This document shows positions 1 through 64,000 of a DNA stretch of 64,000 nucleotides, piece by piece. The DNA lies in NCBI GenBank assembly GCA_014879565.1, contig JACSRW010000029.1, forward strand, positions 124,001 through 188,000. The letters run 5' to 3'. Position numbers and translations under genes: made by a program. Origin of the DNA: Chitinophagaceae bacterium. GTDB lineage: Bacteria > Bacteroidota > Bacteroidia > Chitinophagales > Chitinophagaceae. Each line of letters begins with the position of its first letter. The stretch's first letter is position 1. Under the pieces are notes generated by a model. It was not told where the DNA came from, ran no database searches, and saw only the letters and a program-made list of their open reading frames with translations.

Positions 1-201
1 TTCCATGTCCATAACCGTTACGGCGGAATTCAGCCGGATGGTATTAGCCGGGAAAGCGCTGTCTTTTACAATAATCGCCCGTTGAACTTCATAAGCAAGT
101 GTATTCTCATCCGTTTTATCTCCGGGTTTAAGGTTCAGCAGATAACTGAGTTTCTTAAAATCCTCCTGGCATAAAACCACTGGGTTTTTTGTCTGTTCCA
201 T
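1..201 (-). CDS. Rnk/GreA-GreB-like elongation factor family protein, 3' part outside window
   Basis: The first 67 codons of a minus-strand gene that runs off the left edge; the ATG is at 199-201. The translation begins MEQTKNPVVLCQEDF and reaches NTIRLNSAVTVMDME. That stretch resembles the segment of Rnk and other GreA/GreB C-terminal-domain proteins that follows the short N-terminal helices (a conserved N-S-x-V element). Proteins of this family bind RNA polymerase at the secondary channel or lack the coiled coil and act as regulators. The FKBP-like C-terminal domain would lie outside the window, so the assignment rests on a short match. The gene lies downstream of the histidine kinase gene on the same strand with a gap of about 166 bases, so co-transcription is possible but not shown. 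Confidence 0.6.
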   Translation of the reverse strand, partial: MEQTKNPVVLCQEDFKKLSYLLNLKPGDKTDENTLAYEVQRAIIVKDSAFPANTIRLNSAVTVMDME

Positions 202-367
202 AATTCAGTATTTGATAATGAAAAAAAGCAATGCACCTGCCGGCTCAGGACAGATGTCGGGAAATTGGCAAGATGATCAGATGGCAGAAAGAATGCCGCA
301 TGCTGGACAGATGTTTCTTGTGAAAAGTAAAATTACACAATAAGTCGGATACGGTTTGTTAAATCCT

Positions 368-1417
368 TTAGTCCTTTTTGGCTTCCAGCGTAAACCCAAA
401 TGTGGTGCCGACCCCTTCTGTACTGCGTACATGGATGGTCTGATTATGGGCTTCAATAATATGTTTACAGATGGCCAGCCCCAATCCGCTGCCGGTAACA
501 TCCTGACTCCGCCCGGTTTCGGTCCGGTAAAACCGCTCAAAAACCCGGGTCAGGCTTTTTTCCGGAATACCCATGCCATCATCACTGATTTCCACGAGGA
601 TATGACGTCCGTCAGTTTTATAAATACTGGCAGTAATGCTGCCTTTATTCTTTCCGTACTTCACTGAATTTTCAACAAGATTGATCAGCACCTGACGGAT
701 TTTCTCTTTATCGGCAAATACCGTAAGTGGCGACTCACAGCCTTTTTTAATCTGGCAGCTGATTTGTTTTTTATCCGCCTGTCCGGAAAGGCTTTCATAT
801 ACATCCCGGATCAGGTCCTGGATAATAAAATTCTGTTTGTATAGAATCAGTTCTCCTCTTTCCAGCCGGGAGATCTCATCCAGATCATTCAGCAGGTTAC
901 CCAGTCTTTCCACATTCTTTGCTGTTTTTTCCAGGAATTTACGGTTCACCTCAGGGTTAGCAAGTGCACCGGACAACAGGGTATCCACATAACCCTGGAT
1001 GGCAAAAACCGGGGTTTTGAATTCGTGGGAGAGATTCTGCAAAAACTCCTTACGGAACTGTTCATTACTCCTCAGCAGCTCAAGTTCCTCCTCATTCCTG
1101 CTGGCCCAGGCTTCCACATCCGCCCGTACATCATCAATACTTTTCTGAGGCAAAACATATTTGTAATAGGTTTCCTCTCTTTTGGTGGCCTTGGTTTTAT
1201 AAATAAACTTGTAAATGAGTTTGATCTTACGGTAAATGAACCGTTCCAACATGAAATAAATCAGGAAATACCCGCCAACAAAAAGAATTACCAGAGATCC
1301 AAGGGCCCACCAGATACTTCTTTCCACCGCTAAAACCAGGATACTCTCCGGGATGGCCAGTATCAAGGCCGTAAAGGCAGCGATTTGTTTCGGGGAAATA
1401 TTTTTGACAGAGAACAT
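368..1417 (-). CDS. Sensor histidine kinase, PhoR-like
   Basis: A 349-residue membrane histidine kinase. Two hydrophobic segments (about residues 12-31 and 38-57) sit at the N terminus with almost no periplasmic loop between them. A charged linker follows, then a HisKA domain with the phosphoacceptor His131 in LSHEFKTP. The HATPase_c domain shows an N box (LINLVENSVKYG, 244-255), a G1 box (DDGMGIP, 279-285) and a G2 box (GSGLGLAI, 309-316). It lies 55 bases downstream of the response regulator on the same strand, which indicates an RR-HK operon. The minimal sensor region suggests that the signal is read in the membrane or through a partner, as in PhoR-type kinases. Phosphate sensing is only inferred from family resemblance; no pst genes are present here. 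Confidence 0.93.
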   Translation of the reverse strand: MFSVKNISPKQIAAFTALILAIPESILVLAVERSIWWALGSLVILFVGGYFLIYFMLERFIYRKIKLIYKFIYKTKATKREETYYKYVLPQKSIDDVRADVEAWASRNEEELELLRSNEQFRKEFLQNLSHEFKTPVFAIQGYVDTLLSGALANPEVNRKFLEKTAKNVERLGNLLNDLDEISRLERGELILYKQNFIIQDLIRDVYESLSGQADKKQISCQIKKGCESPLTVFADKEKIRQVLINLVENSVKYGKNKGSITASIYKTDGRHILVEISDDGMGIPEKSLTRVFERFYRTETGRSQDVTGSGLGLAICKHIIEAHNQTIHVRSTEGVGTTFGFTLEAKKD

Positions 1418-1437
1418 GCGGCAAAATTACGTAGTTA

Positions 1438-1450
1438 GAAGTACGAAGTA
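1438..1450. repeat. GAAGTACGAAGTA micro-repeat between the kinase and regulator genes
   Basis: The same 13-base word as at 63948-63960, in inverted orientation, within the 55-base gap of the two-component operon. Confidence 0.6.
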
Positions 1451-1472
1451 AGGCCATAACCCCTCCTTACCC

Positions 1473-2150
1473 TCACAGTTCGAACTTATAACCGACGCCT
1501 TTCACTGTTGTAATGCAGTCTATACCCAGTTTCTGGCGGATTTTGCGGATATGTACATCAATAGTGCGGTCGCCCACGATCACATCATTTCCCCAGACCT
1601 GGTTGAGGATTTCATTGCGGAGAAAAACACGGCCGGGTTTCTGGGCCAGCAGGTGCAGGAGTTCAAATTCCTTCTTGGCAAGGATGATTTCCTCTTCCCC
1701 CACTTTAACCAGGAAACGTTCCGGATCAATAGTGAGGTTTCCGAGGGTCAGTACCCGGACTTCTGTTTTATTAAGCCGGCGGAAAAGGGCGTTTACACGA
1801 CTGATAAAGACTTTCGGGCTTACCGGTTTGCTTACATAATCATCCGCCCCGGTTTCCAGCCCCCGTATCTGGGTGCCCTCATCATTGACAGCCGTAAGAA
1901 AAATGATCAGGGTTTCTTTAAAGGCAGGCTGGGTACGTAAAATTTCACAGACTTCCACCCCCGTTTTTTTAGGCATCATCACATCCAGTACCACCAGGTC
2001 AGGCTGGTGCCTGCGGGCTTTCTCCAGGGCCTCATCCCCATCTTTGGCCGTCACCACATCGTACCCCTCGTTGGTGAGATTGTATTTCAGGATTTCAAGA
2101 ATATCCGGTTCGTCGTCCGCTATCAATACTTTCCGGTTCCTGGATTCCAT
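1473..2150 (-). CDS. Response regulator, OmpR/PhoB family
   Basis: A 225-residue two-domain regulator. The receiver domain has the acidic pair near residues 12-14 (ADDEPD), the phosphoacceptor Asp56 in VVLDVMMP, a conserved Thr in FLTA and Lys108 in YVSKP. The C-terminal winged-helix domain (about 133-225) ends in the usual RTIDVHIRKIRQKLG and TVKGVGYKFEL elements. It is the first gene of the minus-strand pair with the histidine kinase. A TAnnTTTG element (TAGGTTTG) lies 18 bases upstream of the ATG and is the likely promoter. The gene is divergent from 2411-4663. The length is normal for the family. Confidence 0.95.
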   Translation of the reverse strand: MESRNRKVLIADDEPDILEILKYNLTNEGYDVVTAKDGDEALEKARRHQPDLVVLDVMMPKKTGVEVCEILRTQPAFKETLIIFLTAVNDEGTQIRGLETGADDYVSKPVSPKVFISRVNALFRRLNKTEVRVLTLGNLTIDPERFLVKVGEEEIILAKKEFELLHLLAQKPGRVFLRNEILNQVWGNDVIVGDRTIDVHIRKIRQKLGIDCITTVKGVGYKFEL

Positions 2151-2167
2151 GTTCTAAAAAGTTTGCG

Positions 2168-2175
2168 CAAACCTA
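2168..2175 (-). promoter_or_regulatory. Bacteroidota -7 promoter element for the two-component operon
   Basis: On the minus strand this reads TAGGTTTG, an exact TAnnTTTG match, 18 bases before the response-regulator ATG. I see no clear TTG at the expected -33 position. Confidence 0.5.
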
Positions 2176-2392
2176 AAGGTAAATCGGTTTGCCCGGAAAT
2201 GAACGTTACCTGTTTACAGAGACTTAATGATAAGTTAATAAAACTACTTTAGCCTGTAATGGCAACCGATAGTCTGCCGTTGTGGTCCCGGGCCGGTAAA
2301 AGGCAGCTTTTTTAACAAGTTGGATGCCACAGAATAGCTTTACACTCAGTCATTCAGCTGTAAAGAGACTATAATCTTTGGCCCATGCTTAG

Positions 2393-2400
2393 TACCTTTG
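2393..2400 (+). promoter_or_regulatory. Bacteroidota -7 promoter element upstream of 2411
   Basis: TACCTTTG matches TAnnTTTG exactly and ends 10 bases before the ATG at 2411, so the transcript would have a very short leader. The -33 element is not obvious. Confidence 0.45.
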
Positions 2401-2410
2401 CCCTTTGACG

Positions 2411-4663
2411 ATGAGAAACCTCACCCGATTCCTTATACTACTCCTTTGTTTCCCTGCTATGCAGCAGGCAGCCGGGCAAAGCCTGTTACCGGCTGATACA
2501 CTGCGGATACCGGATTCGTATAAGCCCGAATTCCGCCGCCAGCTTAATCATGATGGGATTGATAAGGAACAAAAAACCATTCTGAGTATGGACGGGGCAG
2601 CGGATTCACTTTTCAGTCCCAGTGAAAAACCCGAGCTCAACCTGATTCTGACCCGCTCCCTGCTGCAAAAAACCGACTGGATGCAATACCGGATAGAAAC
2701 CGACAGCCTGCTGGATCACCGGCTGAAGGTTTTTTACTTATCAGGTCTCGGTAACCTGCTCCGTCACTTTCGGGAAAACTGGAGACAAACCGGTGACCGG
2801 GCGGTGAATCCCCTCCAGCTTAGCCGGATCATTGATGCGTACGAATCCTGCATGCAGGCCGAAAGAAAAGGGGAGTCCATTGCCCCGATCATTTACGAGC
2901 TTCCCTACGATGCGGGCACCAATGTCATCAACGCGGATATATTTGATAAAAACCCGGGCTACCGGCCGGCTAAAAACAGGCTGGTTCTCAAACTTTGCCA
3001 GCTTCATCCCGGGCAGGAACTTCCCATTTTACAGGCGAATCCGGATGTCCCCTTTGCCGACAGTATGATCCGGGCCATTGCGCGGAAATATCCGCGCCAG
3101 TTGTATGATTATGCCGCCGCTTCCAATAAACTCGGTACCCTGATCCGCTCTATCCGGGATGATGTGTTTATTCGGACTGTGGCCACCATGGCCCAGAGCC
3201 GCAGCGGGCAACAGTATTTTCCTTTCCTGGATAATATCGTAAACGGGCGTATGACCCTGCGGGAAATTGATGAAGCAAAGGATGACTCTCTCCTGTATTA
3301 CCGGCTGCTGGTGCGTACCCAGATGGATTATGCGGCCAGGGCCATTGATAAGGATACAGCCTATGAGTTTAAAGCGCTGACCCGCCGGCTCGAAACCAAG
3401 GCAGCCGATTTTATTAATATGATCAACGGTTTGCACAATGAACGCAATCCGGACATCCGGTTCAAAAGTATCCTGCCGATGAGTGCCCCGGAACTGTATT
3501 ACCTCGCCGTCACCTCAGACGGGGCCATTTATACCTCCAGTTTTGTGAAGGGGGTGTACCCGCAGATGATGACCAAAGCCGGCAATCGCGGTGATTCACT
3601 GCTGATGCTGATGAACTTTGACAAGTACAGGAAGTTTATCAAAATGGCCGCCGGTTTCAATACGCTGGATCATTTTCTGGCCAGTTTTGCCCGAACACCC
3701 GAACCCGACGATGAAGACCCTGCCAATGCCCTGATGCGCGCATTTGTCAACCGGCTGGAACAGTCAGCCGGACTGGAAGACGGGGTGGATGTTGCCGATT
3801 CCTATGCCAGTATTTCAGAAACCCTGCAACCCGTGGCCCGGCAGATGCTCCAGAATATTCAGGCCAATTATGAGCGGAACCTGCTCGCCGGGAATAAAAA
3901 AGGGATTGCCATTTATAATATTCTCGGTAAACTTTTCCTCAGTGCCGATTCCACCCGGCAGATAGATCTTACGCGGGAACTGGGAATCCCCCCGGTATAT
4001 GAAGTGCCATTTACCGCCCTGGAAGGAGACAGCGGACGGGTGACGGTACAGCTTTTCATATATGGTGACCGCGACGGGATCGGGGTCTTTCCCGGGCTGG
4101 TGAATATGTTCAATAATCCCAACTGGAAAATTGACCAGAGCAACAAACAATGGGTGGCCATCTCCTCCGCCAAAGGCAAGCCGGTAACCCTCTATATGAA
4201 CCGCCCGCTGCCCGAAGAAACAAATGAAGACGCCAGGGCCCAGGAGGCGCTCAACGAATACCTGGCTGAAAACCGCATAGTCCCTACGGTTACGATTAAC
4301 CGCGGACATAGCTATAATGCCCCCTATACCATTGAACAGATGTCGCAGGCCTCCAAAATTGTCTTTATGGGTTCCTGCGGCGGTTACCGGATGATCCACG
4401 ATATCCTGGCCAAAGCCCCGGATGCGCATATTATCGGCACCAAACAGATTGCCGATGCGCCGGTCAACAATCCTTTTCTCCGTTTGCTCATGGAAAAACT
4501 GCGTACCGGCAGCGATATCCGGTGGATTCCCTTCTGGGAAGAACTGGGAAGAATAGTGACCGATAAGATTTTTGAAGACTATGTTCCCCCGCATAAAAAC
4601 CTCGGTGCGCTTTTTATTAAAGCGTATACCCGGTCCATGGGACCTGAGGGCGGACAACCCTGA
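2411..4663 (+). CDS. Secreted protein of unknown function with possible clan CD-like His/Cys dyad
   Basis: A 750-residue protein. I chose the ATG at 2411 over an in-frame TTG two codons earlier. The N terminus is a signal peptide (MRNLTRFLILLLCFPAMQQAAGQ), so the protein is exported. I do not recognise a named family over the full length; the first 500 residues look mainly helical. Near the C terminus, two predicted strands each end in a small polar motif: VTINRGHSY (His633) and KIVFMGSCGGY (Cys656). Clan CD cysteine peptidases (caspase, clostripain, gingipain) have a similar layout of hydrophobic strand then His, and hydrophobic strand then Cys, usually with a wider spacing. This is only a hint. 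The gene stands alone between a divergent two-component pair and an ABC exporter that has its own promoter. Confidence 0.7.
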   Translation: MRNLTRFLILLLCFPAMQQAAGQSLLPADTLRIPDSYKPEFRRQLNHDGIDKEQKTILSMDGAADSLFSPSEKPELNLILTRSLLQKTDWMQYRIETDSLLDHRLKVFYLSGLGNLLRHFRENWRQTGDRAVNPLQLSRIIDAYESCMQAERKGESIAPIIYELPYDAGTNVINADIFDKNPGYRPAKNRLVLKLCQLHPGQELPILQANPDVPFADSMIRAIARKYPRQLYDYAAASNKLGTLIRSIRDDVFIRTVATMAQSRSGQQYFPFLDNIVNGRMTLREIDEAKDDSLLYYRLLVRTQMDYAARAIDKDTAYEFKALTRRLETKAADFINMINGLHNERNPDIRFKSILPMSAPELYYLAVTSDGAIYTSSFVKGVYPQMMTKAGNRGDSLLMLMNFDKYRKFIKMAAGFNTLDHFLASFARTPEPDDEDPANALMRAFVNRLEQSAGLEDGVDVADSYASISETLQPVARQMLQNIQANYERNLLAGNKKGIAIYNILGKLFLSADSTRQIDLTRELGIPPVYEVPFTALEGDSGRVTVQLFIYGDRDGIGVFPGLVNMFNNPNWKIDQSNKQWVAISSAKGKPVTLYMNRPLPEETNEDARAQEALNEYLAENRIVPTVTINRGHSYNAPYTIEQMSQASKIVFMGSCGGYRMIHDILAKAPDAHIIGTKQIADAPVNNPFLRLLMEKLRTGSDIRWIPFWEELGRIVTDKIFEDYVPPHKNLGALFIKAYTRSMGPEGGQP

Positions 4664-4687
4664 GTCATATTATCCGCCGTATCCGGC

Positions 4688-4695
4688 TATTTTTG
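4688..4695 (+). promoter_or_regulatory. Bacteroidota -7 promoter element for the ABC exporter
   Basis: TATTTTTG matches TAnnTTTG and lies 18 bases upstream of the GTG start at 4714, inside the 50-base gap after the preceding gene. Confidence 0.45.
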
Positions 4696-4713
4696 TGAAC
4701 TTAAGTACACCGT

Positions 4714-6480
4714 GTGAGCGCTTCCGGAAAAACATTTTTTGATTTTGCCCTGCTTCGCCGGGTTTTTGCCTATGCAAAACCCTACCGGAAATATTTCTGG
4801 CTGTCAGTAATACTGTCGGTCCTGCTGGCCCTGCTCACACCGGTCAGACCCAAACTGATTGAGTATACCGTTAATGAATATATCGCCGGCCAGCTCCCCG
4901 AAATGCTGGTCCGGATTACCCTGATCCAGATCGGACTGATCTTTTTTGAGTCAATCATGCGTTTTTCATTTTCCTATATCACGGCCCTGCTGGGCCAGTC
5001 GGTGGTAAAGGATATGCGGATCGCTACGTATAAAAAGATCATGCACCTGAACCTGTCGCAGTTTGACAAGACCCCTATCGGTACCCTGACCACCCGAACC
5101 ATCAACGATATTGAATCCATCAACGATATTTTTTCCGACGGACTGGTGCCGATTATTGCCGACCTGTTGTCGATCCTCTGTGTGCTGGGGGTAATGTTCT
5201 GGACCGACTGGCAACTGACCCTGGTGGCGCTGATACCCTTTCCGATCATGCTGATCGGTACCTGGTATTTTAAGGAAAGCATCAACCGGTCTTTTCACAA
5301 AGTACGCAATGCCGTCGCGGCCCTGAATGCTTTTGTGCAGGAGCATCTTACGGGTATGTTTGTGGTACAGGCTTTCGCCGCCGAAGAGCGGGAAATGGAG
5401 AAGTTTAAAAAAATTAACCGCAGCCACCGGGATGCCAATATCAAGGCCATTTTTGCCTATTCGGTTTTTTTCCCGCTGGTGGAAATTGTACTGGCACTGG
5501 CCATCGGCCTGATTGTGTGGTGGACTTCCAAAGAGGCCCTGCATCTGCAGGTAAGCCAGCAGGGTACTGTTATTTCCTTTATACTTTTTCTCAACCTGCT
5601 TTTCCGCCCCCTGCGGATGATCGCGGATAAATTCAATGTACTGCAGATGGGAATCATTGCCGGTGAGCGGGTATTTAAGGTGCTGGATAATCCCGACAGT
5701 ACCCCGGCCGATAAACCGGATGCTTTTTCCCCCGAAAAAGTGGCCGGGAAGATTGAATTCAGGAATGTGGTTTTTGAATACCTCCCTGCTGTACCGGTGC
5801 TGAAAGATGTGTCTTTTACCGTACAGCCGGGCGAAACCCTGGCCATTGTGGGGCATACGGGCAGCGGAAAGTCAACCATTATCAGCCTGCTCAACCGGCT
5901 TTATCATATACAGGAAGGAGAGATTCGGGTGGATGACCGCGATATACGGGATTACCGGCTGGATGCCCTGCGGAAGAATATCGGGGTGGTGCTGCAGGAT
6001 GTTTTCCTGTTCTCCGGCTCGGTGATAGATAATATTACCCTCCGCAACCCGGATATTCCAAAGGGAAAAGTGGTGGAGGCCGCCCGGCTGATTGAGATGC
6101 ATGATTTTATTGAACGGCTTCCGGGAGGCTATGATTATAATGTGATGGAAAGAGGAGCCACTTTGTCACTGGGACAAAGACAGCTCTTATCCTTTATCCG
6201 GGCCATGTTATACAACCCGTCCATCCTGATCCTGGATGAAGCCACTTCTTCTGTGGATACGGAAAGTGAGCAGCTGATCCAGCATGCCATTGATACCCTC
6301 ATCCGGGGCCGGACTTCCATCGTAATCGCGCATCGCCTTTCAACGATCCGCAAAGCCGATAAAATACTGGTGCTGGACAAGGGTGAAGTGAAGGAGACGG
6401 GCACCCACGAGGAACTGATCCGCCTGAACGGCTATTACGCCAAACTGCATGCCATGCAGTTTGCCGGTACAGAAAAATAA
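4714..6480 (+). CDS. ABC transporter, fused permease-ATPase (MsbA-like exporter)
   Basis: A 588-residue half-transporter with a GTG start. The first 320 residues form a type I exporter membrane domain with six predicted helices (for example YFWLSVILSVLLALLTPV and the pair around 155-185). The C-terminal ATPase has Walker A GHTGSGKST (from residue 380), a Q loop in VVLQDVFLF, the signature LSLGQRQ near 484, Walker B ILILDEATS near 506 and an H loop in IVIAHRLST. It would act as a homodimer in the inner membrane. Substrates of this family include lipid A and drugs; the sequence does not decide which. It is followed after 109 bases by an unrelated small gene. Confidence 0.92.
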   Translation: MSASGKTFFDFALLRRVFAYAKPYRKYFWLSVILSVLLALLTPVRPKLIEYTVNEYIAGQLPEMLVRITLIQIGLIFFESIMRFSFSYITALLGQSVVKDMRIATYKKIMHLNLSQFDKTPIGTLTTRTINDIESINDIFSDGLVPIIADLLSILCVLGVMFWTDWQLTLVALIPFPIMLIGTWYFKESINRSFHKVRNAVAALNAFVQEHLTGMFVVQAFAAEEREMEKFKKINRSHRDANIKAIFAYSVFFPLVEIVLALAIGLIVWWTSKEALHLQVSQQGTVISFILFLNLLFRPLRMIADKFNVLQMGIIAGERVFKVLDNPDSTPADKPDAFSPEKVAGKIEFRNVVFEYLPAVPVLKDVSFTVQPGETLAIVGHTGSGKSTIISLLNRLYHIQEGEIRVDDRDIRDYRLDALRKNIGVVLQDVFLFSGSVIDNITLRNPDIPKGKVVEAARLIEMHDFIERLPGGYDYNVMERGATLSLGQRQLLSFIRAMLYNPSILILDEATSSVDTESEQLIQHAIDTLIRGRTSIVIAHRLSTIRKADKILVLDKGEVKETGTHEELIRLNGYYAKLHAMQFAGTEK

Positions 6481-6589
6481 CAGAGGTTGCCCGCGAAGGA
6501 AATTCGCAGTTAAGGAGCTGTTTGTAACCTGGATCTGCAAGATGTATGCAAGCTGGATCACTGTGTGGTTTTTTCAGTAAATTGCATCA

Positions 6590-6805
6590 GTGAAAAAGTA
6601 TAGTCAGTTAAACATCGAGGAAAAAGATCAGCTGGAGACCGCTTTTCTCCGGGATCCGGACTCTTTTTACCGGAAAGCTGAAGAAGAACGGCTTCGCGAA
6701 GCGCTGACAAGATCAGATAAAGAACGGTTTCTGGTTATGACCCGGCTTATGAAAATGAATGCCCTTTTTAGTCACGCAAAGATTACTTCCGGAAAACTTT
6801 CCTAA
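6590..6805 (+). CDS. Small charged protein upstream of a nucleotidyltransferase
   Basis: A 71-residue ORF beginning with GTG (MKKYSQLNIEEKDQLETAF). It is highly charged and predicted to be helical, with no signal peptide or membrane segment. I do not recognise a family. It ends 18 bases before the nucleotidyltransferase gene and is probably co-transcribed with it. The arrangement of a short helical protein followed by a minimal nucleotidyltransferase recalls two-gene toxin-antitoxin or HEPN/MNT modules, but no HEPN RxxxxH motif can be seen in this protein. The GTG start is the only suitable start in frame. Confidence 0.6.
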   Translation: MKKYSQLNIEEKDQLETAFLRDPDSFYRKAEEERLREALTRSDKERFLVMTRLMKMNALFSHAKITSGKLS

Positions 6806-6823
6806 TTCATCACTCCAGACTAA

Positions 6824-7318
6824 ATGGATGTTTTCGACAACGATCTGCTATTCTTCTGGTCCTGCCTTAACAAGCATGGGGTCAGATATATTATGGTGGG
6901 GGGAGTGGCAACGAATTTTAACGGCTTCCAAAGGACAACTGATGATATTGACATTTGGCTGGACGACACCCCGGAGAACCGGACTTTTTTCAGGGAAGCA
7001 TACCGGGAGTACGCCGGGATAGATCTGAGCACTATTCTGACTATGCAGTTTATTCCTGGTTGGGTTGATTTTCGGCTAAACAATGGTTTCAGGCTGGATA
7101 TTCTGGTGAACATGAAAGGGCTGGAGGGGTTCAGTTTTGGAGAATGCCTGGAAAAAGCAAACCGGGCTCAAATTGATGATGTAACGGTACCCTTTCTCCA
7201 TATAAACCATCTCATTGCTAATAAAAGAGCGGTGAACAGGCCTAAGGATCAATTAGATGTGCAATATCTTGAGCAAATTAAACAACTCGGGAATCGCCCT
7301 CCGGAAGAAGCCGTATAA
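6824..7318 (+). CDS. Minimal nucleotidyltransferase-like protein (DUF6036/AbiEii-like)
   Basis: A 164-residue protein with the nucleotidyltransferase-fold signature: a GG pair at residues 26-27 in YIMVGGVATNF, then R-T-T-D-D-I-D (Asp41 and Asp43 as the DxD metal ligands), and a third acidic residue Asp92 in FRLDILV. The motif pattern places it with small stand-alone nucleotidyltransferases of the DUF6036/AbiEii/MNT type rather than with poly(A) polymerases. The catalytic residues look intact. Such proteins often serve as one half of toxin-antitoxin or phage-defence pairs, modifying a partner protein or a tRNA. Here the only partner candidate is the 71-residue gene just upstream. The next gene, atpB, has its own promoter. 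Confidence 0.8.
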   Translation: MDVFDNDLLFFWSCLNKHGVRYIMVGGVATNFNGFQRTTDDIDIWLDDTPENRTFFREAYREYAGIDLSTILTMQFIPGWVDFRLNNGFRLDILVNMKGLEGFSFGECLEKANRAQIDDVTVPFLHINHLIANKRAVNRPKDQLDVQYLEQIKQLGNRPPEEAV

Positions 7319-7355
7319 AGCCTTTTTAATTCAAGGTTTTTCACCCCCACCCCCT

Positions 7356-7363
7356 TATCTTTG
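7356..7363 (+). promoter_or_regulatory. Bacteroidota -7 promoter element of the ATP synthase operon
   Basis: TATCTTTG matches TAnnTTTG exactly and sits 20 bases upstream of the atpB ATG. Confidence 0.55.
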
Positions 7364-7383
7364 CGCCAAATTTCGCAAGAGGT

Positions 7384-8535
7384 ATGTGCACCTATCGTTT
7401 CAAATCCTTTACTGTAGCGGTTTTCAGCGTTTTTTTCCTGCTTTTTGCTATGCCCGGGCTTGCCCAGGAACACGGGCATGAAGGGCAGCCCGCTGAACAC
7501 AAGGAGGCCGCGCATGGGGAAAAGGAAAAACTGAATATCGGGGAAGTGATTTTTGAGCACGTACTGGACGGGCATGAGTACCATTTTTTTGGTGTTTCAG
7601 TACCCCTGCCGGTGATGGTCTGGTCAAAAGAAAAAGGATTTAAGGTTTTTATGTCCTCCGCCTTCCACCATGGCACACAGCCGCATGAGGGGTATATGAT
7701 TCTGACCAATCACAGTATCGCGGAAATGGGGCTGGATCCCAAGCAGTTCAAAAATGAAGAAATTTATGCGGTGGGTGCTGACGGGAAACCGGATACAGCT
7801 ATTAAAGTATATGATTTCTCTCTTACCCGGAACGTGGTGCAGATGTTCCTGGCCCTGACCCTATTTGTAGTATTGATGCTTAGTATTGCCAAACGGTACA
7901 AGAGCGGAGTGGGGGTTACCTCCGCTCCCAAAGGCTCCCAGAGTCTGCTGGAGCCGGTAATCACTTTTGTACGGGATGAAGTGGCCAAACCCAACCTGGG
8001 GCATAAATATGAGAAATACCTGCCATACCTGCTGACCGTATTTTTCTTTATTCTTATCAATAACATTTTCGGACTGATACCGGGTTCGGCCAACGTAACC
8101 GGTAATATTGCCTTCACCGCGGTACTCGGTTTAATTTCCTTTGTGGTGATTCTCTTCAGTTCCAACGGCCATTACTGGCAGCATATTTTTAATCCGCCCG
8201 GCGTGCCCCTGGGAGTTAAGTTCATCCTGGTACCGGTGGAGTTCCTGAGTGTGTTTATCAAGCCCTTTGCCCTCATTATCCGTCTTTTTGCCAATATGGT
8301 GGCCGGGCATATTATTATTATCTGTCTGATTTCTCTCATATTCATCTTCGGTCAGCTGAATCCGGCTGCGGGCTGGGGCGCTTCTCCGCTCTCCATCGGA
8401 TTCACCGTATTTATTTATCTGATTGAAGTGCTGGTGGCCTTCCTGCAGGCCTTCATCTTTACGATGCTGACGGCGGTATTTGTAGGGCAGGCATTTGAGG
8501 GCGAGCATCATGAAGAAGCGCATGCCCGCCATTAA
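7384..8535 (+). CDS. atpB: ATP synthase F0 subunit a
   Basis: Subunit a of the F1F0 ATP synthase, which forms the proton half-channels next to the c ring. At 383 residues it has the long form usual in Bacteroidota: an N-terminal signal-like segment ending AMPGLAQ, then a His-rich exported region (EHGHEGQPAEHKEAAHGEK) and about 100 further residues before the conserved membrane core. The essential arginine is in ALIIRLFANMVAGH, and the last helices carry the conserved EVLVAFLQAFIFTMLTAVF. The C-terminal tail is again His-rich (GEHHEEAHARH). It is the first gene of atpB-E-F-H-A; no atpI or atpZ lies upstream. Confidence 0.97.
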   Translation: MCTYRFKSFTVAVFSVFFLLFAMPGLAQEHGHEGQPAEHKEAAHGEKEKLNIGEVIFEHVLDGHEYHFFGVSVPLPVMVWSKEKGFKVFMSSAFHHGTQPHEGYMILTNHSIAEMGLDPKQFKNEEIYAVGADGKPDTAIKVYDFSLTRNVVQMFLALTLFVVLMLSIAKRYKSGVGVTSAPKGSQSLLEPVITFVRDEVAKPNLGHKYEKYLPYLLTVFFFILINNIFGLIPGSANVTGNIAFTAVLGLISFVVILFSSNGHYWQHIFNPPGVPLGVKFILVPVEFLSVFIKPFALIIRLFANMVAGHIIIICLISLIFIFGQLNPAAGWGASPLSIGFTVFIYLIEVLVAFLQAFIFTMLTAVFVGQAFEGEHHEEAHARH

Positions 8536-8805
<270 letters not shown>

Positions 8806-8894
8806 TACCATCTGCGAAAAAACATTACTGCATCCGAAGCACAGGGCGGAGGGTGCAGTAAACTTTAAAAAACAAAACCGGAATTAATACAGAT

Positions 8895-9389
8895 ATGGAA
8901 TTATTACTTCCCAAATTAGGTCTCTTAGCCTGGACCCTGCTCGCTTTCCTCATCGTGTTCTTCCTGCTGAAGAAAATGGCATGGCCGGCTATTATCAAGG
9001 GACTGAAAGAGCGTGAAAACAGCATCACCGATTCTCTGGCTACTGCCCAGCGGGTGAAAGAAGAAATGGCTCAGCTGAAAAGCGAGAACGAAACCCTGCT
9101 GGCCAAGGCCCGTGAAGAGAGAGCCCAGCTGCTGAAAGAGGCCCGGGAAACCAAGGACAAAATCATCAGCGAAGCCAAGGAACAGGCCAAAACCGAAGCC
9201 GGAAAAATCGTAGCTGAGGCCCAGGCGGCAATCAATGCCCAGAAAATGGCGGCCCTTACCGAGGTGAAAAACCAGGTAGGTAAACTGGTGATTGAGGTAA
9301 GTGAAAAAGTACTCCGCAAGGAACTGGGTAATAAAGACGCCCAGGAAGCCCATATCAAGGGCCTTGTGGATGAAGTGAAACTTAATTAG
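8895..9389 (+). CDS. atpF: ATP synthase F0 subunit b
   Basis: A 164-residue peripheral-stalk subunit. One N-terminal membrane helix (about residues 5-28, LGLLAWTLLAFLIVFFLLKK) is followed by a long Ala/Glu/Lys-rich coiled coil from about residue 40 to 150. It forms the stator with subunit delta. The length and the lack of other domains are normal. It is the third gene of the cluster; the spacer to atpH contains a short heptamer tandem repeat. Confidence 0.96.
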   Translation: MELLLPKLGLLAWTLLAFLIVFFLLKKMAWPAIIKGLKERENSITDSLATAQRVKEEMAQLKSENETLLAKAREERAQLLKEARETKDKIISEAKEQAKTEAGKIVAEAQAAINAQKMAALTEVKNQVGKLVIEVSEKVLRKELGNKDAQEAHIKGLVDEVKLN

Positions 9390-9432
9390 TCAATTTTAGT
9401 GATGCCCGGGTAAGCGGAGGTTTCCTGCACTT

Positions 9433-9453
9433 ACTCATTACTCATCACTCATT
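9433..9453 (+). repeat. Three tandem heptamers ACTCATT between atpF and atpH
   Basis: The spacer reads ACTCATT, ACTCATC, ACTCATT directly in tandem and ends 9 bases before the atpH start. No coding or terminator function is visible. Confidence 0.6.
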
Positions 9454-9462
9454 AATCGTTAT

Positions 9463-10026
9463 ATGCAAAATCCCCGTTTAGCATCAAGATACGCTAAATC
9501 ACTGCTTGACCTGGCCATTGAAAAAGGGCAGCTGGAGACTGTATTTGCCGATATGCAATGGCTGCAGGCGGTTTGCCGCAGTAATCGTGATTTTGTGAAC
9601 CTGCTGCGCAGTCCGATCATAAAGAATGACGTAAAACGCCGGATTATGGAAGCCGTGACAACGGGCCATATCGGGGAACTGACCGCTGCGTTCAACCGGC
9701 TGCTGGTGGTTAAAAACCGGGAGCGATTCCTGCCGGAAATTATCCCGGCATTTATTGCTGCTTATAAAGAGCATAAAGGTATTAAGACGATTCACCTGAC
9801 CACGGCCATTCCCGCATCCGAAGCGGTGAAAAACGCCATCCTTGAGCAGGTGAAAAAAACCACCGGGTACAACCAGGTGGAAATGGAAGAAAAAGTGAAC
9901 CCGGACCTGATCGGGGGCTTTGTACTGCAGATCGGGGATCAGCTGGTGGATGCCAGTGTGGCGTATGATCTCCGGGCGATCGCCAAACAATTTGAGAACA
10001 ACGATTTTATTTATAAGATCCGTTAA
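9463..10026 (+). CDS. atpH: ATP synthase F1 subunit delta
   Basis: A 187-residue subunit that links F1 alpha to the b stalk. The N-terminal helical domain starts RLASRYAKSLLDLAIEKGQ, a typical delta/OSCP opening. The C-terminal domain has the conserved VNPDLIGGFVLQIGDQLVDASV. It ends 25 bases before atpA, consistent with co-transcription. Confidence 0.96.
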   Translation: MQNPRLASRYAKSLLDLAIEKGQLETVFADMQWLQAVCRSNRDFVNLLRSPIIKNDVKRRIMEAVTTGHIGELTAAFNRLLVVKNRERFLPEIIPAFIAAYKEHKGIKTIHLTTAIPASEAVKNAILEQVKKTTGYNQVEMEEKVNPDLIGGFVLQIGDQLVDASVAYDLRAIAKQFENNDFIYKIR

Positions 10027-10051
10027 TAATTAAAAGTATAAACACAGTTAT

Positions 10052-11629
10052 ATGCCTGAAATTAAACCAGATGAAATAAGTGCCATCCTGCGCCAGCAGT
10101 TGAGCAACTTTAACGCCAGCGCCGACCTGGAAGAAGTAGGTACCGTATTGCAAATAGGTGACGGTATTGCCCGTGTGTACGGCCTGGGTAATGTGCGTTA
10201 TGGTGAACTGGTAGAGTTTGAAAACGGGGTACGGGCCATCGCACTGAACCTGGAAGAAGACAATGTGGGGGTGGTATTGATGGGTGAAACCGGTGGTATC
10301 CAGGAAGGAGCCAAAGTAAAACGGACCGGCCAGATCGCTTCTATCAAAGTAGGAGAAGGTATGGTGGGCCGTGTGGTAAACACCCTTGGTGAGCCGATCG
10401 ACGGAAAAGGTCCGATCACCGGTGAGCGTTATGAAATGCCTCTGGAAAGAAAGGCGCCCGGTGTTATCTTCCGCGAACCCGTAAAAGAACCTCTGCAAAC
10501 AGGTATCAAGGCAATTGATGCGATGATTCCCATCGGCCGTGGCCAGCGGGAACTGGTGATCGGTGACCGCCAGACCGGTAAAACCGCGATCTGTATTGAC
10601 ACGATCATCAACCAGAAAGAGTTTTATAAAGCCGGTAAGCCGGTATATTGTATCTATGTGGCCATCGGGCAGAAAGCTTCCACCATCGCCGGTGTGATGA
10701 AGACCCTGCAGGATAACGGCGCCATGGATTATACCATTATCGTAGCGGCTTCCGCTTCTGATCCGGCTCCGCTGCAGTTCTATGCACCTTTCGCCGGTGC
10801 CGCTATCGGAGAATTCTTCCGCGATACGGGCCGTCCGGCCCTGATCATCTATGATGATTTGTCCAAACAGGCCGTAGCTTACCGCGAGGTATCCCTGCTG
10901 CTCCGCCGCCCCCCGGGTCGTGAAGCCTATCCCGGTGACGTATTCTACCTGCACAGCCGCCTGCTCGAAAGGGCCGCGAAAGTGATCAGCGATGATAATG
11001 TGGCCCGGAATATGAATGATGTGCCTGAAAGCATTAAACATATGGTAAAAGGGGGTGGCTCTCTGACAGCCCTTCCGATTATCGAAACCCAGGCCGGTGA
11101 CGTATCCGCCTATATCCCGACCAACGTAATCTCTATTACCGACGGTCAGATCTTCCTGGAGACGAATCTCTTCCTCTCCGGTATCCGTCCGGCGATCAAT
11201 GTTGGTATCTCTGTTAGCCGGGTAGGGGGGAATGCGCAGATCAAATCCATGAAGAAAGTGGCCGGTACCCTGAAACTTGACCAGGCCCTTTACCGTGAAC
11301 TGGAAGCCTTCTCCAAATTCGGGGGCGATCTGGATGCCGCTACCAAGAATGTAATTGATAAAGGTGCCCGTAACGTGGAAGTGCTGAAACAACCGCAGTA
11401 CACGCCCTTTGCCGTAGAAAAGCAGGTGGCTATCATCTATCTCGGTACCAATGGTCTGCTGAAAGATGTACCCGTTAAACGGGTGAAGGAGTTTGAAGAA
11501 CATTTCCTGATGGAAATGGAGAACAAACTGCCCGACGTGATGGCCGAGTTCAAAAAGGGTAATCTGCCAGAAGAAGGAATCAAGAAAATGGTTGAACTGG
11601 CCAATGGTTTGATTCCCCAGTACAAGTAA
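10052..11629 (+). CDS. atpA: ATP synthase F1 subunit alpha
   Basis: A 525-residue alpha subunit. It has an N-terminal beta-barrel domain (about 25-95), a nucleotide-binding domain with the P loop GDRQTGKT at 171-178, and a C-terminal helical domain. The alpha-type conserved arginine region is present in [18 protein letters not shown]. It is the last gene of the cluster: a strong intrinsic terminator begins 20 bases after the stop codon, and the gamma gene (atpG) that often follows atpA in other bacteria is not here. The beta and epsilon genes are also absent from the window; they are commonly located elsewhere in Bacteroidota. Confidence 0.98.
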
Positions 11630-11648
11630 TAACGTAGTTAGTAATAGT

Positions 11649-11678
11649 AAAAAGCCGCAATGAAAATTGCGGCTTTTT
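11649..11678 (+). terminator. Intrinsic terminator after atpA
   Basis: A perfect 13-bp stem (11649-11661 with 11666-11678) closed by a GAAA tetraloop. The 3' arm ends in a run of five T. It ends the ATP synthase transcript 20 bases after atpA. Confidence 0.9.
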
Positions 11679-11848
11679 CGTTTTTAAGACGGAAAAGCCC
11701 ATCAGGGAAAGTAAAATGAAGAAAATTTACGAATAATTTTTTAAAAACAAGGAAATGTAAAATACCTAATAATCAATGCAATAGAAGAAGGTATCGGAAA
11801 AACACTACAGAAAATACGGTATTTTTTACGAAAAAATGCGTGCAAAAC

Positions 11849-11879
11849 TTGCAAGTAAAAAAACTCAGTATTATGTTTG
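11849..11879 (+). promoter_or_regulatory. Bacteroidota promoter (-33 TTG, -7 TATGTTTG) for 12031
   Basis: TTG at 11849-11851 and TATGTTTG at 11872-11879 are separated by 20 bases, the spacing expected for the Bacteroidota primary sigma factor. The 5' leader would be about 145 bases. Near its start lies a 5-bp hairpin with a GAAA loop (TCGGA 11888-11892, TCCGA 11897-11901). Confidence 0.65.
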
Positions 11880-12030
11880 TGTTGTCATCGGAGAAATCCG
11901 AGGAAAACAACGAAATCCGACCCCCTGAAACGAACTAATCTCACACGGGCATTTACGCCTGGTTCTTTCCTGCAAGGGTTTTATTGTTTCCCCAGATACT
12001 CCGGTTAACCTTAACCCGAAACCCTGAAGC

Positions 12031-13329
12031 ATGAAAACAGTTTTACACAACACCCGGAATTTCCTCACCCCCGTATTCGCGGCTGTACTTGGTCTTTTCA
12101 GTGTTAACAGTTCTGCCCAAACCACCGAGATGGTTTTTGAAAACCCCTCCCTGGTAAGCGGATCTAATAACGCGGATGGCGCCGTGTACAAATTTGCCTC
12201 GGTAAGCCCTGGTAAAGATGCCCTGGTGACCATTAACGGCCGTTCTTCATCTATGGTCAGTATCGCCAACCTGGATATACATGGCCAGGGTTTTAATAAA
12301 GCTTTTCAGCCGCAGATCCGGTATAATAACGGAAATGTAAGCACGGCTACCAGCTGGTGGATTGAATTCCAGGTTCAGTTTGTGAATGCTAATACCCAAA
12401 CACCGGCGTCTATCAGCGAGTTTCATGTAACAGGTCTTGATATTGACGGTAACGGTTCCCGGCTGCAGGAATGGGATGCTTTTTATGGCGGTCACAGCTA
12501 TACCGTGGAGAATAATTCTGCCCTGACACCCGCTAATCTTACCGGAACGCTTAACCTTCCTGCACTGGGTGGCAAACGTTTCCTGGGTTGTCTTCCTGAT
12601 CATGGTGGTATTGATACCTCAGCTACAGAAATTATGACCACTATACAGTACGTTAATACCAGTTCTATGATCTTCCGGCTGGGCGCCACAACAACAGGTT
12701 CTACAAATAATGCTAACCGGATGTATTCCGTATGGTTCAAGAATTTCGCTTATGCGGCACCGATCAGCACCCTGCCTGTAAAACTGACTGCTTTCACGGC
12801 TTCCCTGAATAAAAGCACGGTGAACCTGAAATGGGAAACAGCTTCCGAAATCAATGTCAGTCATTTCGAGATTGAGCGCAGTACAGACGGCGTGAACTTC
12901 ACCGAAGCAGGATTGGTTTTCGCCTTTGGCAACAGCACCGATAAGATGAACTACAGCTTTTCCGATAATGTATCCGCTCTCCGCCAGTCTGTGGTTTATT
13001 ACCGCCTGCGTTCCGTGGATAATGACGGTAAAAATGAACTGTCTGAAACCCGGATCATCCGCCTGGCTGCAGAAGAAAATACCCTCAGCCTGCTGACCTA
13101 CCCGAACCCGGTTCAAAATGAACTGCGGGTTACCCTGCCGGCCTCCTGGCAAAACAAGCCGGTTCAGATTGAGCTCTACCAGACCAATGGCCAGTCAGCC
13201 GTCCGTAAGAGCAGCCAGTCAGCCAGTCAGACTGAAACCCTCAATCTCTCTCAGCTTTCCCCGGGTATCTATTTTGTACGGGCCAGCAGCAATGGCCAGA
13301 TTGCCCAGCAAAAGATTGTAAAGCACTAA
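12031..13329 (+). CDS. T9SS type A sorting domain-containing secreted protein
   Basis: A 432-residue exported protein. The signal peptide ends around VNSSAQ (about residue 30). Residues 35-240 form a beta-rich domain of unknown function. It is followed by the FN3-like module common in Bacteroidota cargo proteins (LKWETASEINVSHFEIERS, about 268-350) and by a C-terminal type A sorting domain that begins LTYPNPVQNEL and ends QQKIVKH. The sorting domain predicts passage through the type IX secretion system and attachment to, or release from, the cell surface. The gene is monocistronic: it has a promoter with a long leader and a terminator just downstream. Confidence 0.9.
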   Translation: MKTVLHNTRNFLTPVFAAVLGLFSVNSSAQTTEMVFENPSLVSGSNNADGAVYKFASVSPGKDALVTINGRSSSMVSIANLDIHGQGFNKAFQPQIRYNNGNVSTATSWWIEFQVQFVNANTQTPASISEFHVTGLDIDGNGSRLQEWDAFYGGHSYTVENNSALTPANLTGTLNLPALGGKRFLGCLPDHGGIDTSATEIMTTIQYVNTSSMIFRLGATTTGSTNNANRMYSVWFKNFAYAAPISTLPVKLTAFTASLNKSTVNLKWETASEINVSHFEIERSTDGVNFTEAGLVFAFGNSTDKMNYSFSDNVSALRQSVVYYRLRSVDNDGKNELSETRIIRLAAEENTLSLLTYPNPVQNELRVTLPASWQNKPVQIELYQTNGQSAVRKSSQSASQTETLNLSQLSPGIYFVRASSNGQIAQQKIVKH

Positions 13330-13358
13330 TAAACATATTTTTACATAGGGGTTCCATA

Positions 13359-13387
13359 CCGTCTCGCCTTAGCGGGACGGTTTTTTT
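13359..13387 (+). terminator. Intrinsic terminator after the 12031 cargo gene
   Basis: A 9-bp stem (13359-13367 with 13372-13380, one G-U pair) with loop CTTA, followed by seven T. Confidence 0.85.
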
Positions 13388-13400
13388 ATTGAAAAATAAT

Positions 13401-13431
13401 TTGGTTTATAATATAAACTACTTTACGTTTG
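13401..13431 (+). promoter_or_regulatory. Bacteroidota promoter (-33 TTG, -7 TACGTTTG) for the TonB receptor operon
   Basis: TTG at 13401-13403 and TACGTTTG at 13424-13431 are 20 bases apart. The receptor ATG follows 16 bases later at 13448. Confidence 0.65.
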
Positions 13432-13447
13432 CCTTCAAATAAGCGAT

Positions 13448-15703
13448 ATGAACACGCTGAAACCATTAACCATCCTGTTTTTTCTGGCCTTATCCCCTTG
13501 TGCGCTCACCGCACAAACCACGGTAAAGGGACTGATAAAAGATAACCGGAATAATTCGATTGCCGGCGCCAGCATTGCCATCAAAGACAGTTATGATGGC
13601 GGAACCTCTGACTCTGCCGGCCGTTATTCATTTAAAACTTATGAAAAGGGACAGCAATTACTGGTTGTTTCCATTATCGGGTATAAAACGGTGGAAATGC
13701 AGGTGAAACTGGAGGGAACTGTGGTAACTCTTGATGTCACCCTGCGCCAGGAAATCACGGAACTCTCTGCTGTGGTTTTATCGGCCGGTACCTTTGAAGC
13801 CAGCGACCGGAAGAGAGCGGTGGCAGTACTGGACCCGATTGATATCGTAACCACCGCAAGCGGAAACGGGGATATTACAGGAGCTTTAAAGACTTTACCC
13901 GGCGCCCAGCAGGTAGGGGAAACTGAAGGTCTTTTTGTACGGGGTGGTACTGCCGCTGAAACCAAAACCTTTATAGACGGCTCCCTGGTGAATAATTTCT
14001 TTTTTACCAGTGTGCCCAATATCGCCCAGTTCGGCCGCTTTTCCCCCTTTATTTTTAAAGGAACCGTTTTTACCACCGGGGGTTACTCCGCTTTATACGG
14101 CCAGGCGCTTTCCTCTGCCCTGATACTGGAATCCATTGACCTGCCCGAAAGATCTTCGGCCAACCTGGGTCTCAGTGTGCTGGGCGGCAGCCTGGGTTAC
14201 CAGCACCTGGCGAAAAACAACCGGTCCTCCGGTGGCGCGAGTTACAGTTATACCAACCTGGCCCCGGCCTTTGCCGTTATCAAACAAAAACAGGACTACT
14301 CCGTGGCCCCCAATTATCATAATGCCGATGCCAACTTCCGGATCAAGACCTCCAAAACCGGGATGCTGAAATATTACGGGTATTTCAGCAGCAATAAACT
14401 GGCCTTCACCGTGGGCAGTATTGACTCCCTGGGTTATCTTGATAAATTCGCGCTGCGTAATACCAATCATTTTCACAACCTTTCCTGGAAAGAAAACCTG
14501 CCGAAAAAATGGAAACTGATGCTCGGGTTTTCCTATACCAATAACCAGGACAATATTGAAAGCGGTATGCAGGACGCGGGGAAAAGAGATGTGCAGTTAA
14601 CCGGACTGGAAGCCAAAAATTTTGGCTTTGACCTCGGCGGAAATTATGTCAACGGAAAAGGGGTACTGGAGAAAAAATGGAAAGGCCTCAACGCCCTTCG
14701 TTTTGGCGGGGAATATAATTATAATAAAGACCGTTCAGTTTATACCGCATATAACGGGCAGGATTACCCGGGATCTTTTATGGAAACGGTCAGTTCATTA
14801 TTTGCCGAAACCGATCTCTATGCCACCAATGACCTGGCCCTGAAAGGCGGATTGCGGGCTGAACATTCCCGGTACCTGGGCAAGTATAACCTGGCCCCGC
14901 GTTTTTCCCTGGCATATAAACTGGCCAAAGGCAGCCAGGCTTCTATTGCGTACGGAATCTTTTACCAGAATCCCGAAAGGCGTTACCTGCCTGCTTCCGG
15001 TGATCTTTCCTTCATGAGAGCCACGCATTATATCCTGCAATACCAGAAAGTGCTGAACAACCAGTCATTGCGGGCAGAAGCCTTCTATAAAAAATATGAC
15101 AACCTGGTTAAAACAGGTATGACCGGGTTTACAGAAGCCGCCGTCAGCAGTGCCGGATTCGGAGATGCCAAAGGAGTGGAGTTTTTCTGGCGTGACCGCC
15201 GCAGTATCCGGAATTTTGATTACTGGGTTTCTTACTCCTTCCTCGATACCAAAAGAGATTTCCTGAATTTTCCTTACGCGATTACTCCCAATTTCGCCGC
15301 AAAACATACCGCTTCCGTGGTGGCTAAAAAGTTTGTACAGAAACTGAAGACCAATTTCAATTTCTCCTACAATTACAGCAGTGGCCGTCCTTATTATAAT
15401 ATCCGCTATGACGGGTCCGGTTATACATTCACCGACCGCGGACAGATACCGGATTACCACAACGTGAGTTTTGCCCTCAACTACCTGCCAAAAATCGGTA
15501 AACAGAACGCGAAATCCTTTGCGGTGTATGTACTGCAGGTGAGTAATATTTTTAATATCCGCCAGATCTATGGCTATCAGTATTCGCTCAGCGGCCACCG
15601 GAAAGAAACCATCGTACCCACATCCCGTATGTTTGTTTATCTCGGGGCTTTTATCAGTTTCGGGGTGGACCGTACCGAAGAAGTAATTAATAATTCATTA
15701 TAA
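13448..15703 (+). CDS. TonB-dependent receptor with carboxypeptidase-like N-terminal domain
   Basis: A 751-residue outer-membrane receptor. The signal peptide ends at ALTAQ (about 22). A CarboxypepD_reg-like beta-sandwich follows (about 24-105, TTVKGLIKDNRNNSIAGASI), then a plug domain (about 115-230) with the typical LPGAQQVGETEGLFVRGG, then a beta barrel. At 751 residues it is shorter than SusC proteins (about 1000) and no SusD gene follows, so it is not a classical polysaccharide-utilisation pair. It heads an apparent four-gene operon (13448-17378) with a secreted TPR-like protein, a membrane protein and a winged-helix regulator. The substrate is unknown; iron chelates or vitamins are possible. 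Confidence 0.92.
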   Translation: MNTLKPLTILFFLALSPCALTAQTTVKGLIKDNRNNSIAGASIAIKDSYDGGTSDSAGRYSFKTYEKGQQLLVVSIIGYKTVEMQVKLEGTVVTLDVTLRQEITELSAVVLSAGTFEASDRKRAVAVLDPIDIVTTASGNGDITGALKTLPGAQQVGETEGLFVRGGTAAETKTFIDGSLVNNFFFTSVPNIAQFGRFSPFIFKGTVFTTGGYSALYGQALSSALILESIDLPERSSANLGLSVLGGSLGYQHLAKNNRSSGGASYSYTNLAPAFAVIKQKQDYSVAPNYHNADANFRIKTSKTGMLKYYGYFSSNKLAFTVGSIDSLGYLDKFALRNTNHFHNLSWKENLPKKWKLMLGFSYTNNQDNIESGMQDAGKRDVQLTGLEAKNFGFDLGGNYVNGKGVLEKKWKGLNALRFGGEYNYNKDRSVYTAYNGQDYPGSFMETVSSLFAETDLYATNDLALKGGLRAEHSRYLGKYNLAPRFSLAYKLAKGSQASIAYGIFYQNPERRYLPASGDLSFMRATHYILQYQKVLNNQSLRAEAFYKKYDNLVKTGMTGFTEAAVSSAGFGDAKGVEFFWRDRRSIRNFDYWVSYSFLDTKRDFLNFPYAITPNFAAKHTASVVAKKFVQKLKTNFNFSYNYSSGRPYYNIRYDGSGYTFTDRGQIPDYHNVSFALNYLPKIGKQNAKSFAVYVLQVSNIFNIRQIYGYQYSLSGHRKETIVPTSRMFVYLGAFISFGVDRTEEVINNSL

Positions 15704-15723
15704 ACCTGTAAAGTAACCTGTAT

Positions 15724-16371
15724 ATGAAAAAGATAATCCTGCTGGCGCTGGCCGCCCTCCTTTTGCAACCCGTTTTCTCCCAGAGTGAGAAATACACAGG
15801 GGCCATGAAAAAATACCTGGCAGAAACAGACAGTGCCATGGCAAAAGCTGATATGGCCCGCCTGACGGATATTTCAGCAGCTTTTGAACGCATTGGGGAT
15901 GCGGAAAAAAACCAGTGGCTGCCTTATTATTATGCTGCGTATACCCAGATCATGTTTGCTTTTATTAAAAATGTACCGGCAGAAAATGATGCCATTGCAG
16001 ATAAAACAGATCAGCTGATTGCCAAAGCCGATGCCCTGGAGAAAAACAACAGTGAACTCAGTCTGCTGAAAGCGATGAACCTCTCCCTCCGTATGCTGGT
16101 GAATCCCATGCAGCGCTGGATGCAATACGGACAGCAGGTGCAGCAGCACAGCCAGGATGCTATGACACAGGATCCTTCCAACCCCCGGCCTTACTGGTTC
16201 AGCGGGGTGTCGCTGAAGAATACACCGGAACAGTTTGGAGGTGGTTGTGCCAATGCAAAACCCCTGCTGGATAAAGCACTGGAACTCTATGCGGCCTTTA
16301 AGCCGGCCAGTGAGCTTCATCCTTCCTGGGGCAGACAGGTTTGTGAGAAAGAAGCCGAAGGGTGTAAATAA
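15724..16371 (+). CDS. Secreted TPR-like protein in the TonB receptor operon
   Basis: A 215-residue protein with a signal peptide (MKKIILLALAALLLQPVFSQ). The mature part is helical, with repeat-like segments such as NQWLPYYYAAYTQIMFAF, NSELSLLKAMNLSLRMLVNP and TQDPSNPRPYWFSGVSL that read as TPR-type helix pairs. It also has the motif TPEQFGGGC. I recall similar secreted proteins in Bacteroidota next to TonB receptors, but no function is known to me. It starts 20 bases after the receptor stop codon, so it is almost surely co-transcribed and may be a periplasmic partner. Confidence 0.8.
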   Translation: MKKIILLALAALLLQPVFSQSEKYTGAMKKYLAETDSAMAKADMARLTDISAAFERIGDAEKNQWLPYYYAAYTQIMFAFIKNVPAENDAIADKTDQLIAKADALEKNNSELSLLKAMNLSLRMLVNPMQRWMQYGQQVQQHSQDAMTQDPSNPRPYWFSGVSLKNTPEQFGGGCANAKPLLDKALELYAAFKPASELHPSWGRQVCEKEAEGCK

Positions 16372-16414
16372 TTGTTTTTATCATTGCAATGCGTCAAACT
16401 GTAAAATATCGTGT

Positions 16415-17089
16415 ATGCCTGCACAGGAAAAACAACTGACCGAAAAGGAAAGCCTGGAACTGATTACCCAAATGATCAGCCGGGCCAAGGATTCCAATCA
16501 TAGTACCGGTCTCACGTCCATAATGTGGGGTTGTGTGATTACGGTCTGTTCGCTGGTCAGACTGGCCGAGATCCATTTTCAACGCTGGTTACCGTTTGAT
16601 ATCTACCTGCTCACCGTTCTGGCAATTGCTCCTACTATTTATTTTACTATAAAAGAAAAAAGAGAAAGCCGGGTAAAAGGATATAAGGACAGTTTTATTG
16701 ATTATACCTGGCTTTCCTTTGGTATTTCCATCTTTCTGCTTTCCTTTATTGTGAACCATGTTTTCGCCGGACTCCGTCCATTGGCAGAAGAATATAAAAT
16801 TCTCTCCGGGCATGCACCGGCATTCAGTTTCTATGACTATATGTCTTCGTTTTTCCTGATGCTTTACGGACTGCCCACTTTTATTACCGGGGCGAGTATG
16901 AAATTCCGGCCCATGTTTTGGGGCGGACTGGTCTGCTGGGTCAGCTGTATCGTCAGCCTTTATACACCGGTAAAAACCGACCTGGTCCTGACTGCCATAT
17001 CGGCCATTTTCGCCTGGCTGATCCCGGGTATTATTCTGGAAAAAGATTATCGTAAAGCTAAAGCAGCGATGCAAACTGCCCATGTTTAA
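16415..17089 (+). CDS. Integral membrane protein of unknown function
   Basis: A 224-residue protein. The ORF is open for 60 codons upstream, but that part overlaps the previous gene, and ATG 16415 gives a natural start (MPAQEKQLTEKESLELI). A cytoplasmic helical head is followed by about five or six hydrophobic segments (for example IYLLTVLAIAPTIYFTI, LSFGISIFLLSFIVNHVF, AISAIFAWLIPGIILE). No enzyme motif is visible. The next gene, a winged-helix regulator, overlaps its 3' end by 8 bases, so translation of the two is probably coupled. A membrane protein paired with a small DNA-binding protein suggests a signal or anti-regulator relationship, which is inference only. Confidence 0.8.
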   Translation: MPAQEKQLTEKESLELITQMISRAKDSNHSTGLTSIMWGCVITVCSLVRLAEIHFQRWLPFDIYLLTVLAIAPTIYFTIKEKRESRVKGYKDSFIDYTWLSFGISIFLLSFIVNHVFAGLRPLAEEYKILSGHAPAFSFYDYMSSFFLMLYGLPTFITGASMKFRPMFWGGLVCWVSCIVSLYTPVKTDLVLTAISAIFAWLIPGIILEKDYRKAKAAMQTAHV

Positions 17090-17378
17090 GGATCTGGACC
17101 CCATATTACATTCGCAGTTGCGGCTGGCCGTGATGTCACTCCTGATCAGTGTGAAAGAGGCCGACTTTACTTTTATCCGCGAAAAGACAAATGCCACCGC
17201 GGGTAACCTGAGTGTGCAGATTCAGAAACTGAAAGACGCGGGGTACATTGATGTGACCAAACAGTTCAGGGATAATTATCCGCAAACCAGTTGCCGGATA
17301 ACACCGGCCGGCATCGCAGCTTTTGAGGAATATGTCACGAACCTGCAGGCCTACCTGGGGAAGGGGGATGGGCATTAA
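17082..17378 (+). CDS. Winged-helix DNA-binding transcriptional regulator (HTH_34 type)
   Basis: A 98-residue single-domain regulator. The sequence follows the pattern of the winged-helix family that resembles MarR and ArsR: an N-terminal helix with HSQLRLAVMSLL, a helix-turn-helix with KTNATAGNLSVQIQKL as recognition helix, and a wing with CRITPAGIAAFEEYV. No ligand domain is attached. It overlaps the upstream membrane-protein gene by 8 bases and is the last gene of the TonB receptor operon, so it may regulate that operon. Confidence 0.88.
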   Translation: MFKDLDPILHSQLRLAVMSLLISVKEADFTFIREKTNATAGNLSVQIQKLKDAGYIDVTKQFRDNYPQTSCRITPAGIAAFEEYVTNLQAYLGKGDGH

Positions 17379-17441
17379 TCAGATTGATTTTTTTGTCAGC
17401 CCTGACGGGTAACCGGGCTTCGCCCTTTTGCTATAGGAAGT

Positions 17442-17458
17442 CAACCCCTCCGGGGTTG
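17442..17458. repeat. REP-like hairpin CAACCCC/GGGGTTG
   Basis: A perfect 7-bp inverted repeat (17442-17448 and 17452-17458) with a 3-base loop. It is preceded by AAGT as in the two larger repeat copies, so it is probably a diverged member of the same family. Confidence 0.65.
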
Positions 17459-17474
17459 CGGGGGCATGCAGCGG

Positions 17475-17510
17475 TTTGCTACGCCCCGGGATACTCCCGG
17501 GGGTAGCAAA
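17475..17510. repeat. Long REP-like hairpin
   Basis: TTTGCTAC (17475-17482) pairs with GTAGCAAA (17503-17510) and CCCCGGGA (17484-17491) pairs with TCCCGGGG (17495-17502). This is a 16-bp stem with one bulged G and a TAC loop. It ends inside the first direct-repeat copy. Confidence 0.7.
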
Positions 17511-17573
17511 GTCAACCCTTACAGGGTTGGCAGACCTGATTCGGCATTACGTTTATTACGGGATGAATCTGTT
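17506..17573. repeat. Direct repeat, copy 1
   Basis: It starts GCAAAGTCAACCCTTACAGG. The first 38 bases are identical to copy 2 at 17648; the following 30 bases are similar, with one indel and a few substitutions. It contains the hairpin CAACCC/GGGTTG (17513-17518, 17524-17529). Confidence 0.85.
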
Positions 17574-17647
17574 GTTCTTAATGTTAACTCTTTCCTGGTC
17601 AAAGGGACGTTTATATGTTTGCTAAGCGCGGAATGCTCCGGATGCTG

Positions 17648-17713
17648 GCAAAGTCAACCCTTACAGGGTTGGCAGACCTGATTCGCATTACGTTTTTTGG
17701 GGATGAATCCGTT
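17648..17713. repeat. Direct repeat, copy 2
   Basis: The second copy of the element at 17506, offset by 142 bases in the same orientation, with the same CAACCC/GGGTTG hairpin and the downstream GGATGAATC segment conserved. Confidence 0.85.
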
Positions 17714-17768
17714 ATTTTCAACGTCAATCCTTCACAGCAAGAAATCACTGCCCCTAAATAAAACGAGA

Positions 17769-17790
17769 AGGCCCTTTAGAAAAAGGGCCT
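17769..17790 (-). terminator. Intrinsic terminator downstream of the small secreted-protein genes
   Basis: A perfect 9-bp stem, AGGCCCTTT/AAAGGGCCT, with loop AGAA. On the minus strand it is followed by a T-rich tract (TCTCGTTTTATTT), which fits the end of the 18379-17833 transcript. The plus strand also has a short TTTT, so it may work in both directions. Confidence 0.7.
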
Positions 17791-17832
17791 CGTCTCTTTT
17801 GGATACTCTAAGTGTATGAAAATCGTGACTTG

Positions 17833-17976
17833 TTATTTTTTCGGGTACCGGAGTACAGGTACAGGCTGCAAAAGAGGTTCCTTCCGCTCTGCCAGGGGCA
17901 GCTTTATGATCTCCTCCGCTAAACGGCGAAGTTTCGCTGCCTGTTTTTTCAGTTCTTGATTGATTTTTTCTTTCAT
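17833..17976 (-). CDS. Small ORF, 47 residues, basic/amphipathic
   Basis: An ORF encoding a 47-residue peptide: MKEKINQELKKQAAKLRR at the N terminus and PVPVLRYPKK at the C terminus. The first 28 residues would form a strongly amphipathic helix rich in Lys, Arg and Glu. There is no signal peptide. It starts 16 bases after the end of the small secreted-protein gene and is followed about 40 bases later by a perfect terminator, so it sits at the end of a transcript. I do not recognise it. The position between a gene and its terminator supports a real gene. Confidence 0.5.
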   Translation of the reverse strand: MKEKINQELKKQAAKLRRLAEEIIKLPLAERKEPLLQPVPVLRYPKK

Positions 17977-17992
17977 GGGGTTGGGTTAAAGG

Positions 17993-18379
17993 TTATTCAG
18001 TTATGATGGTTTGCGACTGCAAAACGGTACCGTCTTTGGCCAGCAACCGGATCCGGTACTGCGCTTTTTTTCCTTTGCCGCTGTCCAGGAACCAGTAATG
18101 ACCGGTAGCCGCCAGGTCTGTTCCGAAAACGAGAGCCGCCAGTTTAAATGACCGGCCATCCCGGCTCTTTTCTACTTCAAAACGATCAACCTGTTCATTC
18201 CCGCTGACTGACCATTGCAGCCGGGACCTTTCTTTGCTAAGGGTGGCGGTAAAGGCAAGAAAGGAAGGCTGGTTCTGAACCGGGGAGCTTGTAAAAAGGG
18301 CGCGGACAGCTACCGTGTCCTGCGCGGGCAGGGACAGGTGCAGTACGAGGGCGAATACGGTTAAAATCTTTACAGTCAT
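17993..18379 (-). CDS. Small secreted protein with FN3-like cargo module, no sorting domain
   Basis: A 128-residue protein with a signal peptide (MTVKILTVFALVLHLSLPAQ). The mature part is a single module: FTATLSKERSRLQWSVSGN, VDRFEVEKSRDGRSF and QYRIRLLAKDG. This is the same FN3-like domain that precedes the sorting domain in the T9SS cargo proteins of this window, but here the protein ends after it with no sorting domain. It would remain periplasmic or use another exit. It could be a remnant of a longer cargo gene, or a real small protein; the intact frame and following terminator favour the latter. Confidence 0.7.
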   Translation of the reverse strand: MTVKILTVFALVLHLSLPAQDTVAVRALFTSSPVQNQPSFLAFTATLSKERSRLQWSVSGNEQVDRFEVEKSRDGRSFKLAALVFGTDLAATGHYWFLDSGKGKKAQYRIRLLAKDGTVLQSQTIITE

Positions 18380-18639
18380 TTCTCAGGCTTTTTGAAACTC
18401 GTTCAATGGGCCCACAGAAATATTGGATGTCCCGGAAAAATTCACGTAAGCAGGAAAGCGTTTGTACCGGAAAAACAAAAGATTGGCGTGGTACGGACGA
18501 CTATCGTAGATTTACGCGAGAAAATGTGGTTTTCCGAATCGGAAACAAACCTAATCCAAGCCCGTAAATTATGCAAGTAAAAACCTGAAAATATTTTCTT
18601 AATTACTTAATTACTTCATAAACAGCAGCGAACCTTTAA

Positions 18640-18647
18640 TACATTTG
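18640..18647 (+). promoter_or_regulatory. Bacteroidota -7 promoter element for the ABC transporter operon
   Basis: TACATTTG matches TAnnTTTG and lies 17 bases before the ATG at 18665. The preceding 280 bases are AT-rich and show no credible gene. Confidence 0.5.
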
Positions 18648-18664
18648 TCCGTTACCTTTCTGAA

Positions 18665-19573
18665 ATGACTCCTGTCGTCCGTGTTTCCGGTCTCAGTAAA
18701 TCTTTTGGCGATCTCCGGGCCGTCAGCAACCTGTCTTTTTCCGTTGGCCAGGGCCAGGTCTATGGTTTCCTGGGTCAGAACGGGGCGGGCAAATCCACCA
18801 CAATCCGGATGCTGATGACCCTGATCGAACCCTCAGAAGGCGAGATTGAAATTTTTGGAATGAACCTCCGGAAGCACCGCAAAGAAATCCTGCGGCAGAC
18901 CGGGGCCGTGATTGAAAGACCGGATTTGTACAAATACCTTACGGCAAAAGAGAATCTCCGTCTCTTTGCCCGGTTGAGCGGGGTAAAACCTTCCGAAAAA
19001 ATGATAATGGATCAGCTGGACCTTGTGGGTCTCACGGCCCGGGCCAACAGCCGGGTAAAGACCTACTCACAGGGAATGAAACAAAGGCTGGGACTTGCCT
19101 GCGCCCTGGTGCATGATCCCGGGCTGATTATACTGGATGAACCCAGTAACGGACTCGATCCCCAGGGAATAGCAGACATGCGCCGCCTGATCATTCACCT
19201 GAGCCGCGACCGGGGTAAAACCCTGCTCGTGTCTTCACACCTGCTCAGTGAAATGGAAATGATGGCCGACCAGCTCCTCATTATTCATAAAGGGAAAAAA
19301 GTAGTAGAGGGCAGTATGGATGAACTCCTGCATCCCGAAGCTACCCTCACCGAACTGGTGACAACCGATAATAAACATACCGCCGACCTCCTGGAACAAT
19401 CCGAATGGGCTGTTTTTCTTAAAGAATCTTTAAACGGAATGCTGCGCCTTTCCATGCATAAAGATAAAATTCCGGCCCTGAACCGCTGGCTGGTGGAAAT
19501 GGGTGCGGAAGTGAAAAGCCTGCGGCCTCTCGATTCACTGGAGGATTATTTTCTGTCAATAACCAAGGAATAA
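18665..19573 (+). CDS. ABC transporter ATP-binding protein
   Basis: A 302-residue ATPase of the ABC-2/DrrA-NatA type. Walker A GQNGAGKST is at 37-45, the signature YSQGMKQRLGLACAL at about 137-151, Walker B LIILDEPSNGLDPQG follows directly, and the H loop is in LLVSSHLLSEM. The C-terminal 80 residues are the extension typical of this family. It shares one base with the permease gene downstream (TAATG), so the two are translationally coupled and form one exporter. Confidence 0.95.
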   Translation: MTPVVRVSGLSKSFGDLRAVSNLSFSVGQGQVYGFLGQNGAGKSTTIRMLMTLIEPSEGEIEIFGMNLRKHRKEILRQTGAVIERPDLYKYLTAKENLRLFARLSGVKPSEKMIMDQLDLVGLTARANSRVKTYSQGMKQRLGLACALVHDPGLIILDEPSNGLDPQGIADMRRLIIHLSRDRGKTLLVSSHLLSEMEMMADQLLIIHKGKKVVEGSMDELLHPEATLTELVTTDNKHTADLLEQSEWAVFLKESLNGMLRLSMHKDKIPALNRWLVEMGAEVKSLRPLDSLEDYFLSITKE

Positions 19574-20457
19574 TGTTTGCCGAGCTGCTCAAAATAGAAT
19601 TGTTCAAGATCTTCAAAAGACCCCGCACCTTTATCGCCTTCGGGGCCATCGCACTGATCGTGTTACTGGTGCAGTTTGCCCTGAAAGTGAACGGCAAGGA
19701 TTTTGTGCAGTTTTATACCGACAGCCAGGCAGATACTTTTGAGATACCGTATGAAAAGATTCAGAACGGCTATTTTGTTTGCGTAGCCGTACTCCATATG
19801 ATCCTGATTCATGTGCCCCTGCTCGTGGCCCTGATTGCGGGGGATATGATCTCCGGGGAAGCCGGCCTTGGCACCCTGCGGCTGATTGCCGGTAAACCAG
19901 TCAGCCGCAGCCAGCTCATCCTGGCCAAGTTCAGCGCCAGTACCGTGTATGTGGTCCTGCTCCTGGTCTGGATGGCTTTTTTCGCGCTCTTTGGCAGTAT
20001 GCTGGTATTCGGTACCGATGACCTGGTGGTGTTCCGTGAAAATGATATGCATATCATGCAATCGGGCGATGTGCTCTGGCGCTTTTTCGCGGCCTTTGTA
20101 TTTGCCGCCCTGGCACTTACCACCATTGCGGCGATGGCGCTGATGTTTTCGGTGTTTTCCGAAAACTCTCTCGGCCCGATTGTGGCCACTGTATGTGTGG
20201 TGATCGTATTCACCATCCTGCAGCAGTTGCGGGTGCCGGTATTTGAGGAGACCATCAACCCCTGGTCATTTACCACCCATATGCTGGGCTGGAAGGGTTT
20301 CTTTTATGTGACCAGGGACGCGGAAGGCGCCACCATTACCGGATCAGTGGAAAATCCGGAAGCCCTGTTACGCAGCGGGCTGATCCTGCTGGGATATATC
20401 GTACTGTTTGTAGGGATCAGTATCCGCGTATTCAATAAAAAAGATATTCTGAGTTAA
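19573..20457 (+). CDS. ABC-2 type transporter permease
   Basis: A 294-residue membrane protein with about six helices (for example FIAFGAIALIVLLVQFAL, SASTVYVVLLLVWMAFFALFG, ALTTIAAMALMFSVF, GLILLGYIVLFVGISI). The motif GDMISGEAGLGTLRLIAGKPVSR is typical of ABC-2 family permeases of the NosY/YhgE-like group. It is the membrane half of the exporter encoded with 18665. The stop codon is followed after 9 bases by the start of a LolA-like protein, suggesting that the three act together, perhaps in envelope lipid or lipoprotein handling. The substrate is not known. Confidence 0.9.
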   Translation: MFAELLKIELFKIFKRPRTFIAFGAIALIVLLVQFALKVNGKDFVQFYTDSQADTFEIPYEKIQNGYFVCVAVLHMILIHVPLLVALIAGDMISGEAGLGTLRLIAGKPVSRSQLILAKFSASTVYVVLLLVWMAFFALFGSMLVFGTDDLVVFRENDMHIMQSGDVLWRFFAAFVFAALALTTIAAMALMFSVFSENSLGPIVATVCVVIVFTILQQLRVPVFEETINPWSFTTHMLGWKGFFYVTRDAEGATITGSVENPEALLRSGLILLGYIVLFVGISIRVFNKKDILS

Positions 20458-20466
20458 GTGGTAGTT

Positions 20467-21159
20467 ATGAAAAAAACTGTTTTTCTTCTGATGACCATGG
20501 CCGGTCTGTTTGCTTCCGTAGCTGCACAGGGTCCCAAAGACCTTTTGCAGAAGGTGAAAGCCAAATATGATAAGGTGAATGATTATACCGCCACCGGCAA
20601 ACTGAAAACCAATGTGATCTTTATTAAAGCCCCCGTGGCAACGGTGAGTGTTTATTATAAGAAGCCGGATAAACTGAAAATACGGAATGAAAAAGGGGTC
20701 TCCTTTATTCCCAAAGGATCAGCCAATGTGAATATGAATAATGTACTGGGGCTGTCTGACTATGAAGCGGTGGAGTCGGGTATGGAGAAAGTGGGCATTA
20801 CAAATTGCAAAGTGATTCGGATATTTCCTTTAAGTGATGCGGAGACAATCACGCGCGCTACCCTGTATATTGATGAAGCCCGTCTGCTGGTGTTGAAATC
20901 GGTGATCAGTACCCGTGAAAACGGCACCTATGAACTGCTGATGGACTATAAAAAATTTGCCGAATGGGGATTGCCGGATAAAGTGCAGCTGAGTTTTAAT
21001 ACCCGGGATTATAAATTACCCAAGGGAGTTACCATTGATTATGATAACGGCGCCGGCCGCAACAAACCGGCCACAGATAAAAATCAGAAAGGGAAAGTGG
21101 AAATCACCTACAGCTCCTATATTATTAATAAAGGAGTACCCGACTCTGTATTTAACTGA
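20467..21159 (+). CDS. LolA-like outer-membrane lipoprotein-sorting family protein
   Basis: A 230-residue protein. I chose ATG 20467 (MKKTVFLLMTMAGLFASVAAQ, a clean signal peptide) over an upstream in-frame GTG at 20458. The mature sequence begins with the LolA-family pattern (LLQKVKAKYDKVNDYTATGKL), followed by beta strands with YYKKPDKLKIRNEKG and YIDEARLLVLKSVI. The LolA/LolB fold binds acyl chains in a half-barrel. It lies 9 bases after the ABC permease. Its stop codon is only 2 bases from the stop codon of pdxA on the other strand, with no terminator between. Confidence 0.85.
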   Translation: MKKTVFLLMTMAGLFASVAAQGPKDLLQKVKAKYDKVNDYTATGKLKTNVIFIKAPVATVSVYYKKPDKLKIRNEKGVSFIPKGSANVNMNNVLGLSDYEAVESGMEKVGITNCKVIRIFPLSDAETITRATLYIDEARLLVLKSVISTRENGTYELLMDYKKFAEWGLPDKVQLSFNTRDYKLPKGVTIDYDNGAGRNKPATDKNQKGKVEITYSSYIINKGVPDSVFN

Positions 21160-21161
21160 TT

Positions 21162-22244
21162 TTATTCCTCAAGAATTTCATCCTTGGCATTGGCCAGCAG
21201 GGAGGAAGTCATTTTCCGCAAGGGGTTTTTCCGGTTTTCCGCAAAGCCCTTTCTCCGGTTGATGATATCAATACATTCAAAGATAGCTGTGATAAAGGAA
21301 GACGTGTCGGCTTTGTCCTTGCCGGCAATGTCAAAAGCCACCCCGTGATCCGGTGAAGTGCGCACCACCGGCAGCCCGGCGGTGAAGTTCACGCCTTCTC
21401 CTGTAGCCAGTGTCTTGAAAGGGATCAGTCCCTGGTCATGGTACATGGCCAGTACGGCATCAAAACGTTCAAAACTGCGGCGGGCGAAGAACGCATCGGC
21501 GCTATAGGGGCCCACCACCAGCATATTATTGTTTTTCGCTTCTTTGATCGCGGGTTTGATGATGGTTTCTTCTTCATTGCCGATCAGTCCCTCGTCACCG
21601 GCATGCGGGTTGAGGCCGAGTACGGCGATACGGGGCTTGTCAATCCCGAAATCTTTCTGGAGGCTCTGATGAATGAGCACCAGTTTACTCAGAATCTTCT
21701 CTTTACTGATATGTTTGGCTACCTCCGCCACCGGTACATGTTCGGTTACCAGCGCTACCCGGAAATCACCCGCGCAAAGCATCATCACCACATCCCGCGC
21801 TTCAAACATCTGTTTCAGGTAGGGGGTGTGGCCGGTGAAACTGAATTCGGGTGACTGGATATTTTTTTTATGTATGGGAGCCGTTACCAGTCCGTCAATA
21901 TGTTTTTGTTTGAGCGCCGCGACGGCAGTCTGCAGCGAAAGCACGGCATATTTTCCCCCAGTTTCCGTCAACTGGCCGGGAGTGACCTGTACTTCCTCTT
22001 CCCAGCAATTGAAAAGATTTACCTGTTTGGGATTTATCCGGTTGAATTCGCGGGTGCTGCTGTAATTGATATTGGCTTCTGGAATGGATTTGCGGTAGAA
22101 ATTGATCACTTTATTGGATGCAAAAATTACCGGGGTGCAGTGTTCCAGAATCCGGTTATCGGAAAAAGTCTTGATGATCAGTTCAATACCGATACCGTTC
22201 AGGTCGCCGCAGGATATGCCGATTATGGGTTTAGGCTGGTTCAT
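21162..22244 (-). CDS. pdxA: 4-hydroxythreonine-4-phosphate dehydrogenase
   Basis: PdxA oxidises 4-phosphohydroxy-L-threonine in the DXP-dependent pathway to pyridoxal phosphate. The 360-residue protein starts at ATG 22244 (MNQPKPIIGISCGDLNGIG); an in-frame ATG 21 codons upstream gives a non-conserved extension and was not used. Family motifs are intact: TAPIHKKNI, FTGHTPYL, LGLNPHAGD, AMYHDQGLIPFK (metal and substrate site) and RTSPDHGVAFDIAGK. It stands alone on the minus strand, convergent with the LolA-like gene. Confidence 0.96.
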   Translation of the reverse strand: MNQPKPIIGISCGDLNGIGIELIIKTFSDNRILEHCTPVIFASNKVINFYRKSIPEANINYSSTREFNRINPKQVNLFNCWEEEVQVTPGQLTETGGKYAVLSLQTAVAALKQKHIDGLVTAPIHKKNIQSPEFSFTGHTPYLKQMFEARDVVMMLCAGDFRVALVTEHVPVAEVAKHISKEKILSKLVLIHQSLQKDFGIDKPRIAVLGLNPHAGDEGLIGNEEETIIKPAIKEAKNNNMLVVGPYSADAFFARRSFERFDAVLAMYHDQGLIPFKTLATGEGVNFTAGLPVVRTSPDHGVAFDIAGKDKADTSSFITAIFECIDIINRRKGFAENRKNPLRKMTSSLLANAKDEILEE

Positions 22245-22440
22245 AGTTTCATGCTTGTGTGTAAAAGTACGGTTTTTTAAAAGTATTTGGCCCGTTGCTT
22301 CAGGCATACCACCGTTGTAAATAAGGGTTTGTATGTATGGCTATGTAGTTGGCTTCCTAAGGATTTTATAGTATTTCCGCCGATTGTTTCCGCCCTTAAT
22401 AATTCCGAATTTTAACCCTGTAACCGTTATAACTGATCCT

Positions 22441-24762
22441 ATGTACCCTTTGATAAAAACCGTTCTTATCCCTTTATTGCTTATTTTTTTAAACAGTACA
22501 GTTCTTTTAGCCCAAACCTCCGGATATAGCGGTACTGGTGATAATATAGATGTCACCTATTATCGTTGCCAGTGGAGGATCAATCCTGATTCTGCATCAA
22601 AAGGTATTAAAGGATCGGTTACTGTTTATTTTGTAACGACAGTAGCAGGTGTCAGCCAGGTAAGTCTGGATCTCAACAAAACTTCCTTTAACAATGCTTC
22701 CTTGTCCGTGTATTATCACGGCTCACCCGTATCATTCAGTTTTCCCGCAACGGGAAATGTGCATATACTGCGCATCAGTCTGCCCGCCACCCTCGCAGCC
22801 GGGGTTGTTGACTCCCTCACTGTAAATTATAATGGCGCCCCGCCGGCAGTAGCAGGCCAGGCTGAAGGTTATCAGAAAAAATCATCTGCCGGATACAATT
22901 ATATATACAGTTTGTCTGAATCCTATGAAGACAAGGACTGGTGGCCCTGCAAGGCCGATATGCAGGATAAGCCGGACTCCATGGATATTTATATTGACGT
23001 GCCCTCCGCCTTTACGGCGGTAAGCCTGGGCAGACTCGTGGATTCTTCCATTAACGGAGCGAACCAGGTATTTCACTGGAAGACCAATAACCCCGTTGCC
23101 ACTTACCTGGTAGCAGTGGGCGTGGCCAAATACAGGGTCTATGACCGGGGCACCGTTTCCATAAACGGTACCAATGTACCTGTCTGGTATTTTCTGTTTC
23201 CCGGAAAAACTGCCGGAACCTATACCAGCATATTAACCGCGCTGGATCACAGCATGGCAGAACTCTCCGCATTCAGTAATGTATTCGGTGACTATCCCTT
23301 CAAAGACGAGAAACATGGTTTTTATGAATTCGGCTGGGGCGGAGGTATGGAGCACCAGTCAATCAGTGCAATGGGGTCCGGCGCCCTGACCAGTTGGGGA
23401 ACCATCGCCCATGAACTGGCCCACCAGTGGTTTGGCGATAAGGTAACCTTCAGTACCTGGAATCATCTCTGGCTCGCAGAAGGTTTTGCCCGTTATGCGG
23501 AAGCCCTGGCAGCGGAACTGGTGCCGGCCCTGGGACAGAATCCGGCTACCGTAAGGAACGGATTTAAAACCACGGCCAATAATACTACGTACCGCAACTA
23601 TGCCTGTTATATCCCCAATGCGTATATCAGCAGTTCGGATGTTTTGTGGAGCAGCGCCTATGGGTCCACGGTATATGAAAGAGGCGCGATGGTAGTATCC
23701 ATGCTGCGCACCCTGCTGGGGGATACCCGCTTTTACCAGGCCTGCCGCGATTTTCTGAATGATCCGGCACTGGCTTATCGTTCTGCCACGACAGAAGATC
23801 TGCGTACACATATGCAGAATGCTGCGGATGGATATGACCTTACCGCATTCTTTGATTCCTGGGTATATGGTAATGGCTATCCGTCATATAATGCTGGAAT
23901 AGGCTGGGCCCGCTCCGGTACAAACCGGATAACGATACAAGTAACAGCCCAGTCAAAATCTGCCGGTTCAACCGTTTCCTACTATTATACGCCTATTGCT
24001 CTCCGGGTTCAGGGATCACTGGCCGGACAGGATACCGTGATAGTAGTATATGATCAGAACGGACAATTATCAAGGGCCGGAAATGGAATCGGCGCGGGGG
24101 TAAGTGGCAATATCATTTCATTTAACCTCTCTTTTAACCCGGTAACCGTCAGTTTTGACCCCTTTGCACAAACCCTCGCGACTGGTACAACCAGTATGAA
24201 CAGTCTGCTGGATATCCGGCTGGGTGAACCGGCACTGCGGCAGGGCAACGGATATAACCAGGTGGAAATAAGCTATTCCAACAATGAAAACACACCCCCC
24301 CGTCTTACACTGCAGAAAAGCTGTGACGGGATTCATTATGCAGTATCTATTCCCATGCAACCAGGCAATTTAACGGAAAGCGGGATGGTATTCAGGGGAA
24401 CCGATTACCAGCCCTGTCAGCCTTATACCTGGTACCGGATAATGGCAGAAGCAGGAACTGAAATAAAATATTCGCGGGTACTGAAAGTCGTGGCAGGAGA
24501 GGAAACCCGGCTGAAACTTTCCCCCAACCCGGCGGACAAGTCGGTGCTGATACAATGGGAGAATACAGATCCCGGCAAAGAAGTGCAGTTGCTGCTGCTC
24601 ACCCCCGACGGAAGAGTGCTGGCCCGGTACCCGGGTCTGGTAAACAATGTCCGGCTGCCCACCACTCATTTGCCGGGTGGTTTTTATACCGTGTTGGCTG
24701 AACAGGAGGGCCGTATTCTGTTCAGGAAAAAATTAATGATCAGTCACGGCGAAGGAAACTGA
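22441..24762 (+). CDS. M1 family aminopeptidase with T9SS type A sorting domain
   Basis: A 773-residue secreted metallopeptidase. I chose ATG 22441, which opens a clear signal peptide ([25 protein letters not shown]). The N-terminal beta domain is followed by the exopeptidase motif GGMEHQS and the zinc site HELAH at 324-328, with Glu347 as third ligand (HExxH-18-E). An FN3-like module and a sorting domain ([13 protein letters not shown] to the C terminus) follow. It is the first gene of a run of cargo genes; the next gene starts only 5 bases after its stop codon, so the two are co-transcribed. Confidence 0.93.
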
Positions 24763-24767
24763 CGAAT

Positions 24768-27700
24768 GTGAATGTCACTATAAACCATAGAAATCTGTTT
24801 ATTCTTCCGGCTGTTTTGTGGCTGGCAGGAATCATCATTTCGGTTCGTATTACCGCTCAGCCGGCTACGGTAACCTATCCCTTTGCGGTGGGTACCACGG
24901 TTGCCTGCGGGGGCAGTACCGCACAAATGCATTTTTACACGTACAACAGTGGTACCAATACGATCAGCAGTATCACCACCGCCGGGGCAGGGCCGGTAAA
25001 CCGGTATGCACCTCAACTGCGTATTGGTCTGCCAACCAACGGAACCCAACGGTTTACATACAGCCTGGCCAGTGTATCCTTTAACCCGCGTGACAAAAAC
25101 ATTTATTATTTCTGGACAGCCTATCCGCCCAACTCACTTGCCTATGGGGGGGTACCCCGGACCTTTGTCTGGCGCTGGCCTGCCGGCACCCAACCCACCA
25201 GTACGGCCAATAAACTGGATACCCTTCGTTCATTCGCCTTTGACATTCTGGGGGTGGCTTTTGATGCCAGCGGGAACGGGTATATGCTTGAATTTCCGCC
25301 TTCATTTCCCTATACACCCATGTTGCGATCCATTGACTTTACTACCGGTACCATCGGCGGACAGGATACGCTCGTACTGACCGGCGGAGCGGTTATCTAT
25401 GCCAGCGGCAGCGGGGATGTGGCGATGTCGCCATCCGGTCAGATGTTTTTTGTAGTGGATAATAAATTATTCACCCCTAACTATGCTGCTTACACCGGTA
25501 CGGGCCAGCACCTGACCTGTACTTATATAGATACCGTGCAGGTGCCTTCCAATAATTTTGTCGGGCTTACCTATGCGGAAGGTGAAAACATCGCCGCATT
25601 TACAGGAGGTGTATGTCCTTTCCGGGAGGTGGATCCGATGACAGGTGATACTTCCGTGATCATAAAATCGGGAACCGTTTACTCAGCGTCCGACCTGGCT
25701 TCCATCATATCGGGAGTGGGGGCGGCCAAAAGACTGGTCTCCGCCAATCCTACAGGCACTCCCGAGCAATATGATGTGGTCTATGAAATCATGCTGCGTA
25801 ATTACGGGAATACAGATGTAACCAGCATACAACTGACAGATAACCTGGCCGCTATTAACGGGGCCGGGAATGTATCCAATGTCAGTACCAGTTTTGTTTC
25901 CAATCCGGCCGGGCTGGTTCTGAATCCGTCTTATAACGGGGTGAGTGATCTGAATCTTTTTACGGCCGGTGGCACATTACCCAATTACCCGGTTAGCAGC
26001 AATACGGTTACCCTGCGTATCAATTGCCGGTTGTCGGGCATCCAGAACGGGGTAGTGTATTATAACAGCGCCGTGGCCACTGCGGTGGGGTATAACAGCC
26101 AGAACCTGCGCGATTCTTCCACGAACGGGAATGAACCCGATCTGAATGATAATGACAAACCGGATGATGCCGGGGAAGGACAACCTACCCCTTTGCTGGT
26201 CTCCATTACCGGACATACGCCGCCCTGCACTTCATTGACCAATGTGTTTTATACGCAGGACTTCGGATCTGGTACCGGGCTGACAACAACTGTTCCAGCC
26301 CCCGTCGCCGGTTCGGGTGCCGTTATGCTCAGCGGATCTGTTTTGTATTCGGGTATGACAAGTCAGCCCCTATCTCTTGAAACGTATACCATAACGAATA
26401 ACGCCCAGCAGGCCAATACTTCCCAGTTTCTCAGTATGACCGATCATACCGGCAATGCCAATGGTCGTATGCTGATCGTGAATGCCGATGCGGCCAATAC
26501 GGTTTTTTACCGGGGTGCCTTTGAAGCGGGACTCTGTTCCAACCAGCAATATTCCGTTTCCTTTTATGCCGCCTTTGTCGGGAATACCGCTTACCAGACC
26601 GTTTGTGATGGCTTTGGCGGTTTCCGTTATCCGAAAGTGAAAGTAAGGGTGATTGACCAGGTTTCCGGACTGGTGATTTCTGAGTTATCAACCGGTGATA
26701 TCATCAGCAGCAACTGGGAAAGACTGGGTATCAAATTTGTCAGCCCGGCCTCCTATACCGGTATCATCTTTGAATTGCTTAATGATGCCCCGGGTGGCTG
26801 TGGCAATGATATTGCCCTTGATGATATACAGTTTGGCTCCTGTGATCCCCTGCCGGTGGTGGGGCTGGATCATATCAATGCCGGTTGTCTGGGTACCAGT
26901 GCCTCCTTTACAGCCATCCTCAGTGATCCGGGGGCTATCACCGGTACACCCGATTACCAGTGGCAGATCAGTACAGACGGGGTGAACTGGACCGATATCA
27001 GCGGAGCACCCAATTCGGATACCTATACCATTCCTTCGGTGATGGCCGGCGATGTAAACAAATATTACCGGGCGCTGGTAGCCGGAGCCGGTAATCTCGG
27101 AAATCCGTATTGCCGTTATCCCTCCCCTTCTTATTTCCTGGTAGCCGGCTGTGATATTGACGACGATGATGACGGGATACCCGATACGGTTGAAAGCGGG
27201 GGGGTGGATCCGCTGGATGATGACGATGCGGATCATATCGCCAATTACCTGGATACAGACTATCCCGGATTTATTGACAGTAACGGTGATGGCGTGAATG
27301 ACAACTTTGATTATGATCTGGACGGCATCATCAATGAACTGGACCTTGACAGTGATAATGACGGTATACCCGATGTAGTGGAAGGGGGTGGCGTGGATAC
27401 GGACGGGGATGGCCGGATTGATAATTACAATGATGTGGACTATGACGGATTCTCCCAGAATGTGGACGCGAATACTTCCGGGAAAGATCTTTCCGGTAAC
27501 GGACTGGGATTGCCGGATACCGATGGCGACGGGGTGCCGGATATGTTTGACCGGGACAGTGATAATGATGGTATTCCCGACGTAGTGGAAGCCGGCGGTA
27601 CCGATAGTAATAATGACGGACGTATAGATGGGTATACCGATACAGACAATGATGGGTTCAGTGATAATGTTGATGCAGATGTGGGCAATAACGGGATAGC

Positions 27701-29024
27701 GGAAAACAGTGCTGCCGCCTTGCTCCGTTCCGGCCCCGATCCGGATAATAACGGGCGGGCTAATTCCTGGCCCTATAAAAATATGGACCAGGATGGCAAA
27801 CCCAATCCCTATGATCCGGACAGCGACGGCGACGGGATCACGGATGTAAGAGAAAACGGCTTTACCGATACAGACTGGGATGCCCAGGTAGACGGAGCTG
27901 TTGGAACGGACGGAAGAAACCTGGTCCTTGCAGCATTGCCCTCCCTCAGCCTCCGTAATACAGAAGGGGATGCCAAGCCTGACCTCTATGATATAGATAG
28001 TGATAACGATGGTATTCCCGATAATATTGAAGGACTGACCACCAACGGGTACCTGCTGCCTGCCGGTTCTGATTCCGATAATGATGGCCTGGACGATTCC
28101 TATGATAATTACAATGGCTTTGGCGGGGATGGCATTCACCCGGTGGATACCGACAGCGATACCGTACCCGACTATCTTGATGCGGATACGGATAATGACG
28201 GACTGTCTGATATTATTGAAGGGAATGACCTGAATCTGAACGGGCAGCAGGATGACCTGATCAGCCTTACGGGTACGGATAGCGATGCTGATGGGCTGGA
28301 TGACCGTTTTGATAATAATAACAGTAATGCCAAGGGCACTTCCGCCTATATGGGTAACGGGGGTAGTACAACAGGTGATCCGCTTCCGGGTTCGGTAACA
28401 ACCGTACAGCATACCGCTATTGCTTTTGGCTGTTCTTCAGAAAGAGACTGGCGTTGTATACCCTATGTGCTGAATTGCCGGTTTATAGACTTTAGCACTG
28501 TTTTGGCAGAAGAAGCAGCTCATTTGAAATGGACAGTAAAATGCGGCCAGGAGCCGGATTCTTTCCGGATTGAACGCAGTACAGACGGAATCCGTTTCAG
28601 TACACTGGCCAGCCGGGTATATCAGCCATTGATGAATACTTATCTTTTTACCGACAGCAGTCTGCCGCCAGGAGCGGGGATACTTTATTATCGTATCCGT
28701 TCTGTTCAGCGGAACCAGTCTGATGTACTTTCTGCCATAACTGTGCTGCGTCCCTCCGGAGCAGCCCAGACTTCCCTGCTGATTTATCCCAACCCGGCCC
28801 GTCAGGAGATCAGGGTACGGATTCCCGCCGGGCTTACCGGCTATATTCAATACTGCATCATGGATGTACATGGTAAAAGGGTGTATCAGAAGGCAACCAC
28901 GGTTAATCCGGGAATGAGTTACCTCGAAATCCGTGAACTCAACCAGCTGGTGCCCGGATTGTATATGTTAGTCATAAAAGGCGCCGGTCTTTCATACCCC
29001 GGGCGTTTCATTCTTCACCGCTAA
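24768..29024 (+). CDS. Large T9SS cargo protein with thrombospondin type 3-like calcium repeats
   Basis: A 1418-residue protein starting with GTG at 24768; no better start lies nearby, and the start gives a signal peptide ending at VRITAQ. Residues 30-310 look like a beta-propeller-type domain. Residues 320-480 resemble a DUF11-like bacterial surface domain ([21 protein letters not shown]). A beta-sandwich of the carbohydrate-binding type follows. About 795-1190 is a long Asp-rich stretch of TSP3-like repeats ([19 protein letters not shown] and many variants), which bind calcium. The C terminus has an FN3-like module and a sorting domain ([12 protein letters not shown]). It is in one operon with the M1 peptidase and probably forms an extended surface adhesin or spacer. 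Confidence 0.9.
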
Positions 29025-29333
29025 GCCCTTTTCTGAGGGTTAACTCTCCGGTTGCCTTAGTAATATTTTCTTAGATTTTCTGCCCTGTTTAAGGGTTTTC
29101 CCTCTTTTTTTAACCCCGTGAAACGTATGTTTTCTATCTGAGTACCGGATTACTACCTGATCCGGTCATGAAAACATACGTTTCTGTTTTGTTTTTAGGT
29201 AATTACCCTGAATTTAGCATAGGGAAAACAGCAGTTTGTGTAAGGGTTAGTTTTATATGCCGCTAAGTATAAACTGTTTTTTCCCTGAGAATAATCCAAT
29301 AGCTATCGAAAACCTGTATCCAAAATCTGTACA
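29025..29333. other. Intergenic region with nested inverted repeats
   Basis: 309 bases between two cargo genes with no ORF. It holds the strong nested inverted repeat at 29120-29184 and an imperfect inverted repeat, GGGAAAACAG (29222-29231) against CTGTTTTTTCCC (29274-29285), in the leader of the next gene. No exact TAnnTTTG element was found. Confidence 0.65.
29120..29184. repeat. Nested inverted repeat, possible terminator or structured RNA
   Basis: A perfect 15-base inverted repeat, GAAACGTATGTTTTC (29120-29134) and GAAAACATACGTTTC (29170-29184), encloses a second perfect inverted repeat, ACCGGAT (29144-29150) and ATCCGGT (29160-29166), with a 9-base loop. A T-rich tract follows (CTGTTTTGTTTTT). 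It may end the 22441-29024 transcript, although the stem is unusually long and begins 96 bases after the stop codon. Confidence 0.75.
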
Positions 29334-31991
29334 ATGAAAAAGTGGTGCTCTTTGTTGATTGTCATTGCCATCTCGGTATTTGTCAGTAACACGGAAATTT
29401 CTGCCCAATGTCCCGGCGGATATACCCAGGCCCAGGTAAACTGGGATAACCTGGATTATTACTGGAACTCCGGTTCGGGTGTTGCACCTTACCACACCTA
29501 TATTTCTAACGCAAGAGAGCAGACACAACGGTTTGGTCTGGGCACAACAGCCGTTACCATTTACAATAGTCATATTGATCTGGTTCGGCCCGGTTCCGGT
29601 TATAGTGCCGAAAGTGCGGGCCATACCGGTGAAGCGGCCGGCTATACAGGGCAGGATGTGCAATATAATCCCAGTGCAAACGGACAATATATCACCCTTA
29701 CATTTGACGATCCGGTTTCTGATCCGAACTTTACACTCTATGATATTGACCGCAGTGCGGTTTTTACCATTACAGCTACCAACAATCTGAATGTGGCTAC
29801 AACGGTAAATGTTGCCACATACGCCGGAACCATTCTTACCATTGGGGGTACGGCACTGGCCCGGACCATTACAGCCAATTCAACTACGCTGGGAAATACG
29901 GTAAATACAGGGGCTGCAACAATAACAGTTCCCGGGCTTGTAAACTCAATCACGATAACCGTAACCACCCTGGGTTCTGACGGGCTTTTTTATCTGTCAG
30001 ATATCAATGCCTGTGTAAGCGGTAGTTTTCCCACGAACTGGCACCAGGGAGCCAATAACCGGCCTTTCTGGGGTCCTACAGTATCGCAACCTGATTATTT
30101 CCTGGTAACGCCGGATAACGATTCCTGTTATTATGTAGATCCGGCCACCGGAGCCGCCTATACATTGTTTTATGACCCGGCCAGAGATTATATCAATTCC
30201 TTCGCCTATGATCCGTACAACCGGTATCTCTATTACATATCTGAAAACTATTCTGTTGATGCGAATAATAAAAGTATAAAGAGGTATAATGTAAATACGG
30301 GAACATCTTCTACCCTCGTGGCGGATATCAGTGCCGCCCCGCTGAATATTCCAACCTTTAACCAGGGGATTGAATCTGCCGGCTGTTCTTTCTATAACGG
30401 AGATTTGTATCTGGGTATAGAAGGCGGTACACAAGGTTCCGGGTCAAGTCTCCGCACCCGCGAATCCATTATCTGGCGTATTGAACTGGATGGCAGTCAG
30501 AATCCGGTCAGGGCCACACAGGTGTTTGCCGTTGATGCCGCCACTAATGGGAGTGGCTCTGCCTCCACACATGACTGGGGTGATTTTATTATCAAAAACG
30601 GAATGATCTATGATTTTAATACCGCCCGTACCAGTTGCGGAACGGGGTGTTATAATTATACTAACAGTAAGTATCATCATTATAATATGATGACCGGAAA
30701 TGTGGATGCACTTTATACCAGTCCGTCCAGCAGCCAGTACAGTGGTCAGTCGGGTATGACCTGGTCGGGTGGTTTGTACTATTTCCGGCCCGGTACCGGT
30801 TCCACCAGTGTGATCGGACTGTATAATGAAGACGGAACCAACGGCCCCGCCCAGACTATTACCGTGATGGATGGCGGTGGCTGGCCAGGTGGTTCAGGCG
30901 ATGCATCAGATCCTTTCCGTCCGGATTGCGATTTCGGAGATGCACCGGCCAGTTATGATCCATATGCAGACCCCGCTACACAGAGTCCGGCCGTGCATGA
31001 AAGATCAGAAAATATCCGTCTGGGCAGTACCTGGGACAGGGAATACTGGAAACGGGGAACGGGCTCAACAGAAGATACCGATGATGGCATCGGCACGGTT
31101 GCCATTTTAGCCCCTGGCGGTGGCGGATATGTAGTACAGACTTCCGTGTATAATAACAGCGGTGCCAATGCCACCCTGATTGCCTGGCTGGATTATAACG
31201 GGAATGGTAGTTTTGATGCCAGCGAAGCCATTACACCCATCACGGTAACCAGCTCCGCCAGCGCCCAGAATGTCTGGCTTTACTGGCCGAGTACCACCAA
31301 TACCTTTATTGCCGGGCAACATACCTATATGCGGGTACGGATTACTTCCGCTTCCTATGGAATGACCACAGCTCATGCCACCGGTTATTTCCCTAATGGA
31401 GAGGTAGAGGACTACCAGGTACTGGTAGACAATTTCCCGCTGACAGCCAAAATCCTTCAGTTTACTGCTAAGACAGTGAATAAATCTGTTCAGCTGAACT
31501 GGCAGGCAACTGAAGAAAACGGTGCCTACGGATATGTTGTGGAGAAAAGCCGGGATAATGCAAGCTGGTTTGCGGTGGATACCGTTTTTGTGAAAGGAAC
31601 AACCGGCACAAATTCCTATGAGAATAAGGATGATCATCCCTTCACCGGCAATTCCTATTACCGGCTCCGTATCATTGAGTCGGCGGGGATGCAGCGTTTC
31701 AGTGAAATCAGGAAAGTGGGCATAACGGCAGCTATGGCCGATATTATGATCGCGCCGAATCCGGTGAAAGACCGCTTCACAATGAGTTATGATGCGCTGA
31801 GCAGCGGTACGATGAAACTGAAATTAATGTCCCTCCAGGGAAATACCGTTTTCACCGGCCAGTATAGCCTGAATGCAGGCGCAAACCAGTTGCAGGTCCT
31901 CTTGCCCGAATCGGTGAGCAGCGGAACCTATGTGGCGCGTTTTGAAATGGGGGGCGCCCTTATTCAGAAAAAAATTATCATAACCCGTTAA
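29334..31991 (+). CDS. T9SS cargo protein with GEVED domain
   Basis: An 885-residue secreted protein with a signal peptide ending at EISAQ. Residues 35-230 form a beta-rich domain; 230-520 look like a propeller-like region (YYVDPATGAAYTLFYD, AYDPYNRYLYYISENY). Residues 525-700 form a GEVED-type domain: FGDAPASYDPYADPAT at its start, WLDYNGNGSFDASEAITP in the middle and the diagnostic FPNGEVEDYQVLV at its end. An FN3-like module and a sorting domain (IMIAPNPVKDRF to IITR) close the protein. GEVED domains are common in secreted Bacteroidota proteins and have no assigned enzymatic role. Confidence 0.9.
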   Translation: MKKWCSLLIVIAISVFVSNTEISAQCPGGYTQAQVNWDNLDYYWNSGSGVAPYHTYISNAREQTQRFGLGTTAVTIYNSHIDLVRPGSGYSAESAGHTGEAAGYTGQDVQYNPSANGQYITLTFDDPVSDPNFTLYDIDRSAVFTITATNNLNVATTVNVATYAGTILTIGGTALARTITANSTTLGNTVNTGAATITVPGLVNSITITVTTLGSDGLFYLSDINACVSGSFPTNWHQGANNRPFWGPTVSQPDYFLVTPDNDSCYYVDPATGAAYTLFYDPARDYINSFAYDPYNRYLYYISENYSVDANNKSIKRYNVNTGTSSTLVADISAAPLNIPTFNQGIESAGCSFYNGDLYLGIEGGTQGSGSSLRTRESIIWRIELDGSQNPVRATQVFAVDAATNGSGSASTHDWGDFIIKNGMIYDFNTARTSCGTGCYNYTNSKYHHYNMMTGNVDALYTSPSSSQYSGQSGMTWSGGLYYFRPGTGSTSVIGLYNEDGTNGPAQTITVMDGGGWPGGSGDASDPFRPDCDFGDAPASYDPYADPATQSPAVHERSENIRLGSTWDREYWKRGTGSTEDTDDGIGTVAILAPGGGGYVVQTSVYNNSGANATLIAWLDYNGNGSFDASEAITPITVTSSASAQNVWLYWPSTTNTFIAGQHTYMRVRITSASYGMTTAHATGYFPNGEVEDYQVLVDNFPLTAKILQFTAKTVNKSVQLNWQATEENGAYGYVVEKSRDNASWFAVDTVFVKGTTGTNSYENKDDHPFTGNSYYRLRIIESAGMQRFSEIRKVGITAAMADIMIAPNPVKDRFTMSYDALSSGTMKLKLMSLQGNTVFTGQYSLNAGANQLQVLLPESVSSGTYVARFEMGGALIQKKIIITR

Positions 31992-32091
31992 TCCTTACCA
32001 TACGAAAATTTAAAAAACGAAAATGTCATTCCTGTGCAGTGACCGAAAAGCAGGCCTCTGCATGAATATATAACCTCTACCTAAATCCAAG

Positions 32092-35000
32092 ATGATGAAA
32101 AAACCAAGTTCAGGCTTTGTTTGGAAGCCGGCATTACTGCTGATTGCCGGATTACTGACCGTAGCGCTTCACCTCAGCAGAAAAATTGAAAAAGAATTCT
32201 CCCCGGAAGGAATCAGTAAAATCAAAAAGAAAACTGACCGCCTGTCCGGAGCGGGTAAACAAATGAGTCAGTGGTTCTGGGGTCGGGCCTATCCCGAGCC
32301 CTATAATCTCAACGATAAGTATATGGCTGCCTGGGAACACGCAGTCAAAATGAAAGAATACGGGGCGGCCACCCGCCGCGGTAACGGCACTTCCCGGCTC
32401 ACCCTCGGTGCCTGGAACTCCATCGGTCCCCGTACACTTGGCGGACGGATGCTGAGTCTGGCAATTAATCCCGTGAAACGTACCACCTTATTTGCCGGTT
32501 CTGCCAGCGGCGGTATCTGGAAATCCTATGTGGGCGGTGTGGGACTCAATGCCTGGCAGCCTGTAACCACTAATCTGCCGGTACTGGGAGTGCCGACAAT
32601 GGCTTACCATCCTTCAGACACCAATATCATTTATGCAGGCACCGGAGAAGTTTACCGGGTAGATTCCACCAGCGGAACCCCCAATCCGGGAAATACTGGC
32701 TATAATGTATGGAAAACAAGGGGTACCTATGGCATCGGTTTACTGCGCAGTACAGATGCCGGTAATACCTGGAGCCAGGTCTATGTAAAAAGTACTTCCG
32801 AATTATTCGGTATACAGAAGATAAAAATTCACCCGACTAACAGCAACTGGGTGATGATTGCCGCCACAGATGGTTTATACCGTTATGATAATTCCACCGG
32901 TATTACCACTAAATTATACAGCATTACCTATGTTTCGGATGTATATGTCAACCCGGCCAATATCAACCAGGTCGTGATTGCCGTGGGCAACCTGGGTAAT
33001 ACCCTCAAAGGCATTTACCGCAGTACCAACGGAGGCACATCATTCACAAAAGTCACCACTGGTTTGCCCGCTTCCTTCCAGGGCTTTATCAGTTTTGATG
33101 TGCATACCTCCTCCAATACCCTCTACGCCAGTATTGGTGTAAACAGTTCTGCTACCACAGAATTGTACCGGTCAACCGACCAGGGGGCCACCTGGGCAGG
33201 TATCAGCAATACCGGGCATTGCCAGTGGCAATACTGGTTCTCCCACGCCGCAGCAGTGGATCCCAATAACGTAAACCGGGTTTTTCTGCTGGGGGCTGCC
33301 ACTAAAAAGCGCATGACCATCTCCGGTACAGCCGGCACAGCGGCCACGATAGCTGCAGGTTCCGCGACCATGAATACCTACCTTGCCCCCGGGGCGCAGG
33401 AAGGAAGTTCTACCTATGTGCATGATGATATCCACGATCTGGAATTTGTTCCCGGAAGAAGTGATTCGCTCTATATACTTTCCGATGGCGGAATCTTTCT
33501 TACCCTGAATGCTAATGCGGCCACAGGGGGCGCCATTTCATTTCAGTCCTGTAACAGCGGACTGGTAACCTCCCAGTTTTTTGGTCCGGTAGGACAATCC
33601 ACCACGGATGCTAACTTTTTCCTTGGTGGTCTGCAGGATAATAATACCGCTGTGTATGATGGCGCTACCAGTCGCTGGAAAAGGGCCATCGGCGGAGACG
33701 GCGGACCCGCACAGGTAAAACCGGATGATCATAATATTGTACTGGCCAGCCGCGATGCCCGGGCGGTTTACCGTTCTACCAATAAAGGCTCCACCATAAC
33801 AACACAGGTTGCCAATTACTGGGGATCGGTGGCCGATTCAAGAACCGGTTTTATGGCGCCCCTGGCCTGGAGCCCGGCCAATACCAATGTGGTTTATCTG
33901 GGCAGTGATAACCTTCATAAGAGTACAGATGCCGGGGCCAGTTTCTCCAATAATGCATATGGAACAGCGGCGAATTATATTGATGCCTACCGGAAACCGG
34001 CCATCACACTCGCCACAGCGCCCAATAATGCTAATATCGTTTATGCTTCCACCTCTCCCTTTGCGCAATATGACAATGATGTGGATAATATCTATTATAC
34101 ACCATCTGCCAATCTGCTGAAAACAACCACGGGTAATACCCCCTTTACCAGTGTATATGGCGGGGGGCTGCCTACACCCAACCGGTTTATCCTGGATATC
34201 GCCATCCACCCGACCAACAGCAATATTGTATGGGTGACCCTGGGCGGATTCGGTACCGGACATGTGTACCGCAGTACCGACGGGGGTACCACCTGGGAAG
34301 ACAGAAGTGGTTCAGGTATTACCGGACTGCCGGATGTGCCCACCAACGCGATCCTGATTGATCCTTCCAACACCAACACGATTTATGTGGGAAATGATCT
34401 GGGTGTATACATCAGTACAAACGCGGGTGCCACCTGGTATGACTTCAGTGACGGCATGTGGGATGCCACACAGATCATGGACCTGGTACTGGTACCCGGT
34501 AACCTGATCCGCGCAGCGACCCATGGAAAGGGGGTGTTTGAAACAGTGATGTACAGCGGGGTACTGCCGGTAGTATTGAATGAATTTTCCGGCATGAACA
34601 GAACCAGCTTCAACGAACTCAAATGGAAGGTGAGCGGGGAATACAGTCTTGCCCGTTATGAAGTGGAAAGAAGCAGCAATGGCCAGGATTTTACCCGTAT
34701 CGGTACGGTGAGTCCTTCCGGCAGCCAGGATGTAAAGACCTATTCGTTTAATGATCCGGATGGAGCCCGCAGTTCCTTTACCTTCTCTTACCGGCTGAAG
34801 ATGGTAAATACAGATGGCAGTTATGAATATTCCAATGTGGTACTGATCCGGAAAAATACCAAAGAGTCGGTTACCGTCACCGGAAATCCGTTCCGGGAAC
34901 AGATCAGGGTGCAGTTTGTACTGAATGAAAAGAAAGCCGTTTCCCTGAGTTTGTTTGACATGCAGGGGCGCCTTTTGCAAAGGCGTCAGATTTCACTTCC

Positions 35001-35292
35001 GGCCGGGACAAATACTTATGAGATTCCTAACCTTGAATCTTTGCAGTCAGGTACTTATATGCTGCAGGTTGGAGAAGGGACCAATAAACAAAGTTTTAAA
35101 GTGCTGAAAACTGATAATAAGCACAAAATCGGTAGCTGGTTATTTTGCAGGTTCAACCTGCAGGCCCCCCGGAAACGGGGGGCTTTTTCGTATAAACCCC
35201 CGTGTTTTTTCCTGTTTTCGGCTAAATTCCGCAGCCGGAATATTCAGCAATATTTCTCAGGTTTCGGGCTATGGGTATGGCTATCTTTATAG
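32092..35292 (+). CDS. BNR/sialidase-like T9SS cargo protein; frame runs past its probable stop
   Basis: A 1066-residue ORF. A signal/anchor-like N terminus (WKPALLLIAGLLTVALHL) is followed by a large beta-propeller with BNR/Asp-box-like repeats (LLRSTDAGNTWSQV, IYRSTNGGTSFTKV, VYRSTDGGTTWEDR), as in sortilin/VPS10-like and sialidase-like proteins. An FN3-like module and a sorting domain (VTGNPFREQIRV to SFKVLK) follow. The domain should end about residue 1006, but the frame continues for 60 residues and translates a clear intrinsic terminator. Adding one base in the A run at 35107-35110 would give KVLKN followed by TGA TAA TAA at 35112-35120. The gene is therefore either frameshifted in the genome or affected by a sequencing indel. 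Confidence 0.85.
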   Translation: MMKKPSSGFVWKPALLLIAGLLTVALHLSRKIEKEFSPEGISKIKKKTDRLSGAGKQMSQWFWGRAYPEPYNLNDKYMAAWEHAVKMKEYGAATRRGNGTSRLTLGAWNSIGPRTLGGRMLSLAINPVKRTTLFAGSASGGIWKSYVGGVGLNAWQPVTTNLPVLGVPTMAYHPSDTNIIYAGTGEVYRVDSTSGTPNPGNTGYNVWKTRGTYGIGLLRSTDAGNTWSQVYVKSTSELFGIQKIKIHPTNSNWVMIAATDGLYRYDNSTGITTKLYSITYVSDVYVNPANINQVVIAVGNLGNTLKGIYRSTNGGTSFTKVTTGLPASFQGFISFDVHTSSNTLYASIGVNSSATTELYRSTDQGATWAGISNTGHCQWQYWFSHAAAVDPNNVNRVFLLGAATKKRMTISGTAGTAATIAAGSATMNTYLAPGAQEGSSTYVHDDIHDLEFVPGRSDSLYILSDGGIFLTLNANAATGGAISFQSCNSGLVTSQFFGPVGQSTTDANFFLGGLQDNNTAVYDGATSRWKRAIGGDGGPAQVKPDDHNIVLASRDARAVYRSTNKGSTITTQVANYWGSVADSRTGFMAPLAWSPANTNVVYLGSDNLHKSTDAGASFSNNAYGTAANYIDAYRKPAITLATAPNNANIVYASTSPFAQYDNDVDNIYYTPSANLLKTTTGNTPFTSVYGGGLPTPNRFILDIAIHPTNSNIVWVTLGGFGTGHVYRSTDGGTTWEDRSGSGITGLPDVPTNAILIDPSNTNTIYVGNDLGVYISTNAGATWYDFSDGMWDATQIMDLVLVPGNLIRAATHGKGVFETVMYSGVLPVVLNEFSGMNRTSFNELKWKVSGEYSLARYEVERSSNGQDFTRIGTVSPSGSQDVKTYSFNDPDGARSSFTFSYRLKMVNTDGSYEYSNVVLIRKNTKESVTVTGNPFREQIRVQFVLNEKKAVSLSLFDMQGRLLQRRQISLPAGTNTYEIPNLESLQSGTYMLQVGEGTNKQSFKVLKTDNKHKIGSWLFCRFNLQAPRKRGAFSYKPPCFFLFSAKFRSRNIQQYFSGFGLWVWLSL
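35164..35188 (+). terminator. Intrinsic terminator lying inside the extended 32092 reading frame
   Basis: GCCCCCCG (35164-35171) pairs perfectly with CGGGGGGC (35176-35183) across a GAAA loop and is followed by TTTTT. A second small palindrome (TGCAGGT-TCA-ACCTGCA) lies immediately upstream. The sequence is typical of a 3' untranslated region, not of coding DNA. Confidence 0.9.
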
Positions 35293-35309
35293 TGTAAAAA
35301 TTTAATCAC

Positions 35310-35693
35310 ATGAGAAAGCTTTTATTTGCCCCCGTATTAATGTTATTTGTGTTGTTAACAGCTTTTGATAAGCCCGTTGCCGATGCAGCGGCAGGATTTG
35401 ATTTTTTCCGTACACACCGCCAGGGGAAAGCGGGTATTACCGCAACCTGGGGTTATGCAGGTGAAGCGGCTGTGGTAACCGGTTATGTGGTTGAAAAAAC
35501 CTATGAAGATCCGGCTGATCCCTATGCCTACTGGGAACCTGTTTCTACGGTTCCTGCAACCGGTGCCCGCTCATATAAAGTAACAGATACCGGCGTTTAT
35601 CCCGGGTATATCAGCTATCGTATTACAGCAGTGTCCGGTGTGGATCCGGTAACTGTTTCAGGTGTATCTACCGTGCATATTGTCAGCCATTGA
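35310..35693 (+). CDS. Small secreted protein, FN3-like
   Basis: A 127-residue protein with a probable signal peptide (MRKLLFAPVLMLFVLLTAF, with possible cleavage near ADAAA). The mature part looks like one FN3-type beta-sandwich: ITATWGYAGEAAVVTGYVVEK, then YWEPVSTVPATGARSYKV, then YISYRITAVSG. There is no sorting domain. It lies between two T9SS cargo genes, 60 bases before the next start. I do not recognise a specific family. It resembles the orphan module at 17993-18379 in size and layout. Confidence 0.75.
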   Translation: MRKLLFAPVLMLFVLLTAFDKPVADAAAGFDFFRTHRQGKAGITATWGYAGEAAVVTGYVVEKTYEDPADPYAYWEPVSTVPATGARSYKVTDTGVYPGYISYRITAVSGVDPVTVSGVSTVHIVSH

Positions 35694-35752
35694 CATAAGC
35701 GGCCTGCCTGAAAGGCTTTCTGTATCGTACCCTTGTACCCATATCCTGATTT

Positions 35753-37717
35753 GTGAAAACGTTGATCCGATCCTTTTTATTAATACTGATAACCTGCTCC
35801 TGCGTGCAGGCACAGATTACCACACCCATTATCAAAGCCAACTTCGGCGTAGATGCGGATTTACGTTCCAATTTCTTTAATAACCTTGTTCAATCCGGAA
35901 ACGATGACTGGTTCTGGCTGCCCGGTACACCCGGTCCCGGTCAGTTTGTAATAGACACCAGTGGAACAGCTGCCCTGCTGGCAGGTTATACTGCTAATCC
36001 GGACAACCGGAAACTGCCCTTTTACAAGAGCATGCGTTTCCCTGCCTATTCCGTGGTTAATAACCGCCTTCTGGTGGATGCCTATTTTGTACGGGATTAT
36101 CACGGAGATGACTCTACCATTTTTGCCTCCGGTTCCAATAAGAACGGGATGAGCCCGGCCGACTGGACCTGTCCTGTCTCCCAGTCCATCCCGGATAAGA
36201 ATGAAATACTGGATATGATGATCCATGTCCGGAAAGCGGGTCCTAATATCACCGACTCCATGTGGCTTTTTGGTGGTATTTCCATCGAGAATACAACCGG
36301 AAACCGCTATTTCGATTTTGAAATGTACCAGACGGATATTTATTATGACCGCGCCAGCCGCCGTTTTTATAATTACGGTCCGGATGCAGGCCATACCCGC
36401 TGGCAGTTTGATGCCTCGGGTAATATGGTGGCACCCGGCGATATCATCCTTACTGCTGAGTACAGCAGTTCCGCGCTGACCAATGTGGAAGCAAGGATCT
36501 GGATTGACAAAGCGGACCTTGCCACTGTAATACCTGCCGGCTTCAACTGGACAGGCAGTTTTGACGGGGCCAGCAGCAGTTCGCAGTATGGCTATGCCGG
36601 CATCCAACCCAAAACAGCCGGCGCCTTTTATACAGGATTGCAAAGTGTCAATAATGCATGGGCCGGTCCCTTCTCCCTGGTACTGGGAAATAATTCAGTG
36701 GTGACAACCTATACTGCCCGTCAGTTCATGGAATTTTCTGTCAACCTGACCAAACTTGGACTTGACCAGTCACAGATTTTCGGAGGAGATGATTGCCTGA
36801 TGCCTTTCCGAAGGGTGATTGTAAAAACCAGAGCCTCCACTTCCTTTACGGCCGAACTGAAAGATTTTGTAGCCCCCTTTGACTTCTTTATCGCTCCCAG
36901 GGCCGAAGTGGAAACCGCTACTCCCATGATCTGTGATACCGGCAGTCTGAGTAATCTCTATGTGATGAACCCGATCCCTACATCGGTGTATGAGTGGAGT
37001 ACACCCGACGGGCATTTTGTCGGGATTAATACCGGCCCCTCCGTGTTTGTTGATACACCCGGCACCTATATCGTTACCCAATACCTGCAGTCAGGATGTG
37101 CGCCTTATGCGACAGATACCATAGTGGTAGGACGCCTCCCGGATTGTAATGTACTGGCCAATAATCTCTTTGATTTTCGTGGCACGAGAACCGCGGATAA
37201 AGTGCAACTGTACTGGAAAGTCATGGAAAACCGGCTGATCCGTTCCTTTATTATTGAAAGAAGTACAGATGGCCGGGATTTTAGCCCGGTGGCTTACCTG
37301 CAGGCAAAACCAGCTACTGGCGGAATTACCGCCTATTCTATGGATGAGGCAATTGAAGGCGAAATGCCAGACCTCTTTTACCGGATCCGTTACCTGATGT
37401 CCGGTGAACAGGAAAAGCTCAGCCCCGTGGTTCATCTTACTCAGCATCTCCCTGATGCCGGGAAACTTCTTCGGGTCACGCCTAATCCGACCTATGGTTC
37501 TCTTCACCTGCAGGTAACGGCAGCGGCGGCCGAGAAAGCTGTTTTACGTATATTTGATCCGGCCGGCCGGATTATTTACCAGGCAAACATACTGTTGCAA
37601 AAAGGCGCGAATACCGTATCCCTCAGCATGCCGCCAGGAGCCCGTACAGGAATGTATCAGCTGGTACTGACCATGCAAAACAAAACATCGGCGGAAAAAA
37701 TTCTCTACCTGAAATAA
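35753..37717 (+). CDS. T9SS cargo protein of unknown function
   Basis: A 654-residue secreted protein starting with GTG at 35753. The signal peptide is MKTLIRSFLLILITCSCVQAQ. Residues 22-390 form a beta-rich region of unknown function with aromatic stretches (GNDDWFWLPGTPGPGQFV). Residues 395-460 resemble a PKD/Ig-like module (SVYEWSTPDGHFVGINTGPS). An FN3-like module (VQLYWKVMENRLIRSFIIERS) and a type A sorting domain (LRVTPNPTYGSLHL to ILYLK) follow. It is the last gene of the cargo island. The GTG is preferred because it opens the signal peptide directly. Confidence 0.87.
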   Translation: MKTLIRSFLLILITCSCVQAQITTPIIKANFGVDADLRSNFFNNLVQSGNDDWFWLPGTPGPGQFVIDTSGTAALLAGYTANPDNRKLPFYKSMRFPAYSVVNNRLLVDAYFVRDYHGDDSTIFASGSNKNGMSPADWTCPVSQSIPDKNEILDMMIHVRKAGPNITDSMWLFGGISIENTTGNRYFDFEMYQTDIYYDRASRRFYNYGPDAGHTRWQFDASGNMVAPGDIILTAEYSSSALTNVEARIWIDKADLATVIPAGFNWTGSFDGASSSSQYGYAGIQPKTAGAFYTGLQSVNNAWAGPFSLVLGNNSVVTTYTARQFMEFSVNLTKLGLDQSQIFGGDDCLMPFRRVIVKTRASTSFTAELKDFVAPFDFFIAPRAEVETATPMICDTGSLSNLYVMNPIPTSVYEWSTPDGHFVGINTGPSVFVDTPGTYIVTQYLQSGCAPYATDTIVVGRLPDCNVLANNLFDFRGTRTADKVQLYWKVMENRLIRSFIIERSTDGRDFSPVAYLQAKPATGGITAYSMDEAIEGEMPDLFYRIRYLMSGEQEKLSPVVHLTQHLPDAGKLLRVTPNPTYGSLHLQVTAAAAEKAVLRIFDPAGRIIYQANILLQKGANTVSLSMPPGARTGMYQLVLTMQNKTSAEKILYLK

Positions 37718-37784
37718 TACCTCATTACAAGCGCTTCATTCTTCTGCAGAAGGCCCTTTCCCGGATTTCCGGTTACTTTGCAGC

Positions 37785-38537
37785 ATGTACACCCTGAAAA
37801 AATCGCTGGGGCAACATTTTCTGCGTGATGAGAATATCTGCCGCAAAATCGTGGAGGCCCTCCGGGAGCAGCCTTTTCAGCAATTGCTGGAAGTAGGCCC
37901 GGGAGGAGGGGCTTTGACCAAATACCTGCTGGAATTGCCCGGTACCGATTTTAAAGCAGTGGAACTGGACCTGGAAAAAGTGGATTTTCTTGAACAGCAG
38001 TATCCGCAGATAAAAGGCCGGCTGCTGCACCAGAGTTTCCTGGATATGGATCCGCCTTTCAGCGGGCCCTTTACCATTGTCGGGAATTTTCCTTACAACA
38101 TTTCCACCCAGATTCTGTTTAAAATACTGGACTGGCGCGATCAGGTGGAAGCCATGACCGGGATGTTTCAGAAAGAAGTGGCTCAACGCGTGGCGGCATC
38201 GGCCGGTAATAAAACCTATGGTGTGCTGAGTGTACTGGTTCAGGCTTTCTTTGATGTGGAATACCTCTTTGATGTCAGTGAGTTATGCTTTAATCCCCCG
38301 CCAAAAGTCAAAAGCGGGGTGATCCGTCTGCTGCCGGGAAAAAACAAACCGGCGATACCCGATGAAAAAAAATTCTTCCTTTTGGTTAAAACAGCGTTTA
38401 ACCAGCGCCGGAAAACCCTGCGAAATGCAGTAAAATCTCTCTTTGATGCAGCAATATTGGAGGAAGAACTGTTTAATAAAAGGGCCGAACAACTGACGGT
38501 TGAACAATTCGCTGCCCTGGTTTGTAAAATGAAATGA
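37785..38537 (+). CDS. rsmA: 16S rRNA (adenine(1518)-N6/adenine(1519)-N6)-dimethyltransferase
   Basis: RsmA (KsgA) dimethylates two adjacent adenines in the 3' terminal hairpin of 16S rRNA. The 250-residue protein begins MYTLKKSLGQHFLRDENIC, the typical opening. It has the SAM-binding LEVGPGGGALTKYLL and the catalytic NFPYNIST motif (N-F/L-P-Y). The C-terminal helical domain contains FNQRRKTLRNAVKSL. The stop codon overlaps the ATG of the next gene by 4 bases (ATGA), so the dehydrogenase is translationally coupled to it. Confidence 0.97.
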   Translation: MYTLKKSLGQHFLRDENICRKIVEALREQPFQQLLEVGPGGGALTKYLLELPGTDFKAVELDLEKVDFLEQQYPQIKGRLLHQSFLDMDPPFSGPFTIVGNFPYNISTQILFKILDWRDQVEAMTGMFQKEVAQRVAASAGNKTYGVLSVLVQAFFDVEYLFDVSELCFNPPPKVKSGVIRLLPGKNKPAIPDEKKFFLLVKTAFNQRRKTLRNAVKSLFDAAILEEELFNKRAEQLTVEQFAALVCKMK

Positions 38538-39466
38538 AAAAAGTAATTATAACCGGTAAGGCACATCCTTACCTGGAAGAAGAACTGAAGCGAAGGGGGT
38601 ATACGGTAAATTATTCACCGGAGATCAGCTATGAGGAACTGGTAACGGAAATCGGAGAGCTGAGCGGACTGGTGGTCACCACAAGAATTCCGGTAAACAG
38701 GCAACTGCTTGAAAAAGCCAGCCGATTAGAATGGATCGGGAGACTGGGCAGCGGGCTGGAACTGATAGATCTTTCTTATGCAGCAACAAAGAACATCCGT
38801 TGTGTCAGCAGTCCGGAGGGAAATTGTAACGCAGTAGCGGAACATGCCCTGGGTATGCTGCTCAGCCTGCTGAACCATTACTGTTCCGCCCGGGAAGAAA
38901 TACGGAAAGGATTCTGGAAAAGAGTGGAAAATACCGGTACAGAACTATCTGGTAAAACAGTGGGAATCATCGGGTATGGCCATACCGGCAGCAGTTTTGC
39001 CCGGTTGTTGGAACCCTTTGGTGTGACTGTGCTGGCCTATGATAAATACAAATATGGCTTTGGAAAAGGATATATAAAAGAGGCAGGACCTGAACAAATT
39101 GCCCGCTATTCGGATGTGGTCAGTTTTCATGTACCCCTCACGGATGAAACCCGGGAAATGGCAGATGAAAACTTTTTCAATTCCCTGCAAAAAAGACCCG
39201 TTTTGCTGAACACATCCAGGGGTAAAGTGGTGAAGACCAGCGCCCTGATCCGGGCCCTGCGGGAAAACAGGATTGCCGGCGCCGCCCTCGATGTACTGCC
39301 CAATGAGAACCTGGATAGTTTTTCTGCGGAGGAAAAAGAAGAACTTAACTGGTTGCTGGACAGACCAGATGTGCTGATTACCCCCCATATTGCGGGCTAC
39401 AGTCACGAAGCAACCTTTAAAATGGCATCCGTATTGCTGGAAAAACTGAAACTGAACGGAAACTGA
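38534..39466 (+). CDS. D-2-hydroxyacid dehydrogenase (phosphoglycerate dehydrogenase-like)
   Basis: A 310-residue NAD-dependent dehydrogenase. The Rossmann domain carries TVGIIGYGHTGSSFARLLEPFG, and a later motif is LLNTSRGKVVKTSALIRAL. The catalytic residues are visible: Arg in NTSRGK, Glu near PNENLD and His in ITPHIAGYSHEA. It lacks the C-terminal ACT domain of long SerA enzymes, so serine synthesis is only one option; glyoxylate or hydroxypyruvate reduction is another. It overlaps rsmA by 4 bases. Confidence 0.9.
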   Translation: MKKVIITGKAHPYLEEELKRRGYTVNYSPEISYEELVTEIGELSGLVVTTRIPVNRQLLEKASRLEWIGRLGSGLELIDLSYAATKNIRCVSSPEGNCNAVAEHALGMLLSLLNHYCSAREEIRKGFWKRVENTGTELSGKTVGIIGYGHTGSSFARLLEPFGVTVLAYDKYKYGFGKGYIKEAGPEQIARYSDVVSFHVPLTDETREMADENFFNSLQKRPVLLNTSRGKVVKTSALIRALRENRIAGAALDVLPNENLDSFSAEEKEELNWLLDRPDVLITPHIAGYSHEATFKMASVLLEKLKLNGN

Positions 39467-39514
39467 TTTTTCTGTTTTTAATCCGCCCTTCAATATAAAT
39501 TGCATCAGCTATTC

Positions 39515-39967
39515 ATGAAAAAGGGTTTACTTATTTGTTTCAGCACTGTGCTTTTGCTTTTCCTGGTTTCCTGCCGGAAAAACCTGGAGAACCGGATGAC
39601 AGGCACCTGGAAACTGACTTCTTCCTACAAGAAGATCAGTACCGGCGTGTCTGAAACCCTGACGGGTTATGAGGCAGGTTATTTCCGGCTGGAAAATGAC
39701 GGAAGGGCTTATTATATTGAAGGGGCCGATTCCATGACCGGAACCTGGAAAACGGATAAGCAGTATAAAGGCTATTATAATAACAATACCGGCTTCTGGG
39801 AAACCCGCCATATGCGCTTCCTGCAACTCAACTTATACAATGACAGCCGCTTCCGTCCTATTGAATGGCGCTTTGATGATTTTTTTCTCCGGCAGGACGG
39901 AAACAGCTTCCGGGGAGAACAATACGCGCTGGGTTACGACCGCTATTATGAGTTCAGAAGATATTGA
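39515..39967 (+). CDS. Lipocalin-like lipoprotein of unknown function
   Basis: A 150-residue putative lipoprotein. ATG 39515 (MKKGLLICFSTVLLLFLVSCRKN) gives a lipobox LVSC with the lipidated Cys at residue 20; an in-frame TTG 5 codons upstream is less likely. The mature part begins LENRMTGTWKLTSSY and contains ADSMTGTWKTD, a pattern seen in small Bacteroidota lipocalin-like lipoproteins (MTGTWKL). It is probably anchored in the outer membrane facing the periplasm. Its role is unknown. It is followed by the greA promoter. Confidence 0.8.
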   Translation: MKKGLLICFSTVLLLFLVSCRKNLENRMTGTWKLTSSYKKISTGVSETLTGYEAGYFRLENDGRAYYIEGADSMTGTWKTDKQYKGYYNNNTGFWETRHMRFLQLNLYNDSRFRPIEWRFDDFFLRQDGNSFRGEQYALGYDRYYEFRRY

Positions 39968-40012
39968 TTGTTAAAATTTTAGCAAGCAGTTTTCCGGTTT
40001 AAAAACTTTTTA

Positions 40013-40020
40013 TACCTTTG
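40013..40020 (+). promoter_or_regulatory. Bacteroidota -7 promoter element of greA
   Basis: TACCTTTG matches TAnnTTTG exactly. A start of transcription about 6-8 bases downstream would put the first base only a few nucleotides before the leader hairpin at 40032. Confidence 0.65.
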
Positions 40021-40031
40021 TGCTTCATATG

Positions 40032-40079
40032 CAACGCTTCAGTCTAATACACTGGGGCGTTGTTATTTTTTTGTTTTTT
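40032..40079 (+). promoter_or_regulatory. Attenuator-like hairpin and U-tract in the greA leader
   Basis: CAACGCTTCAGT (40032-40043) pairs with ACTGGGGCGTTG (40051-40062): a 12-bp stem with two G-U pairs and a 7-base loop. It is followed by TTA, seven T, G and six T. This is a canonical intrinsic terminator placed between the promoter and the greA start codon at 40095, so most transcripts could stop there unless readthrough is allowed. Confidence 0.75.
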
Positions 40080-40094
40080 ATCAAAGGAGAAACT

Positions 40095-40568
40095 ATGAGT
40101 TCAGTACAGTATGTGACCAGGGAAACCCTGGAACAGATGAAGGCCGAACTGCAGCGGATGAAAGCGGTTGACCGTCCCGCTGCCAGCAGAGCGATTGCCG
40201 AAGCCAGAGAAAAAGGCGACCTGAAAGAAAATGCCGAGTACGATGCCGCCAAAGAGGCCCAGGGTATCCTGGAGGCCAAAATTGCCGCCATGGAAGGGGC
40301 CCTGGCCAATGTGCGGGTGCTGGATGAGTCCAATATTGATACCAGTAAAGTATCAATCCTGACCAAGGTGACCCTGACAAACCTGAATACAAAAAAACAG
40401 GTCACTTATAAAATTGTGAGTGAAAAAGAAGCCGATCTGAAAGCCGGCAAAATCTCCGTGACATCCCCTATCGGAAAGGGAATACTGGGCAAAACCGTTG
40501 GTGAAACTGCTGAGGTGCAGGCGCCGGCCGGCATGCTGAAATTCCGGATTGAAGATATTACGGCCTGA
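40095..40568 (+). CDS. greA: Transcription elongation factor GreA
   Basis: GreA rescues backtracked RNA polymerase by stimulating transcript cleavage. The 157-residue protein starts at ATG 40095 (MSSVQYVTRETLEQMKAEL), which is preceded by AAAGGAGA, one of the few strong Shine-Dalgarno-like sites in this window. The frame is open upstream only because it crosses the leader terminator. The N-terminal coiled coil carries the acidic tip (KGDLKENAEYDAAKE) that enters the secondary channel. The C-terminal FKBP-like domain contains VTSPIGKGILGKTVGE. It has its own promoter, leader attenuator and 3' terminator. Confidence 0.97.
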   Translation: MSSVQYVTRETLEQMKAELQRMKAVDRPAASRAIAEAREKGDLKENAEYDAAKEAQGILEAKIAAMEGALANVRVLDESNIDTSKVSILTKVTLTNLNTKKQVTYKIVSEKEADLKAGKISVTSPIGKGILGKTVGETAEVQAPAGMLKFRIEDITA

Positions 40569-40593
40569 TCTTTTCTAAAAGGTAAAAAATTGG

Positions 40594-40622
40594 AAAGTCT
40601 TCGCCTTCGCGAAGACTTTTTT
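40594..40622 (+). terminator. Intrinsic terminator after greA
   Basis: An 11-bp perfect stem (AAAGTCTTCGC at 40594-40604 with GCGAAGACTTT at 40609-40619), loop CTTC, and a run of T. Confidence 0.88.
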
Positions 40623-40723
40623 CATAAAAGAAAGTAGCTTTAACTGCGCCCGTCTCCGCGGAGGTAAGATGGGTGTGACAACTTTTCAACGCATCAATTT
40701 TTTAACCTGTCAACTTTCATCAT

Positions 40724-41113
40724 ATGACTATATTTTCAAAAATAATCGCCGGAGAAATTCCTGCTTACAAAATAGCGGAGAACGATCAATTCTTTGCTTT
40801 TCTCGACATCTTCCCCCTGCGTGAGGGGCATGTACTGGTAGTGCCTAAAACGGAAGTGGATAATCTTTTTGACCTGCCCGCCGCTTACCTGCAGGAGATG
40901 CTCGTCTTTGCGCAACCCATCGCCAAGGCCATTGAAAAATCTTTTGACTGTAACCGCTGCGGGATCAGTGTGATCGGACTGGAAGTGCCGCATGCGCATA
41001 TGCACCTTATACCGATTAACTCGGCCAATGACCTGAACTTCAATCAGCCTAAACCACAGGGTACGGCAGCGCAGCTGAAGAGCGTGCAGGAGAGGATATT
41101 GGCGAATTTGTGA
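40724..41113 (+). CDS. HIT family protein (histidine triad hydrolase)
   Basis: A 129-residue HIT protein of the HinT/Hit branch. The triad HAHMHLIP (His90, His92, His94) is intact, with the upstream FLDIFPLREGHVLVVPK typical of the family. These enzymes hydrolyse adenosine phosphoramidates and related nucleotides. The gene is convergent with ruvC, 30 bases apart, and no terminator is visible between them. Confidence 0.95.
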   Translation: MTIFSKIIAGEIPAYKIAENDQFFAFLDIFPLREGHVLVVPKTEVDNLFDLPAAYLQEMLVFAQPIAKAIEKSFDCNRCGISVIGLEVPHAHMHLIPINSANDLNFNQPKPQGTAAQLKSVQERILANL

Positions 41114-41142
41114 TGTAATTGGTAAGTTGTAAGTGGGGGAGA

Positions 41143-41709
41143 TTACTTGCGGACGATTCGTCCGGGATTTTTTTTGAGAAAGTCTTCCCAGCCTTTTAAA
41201 CCCTTGCCTGCGGCACCCGTTACGGAAGATATCTGGTAATGATGACAAAGGGCCACAGCGAGTGCATCGGTGGCATCGAGGTATTTCGGGCTGTCTTTAA
41301 AAGAAAGAAGGGTCTGGAGCATTTTCATCACCTGCTCTTTATCCGCATTGCCGTTACCGGTTACGGACTGTTTAACTTTTTTGGGAGAGTATTCCGTGAC
41401 TTCCAGTCCGTGCCGCATTGCCGCCGCGATGGCCACACCCTGTGCCCTTCCGAGTTTCAGCATACTCTGTACATTTTTTCCAAAGAAGGGGGCTTCAATC
41501 GCAAAATCGGTGGGTTTATACTGCGTGATCAGTCCGCTGACCGTATTAAAGATCAGTTGCAGCCGCTTATAACCATCTTTGATTTTTCCGGGCTTGAGCA
41601 CTCCCAGGTCCAGCAGGGATACATCCCGGCCGGTCACTTTCACCAGTCCGTAACCCATTACGAGTGTACCGGGGTCTATTCCCAGGATTATTTTGGAAGT
41701 CTTTTCCAG
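41143..41709 (-). CDS. ruvC: Crossover junction endodeoxyribonuclease RuvC, probable non-ATG start
   Basis: RuvC resolves Holliday junctions with RuvAB. The first catalytic Asp is in ILGIDPGTLVMGYG; further acidic motifs are in FAIEAPFFGKN and DATDALAVALCHH. The open frame extends to ATG codons at 41781 and 41778, which would add 24 non-conserved residues. On the minus strand an exact TAnnTTTG element (41762-41755) lies inside that extension, so transcription should begin near 41748, after those ATGs. The best remaining start is CTG at 41709 (residues M/L-EKTSKIILGIDPG), which gives 188 residues, the usual family length. If the promoter is not used, the start would be 41781. ruvB lies about 20 kb away. 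Confidence 0.9.
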   Translation of the reverse strand: MEKTSKIILGIDPGTLVMGYGLVKVTGRDVSLLDLGVLKPGKIKDGYKRLQLIFNTVSGLITQYKPTDFAIEAPFFGKNVQSMLKLGRAQGVAIAAAMRHGLEVTEYSPKKVKQSVTGNGNADKEQVMKMLQTLLSFKDSPKYLDATDALAVALCHHYQISSVTGAAGKGLKGWEDFLKKNPGRIVRK

Positions 41710-41734
41710 CGGGCAGTGTATTTTTACAAGATTA

Positions 41735-42742
41735 ATGAAGCTGTACCGAAATAGCAAAGGTAAGTGGCGGATCTTCATCAATTATGTGCTGGGGCCCGCC
41801 CTGTTTGCCTGGCTTTCCTGGTCTATTTACCGGGAAGTACAACGGCAGCCCGATCTGGCAGCTGCCTGGTTACAGGTAAAAAGTGCTTTGGGAAGCAGCC
41901 GGATTGTATGGTTGCTGGCCGTTTTTTTTCTGGCCGGTATGAACTGGGCCCTGGAAGCCATCAAGTGGCAATTGGCGGTGAAAGAAGTGCAGCCTGTATC
42001 TTTTTCAAGGGCTTTCCGGGCGGTATTGTCCGGTGTGTCTTTTTCTGTCAGTACTCCCAACCGGGTAGGCGAATACCTGGGCCGGGTATTATATATGGAT
42101 GAAGGAAACCGGCTCCGCACTATTGCGGTTACGATGGTGAGCAGCCTGAGCCAGTTACTGATTACTTTATTCATGGGACTTATCGGGCTGCTCTTTCTGA
42201 AGCAGGATATTGTCAGCAGCCAGCTGATCTCCGCTTTCTGGCTGCTGGGGCTTATCTGGGCGGTTACGGCCGTATTCCTTTTATTGCTGCTTTTTTATTT
42301 CAGGCTGGGCTGGCTGATAAGGATCACAGAAAAAATTTCCTTCTTTAACCGTTACCGTTACCTGGTGGAAGCGGTGGGAAAAACCGAAACCCCGGTCTTG
42401 GTCCGCATGCTTTTGCTTTCGGCAGGCCGTTACGCCGTGTTTCTGCTGCAATACTTCCTGCTCTACCAGTTTTTTGAAGTGAGAATAGATGCCTTAACGG
42501 TTTGCTGGACGGTCAGTGTGGGATTTCTCCTGATGGCGGCGATTCCGACAGTGGCGATTGCCGAACTGGGTATAAAGGGCAAAGTAGCCCTGCTGGTGAC
42601 AGGTATTTATAGCGCCAATAAGGCAGGGATAATTTTTGCCACGGCAGGTATCTGGTTTATTAACCTGGTCATACCGGCGGTTGCCGGCAGCCTGCTGATA
42701 CTGGGCTTACGCCGGTTCTTTAAAACCCCAGATCCTGTTTAG
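41735..42742 (+). CDS. Flippase-like membrane protein (lysylphosphatidylglycerol synthase TM region family)
   Basis: A 335-residue polytopic membrane protein. I chose ATG 41735 (MKLYRNSKGKWRIFINYVLG); an in-frame TTG 14 codons upstream is possible. It has about seven to eight helices and the family pattern SFSRAFRAVLSGVSFSVSTPNRVGEYLGRVLYM, which matches the transmembrane region of MprF-like and UPF0104 proteins. The catalytic aminoacyl-transfer domain of MprF is absent, so it is a stand-alone flippase-like protein. It ends with a 4-base overlap against the convergent MBL hydrolase gene, and its start overlaps the ruvC promoter region. Confidence 0.85.
   Translation: MKLYRNSKGKWRIFINYVLGPALFAWLSWSIYREVQRQPDLAAAWLQVKSALGSSRIVWLLAVFFLAGMNWALEAIKWQLAVKEVQPVSFSRAFRAVLSGVSFSVSTPNRVGEYLGRVLYMDEGNRLRTIAVTMVSSLSQLLITLFMGLIGLLFLKQDIVSSQLISAFWLLGLIWAVTAVFLLLLLFYFRLGWLIRITEKISFFNRYRYLVEAVGKTETPVLVRMLLLSAGRYAVFLLQYFLLYQFFEVRIDALTVCWTVSVGFLLMAAIPTVAIAELGIKGKVALLVTGIYSANKAGIIFATAGIWFINLVIPAVAGSLLILGLRRFFKTPDPV
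41755..41762 (-). promoter_or_regulatory. Bacteroidota -7 promoter element for ruvC
   Basis: On the minus strand this reads TACCTTTG, an exact match. It lies inside the open frame upstream of RuvC and argues against the ATG starts at 41778 and 41781. It overlaps the 5' part of the divergent flippase-like gene. Confidence 0.5.
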
Positions 42743-43599
42743 AGCTCCGACAGCTTAAAGAAACGGTCCGGCCGGATTCCTTTTTCCGTTTGTTTCAGGG
42801 TACAGCATTCATAGACCGGGTCATGTTCAAAGAAGAGAATATACTCACCGGTCAGCGCTTCCTGCAGAAAAGCCTTCTTCTCGTGCATGGTGGTCAGCGG
42901 GAACATATCATACCCCATTACATAAGGGATCGGAATATGCGCCTGGGAGGGCAGGAGATCTGCCATATAGACAATAGTTTTCCCTTTATACCGGATCTGC
43001 GGCAGCATCATTTTATCGGTATGCCCGTTTACAAAACGGATATCAATATTTTCTGTAAAGGCGGTGCTGGCCAGTTTTTGTGTATTGCCTTCGCTTATCG
43101 CCACCATTTCCAGCCGGCCGCTTTCCTGCATGGGCAGGATATTCTCTTTCAGGAAAGATGCTTTTTCACGGTCATTGGGATAAACGGCCCATTTCCAGTG
43201 CTCCTCATTGCTCCAGAAACGTGCGTGGCGGAAGGCCGGTACCAGTTTATCTCCTTCCCGTTTTATGGCACCGCCGCAGTGGTCAAAATGCAGATGAGTA
43301 AGGAATACATCGGTGATGTCATCGGGGGTAAATCCATGGGCTTTTAACGATTTTTCCAGGGTGTCATCCCCGTGCAGGTGATAATGGCTGAAAAACTTCG
43401 CGTCCTGTTTGTCTCCGTTACCTGTATCCACCAGGATCAGGCGGTTCCCGTCTTCTATCAGCAGGCAGCGCAGGGCCCAGGAGCAGAGATTGTTTTCATC
43501 AGCCGGATTGAGTTTATTCCAGATTGTTTTGGGTACCACGCCAAACATGGCCCCGCCATCGAGTTTAAAATAACCGGTATTGATCGTATAGAGGTTCAT
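42739..43599 (-). CDS. MBL fold metallo-hydrolase
   Basis: A 286-residue metallo-beta-lactamase-fold enzyme. The zinc motif THLHFDHCGG (HxHxDH) is followed by a later His in VNGHTDKMMLPQI, an Asp in VYMADLLPSQAHIP and a His near the C terminus (FFEHDPVYE). The layout is close to the lactonase/AttM-like branch of the family. No signal peptide. It overlaps the upstream MFS gene by 4 bases (both minus strand), so the two are co-transcribed; the transporter may move its substrate or product. Confidence 0.9.
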   Translation of the reverse strand: MNLYTINTGYFKLDGGAMFGVVPKTIWNKLNPADENNLCSWALRCLLIEDGNRLILVDTGNGDKQDAKFFSHYHLHGDDTLEKSLKAHGFTPDDITDVFLTHLHFDHCGGAIKREGDKLVPAFRHARFWSNEEHWKWAVYPNDREKASFLKENILPMQESGRLEMVAISEGNTQKLASTAFTENIDIRFVNGHTDKMMLPQIRYKGKTIVYMADLLPSQAHIPIPYVMGYDMFPLTTMHEKKAFLQEALTGEYILFFEHDPVYECCTLKQTEKGIRPDRFFKLSEL

Positions 43600-44918
43600 T
43601 GTTTATTTGTTTGTTTGGCCGGTTTGAAGAGGGCCGCGTAAAAAAGCAAAAGTAGGCCAAGAACAAAAAATGTCATCAGGGCCAGTACCGAATTTCTTTG
43701 GGATCCGGTGAGTTCATTGATAAATCCAAAACTGAATATGCCTATAACGGCCGCCACTTTTTCCGTTACGTCATAAAAACTGAAAAACGAAGCGGTATCC
43801 CTGGTTACGGGCATCAGTTTGGCGTAAGTGGAACGGCTTAGTGACTGGATACCCCCCATCACAAAGCCGACAGAGGCGGCCAGTCCGTAAAACTCATATA
43901 TCCCTCCTACCGGCAATGTATAGCCGATGTAACAGAGTATAATCCAGAAAATCACAATACCGATGAGGGTACGGATATTTCCGAATTTTGACGAAAGCCA
44001 GGAGATAGTAAAGGCGCCGGGAATCGCAATCAACTGGATCAGAATAATCGCGATGATCAGGTTGTCTGTCGGTATTTCCAGTTCACTTTTACCGTATAAA
44101 GCTGCTACCAGCATCACAGTCTGCACTCCCATATTGTAAAAGAAATAGGCGCCCAGAAATCTTTTAAGGGGGGGGAGGTGTTTCAGCTGGTTCCAGACTT
44201 TCTGCAACTCATGGTATCCCTTTGACAGGATATGGTGTTTCAGGTCGCCGGATCCGGCCGGTACCGGTCTTGGCAGCCGGCGAAGCGAATACTGGCCGAA
44301 TCCCCACCACCAGATTCCCACCAGTAAAAAGGAGGTCCGGAACTGGATCGTGGAATCTTTATCGCCGCCGAGTATTTCCGGGAAAAATACGAATACAAAA
44401 CAGATAATCTGCAGGAGCACACTGCCGATATATCCGTAGGTGAATCCTTTTGCGCTGATCCGGTCCCGGTCTTCCGGTGCGGCAATTTCCGGCAGGAAGG
44501 AATTGTAGAAAACAAGACTGCCCCAGAACCCCACACAGGCTACAATCATGGACAGTACCCCAATGACCAAAGTGTGCTTTTCAAAAAAGAACATACTCAT
44601 ACAGGCCAGGCTGCCCATCGTCATAAAAAAGAACATGAAGTTCTTTTTGTTCCCTTTATAATCTGCAATAGACGAAAGGAGCGGGGAGATCAGGGCAACA
44701 ATCAGCATGGCAAAGGCCAGCGCGTAATTATACAGGGAGGTGTTTTCAAAATGTCTTCCCAGGAATGTTACACTGGTTTTGGAAATCTCTTTGTTATCAA
44801 CGGCAATAGCCTCAAAATATGCAGGGAAAATGGTGGACGTAATAACAAGATTATACGCTGAATTCGCCCAGTCGTACATCGCCCAGGCGTTTACTACTTT
44901 TCTCGGAGCCGTCTGCAT
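43596..44918 (-). CDS. MFS transporter, UMF1 (Atg22-like) family
   Basis: A 440-residue transporter with about 12 hydrophobic segments. ATG 44918 is preferred to the in-frame TTG one codon earlier. The N-terminal VNAWAMYDWANSAYNLVI is the signature of the UMF1/Atg22 group, which in fungi exports amino acids from the vacuole. Loop motifs such as ADYKGNKKNF and QSLSRSTYAKLMP are typical. The substrate in bacteria is unknown. It is the first gene of a two-gene operon with the MBL hydrolase. Confidence 0.9.
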   Translation of the reverse strand: MQTAPRKVVNAWAMYDWANSAYNLVITSTIFPAYFEAIAVDNKEISKTSVTFLGRHFENTSLYNYALAFAMLIVALISPLLSSIADYKGNKKNFMFFFMTMGSLACMSMFFFEKHTLVIGVLSMIVACVGFWGSLVFYNSFLPEIAAPEDRDRISAKGFTYGYIGSVLLQIICFVFVFFPEILGGDKDSTIQFRTSFLLVGIWWWGFGQYSLRRLPRPVPAGSGDLKHHILSKGYHELQKVWNQLKHLPPLKRFLGAYFFYNMGVQTVMLVAALYGKSELEIPTDNLIIAIILIQLIAIPGAFTISWLSSKFGNIRTLIGIVIFWIILCYIGYTLPVGGIYEFYGLAASVGFVMGGIQSLSRSTYAKLMPVTRDTASFFSFYDVTEKVAAVIGIFSFGFINELTGSQRNSVLALMTFFVLGLLLLFYAALFKPAKQTNKQ

Positions 44919-44960
44919 CAAGCATTGGTTTGGGTAAATATAGGAAATTGACGGGCAAAG

Positions 44961-44994
44961 GAAAAAAGAAGGCCATCCCTTAAAAAGGATGGCC
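44961..44994 (-). terminator. Intrinsic terminator after the 45021 lipoprotein gene
   Basis: GGCCATCC (44971-44978) pairs with GGATGGCC (44987-44994). On the minus strand it is followed by TTCTTTTTTCC. It separates the lipoprotein gene from the downstream MFS gene. Confidence 0.8.
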
Positions 44995-45020
44995 CGGGAA
45001 AGGTAGTAATGGCTGAATAA

Positions 45021-45752
45021 TCAGTTTTGTCCGGCTCTGGTCTGGCTGCGCAATACGCTGAAAGTGTCATCGGTTACCTGGAAAATCACCGGGGCGCCCT
45101 TGCATACGCTGCCTGATATTTTTCCGCTGATTTCTTCCATCACTTCCGGAGTGAAGCGGTCAGCTTTTGCCGGATCAATTACCATGTTTACCAGTAAGGT
45201 GCCCTGTTCATTTTTTGTCAGCTGAAAACTGATTGTCTTTTCAGGACTCATATACGTCTCCAGGAAAAGGGCCAGCGCATCCGCCATTTCCTTGTTTTGG
45301 GTCAGATCAAACACTTCCACATTGCCCGAGACTGTTTTTTCTCCCCAGGCGGGGGCCAGTTCTTTCCGGAAACGGTATGCCCGCAGTTCTTTAAAGCGGT
45401 TATCTGTCAGGGTGAGGTTGACTGGCTGACCTGCAAATACACTGTCGGATACCAGGGTACAAATGGCATAAAAAGGGGCATCTCCCACAGCATCGGCCTT
45501 TACCAGGTCGGCTACCATTTTAAGGAGGATAGTATCACCGTTTTGCTGCAACTGAAAACTCTTGGTGCCTTCATCGGCGGGGTTGGAGGCAGCCAGGGTG
45601 GCATCAAAGAGACGGGCTGTTTTTTCAGCCTGTTCCGCGGTGATGCCCTCTTTATAGTACACATCAATATTGGAGGAACTTACTTTTTTCCCATAATTGG
45701 TGCAGGCACTGAGCAGAGAGAGCAGCGTGCAGGTCAGAAGAATACGGGTCAT
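45021..45752 (-). CDS. Lipoprotein of unknown function
   Basis: A 243-residue putative lipoprotein: MTRILLTCTLLSLLSACTNYG with lipobox LSAC (Cys at residue 17). The mature protein seems to hold two related halves: each has a helix followed by FQLQQNGDTILLKMVAD or FQLTKNEQGTLLVNMVID and then a proposed strand region with PVNLTLTDNRFKELRAY or PVIFQVTDDTFSVLRSQ. It therefore looks like an internal duplication. I do not recognise a family. It has its own terminator and a near-match promoter (TACCTCTG) just upstream. Confidence 0.8.
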   Translation of the reverse strand: MTRILLTCTLLSLLSACTNYGKKVSSSNIDVYYKEGITAEQAEKTARLFDATLAASNPADEGTKSFQLQQNGDTILLKMVADLVKADAVGDAPFYAICTLVSDSVFAGQPVNLTLTDNRFKELRAYRFRKELAPAWGEKTVSGNVEVFDLTQNKEMADALALFLETYMSPEKTISFQLTKNEQGTLLVNMVIDPAKADRFTPEVMEEISGKISGSVCKGAPVIFQVTDDTFSVLRSQTRAGQN

Positions 45753-45815
45753 GGACTTTTTTTTGCAGAGGTACGCTTTCTTCCTGCAATCCCCATACCC
45801 TGAAAAGGGGATTTT

Positions 45816-46616
45816 TCAGCTTTTTAAATAACCGGTAGCCAGGAGAATGAGGAGCAGGATACCACCTGCGATGCGGTAATAGCCAAAAACCCGGAATCCG
45901 TGCCGTTGCAGAAAGCCGATAAAGAATTTAATGGCCAGCATGGCCACCACAAAGGCGACCAGGTTGCCGGCGATAAAAATTTTCAGATCAGCCGTTGTCA
46001 GCATTTTATAGCCCTTAAGCATTTTATAGCCCGTAGCGGCTGCCATGGTGGGCACGGCCAGGAAAAAGGAAAATTCAGCCGCCAGTTTACGGGTCAGCTT
46101 TTGCTGCATGCCTCCGATGATACTGGCTGCGCTGCGGCTGACTCCGGGAATCATGGCCACACATTGCCAGAGGCCGATCCGGAAAGCGGTGGCAAAACTG
46201 ATCTGCTCTTCCTTTACCACTGGATGCTCCTTAAACACATCATCAATAAACAGAAGGACAATTCCCCCGAGTATCATGGTAATGGCGACCGTTAATGAAC
46301 TTTCCAGCAGGCTGTCAATCTTATCCGAAAAGATAAAACCCAGTCCCAGGGCAGGCAGCACCGCCACCAGTAATTTGAGGTAAAACAACCAGCCCTTTTT
46401 CCCCTGTGTGAACGGGGTGATAAATTTTTTCCAGTACAGCACTACCACAGCCAGGATGGCGCCAAGTTGAATACCGACGGTAAATAGTTTGGTGAATTCA
46501 TTATCCGGAACACCCAGCAGCTTCTCCGTGATAATCATATGCCCGGTGGAAGAAATGGGCAGGAATTCGGTCAGCCCCTCCACAATGGCAATAATAATGG
46601 ATTCCAGTAAGGTCAT
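45816..46616 (-). CDS. uppP: Undecaprenyl-diphosphatase (UppP/BacA)
   Basis: A 266-residue integral membrane enzyme that dephosphorylates undecaprenyl diphosphate to recycle the lipid carrier for peptidoglycan. Both catalytic motifs are present: EGLTEFLPISSTGHMI near the N terminus (Glu/Ser/His) and PGVSRSAASIIGGM. About eight helices are predicted. It follows DUF3098 and ftsX on the same strand, an order I know from other Bacteroidota, where truB usually comes next; here an unrelated lipoprotein gene follows. Confidence 0.96.
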   Translation of the reverse strand: MTLLESIIIAIVEGLTEFLPISSTGHMIITEKLLGVPDNEFTKLFTVGIQLGAILAVVVLYWKKFITPFTQGKKGWLFYLKLLVAVLPALGLGFIFSDKIDSLLESSLTVAITMILGGIVLLFIDDVFKEHPVVKEEQISFATAFRIGLWQCVAMIPGVSRSAASIIGGMQQKLTRKLAAEFSFFLAVPTMAAATGYKMLKGYKMLTTADLKIFIAGNLVAFVVAMLAIKFFIGFLQRHGFRVFGYYRIAGGILLLILLATGYLKS

Positions 46617-46644
46617 GCGGGAAATTTAGCGGTAATCCGGGAAA

Positions 46645-46673
46645 TAAAAAAAGGCTGCTCAAACGGTACAGCC
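46645..46673 (-). terminator. Possible weak terminator after the DUF3098 gene
   Basis: On the minus strand GGCTG pairs with CAGCC (46669-46673 and 46653-46657) and is followed by a T run (A46645-46652 on the plus strand). The stem is only about 5 bp, so some readthrough into uppP is likely. Confidence 0.5.
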
Positions 46674-46694
46674 CCTTCCTTCTCCGCTTGTTTA

Positions 46695-46937
46695 TCAGGC
46701 AGCTTTGGGTTTCTTAAAGATGGCATAGATCTCTATCACCAGTCCCGCCAGAATCAGCAGGGGGGCTACGGTAATCCGGGTAGTGCTGTAAACGGCCTCC
46801 TTGTCAAACACGGCCGGGTCGGTATTGCTTTTGCCACCCGACATCAGAAACATGCCCAGCCCGATGACCAGGATCCCGATCAGCATCCAGATATAATTTT
46901 CCTTTGTGAACATTACGGGTTTTTGTGACTCGCTCAT
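46695..46937 (-). CDS. DUF3098 family membrane protein
   Basis: An 80-residue protein with two hydrophobic segments (YIWMLIGILVIGLGMFLMSGG and ITVAPLLILAGLVIEIYAIF) separated by a short polar loop (KSNTDPAVFDKEAVYS). This layout is the DUF3098 pattern found next to ftsX in many Bacteroidota. The function is unknown; the position suggests a link with cell division or wall recycling. Confidence 0.88.
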   Translation of the reverse strand: MSESQKPVMFTKENYIWMLIGILVIGLGMFLMSGGKSNTDPAVFDKEAVYSTTRITVAPLLILAGLVIEIYAIFKKPKAA

Positions 46938-46965
46938 GTGGGTTGAATTAGGGGTGCAATATAGG

Positions 46966-47043
46966 GAAAATGGAGAATAGGAAATGGAGAATGGAAAATA
47001 GGGGAAAGGGCGGATTCCCCACTATCTAATTTCCACTTTCCAT
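46966..47043. repeat. Degenerate AATGGAGAAT repeats with inverted partner
   Basis: Repeated words AATGGAGAATAGG, AATGGAGAATGG and AAAATAGGGG are followed by a hairpin, GGGGAA (47001-47006) with TTCCCC (47015-47020), and by partly complementary words (TTTCCACTTTCCATCT). It lies between ftsX and DUF3098. Confidence 0.55.
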
Positions 47044-47044
47044 C

Positions 47045-47917
47045 TCAGTATAAGTCATCGAGTTTCATCTTCAGGTACTTAATCACACTCCGGTGGGTAC
47101 TGAAAACGGTAATGGCGATACCCAGGAAAATCAGGCCGACAAAAAGTACAACCAGGCTGGAATTGTCGTGTATGGCTTTCATTTCGGGAATAAATTTTTC
47201 CAGGACCAGCAGGAACAGAATAACAGCGCCGGTGGCTATCACCCCGCTGATCGCCCCGTTGATCACCGCCCGGATATTCATGGGTTTGGCGATAAACCAG
47301 CGGGTGGCTCCCACCATTTGCATGGTTTTTATCAGGAATCGGTTGCTGAACATGGCCAGTTTAATGGTATTGTCAATCAGTACGATCACTACCAGGGCCA
47401 GTACAATGGCCACGATCAGGATACCCAGGCTGATATTCCGCAGGTTGGTGCTCATCTTGCTGATCAGGGCTTCCGGGTACTCCACATCACTTACATAGGT
47501 CTGGTTCTTCAGATCCGTTTTGATGGCATTCAGGGAATCAGTATTGAGATAATTATGCTTTACTTTAAAATCAATGCTGTTGGGCAGGGGATTTTCGCTG
47601 AGTACTTCCGACCAGTCCTTGTTCCCGTCGGCCAGGTATTTCTTTTTGGCTATTTCCTTGGTTACATAAGTGTACTCCCGGATATAGGGTTTGGCGCTGA
47701 TATACTGCATCAGGGCGGCGCTGTCTTTCGGATTCAGATCTCCCCGCAGGTAAGCACTTACGGTTACGTTTTCCCGGAAATGGTCGGAAAGTTTATTGGT
47801 GTTGATAACAATCAAACCGATAATTCCCAGGAAGAACAAGACCAGGGTAACCCCCAGGATGGACATAAAATAGGATGGCTTTCCTCTCTTGATAGATGCT
47901 TTTCCTGCCTGCGACAT
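47045..47917 (-). CDS. ftsX: Cell division protein FtsX (ABC-like permease)
   Basis: A 290-residue permease that works with the FtsE ATPase to activate periplasmic wall hydrolases. I chose ATG 47917 (MSQAGKASIKRGKPSYFMSIL). A longer frame reaches 47971, but a TAnnTTTG element (47956-47949, minus strand) lies inside that extension and would place the transcript start after it. One helix follows the cytoplasmic N terminus, then a periplasmic loop (about 55-175) with the FtsX-type pattern ENPLPNSIDFKVKHN, then three helices. ftsE is not adjacent, as is usual in Bacteroidota. It is divergent from leuS. Confidence 0.93.
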   Translation of the reverse strand: MSQAGKASIKRGKPSYFMSILGVTLVLFFLGIIGLIVINTNKLSDHFRENVTVSAYLRGDLNPKDSAALMQYISAKPYIREYTYVTKEIAKKKYLADGNKDWSEVLSENPLPNSIDFKVKHNYLNTDSLNAIKTDLKNQTYVSDVEYPEALISKMSTNLRNISLGILIVAIVLALVVIVLIDNTIKLAMFSNRFLIKTMQMVGATRWFIAKPMNIRAVINGAISGVIATGAVILFLLVLEKFIPEMKAIHDNSSLVVLFVGLIFLGIAITVFSTHRSVIKYLKMKLDDLY

Positions 47918-47948
47918 GCGACTCTGTTTAAAGATGAATGGATCGGGA

Positions 47949-47956
47949 CAAAAATA
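47949..47956 (-). promoter_or_regulatory. Bacteroidota -7 promoter element of the ftsX operon
   Basis: On the minus strand it reads TATTTTTG, an exact match, 31 bases upstream of the ftsX ATG at 47917. Confidence 0.5.
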
Positions 47957-48011
47957 GCAGAATAAACCCATTCCCGGTGCGGTTTTCCGGGCCCTTTCGG
48001 GTCATAATCAG

Positions 48012-48019
48012 TATTTTTG
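48012..48019 (+). promoter_or_regulatory. Bacteroidota -7 promoter element of leuS
   Basis: TATTTTTG matches TAnnTTTG. The leader to the leuS ATG at 48134 would be about 108 bases and begins with a small hairpin (CTGCC/GGCAG). Confidence 0.45.
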
Positions 48020-48133
48020 CTGCCCATTTAAACGGCAGGGTTCCGGTCATATTGCCGGCTGACTGAAAGATATTGTTAAAGAATACTGGTCCGGCAGCGG
48101 CCCCTTCCCAAAATAATCAAGCAAGAAAAGCGT

Positions 48134-51100
48134 ATGGAATACCAGTTCAGGCAGATTGAATCAAAATGGCAGGAAGAATGGAAGAAATCAGGTGCCTACA
48201 AAGTGTCTGATGACTTGAGCAAACCCAAATGTTTTGTACTGGATATGTTTCCCTATCCCAGTGGCGCCGGTCTGCATGTGGGGCATCCCCTGGGTTATAT
48301 CGCATCGGATATTTACAGCCGGTACAAAAGACTGAAAGGATTCAATGTCCTGCACCCGATGGGCTTCGACAGCTTTGGCCTCCCGGCAGAGCAATATGCC
48401 CTGGATACCGGTCAGCATCCTGCCGTAACTACCAAAAAGAATATTGAGACTTTTAAATCGCAGCTGAATAATATTGGCTTTTGTTACGACTGGGAACGGG
48501 AAGTGCAGACCAGTGATCCTGCGTATTACAAATGGACCCAGTGGATCTTTCTGCAGTTATTCGGCTCCTTTTTTAACCGGCAGACCGGCAAAGCTGAGCC
48601 GGTGGAAAACCTGGTTGCGGCTTTTGAACAAGAGGGAAATGCCGGCCATCCCTGCCCGGGGGATAACCGTATTCTTTTTACGGCAGCCGAATGGGAAACA
48701 TTTGATGAAAAACAAAAAGCGGATATCCTGATGGAATACCGCCTGGCCTATTGCGGATACGGGGAAGTGAACTGGTGTGAAGCCCTGGGTACCGTGCTGG
48801 CCAATGATGAAGTGGTTAACGGAGTGAGTGAGCGGGGCGGACACCCGGTGGTGAAAAAGAAATTACGCCAATGGTACCTGCGGATTACAGAATATGCAGA
48901 CCGCCTGCTGGAAGGACTGGACCGGATTGAGTTCAGCGATGCCATGAAGGAAATGCAGACCAACTGGATCGGAAAATCTTCGGGAGCTGAGATAGATTTT
49001 GAAGTGAAAAAGCCCGTCCGGAATACAGGCGCTGATGAAGTGGAAAGAGCCACCACCCTCCGCGTATATACGACCCGGCCCGATACTATTTTTGGCGTGG
49101 ATTTTATGGTTGTTGCCCCGGAACTGGATATCGTGGAAGAACTGAAATCAGATGAACAGGCAGCCGCGGTGGATGAATACCTGGCCTATGTAAAAAGCCG
49201 CAGTGAAAGGGAACGTATGGCAGAAAAGAAAATCAGCGGAGTGTTTACCGGCTCTTATGCCATCAATCCTTTTGATGGCCGGGAGATTCCCATCTGGATT
49301 TCGGAATATGTACTGGCCGGTTATGGCACGGGAGCCATTATGGCCGTACCCTGCGGAGACGAACGCGATCACAAGTTTGCCCGGCATTTTAATATTCCAA
49401 TCACCAATATTATCGGATCCCATTATAACGGAGAAGAAGCCAATCCCACCAAAGACGCGATTCTTGAAAATTCAGGGTTTCTCAACGGACTGCTGATGAA
49501 GGAGGCTATTGAAGTGGCGATCGGTGCCATTGAGGAAAAAAGAATCGGGGTGCGGAAAAAGAATTACAAAATGCGGGATGCCGCTTTCAGCCGCCAGCGT
49601 TACTGGGGCGAACCCTTCCCGATAGTCTGGAAAAACGGGATCGCGTACCCGTTTGCGGAAAATGAATTACCCCTGGAGCTTCCGCATGTGGACAGCTATA
49701 AACCCGGGCCCGACGGGGAAGGGCCGCTGGCGAATATCAAAGACTGGACCGGCCGGCAACTGGAGACCAATACCATGCCCGGTTATGCCGGTTCCAGCTG
49801 GTATTTCCTGCGCTATATGGATCCGAAAAACGACCAGGAATTCTGCAGCCGTAAATTATCCGATTACTGGAACCAGGTGGATCTCTATATCGGTGGTACT
49901 GAACATGCCGTAGGGCACCTGCTCTACAGCCGGATGTGGACCAAGGTACTCTTTGATCTCGGCCATATCGGTTACGATGAACCCTATAAGAAACTGGTGA
50001 ACCAGGGAATGATACAGGGTGTAAGCGCTTTTGCGAATTTTATTGGGTTCAACTTTGGAGTAAATATGTTGGGGGATATTACTGAAGATCAAAAACAACT
50101 TGTCAAGGAGTTAAAGGAAAAATATGTTGCGTTAAAAAACGTCTTTTTATCAGATGATTTGATGGATGTGATAAGAAAATCTTATTTGGAACCTAAAACA
50201 GATGAAGAAAAAGAGCATATGACTCTTCAAAATAAGTTATACTCATTATTACTGAAACCAGTTTACGAAGATATTGAAGTAATGGGTTTGAAGGATATAG
50301 TAAGGGTTGCTCCATTAAATAATTATTATAGAGTTCATATTCCTATTGAGTATGTAAATCACAAGGATGAGTTAGATGAAGAAAGACTTAAATCTGAGGT
50401 TTCTCGATTTGAGGGTTCCATTTTTATAGCAAAGAATGAAAAGTTTATTTGCTCAAGAGAGGTGGAAAAAATGTCCAAGTCCAAGTATAATGTTGAGAAT
50501 CCAGATGTGATTATCGAAAAATACGGCGCCGACACTTTCCGCATGTATGAAATGTTCCTGGGCCCCGTAGAACTCAGCAAGCCCTGGGATACTAAGGGGA
50601 TTGAAGGGGTGCACCGGTTCCTGAAAAAATTCTGGCGGCTTTTTGCCGATGAAACAAAGGGCTGGCTGGTTACTGATGCCGAACCAACGGCAGAAGAACT
50701 GAAAGTCCTGCACCGTACCATTAAAAAAATTGAAGACGATACAGAACGGTTCAGTTTTAATACGGCGGTCAGCGGATTTATGATTGCCACCAATGAACTG
50801 AGCGATCTGAAATGTCATAAAAGGGCCATCCTGGAACCGCTGCTGATCCTGCTTACCCCTTATGCCCCGCATATCTGCGCTGAACTCTGGCAACAGCTTG
50901 GCCATTCAGACAGTATACTGGATGCGCCCTACCCGGTATTTGATGCCCGGCATGTGGCCGAGAGCAGTAAGGAATACCCGGTTTCGGTCAATGGTAAACT
51001 GCGTACCACGATGACGATATCCCTGGATGCTGCCCAGGCCGAGGTGGAAGCCCTGGTACTGGCCAATGAAGTGGTGCAGAAATGGCTGGAGGGCAAAACG

Positions 51101-51151
51101 CCGAAAAAAATCATTTTTGTCAGGGGTAAAATGGTGAATGTGGTGGTCTGA
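48134..51151 (+). CDS. leuS: Leucine-tRNA ligase with an atypical low-GC inserted/replaced segment
   Basis: LeuRS charges tRNA-Leu. The 1005-residue protein has the HIGH motif as HVGHP at 48-52, the editing domain (about 230-450, with YTTRPDTIFGVDFMV and YGTGAIMAVPCGDERD), and KMSKS at 779-783, followed by the anticodon-binding domain. It is longer than the roughly 920-950 residues I expect for the family. The excess lies before KMSKS: from about residue 634 to 794 (50035-50515) the DNA falls to about 30% GC against about 50% in the flanks, codon use changes to A/T-rich codons, and about 75 residues (around DQKQLVKELKEKYVALKNVF to EVMGLKDIVRV) have no counterpart that I know in other Bacteroidota LeuRS. 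The frame is intact and catalytic motifs are present, so the enzyme is probably functional. Confidence 0.96.
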   Translation: MEYQFRQIESKWQEEWKKSGAYKVSDDLSKPKCFVLDMFPYPSGAGLHVGHPLGYIASDIYSRYKRLKGFNVLHPMGFDSFGLPAEQYALDTGQHPAVTTKKNIETFKSQLNNIGFCYDWEREVQTSDPAYYKWTQWIFLQLFGSFFNRQTGKAEPVENLVAAFEQEGNAGHPCPGDNRILFTAAEWETFDEKQKADILMEYRLAYCGYGEVNWCEALGTVLANDEVVNGVSERGGHPVVKKKLRQWYLRITEYADRLLEGLDRIEFSDAMKEMQTNWIGKSSGAEIDFEVKKPVRNTGADEVERATTLRVYTTRPDTIFGVDFMVVAPELDIVEELKSDEQAAAVDEYLAYVKSRSERERMAEKKISGVFTGSYAINPFDGREIPIWISEYVLAGYGTGAIMAVPCGDERDHKFARHFNIPITNIIGSHYNGEEANPTKDAILENSGFLNGLLMKEAIEVAIGAIEEKRIGVRKKNYKMRDAAFSRQRYWGEPFPIVWKNGIAYPFAENELPLELPHVDSYKPGPDGEGPLANIKDWTGRQLETNTMPGYAGSSWYFLRYMDPKNDQEFCSRKLSDYWNQVDLYIGGTEHAVGHLLYSRMWTKVLFDLGHIGYDEPYKKLVNQGMIQGVSAFANFIGFNFGVNMLGDITEDQKQLVKELKEKYVALKNVFLSDDLMDVIRKSYLEPKTDEEKEHMTLQNKLYSLLLKPVYEDIEVMGLKDIVRVAPLNNYYRVHIPIEYVNHKDELDEERLKSEVSRFEGSIFIAKNEKFICSREVEKMSKSKYNVENPDVIIEKYGADTFRMYEMFLGPVELSKPWDTKGIEGVHRFLKKFWRLFADETKGWLVTDAEPTAEELKVLHRTIKKIEDDTERFSFNTAVSGFMIATNELSDLKCHKRAILEPLLILLTPYAPHICAELWQQLGHSDSILDAPYPVFDARHVAESSKEYPVSVNGKLRTTMTISLDAAQAEVEALVLANEVVQKWLEGKTPKKIIFVRGKMVNVVV

Positions 51152-51223
51152 ACCCGGTGATTTGATCAGCGGTCAGGCTATCAGGTTTTTTGGGCGTAAC
51201 TTAATTGCCCAAAATCAAGCCGC

Positions 51224-54200
51224 ATGAAATATCTGCTTTTTATGACCGCCCTGCTGGTTGCAAGCATCACCGGGGCACAATCCCCTGTTTATTTTCTTTC
51301 TCATCCCACCCTTACTCCCGACGGGGAGATCGTTGTTTTCAGTTTTGAGGGAGATCTGTGGAAAGCTTCGGTGAAAGACGGGAAAGCCACCCGGCTGACC
51401 GCTATGCCGGGCTATGAAACGTCCCCCCGGGTTTCACCCGACGGGAAATGGATCGCCTTTACCGGCCGGCAAAACGGCAATGCGGATATCTACCTGATGC
51501 CCCTGGAAGGCGGGGAAATAAAACAACTCACCTGGCACAGCGGAAATGATGAACTGAGCAGCTGGTCCTGGGATGCAAAATCCGTTTATCTCAACAGTAA
51601 CCGGATGGGACAGGTAGCCGGGTATAAACTCAGCATAACCGGGGGGACACCCCGCCGGGTATTCGGAAATTATTTTTTCCAGTATGATCATAACCTCGCC
51701 GAACACCCGAAAACCGGGGAGATTTTTTTCAATGATACCTGGGAAAGCAGCAACCAGGTACAGCGCAAACGGTACAAAGGGGCTTTTAATCCGGATATCC
51801 AGTCGTATGATTTCAGCAGCAAACAGCATAAAAAATATACAGACTGGGAAGGAAAGGATTTTGCCGCTACGCTCGACCGGACCGGCAACCTCTATTTCAT
51901 ATCCGACGAAGTAAACGGGGAGTATAATCTCTTTACCGTGGAGAACGGAAAGAAAAAGGCCCTGACCCGGTTTAACAGTTCTATCCGCAACCCGCAGGTA
52001 AGTGCAGACGGGAGAAGGGTGGTTTACGAAAGGGACTACCGGCTCTGGATCTATGAGGTGAAAACAGGAAAAGATAACCAGCTTCCGGTAACCCTTTACC
52101 GCAATCCGGTGCTGGAAAAAGAAAAGGATTTTGACGTGCGGGGGAATATAGAAAGGTTTGATGTGTCACCCGACGGGAAAAAACTGGCCTTTATTTCAAG
52201 AGGGGAGCTTTTTGTCAGCGATATCGAGGGCAAGTTTGTGCGCAAACTGGAAAGAGGTTCTGCTGAAAGGGCGGGGGAAGTAAAGTGGATGGCGGATAAC
52301 CGCAGCCTGCTTTTCAGCCAGACGGCTGAGGGTTATTATAACTGGTTTACCATCCGGGCAGACAGCACCGGTTCCCTGCGCCAGTTGACCCGGGAAAAGA
52401 GAAATAACCGGTCACTGATACTCAATAAAAAAAGAACAAAAGCGGTGTACCTGAGCGGACGCGATGAACTGCGTTTGCTGGACCTGAAAACCCTGCAGAG
52501 CGAGCGGATCGTTAAAGATGAGTTCTGGGCTTTCCAGAACAGCGATCCTTCTTTCTCTCCTGATGATCAGTATGTGCTTTTTACCGCCAAGCGGAATTTT
52601 GAGGAAGACATTTTCATTTATTCCCTGCAGGAGAAAAAGACCATCAACCTTACGCAAACGGGTGTTACCGAGAATAATCCGTACTGGTCGCCCGACGGGA
52701 AATACATTTACTTCAGTTCGCAACGGCTGAAGCCGGCTTATCCCTTTGGTATGCCCAATGCCCGGGTATACCGGGTAGCCCTGGAAAAACTGGATGAGCC
52801 CTACCGGTCCGACAAACTGAATGATCTTTTCCGGGAGGAAAAAAAGGACAGTGCAGGTAAAAAATCCAACGGAGATTCTGCCAGGTCCATGCGTATTGAC
52901 ACAGACCGGATCCTGGAACGCTTTGAGCAGATCAGTCCTTCAATAGGTTTACAGTTTCTCTCTTTTGTTTATCAGAAAGGAGAGAAAACAACCGTATTAT
53001 ATGGCAGTAACCACGGAGAAGGGAGACCGGCTCTCTGGAAAACGGTGATGGAACCTTTTGAGCAGCCAAAAACAGAAAAGATAGCGGGCACAGACAATAC
53101 TTTTGGCTTTGATATCGCAGAAGTGAATGATAAATTATTTGTGCTTTGCAATGGCGCCATCTGCAAACTGAACCTGGATGGAAATAAAGCAGAACCGCTG
53201 GTCATCAGCCATACTTTCCGCCGCAATCTCTCGGCCGAGTTCAGCCAGTTATTTGAAGAGGCCTGGGCCCAGATGGAGGAAGGTTACTATGATGAAAATT
53301 TTCACGGGCTTGACTGGAAAAAAACCAGGGCCTACTACAGCCGGTTTGTGCCTTTCCTGAATAACCGGGCAGATCTCCGGACTTTGCTGAATGATATGCT
53401 GGGAGAACTCAACTCCTCACACCAGGGATTCAGTACGTCCGGACCGGATGAATCCGTTCCGCTTCAGCAGGTGACTATGGAAACGGGTATCGTATTTGAG
53501 GAGGAGTCGCCCTATAAAGTCAGGTATGTGTTACCGCGTTCGGCAGCCGACCGGAAGCCGGTGGATATTCAGCCCGGTGATCAGCTGGTGGCGGTAAACG
53601 GCATACAGACCGATCTGTCCACGGACCGGAACTTTTATTTTACCAAACCGTCGCGGGATGCGGAACTGGTCCTTGAATTTAACCGGAACGGAAAAAGGAT
53701 CAGTACCCGGGTACACCCGCAGTTAAACCTTTATCAAAACCTCTACGATGAGTGGATTGACGCCAATCAGCGTCGGGTGGAGGAAAAGGGCAGGGGGCAG
53801 ATTGCTTATGGCTATATGAAGAATATGGGAACCGGTGAACTGGAGCAGTTTATCATAGATATGACCAGAGAACTTCAGGGTAAAAAAGGACTGATCTTTG
53901 ATCTCCGGTACAATACCGGCGGAAATGTGCATGACGAAGTGTTGCGTTTTCTTTCCCAAAAATCCTACCTGCGCTGGAAATACCGGGAAGGGGCGCTGAC
54001 TACCCAGTCGAATTTCACGCCTTCAGATATTCCGATTATTCTCCTGATCAATGAGCAGTCACTCAGTGATGCGGAGATGACTTCTGAAGGTTTCAAGGCG
54101 CTTAAGCTCGGTACGGTCATTGGTAATGAAACCTATCGCTGGATCATTTTTACCAGCGGGGTGGGGCTGGTGGACGGCTCTTTTGTCCGGATGCCGGCCT

Positions 54201-54349
54201 GGGGCTGTTATTCACTCGACGGAAAAGACCTGGAGCTGACCGGTGTGCAGCCGGATATTAAGGTGATCAACAGTTTTACGGATAAACTCAGCGGCAGAGA
54301 TCCGCAACTGGACAGGGCGGTGGAGGAATTGCTGAAAAAAATCCGTTAG
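51224..54349 (+). CDS. Tricorn-like S41 family serine protease
   Basis: A 1041-residue exported protease with a signal peptide (MKYLLFMTALLVASITGAQ). The N-terminal two thirds form WD40/TolB-type beta-propellers with repeated PDG words (LTPDGEIVVFSFEGDLW, RVSPDGKWIAFTG, YWSPDGKYIYFSS). A helical segment with LFEEAWAQMEEGYYDENFHG follows, then a PDZ domain (about 755-840) and an S41 catalytic domain. Tricorn catalytic residues are visible: His733 in NSSHQGF, and Ser948-Asp949 in NEQSLSDAEM. The layout matches tricorn core proteases, which degrade peptides. It stands alone between leuS and a giant cargo gene. Confidence 0.93.
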   Translation: MKYLLFMTALLVASITGAQSPVYFLSHPTLTPDGEIVVFSFEGDLWKASVKDGKATRLTAMPGYETSPRVSPDGKWIAFTGRQNGNADIYLMPLEGGEIKQLTWHSGNDELSSWSWDAKSVYLNSNRMGQVAGYKLSITGGTPRRVFGNYFFQYDHNLAEHPKTGEIFFNDTWESSNQVQRKRYKGAFNPDIQSYDFSSKQHKKYTDWEGKDFAATLDRTGNLYFISDEVNGEYNLFTVENGKKKALTRFNSSIRNPQVSADGRRVVYERDYRLWIYEVKTGKDNQLPVTLYRNPVLEKEKDFDVRGNIERFDVSPDGKKLAFISRGELFVSDIEGKFVRKLERGSAERAGEVKWMADNRSLLFSQTAEGYYNWFTIRADSTGSLRQLTREKRNNRSLILNKKRTKAVYLSGRDELRLLDLKTLQSERIVKDEFWAFQNSDPSFSPDDQYVLFTAKRNFEEDIFIYSLQEKKTINLTQTGVTENNPYWSPDGKYIYFSSQRLKPAYPFGMPNARVYRVALEKLDEPYRSDKLNDLFREEKKDSAGKKSNGDSARSMRIDTDRILERFEQISPSIGLQFLSFVYQKGEKTTVLYGSNHGEGRPALWKTVMEPFEQPKTEKIAGTDNTFGFDIAEVNDKLFVLCNGAICKLNLDGNKAEPLVISHTFRRNLSAEFSQLFEEAWAQMEEGYYDENFHGLDWKKTRAYYSRFVPFLNNRADLRTLLNDMLGELNSSHQGFSTSGPDESVPLQQVTMETGIVFEEESPYKVRYVLPRSAADRKPVDIQPGDQLVAVNGIQTDLSTDRNFYFTKPSRDAELVLEFNRNGKRISTRVHPQLNLYQNLYDEWIDANQRRVEEKGRGQIAYGYMKNMGTGELEQFIIDMTRELQGKKGLIFDLRYNTGGNVHDEVLRFLSQKSYLRWKYREGALTTQSNFTPSDIPIILLINEQSLSDAEMTSEGFKALKLGTVIGNETYRWIIFTSGVGLVDGSFVRMPAWGCYSLDGKDLELTGVQPDIKVINSFTDKLSGRDPQLDRAVEELLKKIR

Positions 54350-54416
54350 GAGTAAAGAGGGGGTGGCGATAATTGGCTGATATATAATATATATACTGCC
54401 AAAGGACTCCTATTTT

Positions 54417-54471
54417 GTTTTGGTCGGAATTTGTTTTATTTCCTATATTAGTCCCGTATTTTGACCAAAAC
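54417..54471. repeat. Inverted repeat upstream of the 2060-residue cargo gene
   Basis: GTTTTGGTC (54417-54425) and GACCAAAAC (54463-54471) are a perfect 9-base inverted repeat, with 37 bases between the arms. It lies in the 246-base gap before 54596 and may be a regulatory site. No exact TAnnTTTG match was found in the gap; the nearest word is TATTTTG at 54457-54463. Confidence 0.5.
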
Positions 54472-54595
54472 CGGCTTATCAGAAAGTCTTTCAACTTCTT
54501 TTCAGCGGCTGGGCCTGATGCACCATACGTTAAATTCCCAATAGCCTACAAAACCACCCGTTCCACAGAACCACATTTAAACCAAACATCTGCGT

Positions 54596-57500
54596 ATGAA
54601 AAAAATTGGACTTCGGAATTTTTTGAAGGGCCTTTCTTATGTTGCCACGCGAACTGAAAAAGCGGGAGTGTCCCGGATGCTGCTGCTGCTTCTTTTAATG
54701 AGTTTGTTTCAGTTTTCGTTTGCGCAAACCGGTTATGAACGCCCCCGGGTGGTGACCGGTGAATTAATCAGGGTCATTCCTTCCCTGCGTGATTTTACGC
54801 CGGGTACAGATTCCACGATGATAACCCGTACTGCCGAAGGGCTTATTGCCAAAAAATCATGGGTGAATCCCACGGTTGATTTCGGAACCAGCGCCAAGGG
54901 AGATCCTGTGGTGCAGGTAAACAATAAAAAGCTTTCCAATACGGCCCGTACTTCCCCTGAAGCCGGCACAGAAGTGATGCTGAACTTTGACGGGATGGGC
55001 TACACCAGTGTGGCCCCTGCCGACCCCACCATGACTGCCGGTCCTGGCCACATTATTCAAATGATTAACGGCGGTTCCGGTGCCTATTTCAAAGTTTGGG
55101 ACCGCAGCGGTGTACAGGTAGTTGCCCAAACCTATATGGATGCGCTGGCCGGTGCCGGCTATAGCGGTGCCGGAGACCCGGTAGCCCTCTATGACCAGTT
55201 TGCTGACCGGTATATGCTGACGGAATTTGGTTTTTCCGGTGGTGTTACTTCTTTTATCAATACCCTGATCGTTGCCGTATCGCAAACCAATGACCCGGCC
55301 GGTGCCTGGTATATCTACCGTTTCCAGGACAACAGCTTCTTTGTAGATTACCCCCACTGGAGCATCTGGCCTGGCGCGGTGTATGCCACTTCCAATGATT
55401 TTAATACATCGGGAACCGCTTACCTGGGTTCATCTCTTTATGCGATCAATAAAGCCAAAATGCTGACTGGTGACCCCACGGCTGAACTGATCCGCACCCG
55501 GCTGACCAGTTCGGATAATAAATTTATCTCCATGGCCCCGGTAAATATTACCGGGCCTACCGCTCCGGCGGCTGGTTCTCCCGGTATGTTCATGTATTTT
55601 AATGATGACAACTATACGGCTTCAGGTACAGATGTGGACAGCCTTGGCTTCATCACCATGCAGCCGAACTTTACCACACCGGCCAGTACCGTGATAACTT
55701 TCACCCAGCAGGTAGCGGTGGCTCCCTTCAAGTCAAGGGTTTGCGCCAGCCGTAACTGTATTCCTTCCGGCGGCGCCGGTTATGATGCCCTGAGTGACAG
55801 GATCATGAACCGGATTCAGTACCGCAATTTTGGCGCTTATGAGGCGATCGTACTGAATCATACAGTAGATGCCAATTATCCCGGAACAGCCAAAGCAGGT
55901 CTGCGCTGGTATGAACTGCGCAGAAGCGGCGGTAACTGGAGTGTATTCCAGCAATCTACTTTTGCTCCCGACGGCGATCACCGCTGGATGGGGTCTGTAA
56001 ATATTAACAGCAAGGGACAAATTGCCCTGGCCTATAACCATAGCGGCGCCGGTAAATATGCTTCTATTTATTTCTCCGGCCGTAATGCCGCCGATCCTCC
56101 CGGCACCATGCCTATAGCAGATATTCTGCTGCACCAGGGTACGGCCTACGGTACGTTCAGTAACCGCTGGGGTGATTATAATGACCTCGTGAATGATGTA
56201 GTGAACGACTCTATCTTCTGGTTTACGGCTATGTACGGAAGTGGTTCCAGTTCCTGGTCAACCCGGATTTCCAATTTCAAACTTGGACTTTGCGCGCCCA
56301 GTGTAAACATGGCACTCACCCAGGGTGGTACGGTTTCGGTTCCGGAAGGCGGATCCATCACCTATACCAATACAGTGAATGCCGTCTGTGATCCGATTAC
56401 CGGTTATACCCTTACCGATACACTGCCCACTACCGTAACCTGGGTTAGTGGTGGTTCTTATAACCCGGCCAACCGGGTAGTGACCTTTAACCCGGTGGAT
56501 GTACCGGCCGATGCCAGTCAGACTTACAGTTATACAGTAAATGTGAATGCGGGTACCTATTTCCCGCCTTCCCAGCATATCAATGATGCGGCAAACGCCA
56601 TCGCTCCTAACTGGACTGCGGCTACAACCGGAGCCGGTGCCTGGTCTGTTTCCACCGCTGCTTTCAGAAGTGCACCTTCCTCCTTCTTCTCCAACAACGT
56701 AGGTACCACTTCCGATCAGACACTCTTTACAACGGGTAGTTTCGCACTCAGTAATAATGCCTCCGCCATGCATTATCTCAGCTTCTGGCACCGGATTAAT
56801 TCCGAAACCAACTGGGATGGCGGTGTTGTGGAAATCAGCACCAACGGGGGTACTTCCTGGACAGATCTGGGTCCGTACATGAGCGGCTTTACCTACAACG
56901 GTACACTTAACAGTTCCCTGAATCCCCTGACAGGCCGCCCGGCCTTTACCGGCAACTCCGGCACCAGCTTCCTGGAAACACGTATTAACCTTTCCAGTTT
57001 TGCCGGACAGACCGTTAAAATCCGTTTCCGTTTCGGTTCTGATGGTTCTGTCAGCGCCACCGGCTGGTATGTGGATGATATCATGATGGAGAGCGCCCCG
57101 GTTATCCCGATGCGGACCAGTCTTTTCAATGCATCCAACGTACGGATTGCGATCTCTGATACAATAACCCGTATCACACAGCCTGTATGTGTCACTCCCC
57201 CTGTGGTGAATGCCCCGACGGTAACCCAGCCGACCTGTGCCGGTCAGCTGACTGGTTCCATTGTGGTGGATGCCACCGGTGTGGATGTACTGGAATACAG
57301 CCTGGATGGTACCACCTGGCAAACTTCAAACACCTTTAATAACCTCGCTGCCGGCAGTTACAATATCCAGGTACGTCTGCAGTCGAATACATACTGTCTG
57401 ACTGCTTACAGCGGAAACCCGGTGGTGATTAACCCGCTTGCCGGCACACCCACCGTTTCTGCACCGACAGTTACACAGCCTTTCTGCCCCGTTCTTACCG

Positions 57501-60500
57501 GAACCATTGTGGTCAATGCCAGCGGCACCGGTACCCTGGAATACAGCGTAAACAACGGTAGTACCTGGCAGACCTCCAACACCTTCGCAGGTCTGGCACC
57601 GGGTAACTATAATATCGTTGTCAGGGAACAGAGCACACCCGGCTGTTCAACAGTGTACAGCGGTAACCCCGTAACCATTAATACAGTTATCCCCCCGCAG
57701 GTGGTTAACCAGCCTGCCAGCCAGGTTATCTGTCAGAATGGTAATACCACATTCACAATAACTGACAATGCCCCGATTCCGGCTCCGACCTACCAGTGGC
57801 AGGTGAGCACCAACGGAGGCGCTACCTGGACCAACCTGGCCAATGTGGCTCCCTTCTCCGGTGTTACCACTACCACGCTGACTGTAACCGGAGCGGGTCT
57901 TGTTTATAATGGTAATCTTTTCCGTTGCGCAGTAACCAATATCTGCGGCACCACCAACTCCAACTCTGCTTCTCTTACCGTGAACCCGCTTCCGGTGGTG
58001 AATGCAGGTCCGAGCGGCCTCTGTGCACCGGTAACCGTTATTGCCAGTGGTAGCGCCAATACCTGGAGCTGGTCACCGGCCACCGGTCTGAATACCACTA
58101 CAGGTACTACCGTTATTGCAACACCGGTTGTTTCTACTGTATATACTGTAACAGGTACTATCACCGCAACGGGTTGTACCAATACTGCTTCTGTAACCGT
58201 ACTCGGAACCCCGGTAACCCCGGTAATCACTCCGGCTGCACCGGTTATCTGCGCAGGTACCATTCAGCCGCTGACCGTAGCACCGACTACATTTTCTGCG
58301 GTTTATACCGGATCTGCTATCAGTGTGCCGTCAAGCGGCAACGCAACACCATATCCGGCCCCGATCACCGTGACCGGTCTGCCGACCTCCGGCGTACGGG
58401 TGAAATCCATCACCTTAAACGGAGTATCGCATACATTCCCCGGCGACCTGGATATCCTGGTGCAGTCACCCACCGGTACGAACGTGATCGTGATGTCTGA
58501 TGCCGGCGGTGGCACCGATATCGTGAATGTTAACCTGACATTTGATGATGCGGCAGCAGCCCTGGTACCTGGTACCATTGTTTCCGGTACATACCGCCCG
58601 ACCAATGCAGGCGGTCCGGATAATTTCCCGGCACCTGGTCCTGGTTCTATTACCCAGGTGAACCCGCCTCTCTCCGGTTTTGGCGGCAACTTCAACGGCG
58701 ACTGGAAACTGTTTGTCGTGGATGATGCAGGTGGAGACCTTGGTTCTATAACCAGCTGGAGCATTGTATTTGAAGTGCCCACCGCTGTATGGTCACCGGC
58801 CACCGGACTCTTCACCGATGCCAACGCTACGAATGCCTATGTAGCCGGCACACCTGCTTCCACAGTTTATTTCAGACAGTCTCCGACTACGACTACCCAG
58901 TATACCTATACAGTGAATAATGTATTGGGTACCTGCAGCTCGGGACCTGCCAGTGTAACCGTAACCGTTAACCCGCTGCCTGTTGTATCAGTAAGCCCGA
59001 ACGCCCAGTGCGGACCGGTTACCCTGAATGCCACAGCCACCCCCACAACGGGTGTGAACTTCAGCTGGTCACCGGCTGCCGGCCTCAGCAGCACCACTGG
59101 CGCTTCTGTAACGGCTAACCCGGATCTGAATACAACCTATACGGTAACTGGTACCATTGCAGCTACCGGTTGTACCGCCACGGCTACCGCACTGGTTAAC
59201 GCCACACCGGCTGCACCGGTGGTGAGCCCGTCCAGTGTGAATATCTGTCTCGGCAGTACGACTACCCTGACCGTAACACCGGTAACGAAAACAAGTCCTG
59301 CCGGCGGCGCTATTGCCATCCCGGCCGGGGCACCTGTAGTTACTGCCTCCGGTGTAGCAGGGCCTTATCCTGCTGCTATCACGGTAGGTGGTTTGCCCGC
59401 CAGTGGTGTGCGTGTTAAATCTGTTCAGCTCAACGGACTGAACCATACATGGCCCAGTGACCTGGATATCCTGTTACAGGCTCCCAATGGTTCTCATGTG
59501 ATCCTGATGTCTGACAGAGGCGGTTCTACAGACATTATCAATGCCAGCCTGGTATTTGATGATGCCGCACTTATTGATCTGCCGAACACAGCCATTACGT
59601 CCGGTACCTATCGGCCGACCAATGTGGCAGCACCCGATAACTTCACGGCTCCGGGTCCCGGTGCAGTGAACCAGATCAACCCGCGTCTGGCCAATTTCAG
59701 TGGCAACTTCAATGGTGACTGGAAACTGTATATCGTTGACCAGTTCTCCGGTGATGTGGGCAGTATCAGCAGCTGGAGTATCACTTTCGAGGTAACCGGC
59801 GCTGTATGGACACCGGTAACCGGCCTCTTTACGGATCCTGTTGCTACCGTGCCTTATGTAGCCGGAACCATGGCCGGAACCGTTTATGCCAAACCGACCA
59901 CCACTACCACTTATTCTGTATCTACATCCACGGCTACCTGTAACTCGCCTGTTACCAACGTGACAGTAACGGTGTTCCAGCCTGCCGCGATCACCACACA
60001 GCCTGCGAATGTTACGCTCTGTGCCGGTGCCAATGCAGTCTTCAGTGTAGTGGCCACAGGCTCCAACCTGGCTTATCAGTGGCAGCTGAGTACCGATAAC
60101 GGTACCACCTGGACCAATATCAGTGGCGCCAATGCCGCCAGCTATACCGTAGCCAATACCACTACGTCACTGAGCGGCAGAAGATACCGTGTACTGATCA
60201 CCAATACATGTAATACGGTTACTTCCAATGCAGCCACCCTGACTGTAAATGCCCTCACACCAGTAACAGCCACCGATCTGTTTAACCAGCGGATCTGTAT
60301 CAGTGATACGCTCGTACCGCTGACCGGTTCACCGGTAGGTGGAAGCTGGAGTGGTATAGGTGTATCCGGCTTCAATTTCATACCGGGTGCAACTGCGGTT
60401 GGAACCTATGTACTGACCTACTCGTATACCAACGCTGCAGGCTGTACATCTACCGATACCACTACCGTAAAAGTGGTTGACTGTCCGGAAAGGATCCGTC

Positions 60501-60778
60501 AGCTGCGTGAAAACGGTGTGATCGTGTACCCGAACCCGAACAGCGGCCAGTTCTACTTCCGTATGAACAGCGTGCTGTACGATTACCTCGCCATGAAAGT
60601 GTACACAACCGGCGGACAGCTGGTGCATACACAGCAGTGGAAAGGGCTGGTTTACGGACGCGTGGTACCGATCAACCTGACCCATCTCCCGGCCGGCACA
60701 TACATGGTTCGCTTCATGTATGATGGCGGGGCAAGGACTTCCGAGAAGACCTTCCGTGTGGTGGTTGGCGGTCAATAA
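54596..60778 (+). CDS. Giant T9SS cargo protein with SprB-like, Ig-like and duplicated P-domain modules
   Basis: A 2060-residue surface protein. The signal segment is preceded by an unusually long N-region (hydrophobic core LLLLLLMSLFQFSFAQ at about 29-44). Residues 45-600 form a beta-rich globular domain with a run of Gly/Asn/Trp. A DUF11-like module (TLTDTLPTTVTWVSGGSY) and a jellyroll module follow. About 872-1028 holds two SprB-like repeats (EYSLDGTTWQTSNTFNNLAAGSYNI form). Then come Ig/PKD-type modules and two copies of a proprotein-convertase P-domain-like module (about 1244-1400 and 1578-1735; VKSITLNGVSHTFPGDLDIL and VKSVQLNGLNHTWPSDLDIL). The C terminus is a type A sorting domain (VIVYPNPNSGQFYF). 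It is probably a large adhesin or gliding-related surface protein. Confidence 0.9.
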   Translation: MKKIGLRNFLKGLSYVATRTEKAGVSRMLLLLLLMSLFQFSFAQTGYERPRVVTGELIRVIPSLRDFTPGTDSTMITRTAEGLIAKKSWVNPTVDFGTSAKGDPVVQVNNKKLSNTARTSPEAGTEVMLNFDGMGYTSVAPADPTMTAGPGHIIQMINGGSGAYFKVWDRSGVQVVAQTYMDALAGAGYSGAGDPVALYDQFADRYMLTEFGFSGGVTSFINTLIVAVSQTNDPAGAWYIYRFQDNSFFVDYPHWSIWPGAVYATSNDFNTSGTAYLGSSLYAINKAKMLTGDPTAELIRTRLTSSDNKFISMAPVNITGPTAPAAGSPGMFMYFNDDNYTASGTDVDSLGFITMQPNFTTPASTVITFTQQVAVAPFKSRVCASRNCIPSGGAGYDALSDRIMNRIQYRNFGAYEAIVLNHTVDANYPGTAKAGLRWYELRRSGGNWSVFQQSTFAPDGDHRWMGSVNINSKGQIALAYNHSGAGKYASIYFSGRNAADPPGTMPIADILLHQGTAYGTFSNRWGDYNDLVNDVVNDSIFWFTAMYGSGSSSWSTRISNFKLGLCAPSVNMALTQGGTVSVPEGGSITYTNTVNAVCDPITGYTLTDTLPTTVTWVSGGSYNPANRVVTFNPVDVPADASQTYSYTVNVNAGTYFPPSQHINDAANAIAPNWTAATTGAGAWSVSTAAFRSAPSSFFSNNVGTTSDQTLFTTGSFALSNNASAMHYLSFWHRINSETNWDGGVVEISTNGGTSWTDLGPYMSGFTYNGTLNSSLNPLTGRPAFTGNSGTSFLETRINLSSFAGQTVKIRFRFGSDGSVSATGWYVDDIMMESAPVIPMRTSLFNASNVRIAISDTITRITQPVCVTPPVVNAPTVTQPTCAGQLTGSIVVDATGVDVLEYSLDGTTWQTSNTFNNLAAGSYNIQVRLQSNTYCLTAYSGNPVVINPLAGTPTVSAPTVTQPFCPVLTGTIVVNASGTGTLEYSVNNGSTWQTSNTFAGLAPGNYNIVVREQSTPGCSTVYSGNPVTINTVIPPQVVNQPASQVICQNGNTTFTITDNAPIPAPTYQWQVSTNGGATWTNLANVAPFSGVTTTTLTVTGAGLVYNGNLFRCAVTNICGTTNSNSASLTVNPLPVVNAGPSGLCAPVTVIASGSANTWSWSPATGLNTTTGTTVIATPVVSTVYTVTGTITATGCTNTASVTVLGTPVTPVITPAAPVICAGTIQPLTVAPTTFSAVYTGSAISVPSSGNATPYPAPITVTGLPTSGVRVKSITLNGVSHTFPGDLDILVQSPTGTNVIVMSDAGGGTDIVNVNLTFDDAAAALVPGTIVSGTYRPTNAGGPDNFPAPGPGSITQVNPPLSGFGGNFNGDWKLFVVDDAGGDLGSITSWSIVFEVPTAVWSPATGLFTDANATNAYVAGTPASTVYFRQSPTTTTQYTYTVNNVLGTCSSGPASVTVTVNPLPVVSVSPNAQCGPVTLNATATPTTGVNFSWSPAAGLSSTTGASVTANPDLNTTYTVTGTIAATGCTATATALVNATPAAPVVSPSSVNICLGSTTTLTVTPVTKTSPAGGAIAIPAGAPVVTASGVAGPYPAAITVGGLPASGVRVKSVQLNGLNHTWPSDLDILLQAPNGSHVILMSDRGGSTDIINASLVFDDAALIDLPNTAITSGTYRPTNVAAPDNFTAPGPGAVNQINPRLANFSGNFNGDWKLYIVDQFSGDVGSISSWSITFEVTGAVWTPVTGLFTDPVATVPYVAGTMAGTVYAKPTTTTTYSVSTSTATCNSPVTNVTVTVFQPAAITTQPANVTLCAGANAVFSVVATGSNLAYQWQLSTDNGTTWTNISGANAASYTVANTTTSLSGRRYRVLITNTCNTVTSNAATLTVNALTPVTATDLFNQRICISDTLVPLTGSPVGGSWSGIGVSGFNFIPGATAVGTYVLTYSYTNAAGCTSTDTTTVKVVDCPERIRQLRENGVIVYPNPNSGQFYFRMNSVLYDYLAMKVYTTGGQLVHTQQWKGLVYGRVVPINLTHLPAGTYMVRFMYDGGARTSEKTFRVVVGGQ

Positions 60779-60801
60779 GCCTGATCAATAATTCAGATAC
60801 C

Positions 60802-60827
60802 AAGGCGCCCTTCGGGGCGCCTTTTTT
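60802..60827 (+). terminator. Intrinsic terminator after the giant cargo gene
   Basis: A perfect 9-bp stem (AAGGCGCCC at 60802-60810 with GGGCGCCTT at 60815-60823) with a TTCG tetraloop and a run of six T that overlaps the stem end. Confidence 0.93.
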
Positions 60828-60849
60828 ATTTTGCCATTATCTTTAGGGT

Positions 60850-61557
60850 ATGACCCGGAATCTGGCGGACATACTTTTAAATAACCAGGAAATCTTTCAG
60901 CCGGTCGTGCCCTTTGATAAAAGGAAAGACCGGCTTTATGCCCTGGATCTGACAGCAGATAATATAGAACTATCGGACGTAATGCTGGGGGACTGCCGTT
61001 TATTCAGCCTCTGTCTGGAGGAAAAATTAAAACAGACCGGCGCCCGCTATGCGATCGGGGGATATAATGAACACCGGACCGTGTATGCCCTGCATAAGGT
61101 TTTTGATGCGGCCAATGCCGGCGAACAGCCAAGGCGATTACACCTGGGAACGGATATCTGGGGAAAACCAGGTACGGCAGTTATGGCGCCGCTTGACGGG
61201 ATTGTACACAGTTTTGCCAATAATGACCGCAAAGGAGATTATGGAGCGACTATCATTCTTTCTCATCAACTGGACGGAGTCCCTTTCTATACACTTTACG
61301 GACACCTGGGGCTTTCCTCTATCCGCAATCTTGAGGAGGGCCGCCGGATCATGGCCGGGGAAATTTTCGCGGCTTTCGGGATACCCGCTGAAAACGGACA
61401 ATGGTCACCCCACCTGCATTTTCAACTGATTGTAAATCTGGGTGACTGGTATGGAGACTACCCTGGTGTTTGCGCTTTTCCGGACAGGGAAAAATGGCTG
61501 TCCAATTCTCCCGATCCTGACCTGATTTTGCGCATGAACTCATTCATTATTCACTGA
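60850..61557 (+). CDS. M23-like peptidase domain protein without signal peptide
   Basis: A 235-residue protein. Residues 95-200 form an M23/LytM peptidase domain: HLGTDIWGKPGTAVMAPLDG supplies the HxxxD zinc ligands, YTLYGHLG the middle motif, and WSPHLHFQLI the final HxH. All expected ligands are present. The N terminus (MTRNLADILLNNQEIFQPVV) is polar, so the protein seems cytoplasmic, which is unusual for a cell-wall peptidase. I recall similar domains fused to class III aminotransferases in other bacteria; here it is free-standing. It may act on something other than peptidoglycan. The gene follows a strong terminator and precedes ruvB by 76 bases. Confidence 0.82.
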   Translation: MTRNLADILLNNQEIFQPVVPFDKRKDRLYALDLTADNIELSDVMLGDCRLFSLCLEEKLKQTGARYAIGGYNEHRTVYALHKVFDAANAGEQPRRLHLGTDIWGKPGTAVMAPLDGIVHSFANNDRKGDYGATIILSHQLDGVPFYTLYGHLGLSSIRNLEEGRRIMAGEIFAAFGIPAENGQWSPHLHFQLIVNLGDWYGDYPGVCAFPDREKWLSNSPDPDLILRMNSFIIH

Positions 61558-61633
61558 ATACAGTTATCCGTTTAATTCACCGGCAGTGATCCCCTGATTA
61601 ATAGTAGCTTTACAGATATTTCAACAGCAACAG

Positions 61634-62665
61634 ATGGCGAATCCACATCTCAATTCGGAGAAGAACAGTATGACGGCAGCTGACGCGGCTTTTGAGAATT
61701 CGATCCGTCCGGCACATATTCATGAATTTGCCGGGCAGGATCAGCTTATTGAAAACCTCCGGATATTTATCAAAGCGGCCAAAATCAGGGGAGAGGCCCT
61801 GGATCATGTGCTTTTTCATGGCCCGCCCGGATTGGGAAAAACCACCCTGTCGCGAATTGTTGCCAATGAACTGGGAGTGAATATTAAGGAAACCTCCGGA
61901 CCGGTTATTGAAAAACCAGGCGACCTGGCCGGGTTACTGACCAGCCTGGAAGCCAATGATGTGCTTTTTATTGATGAGATTCACCGGCTCAGTACGGTTG
62001 TGGAAGAGTACCTCTATGCGGCAATGGAAGATTACCGGATTGATATTATGATTGACAGCGGCCCCAACGCAAGAAGTATACAGATCAACCTGAATCCCTT
62101 TACCCTGATTGGCGCTACCACCCGCAGCGGGCTGCTGACCGCCCCTCTTTTATCCCGTTTTGCCATCAAATCCCGGCTGGAATATTATAAAAGCGGGGTG
62201 CTGAATAAAATCATTGAACGGTCCGCCGGTATATTACAGGTGAAGATATCCGGAACAGCGGTGGAAGAAATTGGCCGGAGAAGCCGGGGTACTCCCCGAA
62301 TTGCCAACGGCCTGCTGCGCCGGGTACGGGATTTTGCCCAGGTGCTGAATGACGGAAAAATTGACCTGGGGATCACTCAGCATGCACTGAAGGCCCTCAA
62401 TGTGGATGAACACGGGCTGGATGATATGGACAATCGTATTCTTGGCACAATTATCGATAAATTCAAGGGAGGCCCCGTCGGCATTACCACCATCGCCACT
62501 GCTGTGGGCGAGGAAGCGGGCACGCTGGAAGAAGTATATGAACCTTTCCTGATCCAGGAGGGCTTCCTGCAAAGAACCCCCAGGGGCAGGGAAGTAACGG
62601 CTAAAGCATATGAACACCTGGGAAGGAAACCCGGCAACACGGCCGGCCAGTCACAGCTCTGGTAA
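61634..62665 (+). CDS. ruvB: Holliday junction branch migration DNA helicase RuvB
   Basis: RuvB is the AAA+ motor that, with RuvA, drives branch migration of Holliday junctions before RuvC cuts. The 343-residue protein has Walker [10 protein letters not shown] at 63-71, Walker B with DEIHR at 114-118, sensor 1 in [11 protein letters not shown], the arginine finger region in [15 protein letters not shown], and the C-terminal winged helix with [16 protein letters not shown]. The length is normal. ruvA is not adjacent. Confidence 0.98.
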
Positions 62666-62712
62666 AAAACCATTGCACGGGTAACTTTTGTCAGTAACCT
62701 AAATCCAAGGAT

Positions 62713-63069
62713 ATGAAAATGCTGTTCAAAGTTTTCCTTTTATTATCCCTGCTGGCCCTTTCCTGCCAAAAAAATGACAATAGCCAACCGCTGGTTTATT
62801 ACAAGGCGGAAGTGGTAAGTACCGATGATATTAATTGCCACAGGCCCCGTATTCAGATTGACGGTTCAGATGTGGCTGCGGTAAGCCAGGTTACAGGTCT
62901 GGCCACGGATATGTACATCGCAAGCCAGCTGCCCGCCTCCCTGAATACAACCGGACAGAAAATCAGTATAACGATTGCCCGTTTCGAAGAAGGAGAAGAT
63001 TTTGTCTGCGGCACCATCGGGGTTTCTTACGCGCACCTGAAAGTGCTGACAGCCATAAGCAGGGAATAA
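62713..63069 (+). CDS. Small lipoprotein of unknown function
   Basis: A 118-residue putative lipoprotein: MKMLFKVFLLLSLLALSCQKNDN has a lipobox (LALSC, Cys at residue 18). The mature part is mainly beta (VYYKAEVVSTDDINCHRPRI, ISITIARFEEGEDFVCG) and contains two further cysteines that could form a disulfide. It lies 47 bases after ruvB on the same strand and is convergent with the response regulator, 52 bases apart. I do not recognise a family. Confidence 0.78.
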   Translation: MKMLFKVFLLLSLLALSCQKNDNSQPLVYYKAEVVSTDDINCHRPRIQIDGSDVAAVSQVTGLATDMYIASQLPASLNTTGQKISITIARFEEGEDFVCGTIGVSYAHLKVLTAISRE

Positions 63070-63121
63070 AAAAAGGATCACAGGTTTCCCCGCAATCCCT
63101 CTATAAACAAAACATATATTT

Positions 63122-63817
63122 TTACTGTACTACAAGACGGAATCCGTTGCCATGAATATTCACGATCTCAATCCGGCTGTCGTCTTTCAGGTATTTACGG
63201 AGTTTGGCAATATAGACATCCATACTGCGTCCGTTGAAGTAGGTATCGCTTCCCCAGATTTTTTTCAGGGCCTGCTCACGGGGCAGCAGATCATTTAAAT
63301 GCTCTGCCAGCATTTTCAGCAACTCATTTTCCTTGGGCGAAAGAGTTTGGGTCAGTCCGTTATGACTGAGCTGACGGAGCTTGGGATTAAAATGATAACC
63401 GGCCAGGTCGTACTCCTTGTTTTCATTTTCCTTATTCTGCTCTTCATTCCGCTTCAGGATAGCTTTGATCTTCAGCAGAAGCACTTCACTGTCAAAAGGC
63501 TTGGTGATATAATCGTCAGCGCCCAGTTTGTAGCCCTGGATCACATCTTCCTTCATGGTTTTGGCGCTCAGGAAAAACAGGGGAATATCGGGGTCCACAT
63601 CACGGATTTCTTCGGCCAGCGTAAATCCGTCCATATTCGGCATCATCACGTCCAGCAGGCAGAGATCAAATTTTTCCCGCTGAAAGGCAGCCAGACCGAG
63701 CCGGCCATCTCTTTCCAGGGTTACATCGTAATCATTCAGTTCCAGGTAATTCTTCAGCACGGTACCCAGGTTGGGGTCATCTTCGCACAATAAAATTTTA
63801 GGTTTCTTCGCTTCCAT
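63122..63817 (-). CDS. Response regulator, OmpR family (RprY-like)
   Basis: A 231-residue regulator. ATG 63817 (MEAKKPKILLCEDDPNLG) is preferred to an in-frame ATG nine codons upstream. The receiver domain has the acidic EDD at 12-14, phosphoacceptor Asp56 in CLLDVMMPNMDG, the conserved S/A in FFLSAK and Lys in YITKPFD. A C-terminal winged helix follows (NGRSMDVYIAKLRKYL, VNIHGNGFRLVV). It resembles the RprY group of Bacteroidota. No kinase gene is adjacent within the window; a partner could lie beyond the right edge. Confidence 0.93.
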   Translation of the reverse strand: MEAKKPKILLCEDDPNLGTVLKNYLELNDYDVTLERDGRLGLAAFQREKFDLCLLDVMMPNMDGFTLAEEIRDVDPDIPLFFLSAKTMKEDVIQGYKLGADDYITKPFDSEVLLLKIKAILKRNEEQNKENENKEYDLAGYHFNPKLRQLSHNGLTQTLSPKENELLKMLAEHLNDLLPREQALKKIWGSDTYFNGRSMDVYIAKLRKYLKDDSRIEIVNIHGNGFRLVVQ

Positions 63818-63947
63818 GAGCTGTGGTTTTTTTAATGGTGACAAATAAAGTTAAAGCATTTCAGGGGTTCAAGCATCGGAGCCGAATTTTTTGTTAAAAC
63901 CCTGCCTCGTCCTGCGTAACTTCAGCGAAGCGGGGGGCTTTTTCCTG

Positions 63948-63960
63948 TACTTCGTACTTC
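63948..63960. repeat. TACTTCGTACTTC micro-repeat
   Basis: This 13-base word is the exact reverse complement of GAAGTACGAAGTA at 1438-1450. It is followed here by further diverged copies (ATACCTCGTACTTACTTC). Confidence 0.6.
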
Positions 63961-63983
63961 ATACCTCGTACTTACTTCTTTAA

Positions 63984-63991
63984 TACTTTTG
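63984..63991 (+). promoter_or_regulatory. Possible promoter element for a gene beyond the right edge
   Basis: TACTTTTG matches TAnnTTTG and lies 9 bases from the end of the window, in a plus-strand intergenic region. Confidence 0.35.
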
Positions 63992-64000
63992 CTGTATTCA

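What the first reader, a model, noticed from the sequence alone, without database searches (positions are those of the whole stretch)
50035..50515. Low-GC foreign-looking segment inside leuS, covering the leucine-specific domain
Hand counts give 108 G+C in 360 bases (30%) for 50101-50460, but about 52% for 49861-49920 and 53% for 50521-50580. The drop is sharp on both sides, stays in frame, and the encoded part (about residues 634-794) includes about 75 residues that I cannot match to the usual Bacteroidota LeuRS sequence between the GMIQG and KMSKS motifs, followed by a recognisable but divergent VHIPIEYVNHKDELDEE stretch. The simplest reading is that a stretch of leuS was replaced by recombination with a low-GC relative, adding an enlarged leucine-specific domain. 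An essential gene with a mosaic domain could reflect escape from an inhibitor or a changed tRNA interaction.
Basis: partly seen in the sequence, partly recalled or inferred. Interest (0 to 1): 0.75.

Follow-up and report, generated by a model that had tools for sequence, protein, structure and literature searches.

The report
Swappable domain in leucyl-tRNA synthetase
An essential protein-making enzyme of this bacterium carries, beside its active site, an AT-rich domain that differs almost completely even between close relatives, as if bacteria keep swapping it, perhaps to dodge something that attacks the enzyme.

Summary
The low-GC block in leuS is real (hand counts exact) and the only place in the 64 kb with 360-base GC of 32% or less. 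It is the leucine-specific domain (LSD), 50021-50467; the divergent tract runs to about 50530. It is not a one-off. Among 172 distinct LeuRS, nearly all Chitinophagaceae, the LSD is short (71-88 aa, 87) or long (102-160 aa, 85). Most long LSDs are AT-rich whatever the host's GC (58 of 80: GC3 15-34% in hosts of 22-69%). Where flanks are at least 90% identical, the LSD's middle part shows no detectable similarity in 8 of 9 long-long pairs but does in 19 of 19 short-short pairs. L141 and L178 align at 86-90% DNA over 9.2 kb except across the LSD. Rare allele classes recur in different genera. I read this as replacement of LSD alleles in an essential enzyme under diversifying selection, probably against an inhibitor or toxin acting near the KMSKS loop. 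Replacement is strongly supported; the agent is inferred.

The parts
48134..51151 (+). leuS, bacterial leucyl-tRNA synthetase, 1005 aa; only full LeuRS match in the genome
   Evidence: TIGR00396 E 3.6e-272; editing and anticodon domains; one full-length match in 3.43 Mb, the other 4 are short matches to other synthetases
50000..50020 (+). conserved NQGMIQG motif immediately before the LSD
   Evidence: sequence; identity to L009, L010 and L011 100% in the last 10 codons before 50021
50021..50467 (+). leucine-specific domain (LSD), 149 aa (residues 630-778), 31.3% GC; long form, rare allele class shared with L036/G114
50033..50359 (+). most distinctive part of the allele: found in 1 other of 394 family genomes and, weakly (28% identity, judged chance), in 1 other of 395 class genomes
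   Evidence: the LSD has no Pfam match above its cut-off
50468..50482 (+). KMSKS catalytic loop, intact
   Evidence: sequence; residues 779-783; K779, M780, S781 and K782 invariant in alignment A1
50483..50530 (+). tail of the divergent tract beyond KMSKS; identity to near relatives 60-80% aa, then back to 100%
   Evidence: GC per 30 bases 33-43% here

Best explanation
The segment is one allele of an exchangeable, hypervariable leucine-specific domain in leucyl-tRNA synthetase. Shown by comparison: in Bacteroidia, and best seen in Chitinophagaceae, the LSD between GMIQG and KMSKS is either a conserved short form or one of many long, mostly AT-rich alleles; near relatives differ over the middle or the whole of the LSD while the DNA on both sides stays alike, and rare alleles recur in different genera. 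Inferred: alleles are replaced by homologous recombination through the conserved flanks (or kept as old trans-species polymorphism), and their diversity is held by diversifying or frequency-dependent selection. Most likely agent, inferred: something that acts on LeuRS at the mouth of the synthetic site, such as a tRNA-dependent small-molecule inhibitor of the agrocin 84 kind, or a protein toxin or phage inhibitor. The LSD buttresses the KMSKS loop and guides tRNA, so a different LSD can lower the inhibitor's fit while the enzyme keeps charging tRNA-Leu. My separate estimates: allele replacement 0.9; diversifying selection 0.65; LeuRS-directed inhibitor or toxin as the agent 0.4.
For: (1) Flanks at least 90% identical: the LSD middle part (residue 9 to 45 from its end, BLASTP E 0.01) is similar in 1 of 9 long-long pairs vs 19 of 19 short-short pairs; at 85-90%, 2 of 16 vs 20 of 22. 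Of 60 long rows whose nearest flank neighbour is at least 80% identical, 9 share a detectable middle part with it. (2) L141/L178: 89.8% and 86.2% DNA identity over 3.1 and 5.6 kb on either side, nothing alignable between, the break within 2 bases of the LSD start; L006/L007, L125/L126, L128/L185 and L082/L171 break inside the LSD, over its middle. (3) Allele classes shared across genera against flank relationship: window with L036; L141 with L168 and L306; L148 with L161. (4) 33 long/short changes on a quick tree of 163 LeuRS flanks (shuffled mean 54.9). (5) Of 206 genes of 400 codons or more in the window and 80 loci, the 26 with the largest internal GC3 drop are all leuS, 25 of them at the LSD. 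(6) The inserts look folded: window LSD pLDDT 65-89 by blocks of ten, L126 55-89 with the same strand-helix order but one helix; a hydrophobic-Ser strand motif is found in 68 of 85 long alleles vs 18 by shuffling. (7) tRNA-Leu TAG, TAA and GAG are identical in G013 and G033, whose LSDs are 31% identical. (8) Precedent: a mutated AgnB2 (the agrocin 84 immunity LeuRS) with an LS domain added had an IC50 for TM84 of 1.8 uM against 61.3 uM for the wild type, the combined effect of three mutations and the LS domain; the LS domain on top of the three mutations visibly raised sensitivity (PMC5059758, passages).
Against: No antagonist was found and none was sought by experiment. Same-class alleles are less alike (42-66%) than their flanks (71-78%), so recent transfer between those carriers is not shown, and no donor is known. 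No within-species data. L146/L196 aligned through the LSD in one DNA piece, though their LSDs are 32% identical in protein. In PMC5059758 the LS domain inserted into wild-type AgnB2 had no effect on sensitivity, and H. pylori LeuRS, which lacks the LSD, is still inhibited. 22 of 80 long alleles have GC3 of 36% or more, near the host's, and a seven-member Puia-type group keeps one alignable long allele, so not every long LSD turns over. In 26 of 78 leuS the strongest GC3 drop is not at the LSD. Control: 2 of 30 genus ValRS also exceed z 4 (one z 6.7 with a divergent low-GC stretch) against 11 of 27 LeuRS, so synthetase segments may be replaced more generally. Most genomes with names are MAGs.
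Confidence: 0.5

Rival explanations
1. Neutral drift: the LSD tip tolerates any insertion, so it diverges fast under AT mutation bias with weak codon selection; no exchange and no agent.
For: The LSD is not absolutely required for aminoacylation (PMC5059758 section 9); GC1, GC2 and GC3 all fall in long LSDs; LSD GC3 still tracks host GC3 among low alleles (slope 0.26, r 0.59).
Against: Unalignable LSDs between relatives with 86-90% identical DNA on both sides and recurrence of the same rare class in different genera do not come from gradual change; a fold-like pattern is kept; short LSDs stay conserved (19 of 19 pairs).
Confidence: 0.15
2. One recent replacement of a leuS piece from a low-GC relative.
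For: Sharp edges and GC step; nearest relatives lack the segment.
Against: The same pattern in dozens of genomes; low GC goes with most long LSDs even in AT-rich genomes; nearest allele found only 48% identical.
Confidence: 0.1
3. The LSD changes to follow changes in tRNA-Leu or to tune isoacceptor charging.
For: The LS domain matters for tRNA binding and distinguishes tRNA-Leu isoacceptors in E. coli (PMC5059758 section 9).
Against: G013 and G033 have LSDs 31% identical but identical tRNA-Leu TAG, TAA and GAG; CAA aligns 102 of 106 bases with flanks included; CAG was seen only in G013 among the 18 stretches fetched. So 3 of 5 isoacceptors are shown identical, in one pair of genomes.
Confidence: 0.12
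4. The long insert is a mobile element, intein-like insert or phage-derived domain inside leuS.
For: In-frame, variable, AT-rich; weak phrog_12131 homing endonuclease match, E 0.058, for the window.
Against: No Pfam match above its cut-off and only weak PHROG or PADLOC matches for 8 alleles (best phrog_15066 E 0.0013, function unknown, and PDLC00803 E 0.0059, both for L128); the window LSD not found in viral contigs, plasmids or phages; the LSD is replaced, not added to.
Confidence: 0.05
5. Assembly or binning artefact.
For: Most named genomes are MAGs; no reads to check.
Against: The window lies in a contig that reaches at least 188 kb; the ORF is intact; long AT-rich LSDs also in isolates Segetibacter koreensis DSM 18137 (L147, 139 aa, GC3 33 to 24) and Hydrotalea sandarakina DSM 23241 (L153, 160 aa, GC3 28 to 18); divergence at one place in many genomes.
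Confidence: 0.03

Closest known systems
Leucine-specific domain of bacterial LeuRS (T. thermophilus, N. gonorrhoeae, E. coli structures)
   Same: Same place, directly before KMSKS; whole-protein fold match to 2bte, 7nu8, 4aq7
   Different: Window LSD is 149 aa and is replaced between near relatives; no PDB sequence matches residues 634-777 at E up to 10
AgnB2, agrocin 84 immunity LeuRS (PMC5059758; 5ah5)
   Same: A LeuRS altered at the LSD, where the LSD bears on sensitivity to a LeuRS inhibitor
   Different: AgnB2 is plasmid-encoded, lacks the LSD and has KQSKS; here one LeuRS with KMSKS and an enlarged LSD
Target-recognition-domain swapping in restriction enzymes and other polymorphic modules (recalled, not tested)
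   Same: Conserved frame with an exchangeable, hypervariable module
   Different: Here the frame is an essential housekeeping enzyme and no recognised target is known

Membership tests
Bacterial LeuRS (TIGR00396) | Score above curated cut-off; editing and anticodon domains; KMSKS | tested here: met
   905 bits vs 548; PF13603, PF08264; KMSKS at 50468-50482
Leucine-specific domain | Insertion between the GMIQG-type motif and KMSKS | tested here: met
   50021-50467; model shows a strand-helix insert there
Leucine-specific domain | Buttresses KMSKS and guides tRNA | not testable with these tools
   stated for E. coli LeuRS in PMC5059758; not measured here
AgnB2-type immunity LeuRS | Plasmid-borne LeuRS without LSD, KQSKS | tested here: not met
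   single LeuRS, LSD present, KMSKS; no plasmid match for the LSD
Intein or homing element | Splicing or endonuclease domain inside the host protein | tested here: not met
   no Pfam domain above its cut-off in 8 alleles; only a chance-level homing endonuclease match E 0.058
Exchangeable polymorphic module under diversifying selection | Alleles differ within a species and are shared between species | tested here: inconclusive
   shared between genera; one genome per species, so within-species variation not seen; no dN/dS test was made

The most novel reading that the evidence does not exclude
The LSD of Bacteroidia LeuRS is the contact face of a long arms race: bacteria keep a shared pool of LSD alleles and swap them in an essential enzyme to escape LeuRS-directed toxins, phage inhibitors or Trojan-horse antibiotics that are still unknown, much as restriction systems swap target-recognition domains.
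Probability: 0.4. Interest if true: 0.87.

Novelty: new variant of a known kind. Interest (0 to 1): 0.72.

Why it matters
Aminoacyl-tRNA synthetases are treated as slow, conserved housekeeping enzymes. A domain beside the catalytic loop that is replaced between near relatives would mark a hidden selective pressure on translation in a major bacterial class. It would point to undiscovered LeuRS-directed inhibitors or toxins and supply a ready set of natural LSD variants for testing what this domain does.

Tried and rejected
Searches that gave nothing: the window LSD in viral contigs, plasmids and phages, PDB sequences. Weak family matches to 8 alleles judged chance. The class hit G257 (28% identity, E 9e-4 for one genome among 395) is on another contig than G257's leuS, which is L234 with a short LSD, and is judged chance. 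A second copy of leuS as source of gene conversion: none in the genome. Literature: 8 searches listed no title or abstract start that describes a hypervariable or exchanged LSD; only PMC5059758 was opened (passages and section 9; not the whole text). PMC3643597 is not held.

Sampling limits: the 80 genome-contig loci are the best matches to the window and one search pattern came from the LSD itself; the 60 family stretches fetched are part of the 157 of 195 genomes that matched the segment; the genus loci are the best 29 relatives besides the own copy. So long/short counts are not prevalences. Of 204 loci, 189 gave an LSD (15 missed: 4 are other synthetases, 3 truncated leuS, 8 not caught by the motif rule); 172 were distinct, 163 had full flanks. 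The tree was a quick one without a mixture model. In one search the one gene above z 4.2 counted as other is L133:4809-7898, which is leuS; one search recounts with a better rule, which in turn misses a few leuS such as L182. No dN/dS test was made.

Full report
Observation. It lies inside an intact leuS, 48134-51151, 1005 aa, the only full LeuRS match in a 3.43 Mb, 44-contig genome; the contig reaches at least 188 kb. The block is the leucine-specific domain: NQGMIQG ends at 50020, KMSKS starts at 50468. GC by codon position falls from 57/38/57 upstream to 45/21/28 in the LSD and returns to 59/38/57, so both amino-acid make-up and codon choice change. Against L009, L010 and L011, identity is 100% in the ten codons before 50021, 20-33% in the next ten, and 100% again from about 50531.

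It is not local. In the genus search the window's LeuRS matches most relatives as two pieces broken at residues 634-669; three (L006, L007, L008) match in one. A ValRS control in the same 42 genomes gives one piece in each of the 30 loci kept. I took LSDs from 189 of 204 loci, 172 distinct. Lengths are bimodal: 87 short (71-88 aa) and 85 long (102-160 aa). The GC3 drop from upstream flank to LSD is larger in the long form (Mann-Whitney p 6e-7). Among 80 long alleles with full flanks, 58 have GC3 of 15-34% in hosts of 22-69%, and 22 have 36% or more. Of 206 genes of 400 codons or more in the window and 80 named loci, the 26 with the strongest internal GC3 drop are all leuS, 25 of them at the LSD; z exceeds 4.2 in 25 of 78 leuS and 0 of 128 others, and in 26 of the 78 leuS the strongest drop lies elsewhere (first run). 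In the genus, z exceeds 4 in 11 of 27 LeuRS and 2 of 30 ValRS.

Outside the family. Of 43 loci from other families given to, 35 were read: 22 from the same class and 13 from other classes of the phylum group; one search had read two more of the same order, L214 (104 aa, host-like GC3) and L228 (99 aa). So 10 of 24 same-class genomes have an LSD of 100 aa or more, and 7 of these 10 have a GC3 drop of 10 points or more; the 14 with fewer than 100 aa have drops of 16 or less. The 13 from other classes have LSDs of 4-88 aa. Sampling is biased, as told under Tried and rejected.

The LSD is replaced. With flanks 90% or more identical, the middle part is similar in 19 of 19 short-short pairs but in 1 of 9 long-long pairs; at 85-90% it is 20 of 22 and 2 of 16; at 80-85%, 42 of 45 and 18 of 79. 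L141 and L178 are collinear over 9.2 kb at 86-90% DNA identity and unalignable from the LSD start to about 64 bases past its end; four other pairs break over the middle of the LSD, keeping its ends, and one pair (L146/L196) aligned through. On a quick tree of 163 flank sequences the long/short state changes at least 33 times (300 shuffles: mean 54.9, lowest 46), so the state is partly inherited but changes often.

Allele classes cross genera. Most long alleles keep FVYR-like and HVDVN-like ends (66 of 85 by a loose rule). Others are wholly different: class II is the window (VSAFANF) and L036/G114 (NSAFINM); class III is L141, L168 and L306; class IV is L148 and L161; L031 and L013 stand alone among the loci I held. 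Class II was found in 2 of 394 family genomes, the own one included. A class III query gave 1 of 388, L306. A class IV query gave 2 strong hits of 384, in genera g36 and g71, which are L148 and L161 again, plus 12 weak ones. The nearest flank relatives of these carriers hold other alleles: L178, at 95% to L141, and L146, at 91% to L168, have ordinary long ones. Same-class LSDs are less alike (43-66% in class III, 42-48% in class II) than the flanks (71-78%). The sharing may therefore be old transfer or long-kept polymorphism rather than recent transfer, and no donor is identified. Some long alleles do not turn over: a Puia-type group (L138, L155, L157, L159, L163, L164, L177) keeps one alignable allele with host-like GC3.

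Structure. AlphaFold2 models of the window LeuRS (mean pLDDT 83.7, LSD blocks 65-89) and of L126 (81.4, LSD blocks 55-89) show the LSD as an ordered insert. In the window it is strand 628-643, helix 651-665, strand 670-672, helices 674-685 and 689-716, strand 723-736, helix 749-755; in L126 strand 616-625, strand 642-644, helices 646-655 and 663-674, strand 691-695, helix 707-713. Apart from the extra window helix the order is the same although the sequences differ. The models were compared by secondary structure only. The middle strand carries a hydrophobic-Ser motif (VFLS, IFIS) found in 68 of 85 long alleles against 18 expected by shuffling. The alignment held one near homologue (L129) of the window's allele.

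Mechanism. PMC5059758 (passages and section 9) reports that the LS domain moves between states, buttresses the KMSKS loop and guides tRNA, is not absolutely required, and that the agrocin 84 immunity enzyme AgnB2 lacks it. Inserting an LS domain had no effect in wild-type AgnB2 but raised sensitivity in a triple mutant (IC50 1.8 uM for triple plus LS domain, 61.3 uM for wild type). From this I infer, without direct test, that swapping LSDs lets the cell change the surface seen by an agent acting at tRNA entry while keeping catalysis. tRNA-Leu co-evolution is less likely: three of five isoacceptors fetched from G013 are identical in G033 although their LSDs are 31% identical.

Verdict. Ordinary enzyme, ordinary domain position, but a mode of variation that none of the eight literature searches named under Tried and rejected listed.

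Noticed in passing
L258 (G017 ValRS), codons about 723-833 of 887: A local low-GC3, divergent stretch just before the C-terminal arm in 1 of 30 genus ValRS (z 6.7), so segment replacement may not be confined to LeuRS.
   Followed up: partly
ValRS of G001, G003, G013, G014, G033, G034: Only 71-72% identical to the window genome's ValRS while most genus members listed are 77-88%, and the N-terminal LeuRS parts of G013 and G033 are 82-84%: two ValRS types may occur in the genus.
   Followed up: no
L180, downstream of the leuS LSD: leuS of the Niabella hibiscisoli record runs into stops after the LSD region, possibly a sequencing frameshift.
   Followed up: no
L138, L155, L157, L159, L163, L164, L177: A Puia-type group keeps a long, host-GC LSD by descent, a natural contrast to the hypervariable ones.
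   Followed up: partly
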